From positions 1 to 41,416 of the forward strand of contig JAUYKA010000004.1 of the NCBI GenBank assembly GCA_030698495.1: a stretch of DNA of 41,416 nucleotides, given 5' to 3'. Positions 1-41,416 of this stretch are shown here, in pieces. Positions within the stretch are counted from its first letter, which is position 1. The number at the start of each line of letters is the position of its first letter. The notes beneath the pieces are model-generated. The model was given only the letters and a program-made list of their open reading frames with translations. It did not search any database and was not told where the DNA came from. The DNA comes from a bacterium. Its GTDB lineage: Bacteria > Patescibacteriota > Andersenbacteria > UBA10190. The position numbers and the translations under genes were made by a program.

Positions 1-1112
1 AGCATTTTGATCTTAGTATGACAGCCTTCGGTAAACCCATTACTGGTGCCATGATCGAAGTGGTTAAGAATCTGATCTTGCCAGCGAATCAGCGTGCCGC
101 GCAGGACGACCAGTGGTTTAGATTCAACTCCTTCCAGATAAACCAGAATGAGCTGAAACTTTTTCTCGGCGCTCTCTCGGTTCCGTGAGCGGTACAGATC
201 ACGGATCTTTTCTTTGACCTGCCAGGCAATCTTGAGATGGGGCCAGGACTGGATTGTCTGCCATAGCTTGTTCAGCCTGTCCTGATATTCCTCCGACAGC
301 TTTTCTTTCGGTGTCAGCAGGGCACGTTTGACCCGCGGTGTCTCCCTGCCCATGTTGCCCAGAACAGTGCTGCGAACATCTTCCACCGCCCGTCCCGCCA
401 GCTGCACCACGTGGAAAGGATCGGCCACGATGTTGACCTGTGGCCAAGCCTCCTCAATGGCAGAGCGAAAGCTAGCGCGTAAATCAATGCAAATCTCGGT
501 AATGCGTCCCTGGGCGTCTTTAGGCACCTGATTGAGGAATTTCATAATCGTGTCTTTGCGGTCATTGGGCAGGATGGTCAGGACAGTTTTCTGGCCCTTG
601 GTCAGATTAGTTACCGTGGTGACCATCTGCCTTCGCTTGCGCAGGGAGTGCTCATCAATGCCCAGCGAGATTCTCTTACCTTGCTTCTGCCACGGTATTT
701 CCCACCGAATGTCGTCCAACAGACTGGCAATGCTGGCCCAGGCTTTGCCGTGCCGCTCGGCCGTGCTTTTAATGCTGGCGCCGGCGGCATCTTCAAGCTG
801 ATGTGTAAGGCAGTGGTTGGTGGACAAGCGCCGGCCGATGCCGAGCAGCGCTTCCGTGAATGGTTTGTTGCACGAGCGGCATTTGAACCGCCGTACTGTT
901 AGTCGCACGAGAACCAGCTTGTCATGTAGGTAGTCATGGGTAACTTGTCGGCGGTGGTACTGGTGAACCTGGCGGCTTCGTCTGCCGCACTTGGTGCATT
1001 CAGCGGTGAGCCGGCGTCCTTTAGCGCCCAGAATGATGGTTGTGTCGGTGGTGGTGATGAGCTCCACATAGAGACCTTGTAAAGAAAAGATTTTGGCAAT
1101 ATTGTTGGCCAT
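1..1112 (-). CDS. ISL3-family transposase (3' end cut by window edge)
   Basis: The minus-strand frame is open from an ATG at 1112 to the window edge, about 370 codons without a stop, so the C-terminus is missing. The N-terminus has a zinc-finger-like pair of CxxC motifs (CTKCGR, about residue 36; CRSC, about residue 72) typical of ISL3 transposases. Next come the acidic residues of a DDE nuclease: GIDEHS in the middle, ICIDLR followed by IVADPFHV, and near the edge SNGFTEGCHTKIK, which matches the family's terminal glutamate motif. It would cut and paste its own element. Family assignment rests on these motifs and their order. I see no frameshift in the visible part, so the copy may be intact. 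Confidence 0.9.
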   Translation of the reverse strand, partial: MANNIAKIFSLQGLYVELITTTDTTIILGAKGRRLTAECTKCGRRSRQVHQYHRRQVTHDYLHDKLVLVRLTVRRFKCRSCNKPFTEALLGIGRRLSTNHCLTHQLEDAAGASIKSTAERHGKAWASIASLLDDIRWEIPWQKQGKRISLGIDEHSLRKRRQMVTTVTNLTKGQKTVLTILPNDRKDTIMKFLNQVPKDAQGRITEICIDLRASFRSAIEEAWPQVNIVADPFHVVQLAGRAVEDVRSTVLGNMGRETPRVKRALLTPKEKLSEEYQDRLNKLWQTIQSWPHLKIAWQVKEKIRDLYRSRNRESAEKKFQLILVYLEGVESKPLVVLRGTLIRWQDQILNHFDHGTSNGFTEGCHTKIKM

Positions 1113-1231
1113 AGAGGCGGTTTTGTTTTAGTTGTTTATGTTTACTCCTAAAACTTACCGCCTTTTGTGGTTTTTAGGCTACTGTTCTGCTACTTTGCTA
1201 AGTTATCCACCACACTAAAGTGAGAGGAGCC
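1..1231 (-). mobile_element. ISL3-like insertion sequence, 5' end
   Basis: The transposase is followed upstream by about 120 bases of non-coding DNA. On the minus strand this starts with GGCTCCTCTCACTTTAGTG at 1231, which resembles ISL3 terminal inverted repeats (typically starting GGCTC). I infer the end of the element there. The other terminus is outside the window, so neither the inverted repeat pair nor a target-site duplication could be verified. Bases 1240-1269 just outside carry the promoter of the next gene. Confidence 0.6.
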
Positions 1232-1239
1232 AACAAAGG

Positions 1240-1269
1240 TTGACGCCCAGTACAGATAGTTGCTATAAT
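1240..1269 (+). promoter_or_regulatory. sigma-70-type promoter of the 1346 gene
   Basis: TTGACG (1240-1245) and TATAAT (1264-1269) with an 18-base spacer. A TG lies one base before the -10 box (TGCTATAAT), as in an extended -10. The predicted start near 1276 leaves a leader of about 70 nt before the ATG at 1346. It lies nine bases beyond the inferred IS end. Confidence 0.75.
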
Positions 1270-1345
1270 TAATAGCTGTATACACCGGACATCCCGGCGT
1301 ATCAGTCAAAACAACCGTTCCTTACACAATCGGAAAGGATGAACC

Positions 1346-1852
1346 ATGGGACAACTCTCAACTAACCCGTACGTCGATTCGCTGGTTCTGTGCAAATTCG
1401 ATCCCCGATACAACGGAGGTTATCTGCCAGTAGGGGGAATCGAAAATCAGCTCAATGCTGAAGGCCAGGAAAAGCTGTGCAAAATGCAAAAGTTAATGGG
1501 TGCGCAGATACTAAGTGTCATCAAGTGGGCTATCATCGGCATAATAACACTTATTATGCCGGTCATTTTGTGGGCGTTTTTCTTAGAAACCATGTCCGTG
1601 CTTTACTTTCTCTATGTTGGCCTTCTCTGCTTTTTCTTTTGTGTCGCTATGTATTTCAGGATGTTAGGAAAAGCCGCCCTCAAAAATGCCGCCATCTCTT
1701 GGAGGGAATTCTTCCAGCCGGATCCCGTATTCTTCGCGGCGTTAAACGAAACTGGAAGAAGCTATTATATCCAAAGAATGCTCAGGAAGCTTCAACAAGA
1801 CCCCAGCACAAGCCCAGACGACCGCCAAGCCATCCAGGATCTTCTGGGCTGA
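1346..1852 (+). CDS. hypothetical two-helix membrane protein, 168 aa
   Basis: I do not recognise a family. The protein has a polar N-terminus of about 55 residues, then two hydrophobic segments (about residues 56-78 and 82-103) that read as a transmembrane hairpin, then a polar C-terminal tail of about 60 residues ending in a helical, charged stretch. The start is supported by a purine-rich ribosome site (GGAAAGGA, 8 bases upstream) and by a strong promoter at 1240-1269. It stops at TGA, so UGA is read as stop here. A second frame from 1477 overlaps it but has no ribosome site and looks like a shadow. The gene stands alone between the insertion sequence and a terminator at 1874. Confidence 0.7.
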   Translation: MGQLSTNPYVDSLVLCKFDPRYNGGYLPVGGIENQLNAEGQEKLCKMQKLMGAQILSVIKWAIIGIITLIMPVILWAFFLETMSVLYFLYVGLLCFFFCVAMYFRMLGKAALKNAAISWREFFQPDPVFFAALNETGRSYYIQRMLRKLQQDPSTSPDDRQAIQDLLG

Positions 1853-1873
1853 TATCGTTCGTTGCGCCCACCC

Positions 1874-1913
1874 CCAGCCGCCGTCCCACCACAGACCGTG
1901 GCTGTTTTCTTTT
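1874..1913 (+). terminator. rho-independent terminator after the 1346 gene
   Basis: CAGCC (1874-1878) pairs with GGCTG (1900-1904), with CCAC/GTGG inside, followed by TTTTCTTTT. It sits 22 bases after the TGA of the 1346 gene. Confidence 0.6.
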
Positions 1914-2102
1914 CCCTCCTCTCTCCCCCAAAATTGAGCGACGGAAGAAAACCTTCTCCGGTAATGAATTTAAGCGGAGAGGGCGGTAAAAAACCGAGTA
2001 TCCAGCACGGTGGAATCATACCTTAAAAGACAGATGTACATATCCAGTCTTCAAAGCAACACGGCTATGACCTCATATAAACCCACAATACTGAAACTTT
2101 CG

Positions 2103-2270
2103 CGGCGGGTGACACTCGCGGTGCCTGCTTTCGGCAACCGTCTAAAAGCCTGCCGGCACGGTCTCCGCCTAAAAAGGCGGAGCGGCAGGCTTTTAGTCGA
2201 GCGCGGCCCCGTCGCTGGACGGGGCAAGTGTGTTGCCGGGAGTAGGTGCCGCGAAAAGTGTCGCCCGCCG
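2103..2270 (+). repeat. structured repeat family, copy A
   Basis: Three-way-junction repeat. The outer stem (left arm from 2103 to about 2137, right arm about 2233-2270) pairs along about 35 positions. Where the arms differ from perfect complements the + strand RNA has U.G or G.U pairs; the only other irregularity is a few extra bases in one arm. Arm 1 is CTAAAAGCCTGCC with GGCAGGCTTTTAG, capped by CCGCC/GGCGG. Arm 2 is GCCCCGT and ACGGGGC around the invariant loop CGCTGG. It lies between the 1346 gene and the convergent thyX. Bases 1914-2102 hold nothing else that I can identify. Confidence 0.8.
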
Positions 2271-2308
2271 GAGATAAAATAACACAATAAAATGTGTCGC
2301 AAGCAAAT

Positions 2309-4039
2309 TTACACCTGTTGCCGTTCCAGATCCTTCAACTTTGATTGGATTTTTTCTTCCTGCCCTCGTCGCGCAAAATCATACTCACCCATGTTTACGC
2401 GCATCAGCTTCGTAATCAGCGGGTATACTTTCTGCAGTAAAATAAACTTTTGTTGTTCAATATGCCTGTAATCCGGATGTCCCTCCGGAATTGTTCTTAA
2501 CTCCAGCTCCCAAAAACTCTCCCGTAAATTCTCCCACTGCATGAACCGCACCCGGTACGCCATCGGCACCGTGTATTGTGCTACTTCGGGATTCACCCGC
2601 GCTATCTTCTCATAAACATCCGCCGCCCTATCCATCGCTTTCTGATACGGCTCCACCAAATCCGCCTCCGCGATCTCCGGCGGCATATCGTAACCGTGAC
2701 GACAGGAAAACAACTGTCGCTGCTGTGTCAGCATTCGATGGCGGTGCAAATCCCGCCAAGCGCCGATATTCATCGTAATCTCATAACGCACATACGCGTT
2801 CTCCAATGCCCGCCCCACTTTCTGCCAGCGCTGCGTCCGTCCGGCAAAATAAGTATCAAGCACTTCCTGTTTTTCGATTATATCAAGTGCTTTAACTTTC
2901 TCCAGGACCTCTTTCCATGAGTAATGATTATTGGGCGCCCCGTAAATCATTCCGGCAATTACCTTGTTTTCTCCTTCCGGGTCATATTCTATCAACTCAA
3001 CCCGTGCTCCCAGGGGGCTGGCCTCGGATCGCACCGGAAAGATTTTATCAACCAACGGTGCCATTCGTTTACCCCTACCAGCCAAATATTTTTGATAATC
3101 TATCGCTTTCTTTATCCCTTCATCTGTCCCGGGATTAACGCGTCTCAAAAAAGAGGGGACAACCTTAAACAGCTCTTCGTAACCGCGCTGTGCCGCCCAT
3201 CTTATCTCTCCCAAGCCGTTCTTCAGCGATTTGGACACCATATATTCAAAAGCCTGTCCGTTGCCAAAGAAAGCCACTTGTGACAGCGTAGATGCCGGCA
3301 ATAACCCGCGCAAAGTATCAAACACCTTAGCCTGAATAACCCGCGCCTCCTCTTCCGGGTACTTATGCGTCAACCACTCTCTCAAAGGCATCGACAAAGC
3401 AACATACGCCTCAAATAGACCATCCATTGCCTGCCGGTAAGCCGCCTCCAACCCCATCTCGGCCAACAGCGGATCGGTATAATATCGGTACTGCCCGTTA
3501 ATTTTACTAGAGTAATCGACGTAACGCGTGGATTTTTCAATCGGTGCCAAACCAATGCGCTGATCCTCAAAATGCTTTATCGCTACCATCGATAAACTGG
3601 AATAAACCAAATGCACGCCTGCCATCTGGGCGATAGAATCGTCTCCGTATTGCGCCAGCCATTTACTGTAAAAAGACCGTGCCCGCGGATTAGAAAAAAT
3701 ATCCGTTATCGGATGCTGCTGCAAAAAATTAATGAACTCCTGCAGCTCCCGTCCGTATTTCTGTTTCTCCCGCCATTGTTCCTCATCTTCCTTTTCTCCT
3801 CGCTCCGGCTCAAGGAAGGGGACTATATACTCGTCTAAAAATATCTTTCTCAAATCATCCGCCGCCCGGCTGGTGCGCGAACACAGCGCCCCGATAACTT
3901 CCGGTGAAAAAACCAGGGGAGCGTAAACCGACTTATCCAAATTAGAGAAAAAAGGCCCTAACTTATTCTTAGCAGCCTCTGTATATTCATCCGGCGCAAA
4001 AGCCGTCTCGTATTTGCTTAGATCAGAATTAGTCTTCAT
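2309..4039 (-). CDS. thyX: tandem-domain FAD-dependent thymidylate synthase
   Basis: The enzyme makes dTMP from dUMP using methylene-tetrahydrofolate and FAD. At 576 residues it is about twice the usual ThyX length and shows two related domains. The N-terminal half has EKSTRYVDYS near residue 168, resembling the substrate-binding part of the signature. The C-terminal half has the fuller signature RHRMLTQQRQLFSCRHG near residue 436 (the RHRxxSxxxxSxR class). Such duplicated ThyX proteins are known from Patescibacteria and archaea (family knowledge). It diverges from folC, which supplies polyglutamylated folate, so the pair is functionally coherent. The start at 4039 is the only good ATG before conserved sequence. 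Which half keeps catalytic activity cannot be told by eye. Confidence 0.88.
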   Translation of the reverse strand: MKTNSDLSKYETAFAPDEYTEAAKNKLGPFFSNLDKSVYAPLVFSPEVIGALCSRTSRAADDLRKIFLDEYIVPFLEPERGEKEDEEQWREKQKYGRELQEFINFLQQHPITDIFSNPRARSFYSKWLAQYGDDSIAQMAGVHLVYSSLSMVAIKHFEDQRIGLAPIEKSTRYVDYSSKINGQYRYYTDPLLAEMGLEAAYRQAMDGLFEAYVALSMPLREWLTHKYPEEEARVIQAKVFDTLRGLLPASTLSQVAFFGNGQAFEYMVSKSLKNGLGEIRWAAQRGYEELFKVVPSFLRRVNPGTDEGIKKAIDYQKYLAGRGKRMAPLVDKIFPVRSEASPLGARVELIEYDPEGENKVIAGMIYGAPNNHYSWKEVLEKVKALDIIEKQEVLDTYFAGRTQRWQKVGRALENAYVRYEITMNIGAWRDLHRHRMLTQQRQLFSCRHGYDMPPEIAEADLVEPYQKAMDRAADVYEKIARVNPEVAQYTVPMAYRVRFMQWENLRESFWELELRTIPEGHPDYRHIEQQKFILLQKVYPLITKLMRVNMGEYDFARRGQEEKIQSKLKDLERQQV

Positions 4040-4099
4040 AAATGTTTACTATTATGGAACAATAGCTTAACCACTGACATTATCTTTCCACACCAACGT

Positions 4100-5395
4100 A
4101 TGCTTGTAAACAGTCACAATAGAACACTGAACGATGAACTTGACTACATGTACAGCTTAGAGCGTTTTGGCATTAAACCGGGCCTTACCCGCATTAAACG
4201 GCTCCTTAGCCATTTTAACAGCCCCCAAAACAGCTTTCCCAGCATTCACATAACAGGTACAAACGGCAAGGGGAGTACTGCCGCCATGCTGGAATCCGTC
4301 CTTCGTGCCGCGGGCCTCAAAACCGGACTGTACACCAGCCCTCACTTGTACAACTTTAGTGAACGCATCAAAATTAGCGGCCAACCGATAGCAACCGCTA
4401 ATCTTGTTCGATATATAAAACAAGTCAAGCAAACCCTTACTACTGACTACTTACTACGTACTACTACTTTTTTCGAATTTACGACAGCTATCGCTTTCAA
4501 ATATTTTGCGGACCAGCAAGTGGATCTCGCAATTATAGAAGTAGGCATGGGCGGCCGGCTTGATGCCACCAATGTCATCCACCCGCTTCTGTCCATTATC
4601 ACCAACATAGACCACGATCACACAAACATCCTTGGCTCCACCAGAATGGCTATTGCCAAAGAAAAAGCGGGAATAATCAAACAAGGCGCGCCGCTCCTCA
4701 CCGCCGAAAAAGACAAGCGCATATTATCCTCTCTTCAAAAAACATGCCGCTCAAAAAAATCCGCGCTCATCCGCCTGAACAGGAAACTGCAAATTACTCC
4801 CGTGCGCTCCGATTGGCACAAGCAATCATTTACCGTCCAGGGGATTATTAACGGCAATTTTACTATTCCTCTACTCGGTCATCATCAGCTGGACAATGCC
4901 GGTTTGGTTCTTCTGGCCGTCAACAAACTTTCCCGCCACTACAAAATACCCATGTCAGCCATCAAAACAGGACTGGCTGCCACTCGCTGGGAAGGCCGCC
5001 TTGAAGTCATATCGAGCCGCCCCTTTATACTGGTTGACGGCGCGCACAACCCCAAAAGCGTCGAGGCACTGGCAAATTTTCTTACGCAAATTCCGCGCCG
5101 TGATGTTCTAATAATAGGTCTCAAAAAAGACAAAGACGCTGCTTACATTATCCGCCTGCTCGCCCCTTTGTTTAGCCACATTATAGTCACCGAAGGGGAG
5201 TACCAGCCCATGCCGGCCGATAAACTTGCCCGTCTATTTATCCGTGCCGGCAAAGAAGTAACCGTTATAAAAGATGTCCGGCAAGCCACAAAAACAGGCT
5301 TGAAAAAGATCAACAAGACAGGCGGCCTGGTAATAACCGGCTCTCTCTACATGATCCCTGCAGCACTCAAATACCTTAAGCGCAATTTTCAATAA
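4100..5395 (+). CDS. folC: folylpolyglutamate synthase / dihydrofolate synthase
   Basis: An ATP-dependent Mur-ligase-type enzyme that adds glutamate to folates and, in bifunctional forms, makes dihydrofolate from dihydropteroate. At 431 residues it has normal family length. The family start YSLERFGIKPGL lies near residue 19 and the P-loop GTNGKGST near residue 53. The TSPHL motif follows, then VGMGGRLDATN, DHDHT with the family's metal-binding histidine, and VDGAHNP near residue 313. It is divergent from thyX with a 60-base spacer. Its last codons overlap the start of an AT-rich inverted repeat. No clear ribosome site precedes the ATG, so the exact start is less certain than the identity. Confidence 0.9.
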   Translation: MLVNSHNRTLNDELDYMYSLERFGIKPGLTRIKRLLSHFNSPQNSFPSIHITGTNGKGSTAAMLESVLRAAGLKTGLYTSPHLYNFSERIKISGQPIATANLVRYIKQVKQTLTTDYLLRTTTFFEFTTAIAFKYFADQQVDLAIIEVGMGGRLDATNVIHPLLSIITNIDHDHTNILGSTRMAIAKEKAGIIKQGAPLLTAEKDKRILSSLQKTCRSKKSALIRLNRKLQITPVRSDWHKQSFTVQGIINGNFTIPLLGHHQLDNAGLVLLAVNKLSRHYKIPMSAIKTGLAATRWEGRLEVISSRPFILVDGAHNPKSVEALANFLTQIPRRDVLIIGLKKDKDAAYIIRLLAPLFSHIIVTEGEYQPMPADKLARLFIRAGKEVTVIKDVRQATKTGLKKINKTGGLVITGSLYMIPAALKYLKRNFQ

Positions 5396-5512
5396 CCAAT
5401 TTCCAATTTCCATATAATTACCAATTCGTCAATTTCCAAACCCTAATGACGTAGCGTCGTGTTTGGCAATTGAAACATTGATGCTTCTATGGAAACTGGA
5501 AATTGAAAATTC
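5382..5512. repeat. AT-rich inverted repeat of the AATTTCC type, copy 1
   Basis: The left arm has repeated CAATTTCC-like words (CAATTTTCAATAACC, CAATTTCCAATTTCC). The right arm, near 5490-5512, is its complement (GGAAACTGGAAATTG, AAAATT). About 70 bases separate the arms. The left arm begins within the last codons of folC. A second copy of the same design is at 21730-21851. Confidence 0.7.
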
Positions 5513-5556
5513 TGTAATAATTGCACCTAACCACAATTTCAAGTAGCTTAAAATAT

Positions 5557-7026
5557 ATGAAATACGAGGCAATAATTGGTCTGGAAATACACATCCAACT
5601 CAAAACCAAGAGCAAGATGTTTTGTTCATGCGCCAACATATTCGGTGATGTAAAACCGAACAGCGCTATTTGCCCCATTTGTCTCGGTTACCCAGGCACT
5701 TTGCCTGTTCCCAATAAGACCGCTATCGGGTGGACACAAAAAGCCGGTGCCGCCTTAAACTGTACCCTTGCTACTAAAAGCAAATTCGATCGCAAACACT
5801 ACTTTTACCCGGATTTGCCCAAAGGCTATCAAATAAGCCAATACGACCAGCCTTTTTGCGGCCAGGGCTGGCTGGAAATTGTTGTTAATGACCAGCCAAG
5901 GAAAATAGGCATTACCCGCATCCATCTAGAAGAAGACGCCGCCAAAAATACCCATCCGGCCGGTGCCGATTACACTCTGACCGATTTTAACCGCGCCGGT
6001 ACTCCCTTAATGGAGATTGTTACCGATCCCGACCTGCGCCAACCCGAAGAAGCTCGCATTTTTTTGCAGGAACTGCAGCGTATTATGCGTAATCTCAATA
6101 TCTCCGACGCCGACATGGAAAAAGGCCAACTGCGCTGTGATGCTAACATTTCCTTGCGCCCCAAAGGCACCAAAGAGCTTTACCCTAAAACCGAAGTCAA
6201 AAATATAAACTCCTTTAAATTTGTTGCCAAAGCGCTTGAGTATGAAATAAAAAGGCAGACTGATCTTTGGCAGGACGATGACGTACCCAAAACGCCTTCC
6301 ACGCGCGGCTATGACTCCACGTCTGGTACTACTAAACTACAACGCACTAAAGAAGAAGCAGCCGATTACCGCTATTTCCCGGAGCCGGACATTCCACCTT
6401 TTCAATTCAGCGAAGAAGAACTTGCTAAAATTAAACAAAGTGTTGGTGAACTGCCATTGGCTAAAGAAAGCCGAATAATAGACGAGTATAAAATCTCCGC
6501 CGAGCAAGCACGATTGATTTCTGCCGACTCTGCTCTTGATGAATTCTTCGAAGATGCCATGTCGGAAATTATGGAGCTGGACGAGGCCAGAGACGATATC
6601 ACTGCCGAAGACGTTAGAAAAATTACCCCGATGGCTACCAATCTTATTTTGCGCCAGATGCGTGCTCTAATACTCAAAGAAGATAAACTGAACATCACTG
6701 CCGAAAACTTCGCCGAACTGGCCGTGCTAGTTTATCAAGGAAAAGTTAATAAGGGAGCCATAGATCAGATTCTAGTTGCCATGCAAAAAACCGGCGGCGA
6801 CCCCGATCACATCATCGCTAATCTTGGCTTAGAACAAGTTAGTGGCACCGAAGAACTCAACAAATTCATTGACGAAGCCATCGCTGAAAACCCAGAAGTC
6901 GTTGCTAAAATCAAGGCCGGCAAACCGGAAGCCATCCAATTCCTCATGGGGCAAGTCATGCAAAAATCCAAAGGAAAAGCCAACCCAATAGAAGTGATAA
7001 AAATTCTACGGGGGAGAGTAAACTAA
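5557..7026 (+). CDS. gatB: aspartyl/glutamyl-tRNA amidotransferase subunit B
   Basis: GatB of the GatCAB complex activates the side chain of Asp-tRNA(Asn) or Glu-tRNA(Gln) for amidation. The protein (489 aa from this start) opens with the family motif YEAIIGLEIHIQL and carries a zinc site (FCSC, then CPICLG). It also has YPDLPKGYQISQYD, the HLEEDAAK segment and RCDANISLRP. The last 140 or so residues look like the helical YqeY-type tRNA-binding tail. An upstream TTG in frame is not needed; the ATG at 5557 fits the conserved start. gatA and gatC are not in this window. The stop overlaps that of miaA on the other strand by four bases. Confidence 0.95.
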   Translation: MKYEAIIGLEIHIQLKTKSKMFCSCANIFGDVKPNSAICPICLGYPGTLPVPNKTAIGWTQKAGAALNCTLATKSKFDRKHYFYPDLPKGYQISQYDQPFCGQGWLEIVVNDQPRKIGITRIHLEEDAAKNTHPAGADYTLTDFNRAGTPLMEIVTDPDLRQPEEARIFLQELQRIMRNLNISDADMEKGQLRCDANISLRPKGTKELYPKTEVKNINSFKFVAKALEYEIKRQTDLWQDDDVPKTPSTRGYDSTSGTTKLQRTKEEAADYRYFPEPDIPPFQFSEEELAKIKQSVGELPLAKESRIIDEYKISAEQARLISADSALDEFFEDAMSEIMELDEARDDITAEDVRKITPMATNLILRQMRALILKEDKLNITAENFAELAVLVYQGKVNKGAIDQILVAMQKTGGDPDHIIANLGLEQVSGTEELNKFIDEAIAENPEVVAKIKAGKPEAIQFLMGQVMQKSKGKANPIEVIKILRGRVN

Positions 7027-8090
7027 TATAAAATTCTTCTTCCAGGACTCTCACCCAAAGCTTTCATAGCTTCCTGAACATCCGGTTCAGTCAGCCAAAC
7101 AATTTCCCTCCGTCCCTTCCACCAACTCATCTGCCGGTGCGCATAACGCATATTCACTCGCACTATTTCTTCCAAAATATCTTTCACTTGATTATTAGAA
7201 TCCACCCGCAAACCTTCCCGAACAATGTTACGACATATCGATATATCGTAACATTGTGGATTGTCTAAAAGTTGAGCGGCTTGTTTGTAGTTCATTGTCT
7301 GTAATAAGGGAAGATCAGCGCCGTATTTATCGCATAGCGCCTTAGTTTCTTCTATTAAACCCTCGTCTAACATTTCCTTGGCACGCAATTCCACTCTTCC
7401 GCGCAAAACCTCCCATCCGGGGAAAATACCAATCATGCGTATATTATATTTCGACGGTCTCTGCTGTCGCGCTTCAGAAAACGGTCGTCCAGTTACTTTT
7501 ATAACCTCCAATGCCCGAACAATCCGCCGCTTATTTCCCGGTTCAATAAACTCTTTTGCCTTGGGGTCTTTTAGCAGCAGTTCACTGTAAAGCTCCGCTA
7601 CGTCTTTTCCTACCAACTCTCGTCTCAATTCATTATTTGGCGGAACGCTGGGTAGCGAATAATTTTTTACAACACTGTCTACATATAACATTGTCCCGCC
7701 AACCAGCAGGGGAGTCATTCCACGATCAATCAAATTATCGATAATAGTAAAAGCCGCCTCCTGCCATTCGGCCAGCGACATCTGTTTATCCGGCTTTCGA
7801 ACATTAAACAAATAATGTTCAACCCCATCAGCCATATCCGGAATTAATATATCGTGGGCGGTGTCGTCGTTATTTTGACTTTTATCTTGTTGTTTTTCGT
7901 TTTTCGCTTTGCCTTTTAAGTTTAGCCTTGGCTTTGCCGTACCAATATCCATTCCCGTATAAACCTGCCGTGAATCAGCTGAAATAACCGCGCCATTCAA
8001 TTTCTTCGCCAGCTCAATACCCAGTGTCGTCTTACCGCTCGCCGTCGGCCCCACTATAACTATCAATCTATTTTTCCTCTTCTCTTTCAT
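7023..8090 (-). CDS. miaA: tRNA dimethylallyltransferase
   Basis: MiaA adds an isopentenyl group to A37 of tRNAs that read UNN codons. The P-loop GPTASGKT is near residue 14 and SADSRQVYTGMDIGTAKP near residue 39. Later motifs are LVGGTMLYVDS, the segment around GNKRRIVRALEV, and QTMNYKQ. The C-terminal QMSWWKGRREIVWL is typical of the family. At 355 aa it is about 50 residues longer than usual. Part of the excess is a Lys/Asn/Gln-rich insert (about residues 57-80) before the conserved HDILIPDM segment. It converges on gatB with a four-base overlap. Confidence 0.93.
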   Translation of the reverse strand: MKEKRKNRLIVIVGPTASGKTTLGIELAKKLNGAVISADSRQVYTGMDIGTAKPRLNLKGKAKNEKQQDKSQNNDDTAHDILIPDMADGVEHYLFNVRKPDKQMSLAEWQEAAFTIIDNLIDRGMTPLLVGGTMLYVDSVVKNYSLPSVPPNNELRRELVGKDVAELYSELLLKDPKAKEFIEPGNKRRIVRALEVIKVTGRPFSEARQQRPSKYNIRMIGIFPGWEVLRGRVELRAKEMLDEGLIEETKALCDKYGADLPLLQTMNYKQAAQLLDNPQCYDISICRNIVREGLRVDSNNQVKDILEEIVRVNMRYAHRQMSWWKGRREIVWLTEPDVQEAMKALGESPGRRILY

Positions 8091-8150
8091 AATTGAAATA
8101 AGAATAGCACTGGTTAAAAATTTTCAAAGCTGGTGGCGCCCGCAGGCGCC

Positions 8151-8317
8151 TAGTCATACCTATATGCTTTTCGGCGACCGTCTGAAGTCCAGCCAGCCTG
8201 GTTCCCCGCCTATTTTTTGCGAAGCAAAATATGGGCGGGGATGGCTGGACTTCAGTCGATAGCGCCCACCGCTGGGGTGGGCGCTATGTGTCGCCGGGAA
8301 GCATATAGGTATGGCTA
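8151..8317 (+). repeat. structured repeat family, copy B
   Basis: Best-preserved copy. Outer arms 8151-8178 and 8290-8317 pair over 28 positions; the only non-Watson-Crick positions are three U.G pairs on the + strand. Arm 1 is CTGAAGTCCAGCCA with TGGCTGGACTTCAG, then a one-sided bulge GCCTGGTT, then CCCCGCC/GGCGGGG. Arm 2 is ATAGCGCCCACC with GGTGGGCGCTAT around the CGCTGG loop. Just left is a small hairpin GGCGCC-CGCA-GGCGCC (8135-8150). Both neighbouring genes are on the minus strand, so the RNA-competent strand is not theirs. Confidence 0.85.
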
Positions 8318-8344
8318 AGATACACCCGCCGGAAACTAGTTATT

Positions 8345-8887
8345 TCAACCCTCTTCCGTGTGCCATGGTTTCTCCTCAACTCCCGCCGTGTTATTGAGCG
8401 CCCGCGCCAGCGTAAACAAATAATCACTCAACCTATTTAAATAACGCATCAACACCGCCGGTACCTCCTCGTGCTGACTCACCGTCACCACCCGCCTCTC
8501 CGCTCGGCGCACTACCGTTCGCGCCACATGCACCGCTGCCGCAATTGGTGTCCCGTTAGGAATAATAAAATTTTGTAGCTCTGGCAAAACAGCCGTCATG
8601 TCATCAATTGCCAACTCCAGTTCTTTAACATCGCCGTCATCCGGCCTTATTTGTGCGCCTCGTGGGTTAGCTAAAACCGCACCAATTTCAAACAACATGC
8701 GTTGTATTTTTTCCAACTGTGCCCGTAAATTCAAATCGGTCACCTGCGCCGCCACCAGACCGATGTTAGCGTTAGCCTCATCAATGGTTCCCACCGCCTC
8801 CATGCGCACGTGGTTCTTAGGCACCCTCTTTCCTGTAAAGAGCCCCGTTTCTCCCGTGTCGCCTTTTTTAGTATAAATCGAACTCAT
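8345..8887 (-). CDS. PduO-type ATP:cob(I)alamin adenosyltransferase
   Basis: Transfers the adenosyl group of ATP to cob(I)alamin to make coenzyme B12. The family start is visible as YTKKGDTGETGLFTGKRVPK, followed by EAVGTIDEANA, FIIPNGTPIAAAVHVARTV and RRAERRV, the arginine-rich ATP and catalytic segment. LNRLSDYLFTLAR closes the core. Length (180 aa) is normal. I chose the internal ATG at 8887 because the conserved N-terminus starts there; the frame runs open to 8932. No other B12 gene is in the window, which suggests salvage. It lies between structured repeat B and the promoter of the divergent 8959 gene. Confidence 0.88.
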   Translation of the reverse strand: MSSIYTKKGDTGETGLFTGKRVPKNHVRMEAVGTIDEANANIGLVAAQVTDLNLRAQLEKIQRMLFEIGAVLANPRGAQIRPDDGDVKELELAIDDMTAVLPELQNFIIPNGTPIAAAVHVARTVVRRAERRVVTVSQHEEVPAVLMRYLNRLSDYLFTLARALNNTAGVEEKPWHTEEG

Positions 8888-8923
8888 CGAACCAGCATAG
8901 AACGTAAAGCAGAAAATGCCAAC

Positions 8924-8952
8924 TTGGCTCATCTTGGCAGAGGAATTACACT
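8924..8952 (+). promoter_or_regulatory. leaderless promoter of the 8959 gene
   Basis: TTGGCT (8924-8929), 17-base spacer, TACACT (8947-8952). Counting seven bases beyond the -10 box puts the transcript start on the A of the ATG at 8959. No Shine-Dalgarno sequence is present. Confidence 0.6.
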
Positions 8953-8958
8953 AGTTAT

Positions 8959-9600
8959 ATGGTAAAACAGCTATCTATTGCCGCCATTGTTATTATCATC
9001 ATCTTTATTCTGACCGGTGTCATAGAAGTTTCCGTTCACACCGAACGCCTATCAAACGTACCGGAAAAACTGATTTCTCTTAGCACCAATCAAGCCCTCA
9101 TCTCATCCGCTCGTGCTTGGACCGTCAACATTAAAAGAGAAGCCGAACAAAAATTCATTCAGGACTCCGACCAAAAACTCACCCTCGCTCTGAACTATGT
9201 CAAAATCGACTCGGATCGACTGGATACCTTGGTGAGCGAAGCCAAAACCGACCCGGACCAAATCGTGCCTCAAGCCACCCTGCTTCTGCAAAGCATTAAA
9301 CGCGTCAGTGCTCTACTCGAGAACGCTTCTGCTAACCAGCTAGCTGACGTCAAAAGCGAAGCCGGCCAGTCAATCATCACCGCCAATCAATCTTTTCGTA
9401 AACTGACCTTCTTACGCGATCAACCAGCCCGATTTAGCGACGAGCTTGTCGTTATTGCCGATTCTCTGAAAGAATACATCGGCAATGTTGACTTAGCCGC
9501 CGATAACCAGCCGGACGTTGCCGGTACGCAAGACAAAAACCAATCCAATATCCAACCGTCGCCTACGTCGGAGTCCTCTCCCATACCGCTGGAGTTTTGA
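8959..9600 (+). CDS. membrane-anchored helical protein, unknown function
   Basis: 213 residues. A hydrophobic N-terminus (about residues 5-24) would anchor it in the membrane with the rest outside. The body is predicted helical, with evenly spaced leucine and alanine positions. The tail from about residue 185 is rich in Asn, Gln, Ser and Pro. The pattern resembles the DUF5667-like extracytoplasmic helical domains frequent in Patescibacteria, but I cannot confirm that. It stops at TGA and is followed after 7 bases by the convergent thrS stop. Transcription appears leaderless. Confidence 0.7.
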   Translation: MVKQLSIAAIVIIIIFILTGVIEVSVHTERLSNVPEKLISLSTNQALISSARAWTVNIKREAEQKFIQDSDQKLTLALNYVKIDSDRLDTLVSEAKTDPDQIVPQATLLLQSIKRVSALLENASANQLADVKSEAGQSIITANQSFRKLTFLRDQPARFSDELVVIADSLKEYIGNVDLAADNQPDVAGTQDKNQSNIQPSPTSESSPIPLEF

Positions 9601-9607
9601 GTCCTTG

Positions 9608-11377
9608 TTAATCGCGAAGTCTTACTTTTTCAGTTAATTCCTTCGCAATTTCCACTACTTTTTTAGTGCCAGCGTCTCCTTTTTCCCGCCATCTGACTGC
9701 CACCGTCTCGGCCTCAACTTCCTTCTTGCCGACAATCAACATCACCGGCACTTTCATATTCTGCGCCTCCCTTATTTTTTTACCGATACTCTCACTGCGA
9801 TCGTCGACTTCCACCCGCAAGCCGCTCTTGACTAACTCACCCTGCACGCTGGCCGCATATTCATTCTGCTCATCGGATATCGGCAACATCTTTACCTGAA
9901 CAGGGGATAACCACAATGGCAGAGCGCCGGCGTAATGTTCCAGCAAAATCGCCATAAAACGCTCCAGCGATCCGGCAATAGCCCTATGTATCATCACTGG
10001 AGTTTTCTCTAAACCATCTTGATCCATATATTTCAAACCAAACCGTTCCGGCATATTGAAATCAAGCTGTATAGTAGCCAACTGCCACTGCCTGTTTAAT
10101 GAATCGGAAAACATAAAATCAAGCTTTGGCCCGTAAAAAGCCGCTTCACCCACGCCATCCTTAATTGGGACTCCCTCAAACTTTCCTGCTAGCGCCCGTC
10201 TTAATTCTTTCTCTGCTTTCTCCCAAACTTCATCCGTGCCCAAATATTTTTCCGGTTGATCAGGATCTCTTAAAGAAACTTGAATAACGGGCGCAAAATC
10301 AAACACCCGGTAAAAACCCTCGATAATTTCACCAATAATACTTACTTCTTCCTGAACCTGATCCGGACGGCAAAAAACATGAGCGTCGTCTTGCGTGATA
10401 CTTCTTACTCTGGTTAGACCCTGTAATTCTCCCGCTTGTTCATCTCGATAAACAGCGGTTATCTCGGCCAGGCGCAAAGGTAATTCCCGATAACTGCGCT
10501 GTCGAGACGCATAAATCTGCGTATGGTGCGGGCAATTCATCGGCTTGATAACAAAATCCGCGTTAGCTTTGCCGGTAACATGAAACAAATCGTCTTTGAA
10601 TTTGTCCCAATGGCCGGAAGTCTCATACAAAGCAGGTTTTGCCAAATGGGGAATGGTTACTCGTTGATAACCCCTTGGCTCTTGCAGTGATTGAATAAAT
10701 TCTTCCAATTGTCGGCGAATCATCGCTCCTCGCGGCGTAAACAGCGGTAGTCCCGCCCCCACCAGGGGAGAGAAAGTGAACAAATCCAGCAGCTTGCCCA
10801 ATTTGCGATGATCCCGTTTCTTGGCTTCTGCCAGCATAGCCAAGTAATCGCCCAACTCTTTTTTTGTAGGAAATAATACTCCGTAGATACGCTGCAACTG
10901 CTTATTCTTCTCGTCACCTTTCCAATAAACTCCGGCCAGGCGCGTCAATTTAAAGAAACCCACCTTACCCGTTGATGCCACATGACCGCCTCCGCATAAC
11001 GTCACAAAAAATCCGTCACCCATATCCGATACTCCCACCGTGTCTCCGGGTATCTCCTCAATCAGTTCCAACTTATAAGGATCATGAACAAATATTTTGC
11101 GCGCCTCGTTTTTGCTGACCTCGCGCTGTTTAATCGGCAAGTCCATCCTTTTTATCTTTGCCATCTCTTTCTCTAACCCCGCCAGATCTGCATCTGTGTA
11201 ATTCTGATCAACGTCAATATCATGATAAAATCCATCGTCAATCGCCGGACCAACCCCTAGCTTAGTCTCTGGTCGTAACTTTGTTGAAGCCGCTGCCAAC
11301 ATATGCGCCGCCGTGTGCCTCATCGTCGCTAAATTGTCCGCTGATATGTCTTTATCCATAACCATACTTTCTAACAT
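9608..11377 (-). CDS. thrS: threonyl-tRNA synthetase lacking a TGS domain
   Basis: Charges tRNA-Thr. The editing domain is visible at the N-terminus (MRHTAAHML, the HxxxH motif, and later CGGGHVASTGKVG with the other zinc/editing residues). The class II catalytic core follows, with TPRGAMIRRQLE (motif 1), MNCPHH, YRDEQAGELQGLTRVR (motif 2) and HRAIAGSLERFMAILLEH (motif 3). The anticodon-binding domain covers the last 110 residues. Most ThrRSs begin with a TGS domain of about 60 residues; here the editing domain starts almost at once, a form seen in Patescibacteria. The start is uncertain: ATGs at 11377, 11365 and 11359 all fit, and a possible -10 (TAATAT, 11382-11387) favours the first. Two tRNA-Thr genes lie at 39.2 and 41.1 kb. 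Confidence 0.93.
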   Translation of the reverse strand: MLESMVMDKDISADNLATMRHTAAHMLAAASTKLRPETKLGVGPAIDDGFYHDIDVDQNYTDADLAGLEKEMAKIKRMDLPIKQREVSKNEARKIFVHDPYKLELIEEIPGDTVGVSDMGDGFFVTLCGGGHVASTGKVGFFKLTRLAGVYWKGDEKNKQLQRIYGVLFPTKKELGDYLAMLAEAKKRDHRKLGKLLDLFTFSPLVGAGLPLFTPRGAMIRRQLEEFIQSLQEPRGYQRVTIPHLAKPALYETSGHWDKFKDDLFHVTGKANADFVIKPMNCPHHTQIYASRQRSYRELPLRLAEITAVYRDEQAGELQGLTRVRSITQDDAHVFCRPDQVQEEVSIIGEIIEGFYRVFDFAPVIQVSLRDPDQPEKYLGTDEVWEKAEKELRRALAGKFEGVPIKDGVGEAAFYGPKLDFMFSDSLNRQWQLATIQLDFNMPERFGLKYMDQDGLEKTPVMIHRAIAGSLERFMAILLEHYAGALPLWLSPVQVKMLPISDEQNEYAASVQGELVKSGLRVEVDDRSESIGKKIREAQNMKVPVMLIVGKKEVEAETVAVRWREKGDAGTKKVVEIAKELTEKVRLRD

Positions 11378-11424
11378 TTTTATATTAACACAAGCAAGCG
11401 ACAATACTAACAAGCAGACGTTTA

Positions 11425-12585
11425 TTACTTCTGTTCACCGTCGGCTGTATCCATAACTATATTAACCGCTTTAGCACTACTCGGCACAGCCTTAACCCAA
11501 AAAGGCCAAAACTTTACTTGAACATCCTTAATACTGGAAAATTTAGAGAAATATTCTTTCACTTCGGCATCACCCAAACCCGCCAGGTTTTCTTTGCTGA
11601 ATATTGCTGATTCCGTTTTCTGGGTAAATGTTCCCTCAAGTTGTCCCTGGACTTGCGCCTCGCCGCGGTCAAAATCCGCCCGCAGGAATTTTATCTGGAA
11701 CGACTCCGGATCATATGCCACGAATTCTTCGTCAGCCTTTGGCGCTGCGCGCAACGCCAAAAGCATAAGCCCCAGCAAAGCGTTATCGTCAACGATAAAC
11801 GCTTGTCCCTTTAGCCGTAAAAACGCCTCGTATGACGAAGCCCGACTGCCGGCCGTCACAGATGTCTGCCAGTCCTCAATCTGACTGCGCATTAAATCCG
11901 GACGAATAACTGCCCCGCCCGCGTCTGCCGTCATTTCTCCTTGAATCCTTTTTTGCGCACTGTCTTGCAACTCTTGCTTAACGCCGGCCAGTTCCTCCTC
12001 GGTAATAGGGGAGTCGGACACCTCGCCGCCGCTAAATGCCGTATCGCTTTTACCGTACACTACTTGCTGCAAACTTGCCGGTAGTTTATCCACGATAAAT
12101 TTGCCTGCCGGCACATTGCCGCTGGCGCCTATTTCCTTGGCCGTAACATTTACCGTCATACTGCCGCGCGCGGGAATTCTTACCGGGTTGTCAGTCAAAA
12201 AAAACACGCCGGCTTGTTCGTGGCGTAAATTTGTTTGGGGAAGCAAAGGTTGTTCCTCATCCTGATCATTAATTAATTTTACCATACCGTGCGCCGCTTC
12301 CTCGCTAACTTTGCCACCCGCGCGCTTAATTTGTTTGCGCTCTTCCACTGTTTTATTGATTGTTTGCGCCGGCAATCCGAAATGAACAAAGTCAGGGTCA
12401 GACAACGACTGTGACAAAGAAATATTTTGAGTAACTTTTTTAGTGGTCATTGCCGCTCTCAACTCAATAGTGGCGCGCGGTAAATAGAACCACGATATTG
12501 CGGCGGCCACTAACAGCATTGTCAGGCTCACGGCTGCCAAAAGCATACCGCGCGACAAAATAATTACCGGCCTTGTTTTTGGCAT
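11425..12585 (-). CDS. membrane-anchored protein with baseplate-J-like domain
   Basis: 386 residues. A short basic N-terminus is followed by one transmembrane helix (about residues 11-34) and a large extracytoplasmic part. The segment around residues 100-175 (GMVKLINDQ, then PVRIPARGSMTVNVTAKEIGASGNVPAG) resembles the baseplate J/gp47-like beta domain often annotated in Patescibacterial surface proteins. There it is not tied to phage particles. The role is unknown; a cell-envelope structural function is an inference. It lies 21 bases downstream of dnaE and 47 bases upstream of thrS, so the three are probably co-transcribed. Confidence 0.75.
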   Translation of the reverse strand: MPKTRPVIILSRGMLLAAVSLTMLLVAAAISWFYLPRATIELRAAMTTKKVTQNISLSQSLSDPDFVHFGLPAQTINKTVEERKQIKRAGGKVSEEAAHGMVKLINDQDEEQPLLPQTNLRHEQAGVFFLTDNPVRIPARGSMTVNVTAKEIGASGNVPAGKFIVDKLPASLQQVVYGKSDTAFSGGEVSDSPITEEELAGVKQELQDSAQKRIQGEMTADAGGAVIRPDLMRSQIEDWQTSVTAGSRASSYEAFLRLKGQAFIVDDNALLGLMLLALRAAPKADEEFVAYDPESFQIKFLRADFDRGEAQVQGQLEGTFTQKTESAIFSKENLAGLGDAEVKEYFSKFSSIKDVQVKFWPFWVKAVPSSAKAVNIVMDTADGEQK

Positions 12586-12606
12586 ACCACCTGGCGCCAG
12601 CCGCCA

Positions 12607-15600
12607 TTAACGAAAAAAAGACAACGATTCTTGTCCCACCAATTGCCGCAAAGAAGCAACCGCCTCGGCTGTCAGTTTTACCTTCAAAGACGTTTGCAAG
12701 CGCGCAATATTTCCGTTTTGCGGCACTCTTAGCACTACCGGCGCGCCGTCTTCATCCTGCGCTTTCTGTAATACTTCTCTTAATTTATTAATCGCCGTCG
12801 GGGAAAAGTGACGGGGCAAGCTAATAATAATCTGCCGCGCCATCGTCGGGTCGATTGCCGTTGTCTGCTTTTTAACCATGCGCGGTACCGCCTTAAATTT
12901 CTGCATAATTTCCTTACTTAACGTCCAAGCTTTATCCGTCAGTACCTTCACTTCGCCATCCTTATCACTTAATTTACCCTCCAGAATAACCGCTGCGCCG
13001 TCCTGCCATATTTCTTGCGTTGTCTGCAAAATAGTAGGGAACACCAGTACTTCCACCTTGCCTGTCATGTCTTCAATTGTCACAAAAAGCATAGGCTGGT
13101 TTGACTTAGTGATGATTTTGTTAATGCGCGTTACCACTCCCACTACTCGCACCGATTGATTGCCGGCCAAATCCGCCAGTTCATTAAGCCCGGTTGCTAC
13201 CTTGCTAATTTCCTGACGCAATTCGCTCAACGGATGTTCTGATACGTACATTCCCAGTAACTCCTTCTCCCAATGCAAGCGCTCTTCTTTGCCGGCCGCC
13301 GCCACTGTCTCCAGCTCCAGGCGCGGTGCTGGTGCGGCTACCGTTTCCCCGAACAAACCCTTTTGCCCTACATCACTCTGCCGATGCAGTGCCCGATTAA
13401 AATTCAGTAGCTTCTCCGTGTTATGCAGAATTTGCTGGCGTTCGCCCACGCAATCCATTGCTCCGGCCCTGGCCAAACTCTCCACCGATTTGCGATTAAA
13501 ATCCTTCGAATTAACCCGGGCGAACAGATCAGCTAAATCCGCAAAGCGTCCGTTCTTCGTTCTTTCGGAAATTAATGCCGCCACAACATTATGGCCGACA
13601 TTTTTCACCGCACCCAGCCCGAACCGAATCGCTTCCTTTTGCTCCGGTGTCGCTACTACCGTAAAGCTCTGATCACTTTCATTAATATCCGGCGGTAAAA
13701 TCTGCAGGCCCATGCTCAACGCTTCACCCACCTCAATTGCCGCCCGGTCCATATTGCCTTCGTCGCTGGTTAAAAGTGCCGCCATAAATTCCGCCGGGTA
13801 ATGCGCCTTCAAATAAGCGGTCTGATAAGCGATCATGGCGTAACAGGCCGCGTGCGCCCGGTTAAATCCGTAGCGGGCAAAAGGCTCGATAAAATCCCAC
13901 ACTTTATTCGCCGTCGCCAAATCAATCTTTTTATTATCGACAGCGCCTTTAATAAACTTATTACGCTGTTCATCCAGCAAGGATTTAATCTTTTTCCCCA
14001 CTGCCTTTCGCAGAATGTCTGCCTCCGCGTACGTAAAACCGGCAAACTCCCGGGCAATTTGCAATACCTGATCTTGCGTAACAATAATGCCGTAAGTTTT
14101 TTCCAGTATCGGTTTCAGCACGGCATGCAGATAACTGATTTTCCTCCGTCCGTGCTTGGCGGCAATGAAATCGGGAATGGAATCCATCGGACCGGGGCGA
14201 TACAGCGCTACCATGGAAATAATATCCTCAAACTCGGTTGGTTTCAGTTCTTTTAAGTATCTTTTCATTCCGGACGACTCCAGCTGGAATACCCCTGTTG
14301 TCGTTCCTTCCTGCAATAGGCGATAAGTCATCTGGTCATCCAAAGGCAATGTGTCGATATTTATAGCCACGTCATTTCTTTTTTTAATCCGGTCCAAGGC
14401 GTTCTTGATGATAGTCAGATTTTTCAGCCCTAAAAAATCAACCTTTAACAAGCCCAGCGCTTCCACGGAAGACATGGCGTATTGCGTTACGGTATCGTGC
14501 TCGTTACCGCTGGTCGTGGATAGTTGTATTGGTACGTATTCCGTCAACGGTTCATCCGTAATCACCACTCCCGCCGCGTGCGTAGAAGCGTGTCGACACA
14601 CTCCTTCTAAGCGCTTAGCGGTGTCTATAAGTTTTTTGGCTTGCGGATCGCCTTCATAGAGCTCGCGTAGTTCCGACGATATCTTTAAAGCCTCTTCAAA
14701 ATTTGACATTAACGGGATACTTTTGGCCACCTTATCGCAAAAAGAATAGGGGAAACCCAACGCCCGGCCGGCATCACGCACCGCCGCTCGCGCCGCCATT
14801 GTACCGAAAGTAATAATTTGCGCCACGCGCTCATCCCCGTATTTTTCCCGTACATACGCGATAATCTCGTCGCGCCTGTCATCGGCAAAATCCAGATCAA
14901 TATCAGGCATGGACACGCGCTCCGGATTCAAAAAACGTTCGAATAGCAAGTTGTAGCGCAATGGATCCAGATTGGTAATATTCATAAGGTACGACACCAA
15001 GCTGCCAGCGGCGCTGCCTCGTCCCGGACCCACCAAAATGCCGCGGCGTTTCGCTTCATTGACGAAATCGGCCACAATCAAAAAATACGACGCGTAACCG
15101 GTTTTCTTTATAACATCCAATTCGTAGTCCAAGCGTTCGTTCGCTCCGGCCGGCAAAGAATCACCATAGCGAGTTTTAAGACCCTGCTTACAATCACGGC
15201 GCAATTTTTCATCAGCCGACTGTCCCGCCGGTAGGGGGTATCTCGGCAATTTATTAACCCCGAATTCAATGTCCACGTGGCACATGTCGGCGATACGCTG
15301 CGTATTATCTATCGCTTCCGGTAAATCCTTCCAAGCCTCCTTAATTTCCTGAGGCGGCTTAAGAGAAAAATTTTCTCCCAACATAGACAGGCGGTCTTTC
15401 TCGTTTACTGTTCGTCCCGTCTGCACGCACAACAACACATCCTGCGCTTCGGCATCATCGGCATTCACATAGTGCACATCGCTGGTGGCGACCAAGTGAA
15501 CATTAAATTTTTTGGCCAGACTAATTAAACCTTGATTAGCAATATTTTGCTCTTCAATACTGGCGTGATGCTGTACCTCCAAATAAAATCTCTCCTTGCC

Positions 15601-16098
15601 GAAAATCTCCAAATTCCACTCCATTAGTCTTTCCGCGTCGTCGTTTCTTTTCTCCACAATCGCCTTGGCAATATCACCGTTCAGGCATCCGGATAAAACA
15701 ATCAAGCCCTCGCTGTGTTTAGCCAGTAAATCGTAATCAATGCGCGGCTTGTAATAATAGCCGTGCAAATGAGCCTGTGTTGTCAGCTGTATCAGATTTT
15801 TATAACCAGCGGTATTTTGCGCCAACAGCGTAATATGCCGAGGGCTGGCATCCATCCGGCCTCTTCTCTGTTTATGACCGTTCGGTGCCAAATACGCCTC
15901 GACACCGATAATCGGCTTGATATTGTAAGCTTGGGCTGTTTTGACAAACTCAATTACTCCATACATTACGCCGTGATCCGTCAGCGCCAGGCTATCCATC
16001 CCTAACTCCTTTGTTCTGGCCAATAATTGGTCCAACTTACCCAAGCCGTCCAGTAGGGAATAATGAGAATGCACATGCAGGTGGGTAAAATCACTCAT
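12607..16098 (-). CDS. dnaE: DNA polymerase III alpha subunit
   Basis: Replicative polymerase, 1163 aa from the chosen start. The PHP domain opens the protein (FTHLHVHSHYSLLDG, then LALTDHGVMYG). The palm carries GPGRGSAAGSLVSY and the catalytic PDIDLDFADDRR. The fingers include the GVFQLESSGM region and the family segment GFNRAHAACYAMIAYQTAYLK. An OB fold lies near the C-terminus (VRVVGVVTRINKIITK, then MTGKVEVLVFP). There is no proofreading exonuclease insert. The frame is open to 16263, but a TATACT box places the transcript start near 16100. I therefore take the ATG at 16098 (MSDFTHLHVHS) as a leaderless start. It heads the dnaE/J-like/thrS cluster. Confidence 0.95.
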   Translation of the reverse strand: MSDFTHLHVHSHYSLLDGLGKLDQLLARTKELGMDSLALTDHGVMYGVIEFVKTAQAYNIKPIIGVEAYLAPNGHKQRRGRMDASPRHITLLAQNTAGYKNLIQLTTQAHLHGYYYKPRIDYDLLAKHSEGLIVLSGCLNGDIAKAIVEKRNDDAERLMEWNLEIFGKERFYLEVQHHASIEEQNIANQGLISLAKKFNVHLVATSDVHYVNADDAEAQDVLLCVQTGRTVNEKDRLSMLGENFSLKPPQEIKEAWKDLPEAIDNTQRIADMCHVDIEFGVNKLPRYPLPAGQSADEKLRRDCKQGLKTRYGDSLPAGANERLDYELDVIKKTGYASYFLIVADFVNEAKRRGILVGPGRGSAAGSLVSYLMNITNLDPLRYNLLFERFLNPERVSMPDIDLDFADDRRDEIIAYVREKYGDERVAQIITFGTMAARAAVRDAGRALGFPYSFCDKVAKSIPLMSNFEEALKISSELRELYEGDPQAKKLIDTAKRLEGVCRHASTHAAGVVITDEPLTEYVPIQLSTTSGNEHDTVTQYAMSSVEALGLLKVDFLGLKNLTIIKNALDRIKKRNDVAINIDTLPLDDQMTYRLLQEGTTTGVFQLESSGMKRYLKELKPTEFEDIISMVALYRPGPMDSIPDFIAAKHGRRKISYLHAVLKPILEKTYGIIVTQDQVLQIAREFAGFTYAEADILRKAVGKKIKSLLDEQRNKFIKGAVDNKKIDLATANKVWDFIEPFARYGFNRAHAACYAMIAYQTAYLKAHYPAEFMAALLTSDEGNMDRAAIEVGEALSMGLQILPPDINESDQSFTVVATPEQKEAIRFGLGAVKNVGHNVVAALISERTKNGRFADLADLFARVNSKDFNRKSVESLARAGAMDCVGERQQILHNTEKLLNFNRALHRQSDVGQKGLFGETVAAPAPRLELETVAAAGKEERLHWEKELLGMYVSEHPLSELRQEISKVATGLNELADLAGNQSVRVVGVVTRINKIITKSNQPMLFVTIEDMTGKVEVLVFPTILQTTQEIWQDGAAVILEGKLSDKDGEVKVLTDKAWTLSKEIMQKFKAVPRMVKKQTTAIDPTMARQIIISLPRHFSPTAINKLREVLQKAQDEDGAPVVLRVPQNGNIARLQTSLKVKLTAEAVASLRQLVGQESLSFFR

Positions 16099-16106
16099 AG
16101 CCATTA

Positions 16107-16135
16107 AGTATAGCGTGCCATTTACTATTTCCCAA
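16107..16135 (-). promoter_or_regulatory. leaderless promoter of dnaE
   Basis: Minus strand: TTGGGA (16130-16135), 17-base spacer, TATACT (16107-16112). The predicted transcript start near 16100 leaves almost no leader before the ATG at 16098. The box lies inside the longest open frame, which argues against the upstream ATG at 16263. Confidence 0.6.
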
Positions 16136-16152
16136 CATTCTTTCACTTCCGC

Positions 16153-16158
16153 TACAAT
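16153..16158 (+). promoter_or_regulatory. -10 box of the 16165 gene
   Basis: TACAAT ends six bases before the ATG at 16165, so a start at +7 falls on the ATG itself. No convincing -35 box is present. This box and the dnaE promoter occupy the same divergent spacer of about 65 bases. Confidence 0.4.
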
Positions 16159-16164
16159 AAGACT

Positions 16165-16932
16165 ATGTCCTTGCGCCGTATCGTTAAGCAAACCTTTTAC
16201 GCTGGCGGCTGTCTGTTTTTTCTCGCCGTTCTTATCAGTGTTATTATAACCGTCGTTGTCCATCCGCGTTCAACGCCTCCACCCACCGCGCCGGCAGTAT
16301 CCTATCAAGATATTCAAGTAGAAAACGTTTCTGTTGTTGAGCACAATGGCTTAAGTGATATTGTCGCTCGCCTGCGCAACCCCAACCCACAGGCGGGAGT
16401 CGGACGACTACCGCTTACTTTTACCATACTTGATGATCAGGGTAATCAACTAGCAACTAAAACCACCGACACCTACATTCTACCCGCCAGCCTGCAATAT
16501 GCCGCCGTTTTTAACATCCCCACAAACAAACGCATTGCCACCGTCAACGTGTCTTTACCGCCGGAGATTCCCTTTATCAAACTTCCGTCATCCTTGCCTA
16601 TGCCCACTTTCAACGCTTTTCTGCGCGATCGCTCCCTTAAACAAGTCGGCCGCAACTCCTACCAGGAACAAACCGGCCAAATTACCAATACCGGCAGTTT
16701 CGATTTTTTGCGCGTGGAAGTAACAGTTATCGCTCTCGATAACCAGGACAATATTATCGGTGCGGGGCAAACCTTTCTCGGCCAGCTTAATTCCGGTCAA
16801 CAGCGCGATTTCGTCGTCCAATGGCCAGCGCCCAACGTTGAGATCGCTCGCGTTATCGTTCAGCCGTCTACTAACATCTTTCTAGAAGAAAACATCACCA
16901 AAATTATCGGCGACCCGTCTTTACTGCGGTAA
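16165..16932 (+). CDS. membrane-anchored FxLYD-like protein
   Basis: 255 residues. It has a basic N-terminus, one transmembrane helix (about residues 14-32), a short proline-rich linker and two similar beta-rich halves. Each half has the pattern of an FxLYD/LEA-like domain: a 'VENVSVVEHNG' or 'QTGQITNTGSFDFL' strand, then a 'LDDQGN' or 'LDNQDN' turn, then a hydrophobic strand. Function unknown; an extracytoplasmic binding or structural role is inferred. It ends six bases before rodA, so the two probably share a transcript, which hints at a cell-wall or elongation role. Confidence 0.7.
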   Translation: MSLRRIVKQTFYAGGCLFFLAVLISVIITVVVHPRSTPPPTAPAVSYQDIQVENVSVVEHNGLSDIVARLRNPNPQAGVGRLPLTFTILDDQGNQLATKTTDTYILPASLQYAAVFNIPTNKRIATVNVSLPPEIPFIKLPSSLPMPTFNAFLRDRSLKQVGRNSYQEQTGQITNTGSFDFLRVEVTVIALDNQDNIIGAGQTFLGQLNSGQQRDFVVQWPAPNVEIARVIVQPSTNIFLEENITKIIGDPSLLR

Positions 16933-16938
16933 GTCTCT

Positions 16939-18060
16939 ATGACCACTCGTGAAGTCTTACGTTCCCTGGACTGGCTCATGATTGGCGCCGTCTTTCTACT
17001 GGTTTTAATGAATCTCGCCATGCTTTTTAGCTCCACCTACACCGATGACTTATTATCCGGGCGCTTCTTACGCCAAATCATCGCGATTGTCATCGCCGTA
17101 ATTCTTGCCTTTATTTTCGCGCGTCTGCCTTATCACAAACTGCGGCACTATGTCTGGCCCATCTACGCCCTGGGGTTTGGCGGTTTGGTTGTAGTTTTTT
17201 TAACCGGACACGTCATCCGCGGTACTACCAGCCGCCTTGTTGTCGCCGGTTTTCAAATTCAACCATCCGAATTCATGAAAATCGCTCTCATTCTTACTCT
17301 GGCTTGGCTTTCTGCCCGTCATACTCGTTCATCGTGGCGCGCTCTAGTCCAAAGTGCTCTTATTATCGGTCCTCCCATAGCCCTGATCTTGCTTGAACCT
17401 GATATCGGCGTAGCTATGTTAATCCTCACTCTTTGGGCGGGAATACTAGTTTTTGGAGGACTGCATTGGTCAGCGATCTTTAGCTTAGGTGTTGTCGGTA
17501 TGGCCGGTTTCATTGGCGCCTGGCACTGGCTTTTTGCTTCCTACCAAAAAGCCCGCATCATGGTTTTTCTCGATCCCTCCCGCGATCCGCTTGGCGCCAG
17601 CTATAATATCGTTCAATCCATTGTCGCTCTGGGGTCGGGTCGTCTGTTCGGCAGGGGACTGGGGCACGGCCCCCAATCCCAGCTTTCCTTTTTACCAGAG
17701 CGCCACACCGATTTCATTCTGGCTAGCATTGGTGAAGAGCTCGGTTTTATCGGCATCGCCGTCATTATTATTCTCTACACTATTATCCTATGGCGCATTC
17801 TTAAAATTGCCCGCGCCACCCGGGACCCGTTCGGACGCGTATTATGTGTTGGTACTTTTCTGATCATACTGGTCAGCTTCATGGTCGGAGCCGGTATGAA
17901 TATGGGTATTCTGCCCGTGACCGGAGTGCCTCTGCCCATGTTAAGTTACGGCGGCTCCAACTTAGTGAGCACATTTGTTTTACTTGGCATTGTTCAATCG
18001 GTTCACGTGTACAGTAAATGGGTTCAGAAGCCGCCCACGGAAATTTCTGAATTTTCTTAA
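16939..18060 (+). CDS. rodA: SEDS peptidoglycan polymerase, RodA type
   Basis: An integral membrane glycosyltransferase that polymerises lipid II during cell elongation. The 373 residues give about ten hydrophobic helices. Signature segments are QPSEFMKIALIL near residue 108, GHGPQSQLSFLPERHTDFI near residue 243 (the large periplasmic loop with the conserved acidic residue), and NMGILPVTGVPLPMLSYGGS near residue 325. RodA is preferred over FtsW because of the length and the GVPLP.LSYGGS form, but the two are close. A partner penicillin-binding protein is not in the window. The gene follows the 16165 anchored protein after six bases. Confidence 0.92.
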   Translation: MTTREVLRSLDWLMIGAVFLLVLMNLAMLFSSTYTDDLLSGRFLRQIIAIVIAVILAFIFARLPYHKLRHYVWPIYALGFGGLVVVFLTGHVIRGTTSRLVVAGFQIQPSEFMKIALILTLAWLSARHTRSSWRALVQSALIIGPPIALILLEPDIGVAMLILTLWAGILVFGGLHWSAIFSLGVVGMAGFIGAWHWLFASYQKARIMVFLDPSRDPLGASYNIVQSIVALGSGRLFGRGLGHGPQSQLSFLPERHTDFILASIGEELGFIGIAVIIILYTIILWRILKIARATRDPFGRVLCVGTFLIILVSFMVGAGMNMGILPVTGVPLPMLSYGGSNLVSTFVLLGIVQSVHVYSKWVQKPPTEISEFS

Positions 18061-18115
18061 AAGCATAATCGTACTTAAAGAACACAAATAATGTTCACAG
18101 TCGCACTTAAAATTA

Positions 18116-18144
18116 TTGACAAACGACTTTATTTAAGCTAAGAT
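18116..18144 (+). promoter_or_regulatory. near-consensus promoter of the 18154 gene
   Basis: TTGACA (18116-18121), 17-base spacer, TAAGAT (18139-18144). The predicted start near 18151 is three bases before the ATG at 18154, so the message would be essentially leaderless. Confidence 0.75.
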
Positions 18145-18153
18145 AGAAGTACT

Positions 18154-18489
18154 ATGGAGTTCGATAACAACCAGCATTTCGTCTCCCGTTGCCCCTTCTG
18201 CAGTGCTGAATACGACTTAGATGGGGCAAAAGTCATTGGGGAAGAAGATGATTCTACTATGGTTTATGTCACCTGTTCCGAGTGTGAAAGTTCCATTATT
18301 GCCATCGTGGCCATGTCTGGCCTCGGTATCGTCAGCCTTGGTTTAGTAACCGACATGAGCGAAAACGACACCAAGCGCTTCGTTAAAGCCAAGGGCATCT
18401 CCAGCGACGAACTCCTGCAAATGTATGAACTAATGCAGAAAAACAGCAGCCAAGCCGTAGAATCTCTCACTAAAACTAAACACAAATAA
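18154..18489 (+). CDS. small zinc-ribbon protein, 111 aa
   Basis: Two cysteine pairs, CPFC near residue 13 and CSEC near residue 44, form a probable zinc ribbon. A central hydrophobic, glycine-rich stretch follows (about residues 49-66). The C-terminal 40 residues are helical and charged (KGISSDELLQMYELMQK). Proteins of this make-up are common in Patescibacteria, but no function is known to me. It is a single-gene unit with its own strong promoter and a terminator at 18509. Confidence 0.75.
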   Translation: MEFDNNQHFVSRCPFCSAEYDLDGAKVIGEEDDSTMVYVTCSECESSIIAIVAMSGLGIVSLGLVTDMSENDTKRFVKAKGISSDELLQMYELMQKNSSQAVESLTKTKHK

Positions 18490-18508
18490 TTTTTTTGGGG
18501 GGCATAAA

Positions 18509-18536
18509 ACAACCGGCCACCAGCCGGCTGTTTTTG
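18509..18536 (+). terminator. terminator of the zinc-ribbon gene
   Basis: CCGGC (18513-18517) and GCCGG (18523-18527) with flanking AAC/GTT complementarity, then TTTTTG. It lies 20 bases after the stop codon. Confidence 0.7.
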
Positions 18537-18629
18537 TGTTTACCAACCACTCCTCACTCTCCAAAATACTGCGCCGCAGAAAAAACTTTTAAGATACTCG
18601 GATAAAACAATAGTCTACAGTTTGTTGGT

Positions 18630-18779
18630 TCATCACCACGCGGCAAGTACTTTGACCGGATTGGCAGGCCTTTTCGGCCTGGTCCCCGCCTCACAAGGCG
18701 GGGCGAAAAGGCCGGACTCCCTCGGAGCCGCCGCTGGGGCGGCGAGAATGAGGTCAAAGTACTTGCCGCGTGGTGATGA
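18630..18779 (+). repeat. structured repeat family, copy C
   Basis: The outer stem 18630-18657 with 18752-18779 is a perfect 28-base-pair complement. Arm 1 is GGCCTTTTCG/CGAAAAGGCC with the bulge GCCTGGT and the cap CCCCGCC/GGCGGGG. Arm 2 is GCCGC/GCGGC around CGCTGG. The outer stem shares no sequence with the other copies; only the core words do. The open frame of rplY extends backward through this repeat, but the repeat is not coding. Confidence 0.82.
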
Positions 18780-18846
18780 TTCCAGTATCCAAACATTAGC
18801 AAGTGCGTCCTTGCTTTTTCCTGCCGGCCATGTTACAAAATCGTTT

Positions 18847-19545
18847 ATGGCGCAATCAATAAAACTCAAAGCCGAAACACGCGACCAGAAAACCAATACC
18901 GTCCGCTCGGGCGGCGATATTCCCGCTGTTCTCTACGGCCATAACATCAAGAACCAGAACATTAAAGTCAATGCCCAAAGCTTCGACCGTGTCTTCGAGC
19001 AATCCGGCTTTACCACCCTACTCAATCTTGATGTTGCCGGTAAAGCCCACCATGTTCTTATCCGCGATATCCAACTGCACCCCCTTAAAGGTGATGTTAC
19101 TCACATTGACTTTTATCAGGTTCGCCTCGACGAAAAAGTCACCGCCGAAGTGCCTCTGGTCGCAGTAGGCGAATCTCCGGCCGTAAAAGACAAAGGCGGT
19201 ATTTTTGTCCGCAACATGGACACGCTGGAAATTGAAGCCTTGCCGCAAAACTTGCCGCATGAAATCCCTTTCGACATTTCCGCTATAGCCGAATTCGACG
19301 AACCTATTCATGTTTCCGATCTAAATATTCCCGAAGGAGTGGCCATCTTAAGTGCCGCCGAAGAAGTTGTCGCGCTGGTCCAACCGCCGCGCAGTGAAGA
19401 AGAACTAGAACAACTCTCCGAAGAAGCCGTGGAAGATGTCGAATCCGTCGAAGGCGTCAAAGATAAAGAACCCGAAGCTGAAGGCGAAAACGCCGGAGAA
19501 GAATCAGCCAAGAAGGAAGAAACTCCCGCCGAAGACAAAAAATAG
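18847..19545 (+). CDS. rplY: 50S ribosomal protein L25/CTC form
   Basis: Binds 5S rRNA. 232 residues, so it is the long CTC form. The L25 domain covers about residues 1-95 (LKAETRDQK, IPAVLYGH, the HPLKGDVTHIDFYQV segment). The TL5/CTC C-terminal beta domain runs to about residue 185, and the last 45 residues are an acidic Glu/Asp/Lys tail. The ATG at 18847 starts the conserved sequence; the open frame continues to 18622 only because it runs through repeat copy C. A hairpin terminator follows at 19554. Confidence 0.93.
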   Translation: MAQSIKLKAETRDQKTNTVRSGGDIPAVLYGHNIKNQNIKVNAQSFDRVFEQSGFTTLLNLDVAGKAHHVLIRDIQLHPLKGDVTHIDFYQVRLDEKVTAEVPLVAVGESPAVKDKGGIFVRNMDTLEIEALPQNLPHEIPFDISAIAEFDEPIHVSDLNIPEGVAILSAAEEVVALVQPPRSEEELEQLSEEAVEDVESVEGVKDKEPEAEGENAGEESAKKEETPAEDKK

Positions 19546-19553
19546 CATAAAAT

Positions 19554-19585
19554 AATTATCCCTAGGGTTTTCCCTGGGGATAATT
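19554..19585 (+). terminator. hairpin after rplY
   Basis: AATTATCCC-AGGG pairs with CCCT-GGGATAATT, about 14 base pairs with a four-base loop. No clear T-run follows, so it may act as a transcript-end stabiliser or a weak terminator. Confidence 0.5.
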
Positions 19586-19634
19586 GTAAGTACGTCACTC
19601 AACTCTGCTGTCGCGCGGAAAAAATATTCCATAA

Positions 19635-19663
19635 TTGACATACCTGATTAACTCAATTATCCT
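19635..19663 (+). promoter_or_regulatory. promoter of pyrB
   Basis: TTGACA (19635-19640), 17-base spacer, TATCCT (19658-19663). The leader to the ATG at 19741 is about 70 nt and ends with a strong ribosome site (GGAAGGAG, about 8 bases upstream). Confidence 0.65.
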
Positions 19664-19740
19664 CTTGTTGATATTGTTGATAATTTGGGTTGTTCTCTAG
19701 CACATTACCAATTCAATTTCTTCTGGGAAGGAGCGAGACG

Positions 19741-20850
19741 ATGAAGATTCGTTGGAATGATTTCCCGCACGTCTATGAAATGCAGCAATTTTCAGCCGAG
19801 GATATGGAGGCTATCATCGGACATACGCTGGCTATGGAAGATGCTATGGCAGCACTAAAACCGCTGCCCCGATTAAGTCAACCGCACCCTTGGAATGTTC
19901 GCTTACTTTTCTATGAGCCCAGCACCAGAACGGAAATGACCTTCATTGATGCCGCGCTGGCTCTCGGCTGCAACTTCCACGCCGTCAAAGACCCGAAAAC
20001 GTTCTCTTCGGCCATCAAAGGCGAATCGTCTTTTGCCGCTGTTGCCGCGTACGGTTGTACCGGCGGCATGGGATACTTGCGTCAAAGCGATATGCTTATC
20101 ATTCGGCATAACGAAGACAACGCCACTCGTAGAGCCGCGGAAATAATCAATGCTGCTTTGGATGACAAAGAACCGCGTTTGTCGTTGGCCGCCATCAACG
20201 CCGGTGACAGCAAAAACCAACACCCTACCCAAGCTCTTGTTGACCTGGCGACAATCTTCAAAGAAAGGCAAAACGGAAGCCACCCCCTGGACGATCTCAC
20301 CGTTCTCTTCCCGGGGGACTTACAGCGCAGCCGCGTCATTAACTCACTGCTCTATTCCTTTGGCAAGTTTGGACACGACCACCACATTAGCGTGATCTTT
20401 TGTTGTCCTAAGGGTTTTGGTCCCAAGGTGGAGATTCTGGAATATCTCGCTCGGCACCACGTCGCCTTTGAATTTCGCTTTAAGAAAAACGACTTCGTAG
20501 GTTCTCTTCCCGAAGCTGACGTAGTCTACATGAACCGTCTGCAAAGGGAGAGGGTTAAGATCGGGGAGAAAAAAATCCGCCGCAAGAGGCGCCGCGCTTA
20601 TGTTTTCTGGGCTGATTATCTTCGGTACCTCAAAGATGGCGCTTTCGTTATGCACCCACTGCCCATCAACGAAGACCCTGCCGATCCGCCGCCGGAAATC
20701 GATCCCAAACTCATGCCGCTGGCGCACACTAACGACCTCCGTTGCGCCTGGTTTAGGCAATCTCACCGCGGCAAACCAATGCGCACCGCTCTGCTTGACA
20801 TCATTTTTGCCGCCATGGATGAGGAAATGACGGCTATCAAAGCTATCTAA
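19741..20850 (+). CDS. pyrB: aspartate carbamoyltransferase catalytic chain-like
   Basis: Joins carbamoyl phosphate and aspartate in pyrimidine synthesis. The carbamoyl-phosphate loop FYEPSTRTEMTF is near residue 60. The conserved Lys/Ser loop is visible around FSSAIKGESS. HPTQALVDLATIF near residue 160 and MHPLPINEDPADPPPEID near residue 305 are family marks. At 369 aa it is about 60 residues longer than typical ATCase chains, with an Arg/Lys-rich insert (KIRRKRRR) near residue 275. The RBS AAGGAG selects the ATG at 19741 rather than the upstream 19690. No other pyrimidine gene is nearby. Ornithine carbamoyltransferase is the main alternative, but the HPLP region favours ATCase. Confidence 0.82.
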   Translation: MKIRWNDFPHVYEMQQFSAEDMEAIIGHTLAMEDAMAALKPLPRLSQPHPWNVRLLFYEPSTRTEMTFIDAALALGCNFHAVKDPKTFSSAIKGESSFAAVAAYGCTGGMGYLRQSDMLIIRHNEDNATRRAAEIINAALDDKEPRLSLAAINAGDSKNQHPTQALVDLATIFKERQNGSHPLDDLTVLFPGDLQRSRVINSLLYSFGKFGHDHHISVIFCCPKGFGPKVEILEYLARHHVAFEFRFKKNDFVGSLPEADVVYMNRLQRERVKIGEKKIRRKRRRAYVFWADYLRYLKDGAFVMHPLPINEDPADPPPEIDPKLMPLAHTNDLRCAWFRQSHRGKPMRTALLDIIFAAMDEEMTAIKAI

Positions 20851-20857
20851 ATCAACC

Positions 20858-20887
20858 GCCTCGTCACAAAAAAGTGCCGAGGCTTTT
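20858..20887 (+). terminator. terminator of pyrB
   Basis: GCCTCG-CAC pairs with GTG-CGAGGC around an A-rich loop, followed by TTTT (20884-20887). It also faces the 3' end of prmC on the other strand. Confidence 0.75.
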
Positions 20888-20889
20888 CA

Positions 20890-21726
20890 TTACAAGTTTA
20901 ACGTTTGAATTTTGCCTCCTGTAACTTCCACCACTGCCGGAATGCCGCTGGTTTTTATCTGATCAGTATATTTTTGACCATATCTCCCGCCATCAAGAGC
21001 TAATTGCGGCTCAAACTTAAGACCACGAGTCTCAATGGTGTTTGTTTTTAACAACTCTTCAGTTGGTACATACGGGGGGTTACTAACAATCAAATCAACC
21101 TCATTACTGGCAAGTGGAGTTAACATATCGCCTTGCCTGAACTTAATCGTATCCGCCACGTTGTAACGCTCGGCATTCCGCCGCGCCACCGCTAGCGCCG
21201 CCGCTGAAATATCTGTAGCCACCACCCTTAATTCCCTTGTCCCCCATAGCTTTAGCGACGGGGGATGATTCTTAATTCCCTTGTCCCCCATAGCTTTAGC
21301 GACGGGGGATGATTCAAGCAGTAGTGTCACCACAATGCACCCACTACCCGTACCGATATCAGCAATCACTAATGGCCGTTTTTTCTCTCGCGTCATATCT
21401 TCGATTACTTCTAATGCCCTGTCTATTAAATCTTCTGTAGCAGAGCGAGGGATCAATACATCTTTCGTAACAATAAAATCCCGACCGTAAAACTCCTGAT
21501 GGCCTAAAATATATGCCAGCGGCTCACCCGACTGCCTACGCGCCACAAGCCGACTCATCTGATTTTTTTGCTTTTCCGTAAGCTCCTGCTCGCTATGGGC
21601 GTAAAGCCAACTAGATTCTTGTTTACCGACCACACACAAAAGCAACCGCTCGGCATCCAAACGGGGAGCATCAGACACTCGTTCCAATGTCTGGCTAATA
21701 TAAATTAAGGCAATCTCAATTGTCAT
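20890..21726 (-). CDS. prmC: release factor glutamine methyltransferase, modified
   Basis: Methylates the Gln of the GGQ motif in release factors; prfA lies just upstream on the same strand. The helical N-domain (EPLAYILGHQEFYGRDF) is normal. The SAM-binding start is IADIGTGSGC (residues 121-130) and the catalytic NPPY is at 216-219. Two departures are clear. Residues about 139-165 are an insert encoded by a tandem 44-base palindromic repeat read in two different frames. The C-terminus stops soon after LDGGRYG, missing the usual final 40-60 residues (LKPGG... LLLEIG). Activity is plausible since the motifs remain, but it is not assured. Confidence 0.88.
   Translation of the reverse strand: MTIEIALIYISQTLERVSDAPRLDAERLLLCVVGKQESSWLYAHSEQELTEKQKNQMSRLVARRQSGEPLAYILGHQEFYGRDFIVTKDVLIPRSATEDLIDRALEVIEDMTREKKRPLVIADIGTGSGCIVVTLLLESSPVAKAMGDKGIKNHPPSLKLWGTRELRVVATDISAAALAVARRNAERYNVADTIKFRQGDMLTPLASNEVDLIVSNPPYVPTEELLKTNTIETRGLKFEPQLALDGGRYGQKYTDQIKTSGIPAVVEVTGGKIQTLNL
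21227..21314. repeat. tandem 44-base palindromic repeat inside prmC
   Basis: Two near-identical 44-base units, 21227-21270 and 21271-21314. Each contains CCCCC-ATAGCTTTAGCGAC-GGGGG, a hairpin with the TAGCTTTAGCGA core. Because 44 is not a multiple of three, the two units are translated in different frames (ESSPVAKAMGDKG and NHPPSLKLWGTRE). Confidence 0.9.
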
Positions 21727-21729
21727 TAA

Positions 21730-21851
21730 TTAATTTTCAATTATCAATTTCCAATTTCCATTTAAATCCCAATAACCCAATTTCCAAATATTACATACAA
21801 CGGTGTAACTCCTAGCAGGTGGCGTATTGGAAATTGAAGATTGAAAATTTT
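21730..21851. repeat. AT-rich inverted repeat of the AATTTCC type, copy 2
   Basis: The left arm holds AATTTTCAATTATCAATTTCC-like words and the right arm their complement (TTGGAAATTGAAGATTG, AAAATT). It has the same architecture as 5382-5512. It fills the spacer between prmC and prfA. Confidence 0.7.
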
Positions 21852-22911
21852 ATACATACATCTTTCTCTCCGCCTCCCGCAAGTCCTGAAATATCTTGTC
21901 CAGCCATCCCTCCATTACGCTCTCGATATTACTCCACGATTGTTTGATCCTATGATCCGTAATCCTGTCCTGCGGAAAATTATACGTCCTTATTTTCTCC
22001 GACCGATCGCCTGTGCCCACTTGTTGCTTGCGCTCGCTGGCCTCGCTCGAACGTCGTCTTTCCTCTTCCGCTTCTAGTAACCGCGAACGCAAAATACTCA
22101 TAGCCTTTTCCTTGTTCTTATGTTGACTGCGCTCGTCCTGCACCGCTACTACCGTATTAGTCGGCAAGTGAGTAATACGTATCGCCGAACTAGTCTTGTT
22201 AACGTGCTGCCCGCCGGCGCCGCTGGACCGATAAGTATCAATCCGCAAATCTTCCGGCTTTATTTCCATATCAACTTCCTCCGCCTGCGGCATCACCGCC
22301 ACCGTTATCGTCGATGTGTGAATACGACCTTGCTTTTCCGTTTCCGGCACGCGCTGTACCCTGTGTACACCGCGCTCAAACTTCAAAATTCCGAAAACCT
22401 GACGGCCGGAAACTTCCGCGATAACTTCCTTATAGCCGCCTTGCTCATTCATTGAACTGCTCACCACATGCGTTTTCCAACCATGTCTTTCCGCGAACCT
22501 GGTATAAGCGCGTAAGAGCTCCGCCGCAAACAAGGACGCCTCATCACCGCCCGCTCCCGCTCTGATTTCCAAAATAACATCGCGGCTGTCTCTAGGATCG
22601 CGCGGTATTAACAAAGTCTCCAACTGTTCCTCCAGCTTCTTCTTTTCCTCTAACAACCTCGTCTCATCCTCCTCGGCCAAACTTCGCATCTCCCCGTCAT
22701 CGCTGGCAAGCAACTCTCGTGCTTGGGACAACTCCTTTTCCACCCTCTCAAAAGCCTCCGCCAACTCCGCTTTTTCTTTTAAATCCGCATGCTGCTGCGC
22801 CAGCCCTTTCATCTTATTGGTATTACGCATTACAGCCGGATCGCTCATCTGGCTCTCCAACTCTCGTACCTCCTCTGCTAATTTTTCCGCTGCCGGCAGT
22901 TTCATGACCAT
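21850..22911 (-). CDS. prfA: peptide chain release factor 1
   Basis: Terminates translation at UAA and UAG. 353 aa, normal length. The helical domain 1 spans about the first 100 residues. The codon-recognition tripeptide lies in RVPETEKQGRIHTS (PET, the PxT class of RF1, not the SPF class of RF2). The peptidyl hydrolysis motif is SSGAGGQHVNKTSSAIR. The ATG at 22911 fits a leaderless promoter (22918-22946). The neighbouring prmC is its expected modifying enzyme. Since UGA also ends genes here, an RF2 gene is expected elsewhere. Confidence 0.96.
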   Translation of the reverse strand: MVMKLPAAEKLAEEVRELESQMSDPAVMRNTNKMKGLAQQHADLKEKAELAEAFERVEKELSQARELLASDDGEMRSLAEEDETRLLEEKKKLEEQLETLLIPRDPRDSRDVILEIRAGAGGDEASLFAAELLRAYTRFAERHGWKTHVVSSSMNEQGGYKEVIAEVSGRQVFGILKFERGVHRVQRVPETEKQGRIHTSTITVAVMPQAEEVDMEIKPEDLRIDTYRSSGAGGQHVNKTSSAIRITHLPTNTVVAVQDERSQHKNKEKAMSILRSRLLEAEEERRRSSEASERKQQVGTGDRSEKIRTYNFPQDRITDHRIKQSWSNIESVMEGWLDKIFQDLREAERKMYV

Positions 22912-22917
22912 AAATAC

Positions 22918-22946
22918 AGTATATACACCTATCAGCCTTTTCTTAA
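22918..22946 (-). promoter_or_regulatory. leaderless promoter of prfA
   Basis: Minus strand: TTAAGA (22941-22946), 17-base spacer, TATACT (22918-22923). The predicted start is exactly the A of the ATG at 22911. Confidence 0.6.
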
Positions 22947-22979
22947 AACAAACTTAATTAGGCGTGGTTGAGGGCTCGC

Positions 22980-23055
22980 AACATTTGCTTTCAGTAACCG
23001 TCTAAAAGACCGCCAGCCCGGTCCCCGCCTTCAGGCGGAGCAGCGGACCACCCAC
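22980..23055 (+). repeat. structured repeat family, copy D (truncated)
   Basis: Contains the left junction word AACCGTCTAAAAG, the bulge AGCCCGGT and CCCCGCC followed by GGCGGAG. The 3' half of arm 1, the CGCTGG arm and most of the right outer stem are missing or degenerate. It sits between rpmE and prfA. Bases 22947-22979 show nothing more. Confidence 0.6.
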
Positions 23056-23057
23056 GT

Positions 23058-23348
23058 CTATCCAATCTTAACAACCTTGCTTACGCTAGACTTCTTTTTG
23101 GATTTATTTGCCTTCTTCTTGTCCTTGGCACCAGCCTTACTCACGCGCGCTTCCTCCAGCTTCTTCTTAAACTTATCCACGCGTCCGGCCGTATCCACCA
23201 ACTTCTTCTTCCCTGTGTAAAAAGGATGACACGCCGAGCAAACCTCGACATTTATCGCTTTTTCCGTCGAACCCACCTTAAACGTATTACCGCAAGAACA
23301 GATCACCGAAGCTTCAGTATAATATTTTGGATGAATATCTTTTTTCAT
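23058..23348 (-). CDS. rpmE: 50S ribosomal protein L31, zinc-binding form
   Basis: Small large-subunit protein at the subunit interface. [10 protein letters not shown] is the family start. The zinc ligands are CSCG near residue 18 and CSAC near residue 37, and [20 protein letters not shown] is the conserved block. The last 30 residues are a Lys/Ala/Ser-rich extension beyond the usual length of about 70. It is divergent from rpsB; their promoters interleave. Confidence 0.95.
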
Positions 23349-23362
23349 ATTTGTATTAGCGG

Positions 23363-23391
23363 ACTATACATGAAACAATTGATTTCTGCAA
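23363..23391 (-). promoter_or_regulatory. promoter of rpmE
   Basis: Minus strand: TTGCAG (23386-23391), 17-base spacer, TATAGT (23363-23368). The leader is about 10 nt. Its -35 box overlaps the spacer of the rpsB promoter on the other strand, so the two polymerases would compete. Confidence 0.6.
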
Positions 23392-23407
23392 GCACTTAAG
23401 CTATAGT
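23379..23407 (+). promoter_or_regulatory. promoter of rpsB-tsf
   Basis: TTGATT (23379-23384), 17-base spacer, TATAGT (23402-23407). It gives a leader of about 180 nt before rpsB. Confidence 0.65.
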
Positions 23408-23592
23408 GTCCACTATTACTGTTCCTACGGCTTGATTAGCCGGGAATAGTATTTCTTTATCAATAATTCACATCCGGCTCCATTTTCCACACAAAGTTCA
23501 GCATTTTACCCCAACTCCTCCTGAAATATGATTATTTTGGGCTTACGGGGCAGTATGGGAAAATGGGGCCGGAGAGGAAAAAGGAGAAAATT
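23408..23592 (+). promoter_or_regulatory. structured leader of rpsB, probable S2 autoregulation
   Basis: A first hairpin (about 23410-23455) has CGGCT/AGCCG at its tip and TTCC/GGAA, TACT/AGTA below. A long-range stem then pairs 23474-23488 with 23558-23572 (CCGGCTCCATTTTCC with GGAAAATGGGGCCGG), with one U.G pair. It ends nine bases before the ribosome site AAGGAG at 23581-23586. rpsB leaders in other bacteria mediate feedback by S2 (established), so this is the likely role here (inference). Confidence 0.6.
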
Positions 23593-24360
23593 ATGCTAAA
23601 AATAACCGAGGAAAAAAGCGAAACCAAAGATAAACCCTCTCAACCGGTTAAACTACCCGAGCTGGTGGAAATGCTGGAAGCCGGCGTCCATTTCGGCCAC
23701 GAACGCAGTAAACGCAATCCGAAAATGGAACCTTATATCTACCTACAACGCAACCGCGTTACCATTATTGATCTGGAGAAGACCCAGACAGCGCTGGCTC
23801 GCGCCGCCCAATTTATCCAATCAATCGCCAAAAATCCTAGCAAGGAAATCCTTTACGTCGGTACCAAGCGCCAGGCTAGAGCCATCGTTCGCCGTCACGC
23901 CGAGTCGGTAAACATGCCCTATGTCACCAAGCGCTGGCTGGGAGGAACTTTCACCAATTTTTCCACCATCTTAAAAAGCATCGAAAAACTGGATGAACTA
24001 AAAGCGCTGGCCGAATCACCTTCTATTACCACAGCCACTAAAAAGGAAAAAGCGGTCATGCGTAAAGAAATCGAACGACTGGAAGAAGTACTGGAAGGGT
24101 TAATGACTATTCGCACCCTGCCCGCCGCTTTATTAGTTGTCGGCGCCCACGACGAAAAACTGGCCGTTCGCGAAGCTAAACGCATTGGTATCCCGGTAAT
24201 TGGCTTAACTGACACTAACGCCGACCCCAGCTTAGTTGACTATCCTATTCCCGCCAACGACGACGCTGTTCGAGCCATTGATTTGATTGTCGGCGCTCTC
24301 ACCCGTGCTTTTGCTCAAGAACGCGGCATAATTATCAAAAAAGAAGAAAAGACCGTATAA
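23593..24360 (+). CDS. rpsB: 30S ribosomal protein S2
   Basis: 255 aa. The conserved opening MLEAGVHFGHERSKRNPKMEPYI is near residue 28. IIDLEKTQ, the YVGTKRQAR loop, VTKRWLGGTFTNF and the C-terminal GIPVIGLTDTNADPSLVDYPIPANDDA block are all present. It has an N-terminal extension of about 20 charged residues. AAGGAG at 23581 selects the ATG at 23593 over the in-frame ATG at 23563. It is followed by tsf, the usual order. Confidence 0.97.
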   Translation: MLKITEEKSETKDKPSQPVKLPELVEMLEAGVHFGHERSKRNPKMEPYIYLQRNRVTIIDLEKTQTALARAAQFIQSIAKNPSKEILYVGTKRQARAIVRRHAESVNMPYVTKRWLGGTFTNFSTILKSIEKLDELKALAESPSITTATKKEKAVMRKEIERLEEVLEGLMTIRTLPAALLVVGAHDEKLAVREAKRIGIPVIGLTDTNADPSLVDYPIPANDDAVRAIDLIVGALTRAFAQERGIIIKKEEKTV

Positions 24361-24448
24361 TAATTATTACCGCGAAGCGGTAAATCACTGCATTGCAGGA
24401 TCTGGTGAAGCCAGATAATTTAAAAATTTAACAATATAGAAATCTAGT
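24361..24448 (+). promoter_or_regulatory. three hairpins in the rpsB-tsf spacer
   Basis: Consecutive small hairpins: TTACCGC-GAA-GCGGTAA, CTGCATTGCAG and ATCTGG-TGAAG-CCAGAT. An A/T-rich stretch with a possible -10 box (TATAGA, 24435-24440) then precedes the tsf ATG. tsf has no Shine-Dalgarno, so these may attenuate readthrough or separate it from rpsB. Confidence 0.5.
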
Positions 24449-25033
24449 ATGTCTTCCTTAACTCAACTAAAAGAACTGCGCGAACGCACCGGCTGCGGTG
24501 TTGTTGATTGTAAAGAAGCCTTATCCGCCGCTCAAGGCGACATCGACAAAGCTATCGCTGTTCTGCGCGAACGCGGCCAAGTCAAAGCTGCCAAAAAAGC
24601 CGACCGCGCCACCCGCGAAGGCGTTATCAGCACTTACGTACACAACAACAATAAAATTGCCGCTGTCGTCGCCCTGCTTTGTGAAACCGACTTTGTCGCT
24701 CGCAACACTAAATTTCAAGAATTGGCACATAATATCGCTCTCCATATTGCCGCCGCCGATCCATCTGTCATCAGCCCCGACGACGTTCCTGAAGAACTCC
24801 TGCAAGCAGAACGCGCTATTGCCAAAAAACAAGCCCAGCAAGGCAATAAACCGGCCGCAATACAGGAAAAAATCATCAACGGGAAACTGCAAAGCTTTAA
24901 AGCTGAAAAAGCTTTGCTAACCCAACCATTCATCAAAGATCCCGGCAAAACCGTACAGGACTTGATTAACCAAGCCATTCAGGAACTTGGCGAAAACATT
25001 ACCGTCGGCGAAATAAAACGCTTCAGTATCTAA
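24449..25033 (+). CDS. tsf: elongation factor Ts
   Basis: Nucleotide exchange factor for EF-Tu, 194 aa, the short bacterial form. The N-terminal UBA-like domain carries LKELRERTGCGVVDCKEAL. The core has VALLCETDFVARNTKFQELAHNIALHIAA, the TDFV motif that displaces Mg from EF-Tu. The C-terminal part has LTQPFIKDPGKTVQDLI. It ends at a strong bidirectional terminator at 25052. Confidence 0.96.
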   Translation: MSSLTQLKELRERTGCGVVDCKEALSAAQGDIDKAIAVLRERGQVKAAKKADRATREGVISTYVHNNNKIAAVVALLCETDFVARNTKFQELAHNIALHIAAADPSVISPDDVPEELLQAERAIAKKQAQQGNKPAAIQEKIINGKLQSFKAEKALLTQPFIKDPGKTVQDLINQAIQELGENITVGEIKRFSI

Positions 25034-25051
25034 ATTAAGAGCAAAAAGAGC

Positions 25052-25082
25052 AAAACACGCGCGGATAAACTCCGCGTGTTTT
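25052..25082 (+). terminator. terminator of rpsB-tsf
   Basis: AAAACACGCG (25052-25061) pairs with CGCGTGTTTT (25073-25082), about 10 base pairs with an 11-base loop and T-run. Confidence 0.85.
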
Positions 25083-25159
25083 GTTATTCATCTCTGTCCT
25101 CCTCTCCCTTAAATGAGCATTTTTGATTTATTCATTAACGCAACCACACAACGTTAGTA

Positions 25160-25353
25160 GCGACCAACACTCACGACATGCACTTTTGGCGACCGTCTAA
25201 AAGCCTGTCAGCTTGGTTCCCCGCCTTGAGAGCGGGGATGACAGGCTTTTAGTCGATAGCGACCGCCGCTGGAGCGGTCGCTATGCCTTGCCGGCCATAG
25301 CTTTAGCGACGGCTGGTGTCGCTAAAAGTGTATGTTGTGAAAGTGTTGGTCGC
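25160..25353 (+). repeat. structured repeat family, copy E with inserted mini-palindrome
   Basis: Outer arms start at 25160 and end at 25353. They pair over about 34 positions; departures are three G.U pairs on the + strand and a two-base bulge. Arm 1 is CTAAAAGCCTGTCA/TGACAGGCTTTTAG with CCCCGC/GCGGGG. Arm 2 is ATAGCGACCGC/GCGGTCGCTAT around CGCTGG. Between arm 2 and the right outer arm sits an extra GGCCATAGCTTTAGCGACGG unit, the same short palindrome found twice in prmC. Confidence 0.85.
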
Positions 25354-25602
25354 CATAAAAAATGAACTGCCCCCCCTCCCTGGGTATAAGTCACGCAAAA
25401 AAGCTATTAACCCCCCTTGGCGTAACGAACACTTCCTGATAATATTATCAGTAAACAAGCTGCCTGCCGCAAAATACCGCAGCCTACTCATTTTCAAGCT
25501 TCACCTTGGCAAAATAATAAATGAATATCCTTCACAAAAACAAAACAAACAGGTCCTTAAATAACCTGGCTAGTGCTAACACTACCGGGTTATTACTGAA
25601 GG
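25354..25602 (+). promoter_or_regulatory. spacer with two palindromes before the TPR gene
   Basis: CTGATAATATTATCAG (25436-25451) is a perfect 16-base palindrome. A long hairpin at 25560-25594 pairs AATAACCTGG with CCGGGTTATT (one U.G) and TAGTG with CACTA. It ends eight bases before the ATG at 25603 and could mask or expose the weak ribosome site. Nothing coding is seen. Confidence 0.45.
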
Positions 25603-26817
25603 ATGCTGTATAACATAGTGCCACCTCTAATATTCTTCTTGTCCCTGGGGGGCGTAATTATTGTTATGGCGCGCGTCTCTATGCGCGTGAGACGTGAAGC
25701 TTTTTCCGCCAGTGTCAGATCTATGGCTGATACCGACTCCAAGTCAAAAGCAGTTACCAGAATAAAAAGTATCGCCGAAGCTGCTGACATACTAAAACCG
25801 ACCCATAAAAGTGTTCAAGCAATCAAGAGCCGGCTTGGTATCTCTGTTGTCGTGTTACGCTCTGCTGGTCAAAAAATTTCCACCATTCCTAGTTCCTTGC
25901 GTTCTTGGCAAGCAAGAAGACATACCTCGACACTGCCTCAATTAGATAATAAAACCGTGCCAGCTAACCTGTCAGCCACAGCCTCGGCCAAAAGCCAAAC
26001 GACGGCTGGCCAGACCATCAAGCAACCCGCTGCCTCATTTCTTACCCGCCGTGCCGATGCTGTCCAGGTATCAATGCGATCAGCGAAAAAGATCCTATCG
26101 GCATCGCCTCGTCATATTAAAAAAATACTCAACCGTTTACCTCGCCGCCAAAATACCCAAAAGCTCGACCAGTCCAATCAAAACTTTGAAGATAAAAGCA
26201 TCGCCAGCGTTCCTAAAACGCCTCGCCAGAAAACCGCTCCTGTCCTTTCGAATGTCTTGCATCGCCGTGTCTCCACCCGGGTTATTTCCACCGTACCGGA
26301 AGAAATAGCAATCTCTAATAGCGGCTCACCCCCAACCCAAACACGCCTGGTGCGAAAAATATTACCACGCCATTCAAAAACTGTTTCCACGCCAATATCG
26401 GACGCCAAAGAAGCTATTTCCGCCCACGATTATCAACGCGCGGAAGACATTCTTATTCCGTACATTGTTAAAAACACCAAAGATACCGGCGCTTACCTAC
26501 TTCTCGGACAAATGGCGCTAGAGAGAGGTGATTGGGAAGAGGCCATCGAAATTTTTGAACAGCTGGTTAATTGGGGACTCAAACCAAAAGGAGCATACGC
26601 CGGTCTTGGTCTGGCCGCCTGCCGCGCCGGCCATTTTTCCCAAGCAATTCGCGCTCTGCAAAAAGCGCACGAAGAAGAGCCAGAAAACGTCCAGATTTTG
26701 CAAAACCTGTTATCCATCGCCAAGAAGATGGATAACCAGGCGTTACAACACTCTATCGCAGTGAAGTTAGAAACGCTTCAAGAAACCGCCACCGCGCCGT
26801 CAAAAACCAAAGTTTAA
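25603..26817 (+). CDS. membrane-anchored TPR protein
   Basis: 404 residues. One N-terminal transmembrane helix (about residues 5-24) is followed by about 240 residues that are basic, Ser/Thr/Pro-rich and probably disordered. A C-terminal helical part holds two to three tetratricopeptide repeats (about residues 260-390; units such as AYLLLGQMALERGDWEEAIEIFEQL and AYAGLGLAACRAGHFSQAIRALQKA). TPRs mediate protein contacts; the partner is unknown. Its stop touches that of the convergent 26818 gene. Confidence 0.75.
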   Translation: MLYNIVPPLIFFLSLGGVIIVMARVSMRVRREAFSASVRSMADTDSKSKAVTRIKSIAEAADILKPTHKSVQAIKSRLGISVVVLRSAGQKISTIPSSLRSWQARRHTSTLPQLDNKTVPANLSATASAKSQTTAGQTIKQPAASFLTRRADAVQVSMRSAKKILSASPRHIKKILNRLPRRQNTQKLDQSNQNFEDKSIASVPKTPRQKTAPVLSNVLHRRVSTRVISTVPEEIAISNSGSPPTQTRLVRKILPRHSKTVSTPISDAKEAISAHDYQRAEDILIPYIVKNTKDTGAYLLLGQMALERGDWEEAIEIFEQLVNWGLKPKGAYAGLGLAACRAGHFSQAIRALQKAHEEEPENVQILQNLLSIAKKMDNQALQHSIAVKLETLQETATAPSKTKV

Positions 26818-27228
26818 TTAAAATTTCCTGGAAAAATTTTTCTTCAGGTTATAAAGGCCTGTTGCCACAGCCATAATTACTGCCGGTATAATCCAATCCG
26901 CCGCGCCCGTAGGTGATGTAGGATTAATTGCTTGCGCGCCTGTCTCACCAGTATTCGTAATACCCTGTATAGACGGCAGGGGAGTCACTGCTGCCTCGAT
27001 TGATGTTGCCGTTGGCTCTTCAACTACCGGCGTTTCCAAAATTTGTTCCTGATTTTGATTCTGCGCTATCAAACCCTCGTCCGGAGTTGGTGTTGGTTCC
27101 GTGCTTTTATCAGGCGCGACTACAAACAAATACCACAACACGCCCGCCACCACCACCGCCAGAACCACCGCGCTGATAATAACCCGCCGTTGTGATCCGT
27201 CTTCATTTATATCGTCATTCATCTCCAT
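26818..27228 (-). CDS. small surface protein with two hydrophobic ends
   Basis: 136 residues. A charged N-terminus precedes a transmembrane helix (about residues 15-38). An extracytoplasmic Pro/Thr/Glu-rich linker follows, then a C-terminal hydrophobic stretch (WIIPAVIMAVATGLY) ending in a basic tail (KKNFSRKF). The C-terminal layout (TG, hydrophobic helix, basic tail) recalls sorting signals, but there is no LPxTG. Function unknown. It has its own promoter. Confidence 0.65.
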   Translation of the reverse strand: MEMNDDINEDGSQRRVIISAVVLAVVVAGVLWYLFVVAPDKSTEPTPTPDEGLIAQNQNQEQILETPVVEEPTATSIEAAVTPLPSIQGITNTGETGAQAINPTSPTGAADWIIPAVIMAVATGLYNLKKNFSRKF

Positions 27229-27253
27229 ATATTTGCGTTAAAAATAACCCTTA

Positions 27254-27282
27254 AATCTAGCCCTGGAAAACTATCTTGTCAA
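27254..27282 (-). promoter_or_regulatory. promoter of the 27228 gene
   Basis: Minus strand: TTGACA (27277-27282), 17-base spacer, TAGATT (27254-27259). A leader of about 20 nt includes GGAG. Confidence 0.7.
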
Positions 27283-27298
27283 GGCAAAGAAAAAGAAA

Positions 27299-27331
27299 AT
27301 CCCCAAGACCAATGTATTGGCCTTGGGGAAT
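27299..27331 (-). terminator. terminator of purF
   Basis: Minus strand: TTCCCCAAGGCCAAT pairs with ATTGG-CTTGGGGA, followed by TTTTCTTTTT. It is placed directly after the purF stop. Confidence 0.8.
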
Positions 27332-27335
27332 AGAT

Positions 27336-28739
27336 TCACGTCACCGCAATCGGATAGTCGCCGTCAACACAGGCTGTGCACCAGCCGTATCGATTATACC
27401 TCTCCAGCACTGCCAGCATGACCGGCAGGGGAAGATAGGTCACGGAATTGGCACCGATCATGTGAGCAATTTGCTTCTCGTCTCGGCCATGTGCCGCCAA
27501 CTCTCTCAATGTCGGCGTATCAATTCCGTAATAACAGCAGAACCTTATAGGCGGAGCGGGAATAAACCAATGCACTTCCATGGCGCCTGCCTCGTACAGC
27601 ATCTGGGTCAAAATCCGCGCCGTGTTCGACCTCACTATCGTATCATCAACTACACCAACGCGTTTGCCATGCACCATCCGCATCGTAACGCTATGCTTGT
27701 CTCTGATGACATCCTGTCTGTCTTCTTGCCCCGGCAAGATAAACGACCGGCCGGGAGCAAAACGATTACGGACAATTGCCCGCCAATCTTCAGTCGATAG
27801 ACCGCGTTTCTTAGCAAAGCCGAACATGGCATCAAGGCCGGAATCGGGCACGCCAACTACCATGTCGACATCTACTTGGCAAACGTCCGCCAAGGCTCCG
27901 CCCAGTGCGTATCGGACATTAGACATTGTTGCCGTTGAACCTATGCCTTCATCCGGACGGCTAAGATACACGGCATTCAGCCAGCAAGCGTGTGTTCTCT
28001 CTAACCGACGAACCGTCTGCGCCTTAGTTCCATACTCGTCACCGGCCTTGTCGGAAACAACCACCGTCCCTGCCGGTATGTATTCAGCCCGGTAGTATAC
28101 CCTGCCTAATGCTGGTTCTTCCGAAGCAAAAACTACGCCGCCATTGCCATCAAAGCCGTACCACAAAGGCCAAAAACCATGAGCATCCCTCGCTGCCACC
28201 AGATGCTGGTCGCTGATAGCGATAATAGAAAACGCGCCATCCACTCTCTCCACCAGATCATACACTGCTCCCGCCAGTGTGGTTGCCTCGCTGTGAGCTA
28301 TAACCGCCGCCAATGTTTCCGTGTCGGACTGCGTTTGAAACCATTGCCCTTGAGCTTCCAATTCTTTTCGCAGCACCTCGTGACGGGGAATTTGCCCGTT
28401 ATGCACCACATAAAACTGACCGAACTTCGGATGACACATGCCAATCGGCTGTCCGTGAGCAAGATCACTGGGGCCAACAGTTGAATATCTCGTATGTCCG
28501 ATATATGCGGTTGGCGCGATCTCCCTGGCCCTGTCGCAGAATTCGCAAAACTTTGGATTACTCGCCGTACAGGCTGTTCGCACCAAACCCTGTCCGACAA
28601 AGTGATTGAACTGGCCGTCACAGGAGACTTGAGCCAACCCCACTGCTTCGTGACCCCGATGGTTTACTTTCACTGCTTGCTTAACCATAAAATCAACCGG
28701 AATCGTATTTTGGGAAAACGCTCCGCAAATACCGCACAT
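27336..28739 (-). CDS. purF: amidophosphoribosyltransferase
   Basis: First committed step of purine synthesis: glutamine plus PRPP to phosphoribosylamine. 467 aa. The N-terminal nucleophile Cys follows the start Met (MCGICGAF), which fixes the start at 28739; an upstream in-frame ATG at 28817 would bury it. The Ntn glutaminase domain shows NHRGHEAVGLAQ, GHTRYSTVG and the VVHNGQI block. The PRPP loop is VGVVDDTIVRSNT near residue 345. A ribosome site (GGAG) lies upstream. No other pur gene is in the window, which is unusual, since Patescibacteria usually lack the whole pathway. Confidence 0.93.
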   Translation of the reverse strand: MCGICGAFSQNTIPVDFMVKQAVKVNHRGHEAVGLAQVSCDGQFNHFVGQGLVRTACTASNPKFCEFCDRAREIAPTAYIGHTRYSTVGPSDLAHGQPIGMCHPKFGQFYVVHNGQIPRHEVLRKELEAQGQWFQTQSDTETLAAVIAHSEATTLAGAVYDLVERVDGAFSIIAISDQHLVAARDAHGFWPLWYGFDGNGGVVFASEEPALGRVYYRAEYIPAGTVVVSDKAGDEYGTKAQTVRRLERTHACWLNAVYLSRPDEGIGSTATMSNVRYALGGALADVCQVDVDMVVGVPDSGLDAMFGFAKKRGLSTEDWRAIVRNRFAPGRSFILPGQEDRQDVIRDKHSVTMRMVHGKRVGVVDDTIVRSNTARILTQMLYEAGAMEVHWFIPAPPIRFCCYYGIDTPTLRELAAHGRDEKQIAHMIGANSVTYLPLPVMLAVLERYNRYGWCTACVDGDYPIAVT

Positions 28740-28918
28740 TTCCTGCTCCTTTTTGTAGGTGACTATATTGTGAAGGTGCAGCCACCCTCCTGACTTCACC
28801 TTAGTACCGCCAATCAAAGAAAACTAGCTCTTGACACCGGCAAACAAAAATAAGACATTCATTACATCGCGTTAGTGTTCGTTCCCAAGTAGCCCTACTA
28901 GGCAAGGAGGGTTCTATC

Positions 28919-29305
28919 GTGACTCGTCCATACGTCGAACAGGAGGTAAGCAACTTATGGAGTGCGGGTGAAAACGTCGTTGAAGTGCGCTTTACGGCCG
29001 ACACAACAAAGATTTGGCATGATTCGCCTCTAATCCGGAGATTGGCTGACGATCTACTGTTACTCGCAGACGACCCGGAGTGCGTACACGCCATCATTAA
29101 CCTGGCTGGCCTCTCGTTTGTGTCAGTGCAAGTCACCAACTCATTCGAAGCGCTCCATGACACCCTCCGTGCCAGATCCGGCCGGCTCATTTTGTGCAAC
29201 TTGCCGCCGGCGTTCCGCCACGTCCTGCGATTGTCCGGACGCGACAAAGACTTCGAAATCACCGACACCGTCGACGAAGCCTATGCCTTGCTCCTGCGAG
29301 ACTGA
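28919..29305 (+). CDS. STAS-domain-like protein
   Basis: 128 residues from a GTG start behind a strong ribosome site (AAGGAGG, about 10 bases upstream). The layout matches a STAS fold as in anti-sigma-factor antagonists: an early beta strand (VVEVRFTADT), a helix, a hydrophobic strand (HAIINLAGLSFV) in the place of the usual I.LDLS..., a helix, the strand GRLILCNLP, and a final helix with FEITDTVDEAYALL. The phosphorylatable serine sits in ...LAGLSFVS, one turn off the canonical place, so regulation may differ. It is divergent from purF and ends at TGA before a terminator. Confidence 0.7.
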   Translation: MTRPYVEQEVSNLWSAGENVVEVRFTADTTKIWHDSPLIRRLADDLLLLADDPECVHAIINLAGLSFVSVQVTNSFEALHDTLRARSGRLILCNLPPAFRHVLRLSGRDKDFEITDTVDEAYALLLRD

Positions 29306-29343
29306 TCACGTCCGCGTCGCCGTTTAGGGCTAAACTCCATTAT

Positions 29344-29382
29344 CCCCGCGCGTCTCGCCCCAAGCGAACCCGCGGGGATTTT
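29344..29382 (+). terminator. terminator of the STAS gene
   Basis: CCCCGCG (29344-29350) pairs with CGCGGGG (29371-29377), followed by ATTTTT. Confidence 0.8.
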
Positions 29383-29412
29383 TCATAAATAACCTAAAGT
29401 ATTAACTCATAT

Positions 29413-29452
29413 AAAAAAAAGCCACCGCGGTTTGTGCAACTACAGCGGCGGC
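29413..29452 (-). terminator. terminator of the 29500 gene
   Basis: Minus strand: GCCGCCGC (29445-29452) pairs with GCGGTGGC (29421-29428), one G.U, followed by eight T. Confidence 0.75.
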
Positions 29453-29499
29453 GTATCCAAACGATAGTGTGACAAGACAAGACTACACCTGAAGCGTGG

Positions 29500-30171
29500 T
29501 CAGATCATAAGCATCCTGACCGATATCCACTCATCTTGTTTATTGCGCCTGACGACGCATAGCTGATCTCGGTGGGCATTAAGCAATCCCGAAAATGCTC
29601 CGCGTACAGAAGACCCGATCCCGGCACGAACATGAAATTGCTCCGTCCAAGGCAAGCCTGCCTCGGTGTTTATCCTCACACACTCCCTATGAACACCAAC
29701 GACTACGGCCTCTGCCGAAGCAAGCTCTTCTTCCGTGTATCCTAGTATCTCACCATCGCACCAATCACCCACAACGCGCACAGAAGGCATCACCGCCAGA
29801 CACCGTACTTCGGTGCTGACAATGAAAGCAAAACGACCCTCGGCAGGCCATAACAGAGCGCGAGCATCAAGATATGGCCATCTCTTAACTTCAAGCAAAT
29901 CCCTCATCCGCTCCGGCGCTCCATCCAGACATATAATAAGCCACCATAACGACATGCCGTCTGTTGGGTATCCATCCGCCACCCCCAGCTCTTCCGGCGT
30001 CCACAGGTCAATCACCCGGCAGTGTGTTTTGTTTTTTGGCCAAGTCGTCGGTGGCTCAAGACAACACTCTACCAAGTTCCGTGGCGTAGAAGCCATATCT
30101 GCCAGATAACCCACCCACCATTTATGATCGTCTTGTTTGCTTGAACGGCCTCTCAAATCAATCGTTCTCAT
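29500..30171 (-). CDS. hypothetical protein, 223 aa
   Basis: Not recognised. It is soluble, rich in Trp and Cys, and shows no signal peptide or transmembrane segment. The ATG at 30171 is favoured by an upstream GGAG; the frame is open to 30213. A terminator follows the gene, so it looks like a genuine single-gene unit. Its neighbour at 30400 is on the same strand but about 230 bases away. Bases 30214-30399 are A/C-rich with no feature I can name. Confidence 0.55.
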   Translation of the reverse strand: MRTIDLRGRSSKQDDHKWWVGYLADMASTPRNLVECCLEPPTTWPKNKTHCRVIDLWTPEELGVADGYPTDGMSLWWLIICLDGAPERMRDLLEVKRWPYLDARALLWPAEGRFAFIVSTEVRCLAVMPSVRVVGDWCDGEILGYTEEELASAEAVVVGVHRECVRINTEAGLPWTEQFHVRAGIGSSVRGAFSGLLNAHRDQLCVVRRNKQDEWISVRMLMI

Positions 30172-30399
30172 GTCACCATCTCCATTCAGTTTTCCAAGGG
30201 AACACTCCCCCAATAATTACATTAGGCCACATACCACCAAACAAAGTCAAAACTTATTTAATCCAGGCCACTACTAAACAATTTTGTAATCCGCTAACCA
30301 AAAGCTATATTAAAAAATCAAACACCCGCAGGACCGTTTCAACTTACAAAAAATCCCTACCTTCCTGGAAAGTAGGAATATCATCCAACCAAAGTTACT

Positions 30400-30771
30400 T
30401 TAACTGCGCCACGGAGCATATTCCCGTTGCAGCTGCGCTACTTGCCTGCCTTTGATTTTGAAACCAACGCATCCGACATCGGGGTATTTGTCTTGATCTG
30501 TGACCAGCCACCACTGCATGTGAAGCGGCGCTGCAAATTCGGCGATAGTACGCAACAGTCCCGCGTAATGCAGCTTACTTGTCCCTGTTTCTATGGTAGT
30601 GAAAAGAAGCAAAACCTTCTCGCCATACCTGACACCCGGACAAACATCTGTTACATCCACCGCCTTTTCAATCTTAGGTGAACCTTTTCCGCTCACAAGT
30701 TCAAGGTCGGTTGTAAACCCAAGCCCGAAAGCAAAAGGCTCCCCGCGCAATTCAACCAGCTCTTTCGGCAT
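30400..30771 (-). CDS. hypothetical protein, 123 aa
   Basis: Not recognised. It appears to be a mixed alpha/beta domain with hydrophobic strands (KVLLLFTTIETG, MQWWLVTD). GGGAG seven bases upstream selects the ATG at 30771. A promoter-like pair (TTGACT, 17 bases, TACCTT on the minus strand, about 30820-30848) lies upstream, inside a repeated block that recurs at 31.07 and 38.06 kb. It marks the left edge of the accessory core. Confidence 0.55.
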   Translation of the reverse strand: MPKELVELRGEPFAFGLGFTTDLELVSGKGSPKIEKAVDVTDVCPGVRYGEKVLLLFTTIETGTSKLHYAGLLRTIAEFAAPLHMQWWLVTDQDKYPDVGCVGFKIKGRQVAQLQREYAPWRS

Positions 30772-30807
30772 TGTTAAACTCCCAGATAGATTCAAAGAAC
30801 CGAACCG

Positions 30808-31096
30808 TTAGTCCAAAAGGTAAGAGACAGTTGGAACCCAGTCAAGGAGGAAGTACGGGGGTTGGCGGGGATTTATAATAGAAGTGTTATGAAAACGGCT
30901 AATTTTTCTATTTTGATAAAACAATACAACACCCGATGTTTGAATATATGAATATACGCCTCACATTAAGGGAGCTCTTCAGTCCACTCCTCTGATGAAG
31001 AGATACTTCAGAGTTCTCGAATTCAATGATGTCGTCTTTTATATTGGTCACTTGCGTGACCCATTCTCGAGTCCAAAAGGTTAGAGCAAGTTGGAA
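30808..31096. repeat. left copy of the long direct repeat flanking the accessory core
   Basis: Three blocks recur at the right flank. (1) GTCCAAAAGGT-AGAG-TTGGAAC (30811) with a sister at 31071 and a relative at 38057. (2) About 55 bases around AACGGCTAATTTTTCTATTT (30865-30920), matching 38115-38168. (3) About 110 bases from ACAATACAACACCCGATG to GTTCTCGAATTC (about 30923-31025), matching 38570-38670 with few changes, ending in CATTCTCGAGTCC. At the right flank, blocks 2 and 3 are separated by the HTH gene. Confidence 0.85.
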
Positions 31097-31612
31097 CCGC
31101 TTACAAGAAGAAATAACACGTTTCGCAGGCATTTACGACCGTTCTTTAGCCAGAGCACAAGCGTAACAAGTGATCATAGTGTCATTTTGAGTTCACAAAT
31201 GCAAAAGTTTGGAACCACAGAATAGCATCTTCAAAATCCTTAAAAATAATCCAACAAAAATAGCCGCCACAAGGCTGCGGGTCAGCAGTGCCGTTGAGAG
31301 ATAATGCGAATCAAGAATCGCTAGTCCACCAGGTCAAAGACGCTGGCTCAGGAGAGAAAAGTTGAAGCCCTCTCTCCACATAAGGAATCGAGGGCCGGAT
31401 CGCACCGACTCCCGATCCGATTCTCACGGTACGGGTACTGACTACGCAGCCTTATAGCGGCTACGAGTATTTTGATGAGGAATGTGAAATGAACGTATCT
31501 TCACTTGAATCCACCAATATAGTATACCGGCGGGCTCAAGAAAGATGAGGTCGAATCCGTAACATTCGACCAAGAAAGTACCCTACGCGCAGTTACGGTG
31601 CGCAACTTACAA
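31097..31612 (-). other. non-coding, hairpin-rich tail of the accessory operon
   Basis: No convincing gene. On the minus strand, downstream of the 31613 gene, there are hairpins GGTCGAAT/ATTCGACC (about 31548-31571), CGGATCG/CGATCCG (about 31393-31420) and a GCCCTC/GAGGGC stem near 31365-31395. A clear terminator with a T-run is not seen. Further left the sequence becomes A/T-rich and contains another TTTGGAACC half-site (31208). Confidence 0.4.
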
Positions 31613-32161
31613 CTACTCGACTTCGGCCAGTTCGCGATCGTACACGACTTGTGCGGCAGCGAGCGCCAACTGGTGGAGTTCGGCGACTTCGTCCTCGGTG
31701 AAGTACGGCTTGCTGCCGGGCTTCTCGACGACGATCGAAAACCCTCCGGCGGCGTTATAGCCCTGGACACCGGGCTCTTCCGGAAAGTCCTCTTCGGACT
31801 TATCCCAATGACCCGGCGCGTTGGTGTCCACGAGGTTGTCGATTGAACTGCCGGTGTCGGGCAGACCGTCGATGGCCGGAGCCACCTTCCATCCCTTTTC
31901 TTCCAGCAAGGCCGCGACACGATCGAACGTGTCCTGGACCTTGCCGTAGGGACGGATCTCGGCGAACCGGAACCAGAAGGAAACCTTCTGATGGTCCGCC
32001 AGGGCCGCCTGATCCGGGTGTTCAATCGCACCCGCCGCGTCGCACGCGAACTGAGCCGTCGCGTGATTGACGTCGCCGTAAAGGCAGACGCCATGCGCGT
32101 CGACTCCCTCACCGTATCCGCCGAAGCGGATGTGGTGAGCAAAACCTGGCGAATACTCCAT
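31613..32161 (-). CDS. hypothetical protein, 182 aa, accessory operon
   Basis: Not recognised. It is soluble and acidic, with a His/Gly-rich start and a central predicted alpha/beta part (VSFWFRFAEIRPYGKVQDTFDRV, a strand then a helix). The last 40 residues are helical (VAELHQLALAAAQVV). A strong ribosome site (GGAGGAAAGACGTC then ATG) supports the start. The overlapping frame 31501-32379 is a shadow. Higher G+C than the core genome matches its operon neighbours. It is the last gene of the minus-strand unit, separated from the previous gene by 1.3 kb of structured RNA. Confidence 0.65.
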   Translation of the reverse strand: MEYSPGFAHHIRFGGYGEGVDAHGVCLYGDVNHATAQFACDAAGAIEHPDQAALADHQKVSFWFRFAEIRPYGKVQDTFDRVAALLEEKGWKVAPAIDGLPDTGSSIDNLVDTNAPGHWDKSEEDFPEEPGVQGYNAAGGFSIVVEKPGSKPYFTEDEVAELHQLALAAAQVVYDRELAEVE

Positions 32162-32820
32162 GACGTCTTTCCTCCGAAAACAGAAACAGAAGCTGGAGTG
32201 TATTCAGTTGAAAGGGAACCGCTCCCTACAACTCTGGATACCGACCAAGACAGTCTGTGTCCAGAGAATAGGGGGAGCGAACGTGGTAACCCTATACCAG
32301 TATTCGCTCCCAAGAGATGTGAGGATTGTGGAAGTGCTTTGGCGCACACTTCCATAGTGCTCATGTTGGCGGCTGCCAAAAATCCGTTAGTCTCACTGAC
32401 ACCTCACGAGCCAGTGTTATTGTCCGGACTGGTATATTTTAGTCGCACCATCCTTGCCGCAAGGAATGGTGAGGGTCTTCCACTCCACATTATGCAGAGC
32501 TTCGTCTTGGAGCGTGCGAGCATTGGCACTGACTTCCAAGCACAAGCGTGTGAGAACATACAAAACTCACATGCCAGGTATGATGCCGGTTCTTTGTATC
32601 CTGTCCGACTAAAGGATTCTTTCGGGCACACTACCACGAGCGGCTTTCGCGAGTCATACCTTCGCGAAGCATCAGTAATAATGTGTGCAGTTTTTGTATT
32701 AGAGGTTCTGCACCCTTGTAACCCCCTAGCAGCTCTTACGCGGCTACCCTACGTCCCGTACCGCTGGGATGCGCCTCTAGCTTTGCACTGCTTGCCCAGT
32801 ACCAGAGGTTGTCCTGGGTT
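32162..32820 (-). ncRNA. structured spacer unit R1 with pseudoknot
   Basis: On the minus strand the unit begins with an H-type pseudoknot: stem 1 GGGGGUU with AACCUCU, stem 2 GUGCAG with CUGCAC (around 32685-32725), joined by an A-rich loop. A hairpin AUCCU/AGGAU (about 32600-32620) follows. A long hairpin then has GGGAGCGAA/TTCGCTCCC with GGT...ACC inside (about 32270-32312), and CTCTGGA/TCCAGAG follows. The same order of elements occurs in R2 with different but still paired bases. It precedes the 32161 gene. Confidence 0.6.
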
Positions 32821-32871
32821 TTACGTCCAGGCAAGTAGACCACTTGTAGGCGGACCACGAATACGCACCAT
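32821..32871 (-). CDS. micro-ORF with MVRIRGPP start, 16 aa
   Basis: Reads MVRIRGPPTSGLLAWT and stops at TAA. AAAGGA lies seven bases before the ATG. Its first eight residues and ribosome site match those of the 33429 frame (MVYVRGPP), the only protein-level similarity between the two structured units. It could be a leader peptide; it could also be a by-product of conserved RNA. Confidence 0.3.
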   Translation of the reverse strand: MVRIRGPPTSGLLAWT

Positions 32872-33180
32872 GCTACGTTCCTTTCATGTCTCGGGTGGTT
32901 GTGGACCTTGGTGGGATACATTTCCCACTTCTCTGGACACAGTTTTCTCGTCAATTCTGTGCCCAAGGAAGTGAGGGGAGCGACAGAGCGGTAACCCGAC
33001 CGTCATGTGCTCCCCAAGTAACCCTTGGCCCCTTAGTGAGGCCGATCGCGTGCCCTTACCATCAGAAGTCTCCTGTGTGCGATGGTGTTGGGAATGATAC
33101 TGATCTGCCAGACCGGGCAGTAATCAGGTATAGTGCTGGTTCTTTGTGTCCTTTCCAGCTAAAGGACTTTTTTGGGCATA
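32872..33180 (-). ncRNA. structured spacer, distal part of unit R2
   Basis: On the minus strand this stretch holds the hairpins GTCCTTT/AAAGGAC (near 33145-33170), CTGCC/GGCAG (about 33105-33120), CCATC/GATGG (about 33058-33085) and CCAAG/CTTGG near 33020. GGGGAGC/GCTCCCC with GGT...ACC inside lies at about 32975-33015. The last is the counterpart of the GGGAGCG hairpin of R1. No frame with coding character is present. Confidence 0.5.
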
Positions 33181-33300
33181 TCAGTAAGAGGGACATACTC
33201 GGGCTATACCTCCGAGAAGTATCATCACTGATATGTGCGATTTTTTGTTTAGAGGTTTCGCACCCATTGTAACCTCTTTGCTCCCTTTGACCTCGTTGAG
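33115..33300 (-). ncRNA. pseudoknot element R2
   Basis: Minus strand: AGAGGUU pairs with AACCUCU, and GUGCGA with UCGCAC, interleaved as an H-type pseudoknot with an A-rich third loop (33225-33280). Then CATATCAGT pairs with ACTGATATG, enclosing a CTCGG/CCGAG hairpin. R1 at 32570-32740 has the same pseudoknot with GUGCAG/CUGCAC and G.U replacements, so pairing rather than sequence is kept. Confidence 0.65.
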
Positions 33301-33429
33301 CTTGTGGCTCGCAGAGTAACGACGGAATCCTTGTGGGGTAGAAGCAACCGCCGGGCGACCTTGAGTGAAAGAGCGTTCGCCACTCTCCGTGAGGTGCCTG
33401 CAAGCAGGCGGCCCACGCACGTACACCAT
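33181..33429 (-). CDS. possible small protein, 82 aa, overlapping pseudoknot R2
   Basis: AAAGGAG six bases before the ATG, 36 bases after the stop of the 33466 gene. It begins MVYVRGPPACRHL. The 3' part of the frame runs through the R2 pseudoknot and hairpins. Its residues there are not conserved in R1, whose frame stops after 16 codons. I think only the first residues are likely to be translated for a purpose. Unknown function. Confidence 0.3.
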   Translation of the reverse strand: MVYVRGPPACRHLTESGERSFTQGRPAVASTPQGFRRYSASHKLNEVKGSKEVTMGAKPLNKKSHISVMILLGGIARVCPSY

Positions 33430-33465
33430 GTCAGGCTCCTTTCGTGGTTCGGGGTGTACGAAAAG

Positions 33466-33936
33466 CTACCACGGGCACTCGACCGTTTCGGTACCGGGGA
33501 CGATAGGCTCGCTGCCCCACACGAGGGCGCGGCCGCTCCAGAACTCGATGCTGCGAGGCGTCGCGTTCCGGTCCCACGGTTCCGGTTCGGGCTTGTGCCC
33601 AATGAAGGCCGTGATCAAAACGTAATAGTCATCTTCCTCGGCCTTCTTGAGGATGACGACGATCTTGCTGCACTGCTCGGGAGCGCGGTCCTTAACGAAC
33701 CGGCTCAATCCGAACCGTCCGGGCCGTTGCGCAAACAAAATCTGGTCACCATGCCCGGTGGTGACGCAGATCGTCTCACCGATGGACTGACCGAAGTCAA
33801 TCTCCTCGATGATGAATTGCCTTCCGGAGCTGTGAATATGACGCAGCGCCTCCGGAAGCAGGCGAACAACGTTTCCGTGAATGTGCGAGCGGTGGCGATC
33901 AACCACTCCCTCGCCTGATCCGAGTTGCCATTGCAT
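33466..33936 (-). CDS. hypothetical protein, 156 aa, accessory operon
   Basis: Not recognised. AAAGGAG six bases upstream selects the ATG at 33936. The sequence has clear strand-helix character and a distinctive C-terminal block (KIVVILKKAEEDDYYVLITAFIG, then HKPEPEPWDRNAT and SIEFWSGRALVWG). The block of paired hydrophobic strands followed by EPWD and a Trp-rich end looks like a compact enzyme or toxin-like fold, but this is only an impression. It lies directly downstream of hammerhead H2, whose cleavage would give it an 81-nt leader. Confidence 0.65.
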   Translation of the reverse strand: MQWQLGSGEGVVDRHRSHIHGNVVRLLPEALRHIHSSGRQFIIEEIDFGQSIGETICVTTGHGDQILFAQRPGRFGLSRFVKDRAPEQCSKIVVILKKAEEDDYYVLITAFIGHKPEPEPWDRNATPRSIEFWSGRALVWGSEPIVPGTETVECPW

Positions 33937-33970
33937 GATTTGCTCCTTTGCGTGGCAGTCTCGAAACCGA

Positions 33971-34025
33971 CTCTGTTTCGTCTTTTTAAGACTCATCAGG
34001 CCGAGTACACACTCGACGACAGAGG
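33971..34025 (-). ncRNA. type III hammerhead ribozyme H2
   Basis: Minus-strand order: stem III 5' half CUCUGU (34019-34024); cleavage triplet GUC (34018-34020, its first two bases shared with stem III); stem I hairpin GUCGAG-UGUGUA-CUCGGC (34000-34017, one U.G); CUGAUGA (33993-33999); stem II GUCUU-AAA-AAGAC (33980-33992); GAAA (33976-33979); stem III 3' half CAGAG (33971-33975). Every invariant core base is present. Cleavage falls between 34018 and 34017, 81 nt before the ATG at 33936. Confidence 0.92.
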
Positions 34026-34132
34026 AAGGTTTTTATTATCAAGAACCTTCCGAAAAACTTGGTTAACCCTTTGTGGTTGGATGATCCACTCCTTCCAACC
34101 GGACCAGAACCCTCGGTGGAGAGGGTTTATGA
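34026..34132 (-). ncRNA. three-hairpin 3' module before hammerhead H2
   Basis: Downstream of the VWA stop codon. Hairpin 1 is ACCCTC-TCCACC-GAGGGT. Hairpin 2 is GGTTGG with CCAACC around a loop containing AAGGAGTGGAT. GGTTAACC follows, then hairpin 3, GGAAGGT/ACCTTCC with TTGATAATAA in its loop. The loops UCCAC of hairpin 1 and GUGGA of hairpin 2 can pair (kissing). The same module occurs at 35621-35720 with compensatory stem changes. Confidence 0.75.
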
Positions 34133-35533
34133 TTAGAAGCTGTCGATCCCGACACCCCCCGTCGACTTGGCGAAATCCACCAGTGACGGATTGCGCACTT
34201 CCATGGCAAAACCATGAACGCGCGTGCCGTTGACCTCCTGCTTCTTGAGACCCTGGATCGAAGTGTCTTCGTCTGTGAGGACGACGACCTCCGGGCGGTA
34301 CAGGGCAGCACCTTCCCGGATCATTTCCTCGATCTTCGTGTGAGCGGCGCGAACGGTGGCTGCAATGTCTGTGCCACCGCCAGAGAAGTTTCCTTTCGCG
34401 AACTTTTTCATGAGTTCGCGTGCCTCCTCTGGGGTTCCGGCATGCTCGACTCGCCCGAGTTGGGTGTCGAACACGCTGAGGAACACTTCTGCGTCTCCAG
34501 CAAGCACAGCCTTGAGGCGGTTCATCACCACCCCGGTGGCCTTCCAGTGCTTCTTGCCCCTCATCGAGCCGGAGCCATCGACGAGGATGAAAATGGCCTG
34601 CTTCTTCTCGAGGCGCGTCACACGTTCGCGCACCGGAAGCTGACCACTCACTGCCTGATAGAGAAAGTAGGACGGACTCTTCTGCCGCGTAGCCCAAGCA
34701 GTCTTTGCCACGCGCGAGAGTTCTCCAAGGTGTTTCATCGGCCGCTGCCGGACCTCTTCGCCAGCGGGATCGGGTTCGACCAAACGCTGCCGGCGAACCT
34801 GCAGTTTGGTGAACTGATCCAGCTTGCGCGAGATGTCCAACATGACTCGCTTGTCAGCACCGGGGACCAGATCCTCAGCGACCTTGAGTCGATCAAGACT
34901 CTTGGTGCCGCTTTTCTGGCCGTCTCCCTCGGGCGATTCCATGACGCTGTGGTTCTTGCCCTCGGGGTCGAGCATGTCCTGCTCTTCCTCGGACAGAGAA
35001 TCCACCTCATCCATGACTTCGTTCAATGCCTCGGCCACCCCTTCCGGTCTCTCGTTATCCGAGAAGATCGGCAGAGGCTCGCCCGCTTCGCCGCCACCTT
35101 GCCCACCTTGTTGCTTAGAAAGCAACTTGAGCAAGCTCATGGCCTGCTCGAGGGGGGTGTTGCCAGGAAACTGTGCGAGGTCCACCGTGTCGAGGAAATC
35201 CACGACATTCTGGTGGTACTTCATCGCTGCTTCCAGGCGGTCGTTGATGGCGACCTGTCGGTCTTTGGTGTATTTCCGCCCGCTGATGGGTTTGGAAACA
35301 CTCCATTCTCCTTCCGAGTCGGGAGCCGACAGGCTCTCCTCGACCCGATGCCGAACCAGGTCACGGTACTCGGACGGTGGGCTGATTCGGCCACCCGCCG
35401 CCAAGTTGCAGAGATCGGCCACAAGGTCTCTTGAGTACGACCCCAGGCCAACCTTCTGCGCCACCTCACGCATCTCATCTCCTGAGGGAGCGATATACGT
35501 AGGCGGAGGTGAAGTCCGAAAAGTGAATTGCAT
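34133..35533 (-). CDS. von Willebrand factor A protein (CobT/ViaA-like)
   Basis: 466 residues. The N-terminal 300 or so are mostly helical, with an acidic Gln/Gly/Glu-rich middle. The C-terminal 170 form a VWA domain. Its metal site is complete: DGSGSM near residue 317, a Thr in GGGTDIAAT, and LTDED for the last Asp. Such proteins work with MoxR-family AAA+ ATPases, which are encoded just upstream here; the pair resembles RavA-ViaA, CbbQ-CbbO or the CobS/CobT-like pairs of phages. The client is unknown. GGAGG upstream selects the ATG at 35533 over an in-frame TTG. The gene lies between two hammerheads. Confidence 0.88.
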   Translation of the reverse strand: MQFTFRTSPPPTYIAPSGDEMREVAQKVGLGSYSRDLVADLCNLAAGGRISPPSEYRDLVRHRVEESLSAPDSEGEWSVSKPISGRKYTKDRQVAINDRLEAAMKYHQNVVDFLDTVDLAQFPGNTPLEQAMSLLKLLSKQQGGQGGGEAGEPLPIFSDNERPEGVAEALNEVMDEVDSLSEEEQDMLDPEGKNHSVMESPEGDGQKSGTKSLDRLKVAEDLVPGADKRVMLDISRKLDQFTKLQVRRQRLVEPDPAGEEVRQRPMKHLGELSRVAKTAWATRQKSPSYFLYQAVSGQLPVRERVTRLEKKQAIFILVDGSGSMRGKKHWKATGVVMNRLKAVLAGDAEVFLSVFDTQLGRVEHAGTPEEARELMKKFAKGNFSGGGTDIAATVRAAHTKIEEMIREGAALYRPEVVVLTDEDTSIQGLKKQEVNGTRVHGFAMEVRNPSLVDFAKSTGGVGIDSF

Positions 35534-35565
35534 GTTCGTAACCTCCAAACGCGGTGTTTCGGACC

Positions 35566-35620
35566 CTCTCTGTTTCGACCTTTCGGTCTCGTCAGTCAGG
35601 ATACATACCCTGAGACAGAG
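35566..35620 (-). ncRNA. type III hammerhead ribozyme H1
   Basis: Minus-strand order: stem III 5' half CUCUGU (35615-35620); GUC (35614-35616, overlapping stem III); stem I UCAGG...CCUGA (35596-35613); CUGACGA (35589-35595); stem II GACC-GAAA-GGUC (35577-35588); GAAA (35573-35576); stem III 3' half CAGAG (35568-35572). All core positions agree with the hammerhead consensus (CUGANGA, GAAA, GUC). Cleavage between 35614 and 35613 lies 80 nt before the VWA ATG at 35533. Confidence 0.92.
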
Positions 35621-35722
35621 GGAGGTTTTATTATCGAGACCTCCTAACTCGGTTAACCCTTGTGACTAGTTATCCACTCCTTACTAGTCTGACCAGTGAC
35701 TCTCGGTGGAGAGAGTTTTTCG
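35621..35722 (-). ncRNA. three-hairpin 3' module before hammerhead H1
   Basis: Starts a few bases after the MoxR stop. Hairpin 1 is ACTCTC-TCCACC-GAGAGT. Hairpin 2 is GACTAGT/ACTAGTC with AAGGAGTGGATA in the loop. GGTTAACC follows, then hairpin 3, GGAGGT/ACCTCC with TCGATAATAA in its loop. The loop sequences equal those of the 34026 module while the stems differ and remain paired. It would become the 3' end of the moxR message after cleavage. Confidence 0.75.
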
Positions 35723-36802
35723 TTAGGCGCGGGTGTTATCCAGCGCCATCCGCTGCGCCTCAGCGGCTTTTTCCGAAGCGGAATCGCGGACACGCTTGCG
35801 GCGATCCGTGAGTCCGTCGGTGACCTTCAACTTGGCCACCTCGTCCTGGAAGGCCAAGAGGCGCTTGGCCACCTGCAACAACTTGATGGGAGAGTCCTTG
35901 GCCGAGGACTGTTCGCTGAGCAGTGTCTGGAGCTTGCGCTCCGCATCGCTCAGTCGCGCCTCAGCTTCGGCTCGCTCGTAGGCGGCATCGAGTTCCGCCT
36001 TCAAGTTGGCCGCGAACTGCTCCATGCCGGGCAGATAGCAGAGATCGAGGAGATCCTGCTTTTCCACCTTGCCGGAGCCACGCAGCTCAGCCGCCGCCTT
36101 CACCACGCCGAGAGCGTGGACCGCAGTCCGAGGCGACACGACGTCGCCGTTCTCGCTGGCCTTGGCCATGACTTCCGCCAGGACGCGAGTGGTGCCATTC
36201 AGATCGGCACCGCGGAGTTGCGGGGCGACTTTCCCAAAGAGTTCGAGGTAGTCCTGAGCCGTATAGGACGGCCAGGACACTTTGTACTGCAGCGGGAAGC
36301 GCTCGATGAGAGCGGCAGCGGCAGGCCCCAGATCAGCGATTTCCGAGGGATCCTTGTTCGTGACCGCGATGATGACTTTCGTCTTCATCGGGTACGATTG
36401 GGACCCCTTGCGCAGTTTCTTCGCGGTGAGGGTGTCCTTCAGCGCCAGCAACACCGTTGCCGGAGCATCGAACATCTCCTCGAACACCGCGAAGTCCTTC
36501 GCGAGAAAGCTCTGATCCGGGAAGTATTTGAGAACCTTGTCACGCTCAAGGGCAGCGAAGTCGAGACCGCCCCAAAGGGTGGCCTCATCCATGCCTTCAC
36601 CGAAGGACTGGACGTACACGTCGTCATCTTTGGCGACCACGGACAGTGCCGCGGTGACCATTTCTGACTTGCCGTGTCCGCCCGGGCCCCAGAGGAGCAC
36701 ATTCTTTCCTGACGCGACGGCCAGGGAAAGGATCCGTGCCAGCTCCTGGTGACGGATGAACTTCGAGCCCAGAGCTTCCGAAATACGCACAAACAGGTTC
36801 AT
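35723..36802 (-). CDS. MoxR-family AAA+ ATPase
   Basis: 359 residues. Walker A is GPGGHGKS (39-46). The Walker B position reads FAVFEEMF (104-111), with Glu in place of the usual Asp, a departure worth noting. Sensor 1 is AVTN (146-149) and the arginine finger lies in ALIERF (R168). A helical lid and a long C-terminal coiled part follow (about residues 240-359, with charged heptad-like runs). MoxR ATPases remodel clients together with VWA partners, encoded next here. AGGAGG six bases upstream selects the ATG at 36802 rather than 36865. First gene of the hammerhead operon. Confidence 0.88.
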   Translation of the reverse strand: MNLFVRISEALGSKFIRHQELARILSLAVASGKNVLLWGPGGHGKSEMVTAALSVVAKDDDVYVQSFGEGMDEATLWGGLDFAALERDKVLKYFPDQSFLAKDFAVFEEMFDAPATVLLALKDTLTAKKLRKGSQSYPMKTKVIIAVTNKDPSEIADLGPAAAALIERFPLQYKVSWPSYTAQDYLELFGKVAPQLRGADLNGTTRVLAEVMAKASENGDVVSPRTAVHALGVVKAAAELRGSGKVEKQDLLDLCYLPGMEQFAANLKAELDAAYERAEAEARLSDAERKLQTLLSEQSSAKDSPIKLLQVAKRLLAFQDEVAKLKVTDGLTDRRKRVRDSASEKAAEAQRMALDNTRA

Positions 36803-37741
36803 CGCAAACCTCCTGACCCGATTGTTGGGTCTTGGATTGGGCTTGCCCTTGGAGGGGGCAAGCAATTTCTTGTTTGTCCCTCACCACAGGGCATCCCGTG
36901 GTTTGGATCTCTGTAACCATACAGAGAGGGCTACTCACAATTAGTGTGGCTGGTCGGCCACTTGCGAGCAGCGCCTCTCGTTATGAGAAGTAGGGTTAGA
37001 TCACACCAGTCCAAGAACTGGTGGGGAGGGAAAGTGTGTTATCCGTGCCGCCCGGAGGCGGCTTTGGTATTCTTGCTTTCCTCCATCCCGCTTTACATGA
37101 AGTAAAGTGGGAATCTTGGATGCGTGTTGTTTACCTTGGACCAGGTTCTCTCCTGACATTGCGATCCTGTGTCAACTTAATGACTCGTCCAAAGCTGCAA
37201 CCAGCGCCTGTAAAGAACAATCTTTAGTGAAAGAACAAATACGATCCTAAAGAACTAAACTCTCCTGATTTATGGGACTTATATCCCACTTATGTGCTGA
37301 ACACTGTCGGCATTGATTTTGAGAATTGAGCCGGTGTTACAACACATGAGTGGGAAGTGAATAAGTGTTTACCTCATTCACATCCCTCATCAAGGCCTGT
37401 GCATGGGAACTACTGGTATATTTTCCCAGGTCGCTGCTCGTCATGCCCCTTGTTTATTCGGTTGTTAAGGTGCGATCCGTTTCTCTCCTGCCACAGTGGT
37501 GGGTGCGAGAGAGGCACACTCACTACTGTGGCTCGGTAACAAAAGAAGCGGTTACGCGACTTGTCCGAATCCTGGATACGAATATCAGGAAGAGAGGTAG
37601 ACAAATCACCTAACCGCTTCTTACTAGACTTGGTCCCTTTCGGGGTGGCTGGCGCTAGTAAATGTAGTTGCCAGTTCTCTCCTGATTCGATCCTTTTGTT
37701 GTAAAGTGCAGGTGCCTTTCGGCTGTTGGTGTTTTGATGTT
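36803..37741 (-). ncRNA. long structured leader of the accessory operon
   Basis: About 940 nt between promoter P2 and the MoxR start, without a convincing gene. On the minus strand it reads as a chain of hairpins: GCC-GAAA-GGC (near 37715), CCC-GAAA-GGG (near 37637), GAAGCGGTTA/TAACCGCTTC (37611-37620 with 37545-37554), CCACAGT/ACTGTGG (about 37490-37531), GCCGCC-TCCG-GGCGGC (about 37047-37062), CACCAGT/ACTGGTG (about 37008-37027), CTCTGTA/TACAGAG and GCTTGCCC/GGGCAAGC (36841-36863). CAGGAGAG occurs four times (37149, 37262, 37484, 37678), each close to a GGATCG word. TTACTAG (37654) with CTAGTAA (37621) would make a pseudoknot with CTGGC/GCCAG. Confidence 0.6.
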
Positions 37742-37747
37742 GCGGCC

Positions 37748-37776
37748 ATCCTAGCATACCTAGTGGTATTTGTCAA
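37748..37776 (-). promoter_or_regulatory. promoter P2 of the accessory operon
   Basis: Minus strand: TTGACA (37771-37776), 17-base spacer, TAGGAT (37748-37753), with a TG one base before the -10 box. Transcript start near 37741. Confidence 0.75.
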
Positions 37777-37871
37777 GGGTCATTTTGGAGCATTTCTGAA
37801 GGGGTCCCTTGGCCTTGCCCGCCGTAGCCTTGGCGAAGGCTGGGAAGCCTTTATCTAGGCTTCTTCTGCCC

Positions 37872-37961
37872 TTACCTAGCTTTGGCGATGCGCCTGGGCT
37901 TGACTGGGGGCTTTGCTAAATGGCTGGTTGGAAGGTTCATCGCTTCGTCTGTTACCTCCAT
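37872..37961 (-). CDS. possible leader peptide downstream of P1, 29 aa
   Basis: ATG at 37961 about 11 nt after the predicted P1 start, stop TAA at 37872. A second in-frame ATG at 37940 lies about 15 bases after GGAGG. The peptide is basic and proline-rich at its end (KPPVKPRRIAKAR). It overlaps a short palindrome of the TAGCTTTGGCGA type. Unknown; may be chance. Confidence 0.25.
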   Translation of the reverse strand: MEVTDEAMNLPTSHLAKPPVKPRRIAKAR

Positions 37962-37978
37962 CTCTATCGTAACAATAT

Positions 37979-38007
37979 ATTATACTCCTATTAGAGATAA
38001 ATGTCAA
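37979..38007 (-). promoter_or_regulatory. consensus promoter P1 of the accessory operon
   Basis: Minus strand: TTGACA (38002-38007), 17-base spacer, TATAAT (37979-37984), a full consensus match. It is about 230 bases upstream of P2 and reads toward the operon. Confidence 0.85.
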
Positions 38008-38020
38008 TAGTGCAACTATT
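38006..38020. promoter_or_regulatory. palindromic operator candidate at P1
   Basis: AATAGT-GCA-ACTATT, a perfect inverted repeat touching the -35 box of P1. The half-site ACTATT recurs at 38518-38523, on the -10 box of the HTH gene promoter. This suggests control of both promoters by the HTH protein (inference). Confidence 0.5.
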
Positions 38021-38053
38021 AAAGTAGCCTAATAAAGCCAATAATAGTAGTTC

Positions 38054-38170
38054 CAAATGTCCACAAGGTCAGAACTGTTTGGAATTAAATATGTAAAAGA
38101 AATAGCGGTATTCGCGGAGATTTATGAGAGAAGTGTTCTGAAAACGGCTAATTTTTCTATTTTGATAAAA
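38054..38170. repeat. right copy of the flanking direct repeat, blocks 1 and 2
   Basis: GTCCACAAGGTCAGAAC-TTTGGAA corresponds to the TCCAA...TTGGAA block at 30811. The stretch around AACGGCTAATTTTTCTATTT (38138-38168) corresponds to 30890-30920. Afterwards the sequence leaves the left copy and continues with the HTH gene unit. Confidence 0.75.
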
Positions 38171-38182
38171 AGTTTGGAATTA

Positions 38183-38219
38183 AAGAAAACCCCCAGCCTG
38201 TTTTTGATTTGCTGGAGGG
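38183..38219 (-). terminator. terminator of the HTH gene
   Basis: Minus strand: CCCTCCAGC pairs with GCTGGGGG, then TTTTCTTT. Confidence 0.7.
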
Positions 38220-38260
38220 TGAGTCTGTGGCCTGTTCGGTTTCGAAAACGCTCAAAAGAG

Positions 38261-38458
38261 TTAGTGGGAGGCCAATATATCCGAAAGGCGTTTGCGCACG
38301 GTCTCCCGAACGGATCCTTCCAGGGGAATGCTTTTCCCCTCGAGCCATCTATTAATAGTACCTTCGCTGACGACGAACTTGTCTGCTAGTTCGGACTTAC
38401 TAATGCCAGAGTCAATGCACTGTTGAACTAGGGTCGCAAACGAAGTCTCTTGTGTCAT
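38261..38458 (-). CDS. small helix-turn-helix regulator, 65 aa
   Basis: A compact all-helical DNA-binding protein. ISKSELADKFVVSEGTINRW (about residues 18-37) is a clear HTH_3/Cro-type motif, with LADKF as the first helix and TINRW in the recognition helix. AGGAG six bases upstream selects the ATG at 38458. It sits between the halves of the right-hand direct repeat and is absent from the left-hand one. Its own promoter and terminator make it a separate unit. It likely represses itself and P1 through ACTATT sites. Confidence 0.85.
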   Translation of the reverse strand: MTQETSFATLVQQCIDSGISKSELADKFVVSEGTINRWLEGKSIPLEGSVRETVRKRLSDILASH

Positions 38459-38520
38459 GACCATCTCCTAAAAAGAGCCATGTTACTCAAAGGTGTAAAA
38501 ATCACCGCAACACTTAAACT

Positions 38521-38548
38521 ATTATATCTAAAGAGACTTGGCTAGCAA
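38521..38548 (-). promoter_or_regulatory. promoter of the HTH gene
   Basis: Minus strand: TTGCTA (38543-38548), 16-base spacer, TATAAT (38521-38526). An ACTATT half-site overlaps the -10 box. Confidence 0.6.
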
Positions 38549-38565
38549 GCGCTCAAACAATACAA

Positions 38566-38720
38566 ACAATACAACACCCGATGTTTGAATATATGAATAT
38601 ACACCTCACATTAAGGGAGCTCTTCAGTCCACTCCTCTGATGAGGAGATACTTCAGAGTTCTCGAATTCAAGGAGGCGTTATTAAATAAGGTCACCTTCG
38701 GTAACCCATTCTCGAGTCCA
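38566..38720. repeat. right copy of the flanking direct repeat, block 3
   Basis: About 100 bases from ACAATACAACACCCGATG match 30923-31025 nearly base for base. A small hairpin with a changed arm (GGTCACC-TTC-GGTAACC against GGTCAC-TTGC-GTGACC) and CATTCTCGAGTCC follow. The last bases run into the 3' end of the tRNA-Tyr gene. Confidence 0.85.
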
Positions 38721-38789
38721 GGGGGTTGGAGTTGAACCAACCTAAACGGGTTTTACAGACCCGCGCATCAGCCGCTCTGCCACCCCTGG
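38717..38789 (-). tRNA. tRNA-Tyr (GTA), archaeal-like, short variable loop
   Basis: 73 nt. Acceptor CCAGGGG/CCCCTGG with discriminator A, so the first pair is C1:G72. Anticodon stem CGGGT/ACCCG with loop CTGTAAA, anticodon GTA. Variable loop of five bases (TTTAG), T arm GTTGG-TTCAACT-CCAAC. Bacterial tRNA-Tyr normally has G1:C72 and a long variable arm; this one has the archaeal/eukaryotic features. No CCA is encoded. A matching archaeal-type TyrRS lies 1.1 kb away. Confidence 0.92.
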
Positions 38790-39104
38790 TAAAAACTCTA
38801 TTTACAATAATACTATGAAAACCAAACAATACCTTAATTAACAGGGAAATTATTGCCCCTCATAACTCCAAAGGAGCGGCGTGGGGCCACCCCTGGCTTT
38901 TAATTAGTAGTAAGTAGAAAGTAGCACGCAGTAAGGGATTACACTTTTCTGCAAACCACCATATTCCATTGCTTGGCTTTACAACCAAGTACTTGATAGT
39001 ATACTAGGCCGTAATGTCAAGGCAAGAGGTGAGATAACAAAGTCTAACAAAACGCTCTTTTCACAGCAAGGCTTATAAGGCGCTACAATTAATAAAAATA
39101 ATCA
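38790..39104. other. spacer between tRNA-Tyr and the first tRNA-Thr
   Basis: No gene seen. GCCACCCCTGG, the tRNA-Tyr acceptor-end word, recurs at 38885-38895. The remainder is A/T-rich with a CTTGG...CCAAG hairpin near 38972-38990. Confidence 0.4.
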
Positions 39105-39192
39105 TCCCGCATCAGCGGGACACCAAAATTTTGCATTTTGATTTTCTTGTCCCGCGTAGCCTTGCCGCGAAGTGGGATGCATTTTAAATTTA
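39105..39192. repeat. palindromic block upstream of tRNA-Thr(TGT)
   Basis: CCCGC-ATCA-GCGGG, then ACACCAAAATTTTGCATTTTG, then a second hairpin with the GTAGCCTTGCCGCGA core flanked by TCCC and GGGA. The first part recurs at 41013-41060 ahead of the other tRNA-Thr. Confidence 0.7.
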
Positions 39193-39212
39193 GGCTGCGA
39201 TAGCAGCCGCAT

Positions 39213-39284
39213 GCCAGCTTAGCTCAGTGGTAGAGCAACACTTTTGTAAAGTGAAGGTCCCGAGTTCGAATCTCGGAGCTGGCT
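39213..39284 (+). tRNA. tRNA-Thr (TGT)
   Basis: 72 nt. Acceptor GCCAGCT/AGCTGGC, discriminator T. D arm AGCTCAGTGGTAGAGC, anticodon loop TTTGTAA (TGT), T arm CCGAG-TTCGAAT-CTCGG. One A.A mismatch at the top of the anticodon stem. CCA not encoded. Confidence 0.95.
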
Positions 39285-39295
39285 CAAAGTCAGTT

Positions 39296-39380
39296 CGCCG
39301 TGAACCACGTAGGGTTCACGGCGCCATGCACCCCATGTGGTGCATGGCGAATCCCGCTCGCCGGATTGGCGAGCGACAGC
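39296..39380. other. three consecutive perfect hairpins
   Basis: CGCCGTGAACC/GGTTCACGGCG, CCATGCACC/GGTGCATGG and CGCTCGCC/GGCGAGCG. TTCG and CGAA flank the first two, so these could form a three-way junction. They separate tRNA-Thr from the 39432 gene and might act as transcript ends or processing signals. Confidence 0.6.
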
Positions 39381-39431
39381 TGGCTCCGTAATTGTTCTCT
39401 TCAACAACACTTCAGGAAAAGGTGTTCCAAA

Positions 39432-39857
39432 ATGGGAAAGACCAAAACCCCGGACAAGTGTGAAGCCTTGGGTAAAACACTGGCTGCCTTAGCTAAAGGG
39501 TGCGGCCTTGAGATCGTTGTTCGCGCGGCCCAGCCTTCGGAGCAGCTTCCTGAACACCGGGAAAACACTACCGAAGAACGGGAAGCAATCCGTCAACACA
39601 AGATTGATGACCTGTTCTGGCTGGGAGACAAGATTGCCAACGACGACGCATTTCGCGGCCGAGTCGAAGGGCAATATGTGGCGGTGTATGACCGGAGACT
39701 CATCTGCAGCGCCACTTCCGCCAAACCGGCCAGCCAAAGAGCCGCCAAAGTACTCAAGGTTCCCGAGGGGGCTATTCTCATTGTCCCTATAAAGGTAAGA
39801 GATCCTGACGCCGACGAGGCCTACCAAAACTTACAGCACGAACTGGGCATTGCCTAA
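39432..39857 (+). CDS. hypothetical protein, 141 aa
   Basis: Not recognised. AAAAGGTG about eight bases upstream supports the ATG at 39432; the frame is open to 39300 but runs through hairpins there. The protein is soluble. It has an N-terminal helical part (EALGKTLAALAKGCGLEIV), a charged middle (EEREAIRQHKIDDLFWLGDKI) and a C-terminal beta-like part (VEGQYVAVYDRRLICS, GAILIVPIKV). The frame ends at TAA just before the tyrS spacer. Its place between tRNA-Thr and tyrS gives no functional clue. Confidence 0.6.
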   Translation: MGKTKTPDKCEALGKTLAALAKGCGLEIVVRAAQPSEQLPEHRENTTEEREAIRQHKIDDLFWLGDKIANDDAFRGRVEGQYVAVYDRRLICSATSAKPASQRAAKVLKVPEGAILIVPIKVRDPDADEAYQNLQHELGIA

Positions 39858-39933
39858 CCACCCCAACCCGCTCGCCCCTCAAAAGGCGAGCTTTCCATAT
39901 AGCCTAAATCCAAACATCTGCTATGCTATTTAC

Positions 39934-41004
39934 ATGGGCAACAAAGAAGCCATCATAAACCGCCTCATCAAAAACAGCGCGGAAATAATCACCGAGGACG
40001 AGTTCAAAGAACGGCTCACCCGTTCGGTTGAGCCGTTAACTCATTACATCGGCTTTGAAATCTCCGGCTATGTCCACATCGGACAGGGGATAATGAGTGC
40101 GCTGGTTATGAAAGACCTAACCGACCTGGGTGTAAAATGCACTATCTGGCTGGCTGACTGGCATACAGCAATCAACGATAAGCTAGACGGAACCAAAGAA
40201 ACTGCGGGAAAAATAGGCAAAGGGTATTTTACCGAAGCCATTAAAGCATCTTTTATGGCAATAGGGGGCAACCCCGATGACCTGGAATTTCGCTTAGCTA
40301 GCGAGTGGTATGACAAAGACGCGATGAAATACTGGGAAACTGTTATAGCTGTATTGAACAACACCACGCAATCTCGTCTTATGCGCAGTATCAGTATTAT
40401 GGGCCGGGAAGAAGGCGGCGAAGTTGAAGGCGCTAAACTTGTCTATCCCGCCATGCAGGCTGCCGACATTATCTATCAAAATATTGATATTGCTCATGCC
40501 GCCATGGATCAACGCAAAGCCCATGTTATTATGCGCGACGTATTCAATAAAATAATACCGGACAAACCCAAACCCATTGCCCTTCACCATGCTTTAATTG
40601 ACGGACTTCGCGGCAATAAAAAAATGAGTAAATCAGATCCAACATCCGCCGTTTTTATTCATGACAGCGAAGATGATATAAACCATAAAATTACCAAAGC
40701 CTTCTGCCCTGAAAAAGAAACTGAAAAAAACCCAATCCTGAACTGGACCAAGCATATTCTCTTTTGGAACCGCACCCAGCCTTTCGTTATTGAACGCGAG
40801 GAAAAACACGGCGGCAATGTCGAATTTCAAACTTACGAGGAGCTGGAAAAAGCCTACGCCGCCGGTGATGTTCACCCTATGGATCTCAAAGCCGCCGTTG
40901 CCAAAGAAATAATCGACTTGCTCAAACCCGCCCGCGATCATTTCGCCCAGCCGGAAGTTGCCGCCAAAAAAGCAGACCTCGACAAACTTCTCAAGAATAG
41001 GTAA
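39934..41004 (+). CDS. tyrS: tyrosyl-tRNA synthetase, archaeal/eukaryotic type
   Basis: Charges tRNA-Tyr. 356 aa. The class I signature is IGFEISGYVHIGQG (HIGQ in place of HIGH) near residue 40 and KKMSKSD near residue 230. LADWHTAINDKL, YPAMQAADI and AMDQRKAHV, the tyrosine-binding helix, follow the archaeal/eukaryotic pattern. So do AFCPEKETEKNPI and YEELEKAYAAGDVHPMDLKAAVA near the end. The bacterial S4-like tail is absent. ATG 39934 begins the conserved sequence; an extended -10 (TGCTATGCT) ends six bases before it, so the message may be leaderless. The cognate tRNA at 38717 has the C1:G72 pair this enzyme class recognises. Confidence 0.93.
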   Translation: MGNKEAIINRLIKNSAEIITEDEFKERLTRSVEPLTHYIGFEISGYVHIGQGIMSALVMKDLTDLGVKCTIWLADWHTAINDKLDGTKETAGKIGKGYFTEAIKASFMAIGGNPDDLEFRLASEWYDKDAMKYWETVIAVLNNTTQSRLMRSISIMGREEGGEVEGAKLVYPAMQAADIIYQNIDIAHAAMDQRKAHVIMRDVFNKIIPDKPKPIALHHALIDGLRGNKKMSKSDPTSAVFIHDSEDDINHKITKAFCPEKETEKNPILNWTKHILFWNRTQPFVIEREEKHGGNVEFQTYEELEKAYAAGDVHPMDLKAAVAKEIIDLLKPARDHFAQPEVAAKKADLDKLLKNR

Positions 41005-41012
41005 TTTAATAA

Positions 41013-41060
41013 CGTCCCGCGGAGCGGGACACCAATATTTTGCATTTTGATTTTTGCCTT
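41013..41060. repeat. palindromic block upstream of tRNA-Thr(GGT)
   Basis: GTCCCGC-GGA-GCGGGAC followed by ACCAATATTTTGCATTTTG, nearly the same as 39110-39145. It may end tyrS transcription. Confidence 0.65.
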
Positions 41061-41086
41061 TTGATTTTGAGTGCAAAGCACGAAAT

Positions 41087-41158
41087 GCCGACGTAGCTTA
41101 GTGGTAAAGCATTCGCATGGTAAGCGAAAGACCGGGAGTTCAATTCTCCCCGTCGGCT
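41087..41158 (+). tRNA. tRNA-Thr (GGT)
   Basis: 72 nt. Acceptor GCCGACG/CGTCGGC, discriminator T. Anticodon stem TTCGC/GCGAA with loop ATGGTAA (GGT). T arm CGGGAG-TTCAATT-CTCCC. CCA not encoded. Confidence 0.95.
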
Positions 41159-41172
41159 CAACGACATATATG

Positions 41173-41244
41173 TCATGCCGGACTTTAGAATCCGGCATCC
41201 AGTCCATTTACTTAATGTTGATCCCGGATCAAGTCCGGGATGAC
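41173..41244. repeat. two short palindromes of the CCGGA type
   Basis: ATGCCGGAC...ATCCGGCAT and GATCCCGGA...TCCGGGATGA, two adjacent hairpins. Palindromes of this kind are widespread dispersed repeats in bacterial genomes. Confidence 0.6.
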
Positions 41245-41299
41245 CTTTTACGTCCCCACTGGATACAAAATACAAAATACTGAATACTAAAGTGACTAT

Positions 41300-41416
41300 A
41301 TGCGTCACCGATTTTACATACTGATAATACTAACTACCCTTATTGTTACATCCGGCGCCGCCCTATTCTGGTGGTACTACCAAAACCAAACCGCTCCACC
41401 TCCCACACCGGCCCAA
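41300..41416 (+). CDS. membrane-anchored protein, 3' part outside window
   Basis: 39 codons from ATG 41300 to the edge. One hydrophobic helix (about residues 5-26) is followed by YYQNQTAPPPTPA, a proline-rich linker. Same layout as other anchored proteins of the window. TAAAGT at 41288-41293 may be a -10 box, again close to the ATG. Function unknown. Confidence 0.5.
   Translation, partial: MRHRFYILIILTTLIVTSGAALFWWYYQNQTAPPPTPAQ

Follow-up and report, generated by a model that had tools for sequence, protein, structure and literature searches.

Two diverged copies of a composite RNA cassette, each about 160 nt long with a type III hammerhead ribozyme as its 3′ half, separate the three genes of a MoxR–VWA–ORF3 operon in a tiny uncultivated bacterium of the Patescibacteria. 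With a probability of roughly 60%, we propose that these duplicated cassettes provide MoxR and VWA with processed and protected mRNA 3′ ends by way of self-cleavage. Hundreds of bacterial hammerheads were found in 2011, and their role in bacteria has been open since; Patescibacteria, with their tiny genomes, have hardly been accessible to genetics. Stable 3′ ends, if cleavage makes them, would explain the persistence of ribozymes in the gene spacers of bacteria. The operon lies in a stretch of 41,416 nucleotides (the window), which belongs to a genome of 1.16 Mb in 37 contigs with a completeness score of 100%.

Two hammerheads and a conserved upstream module

The genes are arranged on the minus strand in the order MoxR, VWA and ORF3. 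The first (35723–36802) encodes a MoxR-type AAA+ ATPase (Pfam bpMoxR, E = 6.9e-13; this match was computed on the longer ORF 35723–36865, and the start at 36802 was picked by its GGAGG site). The second (34133–35533, minus strand) encodes a CoxE-like VWA-domain protein (Pfam VWA_CoxE, E = 2.9e-8), and the third (33466–33936, minus strand) a protein of 156 amino acids with uncharacterised large-phage proteins as its kin (phrog_23674, E = 2e-21; 39% identity to a protein of Erwinia phage Kaldavass). The closest named relatives of the VWA gene come from Parcubacteria, Uhrbacteria and Doudnabacteria; searches of phage records, and pattern searches of viral contigs, found no relative. Sequence searches did not find MoxR or VWA as neighbours of a phage homologue of ORF3, and the operon genes gave no match to defence systems.

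The MoxR/VWA spacer (189 nt) contains HHR1 (35568–35620, minus strand) and the VWA/ORF3 spacer (196 nt) contains HHR2 (33971–34024, minus strand), both of which were identified by the Rfam model RF00008, by a structural finder and by minimum free energy (MFE) folding. Read from 35620 to 35568, HHR1 is composed of CUCUGUC, UCAGGGUAUGUAUCCUGA, CUGACGA, GACCGAAAGGUC, GAA and ACAGAG; read from 34024 to 33971, HHR2 is composed of CUCUGUC, GUCGAGUGUGUACUCGGC, CUGAUGA, GUCUUAAAAAGAC, GAA and ACAGAG. Both share core nucleotides (CUGANGA, GAAA), cleavage triplet (NUH, here GUC) and stem topology with RF00008 type III hammerheads. Stems I (7 bp in each copy) and II (4 bp in HHR1, 5 bp in HHR2) are closed, and stem III (6 bp in each) is open. 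The initial annotation of the window had reported two complete type III hammerheads in these spacers, with every core base in place and with stems that vary between the copies yet remain paired; this observation is confirmed in each of these respects.

RF00008 (Hammerhead_3) matches HHR1 with 44.3 bits (E = 5.9e-8) and HHR2 with 42.7 bits (E = 1.7e-7) in a searched region of 1.8 kb. Both remain just under the Rfam gathering score of 48.5, which is a search threshold rather than a structural feature, probably because their loop lengths depart from the RF00008 seed. A default Rfam scan therefore misses them. Scores of this kind are usual in Patescibacteria, where only two of the 36 RF00008 matches listed, both from one genome, reach the cut-off. 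The hammerhead is the exact MFE fold of isolated HHR1 (−18.2 kcal/mol) and HHR2 (−16.5 kcal/mol). When the adjacent hairpin is included in the folding, the hammerhead is still the MFE structure in copy 1 and lies at most 2 kcal/mol off in copy 2. The structural finder returned no match in 1.88 Mb of resampled (shuffled) sequence, and no third RF00008 match was present in the genome of the window.

Cleavage is predicted between 35614 and 35613 in HHR1 and between 34018 and 34017 in HHR2. The resulting 5′ ends, 35613 and 34017, would precede the ATGs at 35533 and 33936 by 80 and 81 nt, the distances originally given, and the ribozymes are, as originally described, in sense orientation between co-oriented genes. 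VWA alone is bounded by two hammerheads of the same strand and type, 1.6 kb apart.

The first reading of the spacers was correct about the ribozymes, but it missed that each is preceded by a conserved module about 100 nt long. The two spacers align end to end, and copy 1 (35621–35719, minus strand) and copy 2 (34025–34129, minus strand) of the module have the same architecture of three hairpins, P1, P2 and P3. P1 carries the loop UCCACC and P2 a loop with the complementary GUGGA, which makes a loop–loop (kissing) interaction possible. The P2 loop also contains AAGGAG, resembling a ribosome-binding sequence. A conserved linker, GGGUUAACC, joins P2 to P3, and in both copies P3 stands directly against the ribozyme, its last base touching the first base of stem III. 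Built from copy 1 alone, a covariance model finds copy 2 with 63.8 bits (E = 2.9e-14). All 24 pairs of P1, P2, P3 and the loop–loop interaction are kept between the copies; nine have changed on both sides and none is broken, although the five loop–loop pairs are invariant, so that covariation says nothing on them. When the partners are slid by 1–3 bases as a control, pairing falls to 34–47%. The nine compensated pairs and the complete conservation of pairing indicate that the composite cassette was duplicated and then diverged under structural constraint. With folds kept by compensating changes in two natural versions, it is also a compact test piece. Pattern searches, and the covariance model in 342 genomes and 45 loci, recovered only these two copies of the module; other matches, among them one with E = 0.006 in the 342 genomes, are at chance level.

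The likeliest use of these elements, as judged from sequence, appears to be self-cleavage of the message into single-gene pieces. Each cassette, from P1 and P2 with their complementary loops through the abutting P3 to the type III hammerhead, would belong to a 3′ untranslated region, the first to that of MoxR and the second to that of VWA. On a MoxR–VWA–ORF3 co-transcript, which we infer together with cleavage and 3′-end protection, both hammerheads would self-cleave while transcription is under way. This would leave the upstream gene with an mRNA whose folded 3′ end is capped by a hairpin and bears a 2′,3′-cyclic phosphate, and the next gene with an mRNA that begins with a 5′-OH group and an 80-nt leader of ribozyme remnant. 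The main benefit would probably be a 3′ end that is processed and protected separately for each gene, so that the stability of neighbouring messages is uncoupled. Intrinsic terminators and REP-type 3′ hairpins protect mRNA ends, and like these the cassette would leave a hairpin directly at the 3′ end of the mRNA. Unlike these, the end would be made by a ribozyme, would need no release of the polymerase and would carry a cyclic phosphate.

Placement of hammerheads across Patescibacteria

Hammerheads are common in Patescibacteria. In a scan of 380 genomes of the phylum under strict filters, 24 gave RF00008 matches with E ≤ 1e-4; in the class of one patescibacterial genome (G175) the count was 9 of 55. 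In the class of another genome (G318) the core pattern CTGANGAGTC..GACGAAA occurs in 71 of 393 genomes, as compared to 3 for the reversed control pattern. We assembled a census of 147 strict hammerheads at 123 loci, including the window. Part of this set was chosen by a core pattern in which stem II is GUC/GAC, and its genes were called by a simple coding-potential script rather than a trained gene finder.

Relative to the ribozyme, the upstream and downstream genes are both on the same strand in 77 cases, same and opposite (convergent spacers) in 41, opposite and same (divergent) in 11, and both opposite (antisense) in 10. The background of local gaps longer than 120 nt comprises 266 tandem, 69 convergent and 102 divergent spacers. 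The excess of same/same over opposite/opposite (p = 6e-14) and of convergent over divergent spacers (p ≈ 1e-6 against local gaps) comes with p-values that are too small because the sequences are partly related and the loci not phylogenetically independent. In a rerun, a same-strand gene lies upstream of 119 of the 140 placed hammerheads, and the picture is unchanged at three gene-calling settings. The census thus provides a testable rule for hammerheads in Patescibacteria: they lie on the sense strand, after a gene.

This placement bears on the role of the ribozymes. Tandem spacers alone fit a 3′-end role and a separator role equally well. With 119 of 140 hammerheads following a same-strand gene and convergent spacers far outnumbering divergent ones, formation of mRNA 3′ ends fits better than a leader function. 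The initial annotation had proposed that the message is cut into single-gene mRNAs; the sense orientation between co-oriented genes agrees with this proposal, and the census favours a role on the 3′ side of genes over one as a leader. The leader alternative is that the hammerheads mainly serve the downstream gene, a 5′-OH, ribozyme-capped leader protecting or tuning the translation of VWA and ORF3. Both ribozymes do end 35 nt ahead of a start codon that is served by a good ribosome-binding site, and tandem cases placed in the census also lie close to the next start (median about 90 nt). A leader element is expected to favour divergent over convergent spacers, and the reverse is found, with 41 hammerheads in convergent spacers that have no downstream sense gene. 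We consider this explanation unlikely.

The clearest one-gene-one-ribozyme array in the census occurs at locus L230 (2348–4291, G641:C13), where four consecutive small genes of uncharacterised function are each followed by their own hammerhead at intervals of about 600 nt. These hammerheads lie 52–69 nt past the stop codon. The last one faces an opposite gene, as a 3′-end role predicts, and no sense gene follows that could use a leader.

A hairpin of at least 8 bp stands directly before 27 of the 147 hammerheads, compared to 2–13 in shifted windows. We rejected the idea that an abutting hairpin is universal to hammerheads: it is enriched, yet confined to a minority. A looser, MFE-based hairpin criterion gave no discrimination, and the genes upstream of census hammerheads show no dominant shared family. 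A wider reading is tentative and on balance doubtful: hammerheads would be a general means by which Patescibacteria form mRNA 3′ ends, each gene having one, whether capped by a fold or not, and they would replace or precede termination; the window cassette would be a dedicated duplicated version. If true, it would amount to mRNA 3′-end processing by ribozymes on the scale of a phylum.

Homologous operons, origin and precedents

Five homologous operons were found in other Patescibacteria, with VWA proteins 68–78% identical to that of the window; one of them (L015) is on a contig labelled Thermoplasmata, which is probably misbinned. In none of the five does a hammerhead separate MoxR from VWA, and the ribozymes are not conserved in homologous operons. 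In three relatives (L015, L017 and L019) this spacer measures only about 15–25 nt, and in L016 and L018 it is longer, with a sequence unlike that of the window. A single hammerhead in L017 (2084–2136), located in the region upstream of MoxR, shares 79% identity with HHR2 along 53 nt. Given the lack of ribozymes in the homologous operons, the cassette was most simply gained in the lineage of the window, inside a gene module that elsewhere is compact. Its absence from all five also implies that the function of the operon does not need it.

All three operon spacers of L016 (5790–5945, 7520–7625 and 8214–8320) hold copies of another structured RNA, in which the strands CUCGA, CUUCGA and CGGAGC/CGAAGC surround two variable hairpins in a three-way-junction-like arrangement. 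This RNA has no Rfam match, and a script search of the locus set finds the L016 copies only. Since it differs from the window cassette, the repeated RNAs placed between these operon genes vary from host to host. L016 (8610–8640) and L018 (4183–4212), two distant genomes, furthermore share a stretch of 31 nt with 97% identity in long non-coding regions; it forms a GGUGGAA/UUCCACC hairpin with a ribosome-binding site and AUGAUG in the loop.

The dispensability of the hammerheads in relatives would also suit the view that a mobile or phage-derived island carries them along as passengers, with activity at the RNA level and no benefit to the operon. The surroundings look acquired: two direct repeats of 168 nt with 86% identity (30919–31086 and 38564–38731), one of which overlaps the 3′ end of tRNA-Tyr, bracket a region of 7.6 kb with higher G+C content that contains the operon, an arrangement like that of an integrated element. 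Parts of the repeat are also present at other places in the genome. Among the island ORFs checked, no integrase or structural gene was identified, and one phage-like gene, ORF3 with its large-phage relatives, is present. The stem II sequence and core pattern of these hammerheads also matches 46 viral contigs (reversed control, 0), and 47 of the 49 hammerheads placed in viral contigs lie between co-oriented genes. Against mere passage, the nine compensated pairs and the intact cores of both diverged copies indicate selection after duplication, and the placement after genes is far from random. We therefore judge the passenger explanation to be rather improbable.

It is highly improbable that HHR1 and HHR2 release a linear RNA whose ligation yields a circle of VWA RNA, in the manner of eukaryotic retrozymes and Penelope-like elements: one gene is indeed flanked by two like ribozymes and the cleavage products would bear the ends needed for ligation, but no RtcB ligase (PF01139) was found in a genome scored as complete, no reverse transcriptase was seen nearby or matched among the island ORFs given to Pfam and NCBIfam, and Perreault et al. 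sought circular or spliced products of bacterial arrays and detected none (PMC3088659).

Formation of 3′ ends by self-cleavage, the reading we prefer, has a close precedent. Ribozyme punctuation between operon genes had been annotated as unusual. It is not unprecedented: in 2011, Perreault et al. described prophage hammerhead clusters that flank single genes and proposed that they yield single-gene mRNAs; in Agrobacterium, three hammerheads surround ardA and their cleavage was demonstrated (PMC3088659). The idea is thus not new and the present case is of that kind, with several same-strand hammerheads bounding single genes. It differs from those clusters in its setting, a MoxR/VWA/ORF3 operon of Patescibacteria, in the fusion of each ribozyme to a conserved upstream hairpin module, and in the statistics of placement, which favour a position 3′ of genes. 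In the open-licence literature we found no paper joining hammerheads with Patescibacteria, Parcubacteria or CPR, and as far as this literature was searched, the census of Patescibacteria, the after-gene rule, together with the statistics behind it, and the cassette of hairpin module and ribozyme are new.

Other elements near the operon

A glutamine-amidotransferase-domain protein is encoded near the island (27336–28739, minus strand) and matches the phage family phrog_26846 (E = 2.7e-72). Downstream of ORF3, two tandem copies of a small ORF with a ribosome-binding site (33429–33406 and 32871–32848, minus strand) start with MVYVRGPP and MVRIRGPP, and counterparts occur in similar places in relatives (L016 8346, MVSARGPP*; L019 7362, MIRGPP; L017 7498, MKNRDPP). 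Of the RAPP-type motifs, RGPP gave the most robust arrest, and many bacterial phyla avoid it more than any other tetrapeptide (PMC12992588), which suggests that the RGPP mini-ORFs may be arrest-peptide leaders. Each of them is followed by a copy of a second duplicated RNA of 141 nt (33125–33265 and 32575–32715, minus strand; 72% identical), which by its pairing potential looks like two pseudoknots. In the first, a GAGGUU/AACCUC hairpin has the loop GGUGCG, which would pair with a downstream CGCAC (GUGCAG/CUGCAC in the other copy); in the second, a GUCC/GGAC hairpin has the loop GCUGG, which would pair with CCAGC.
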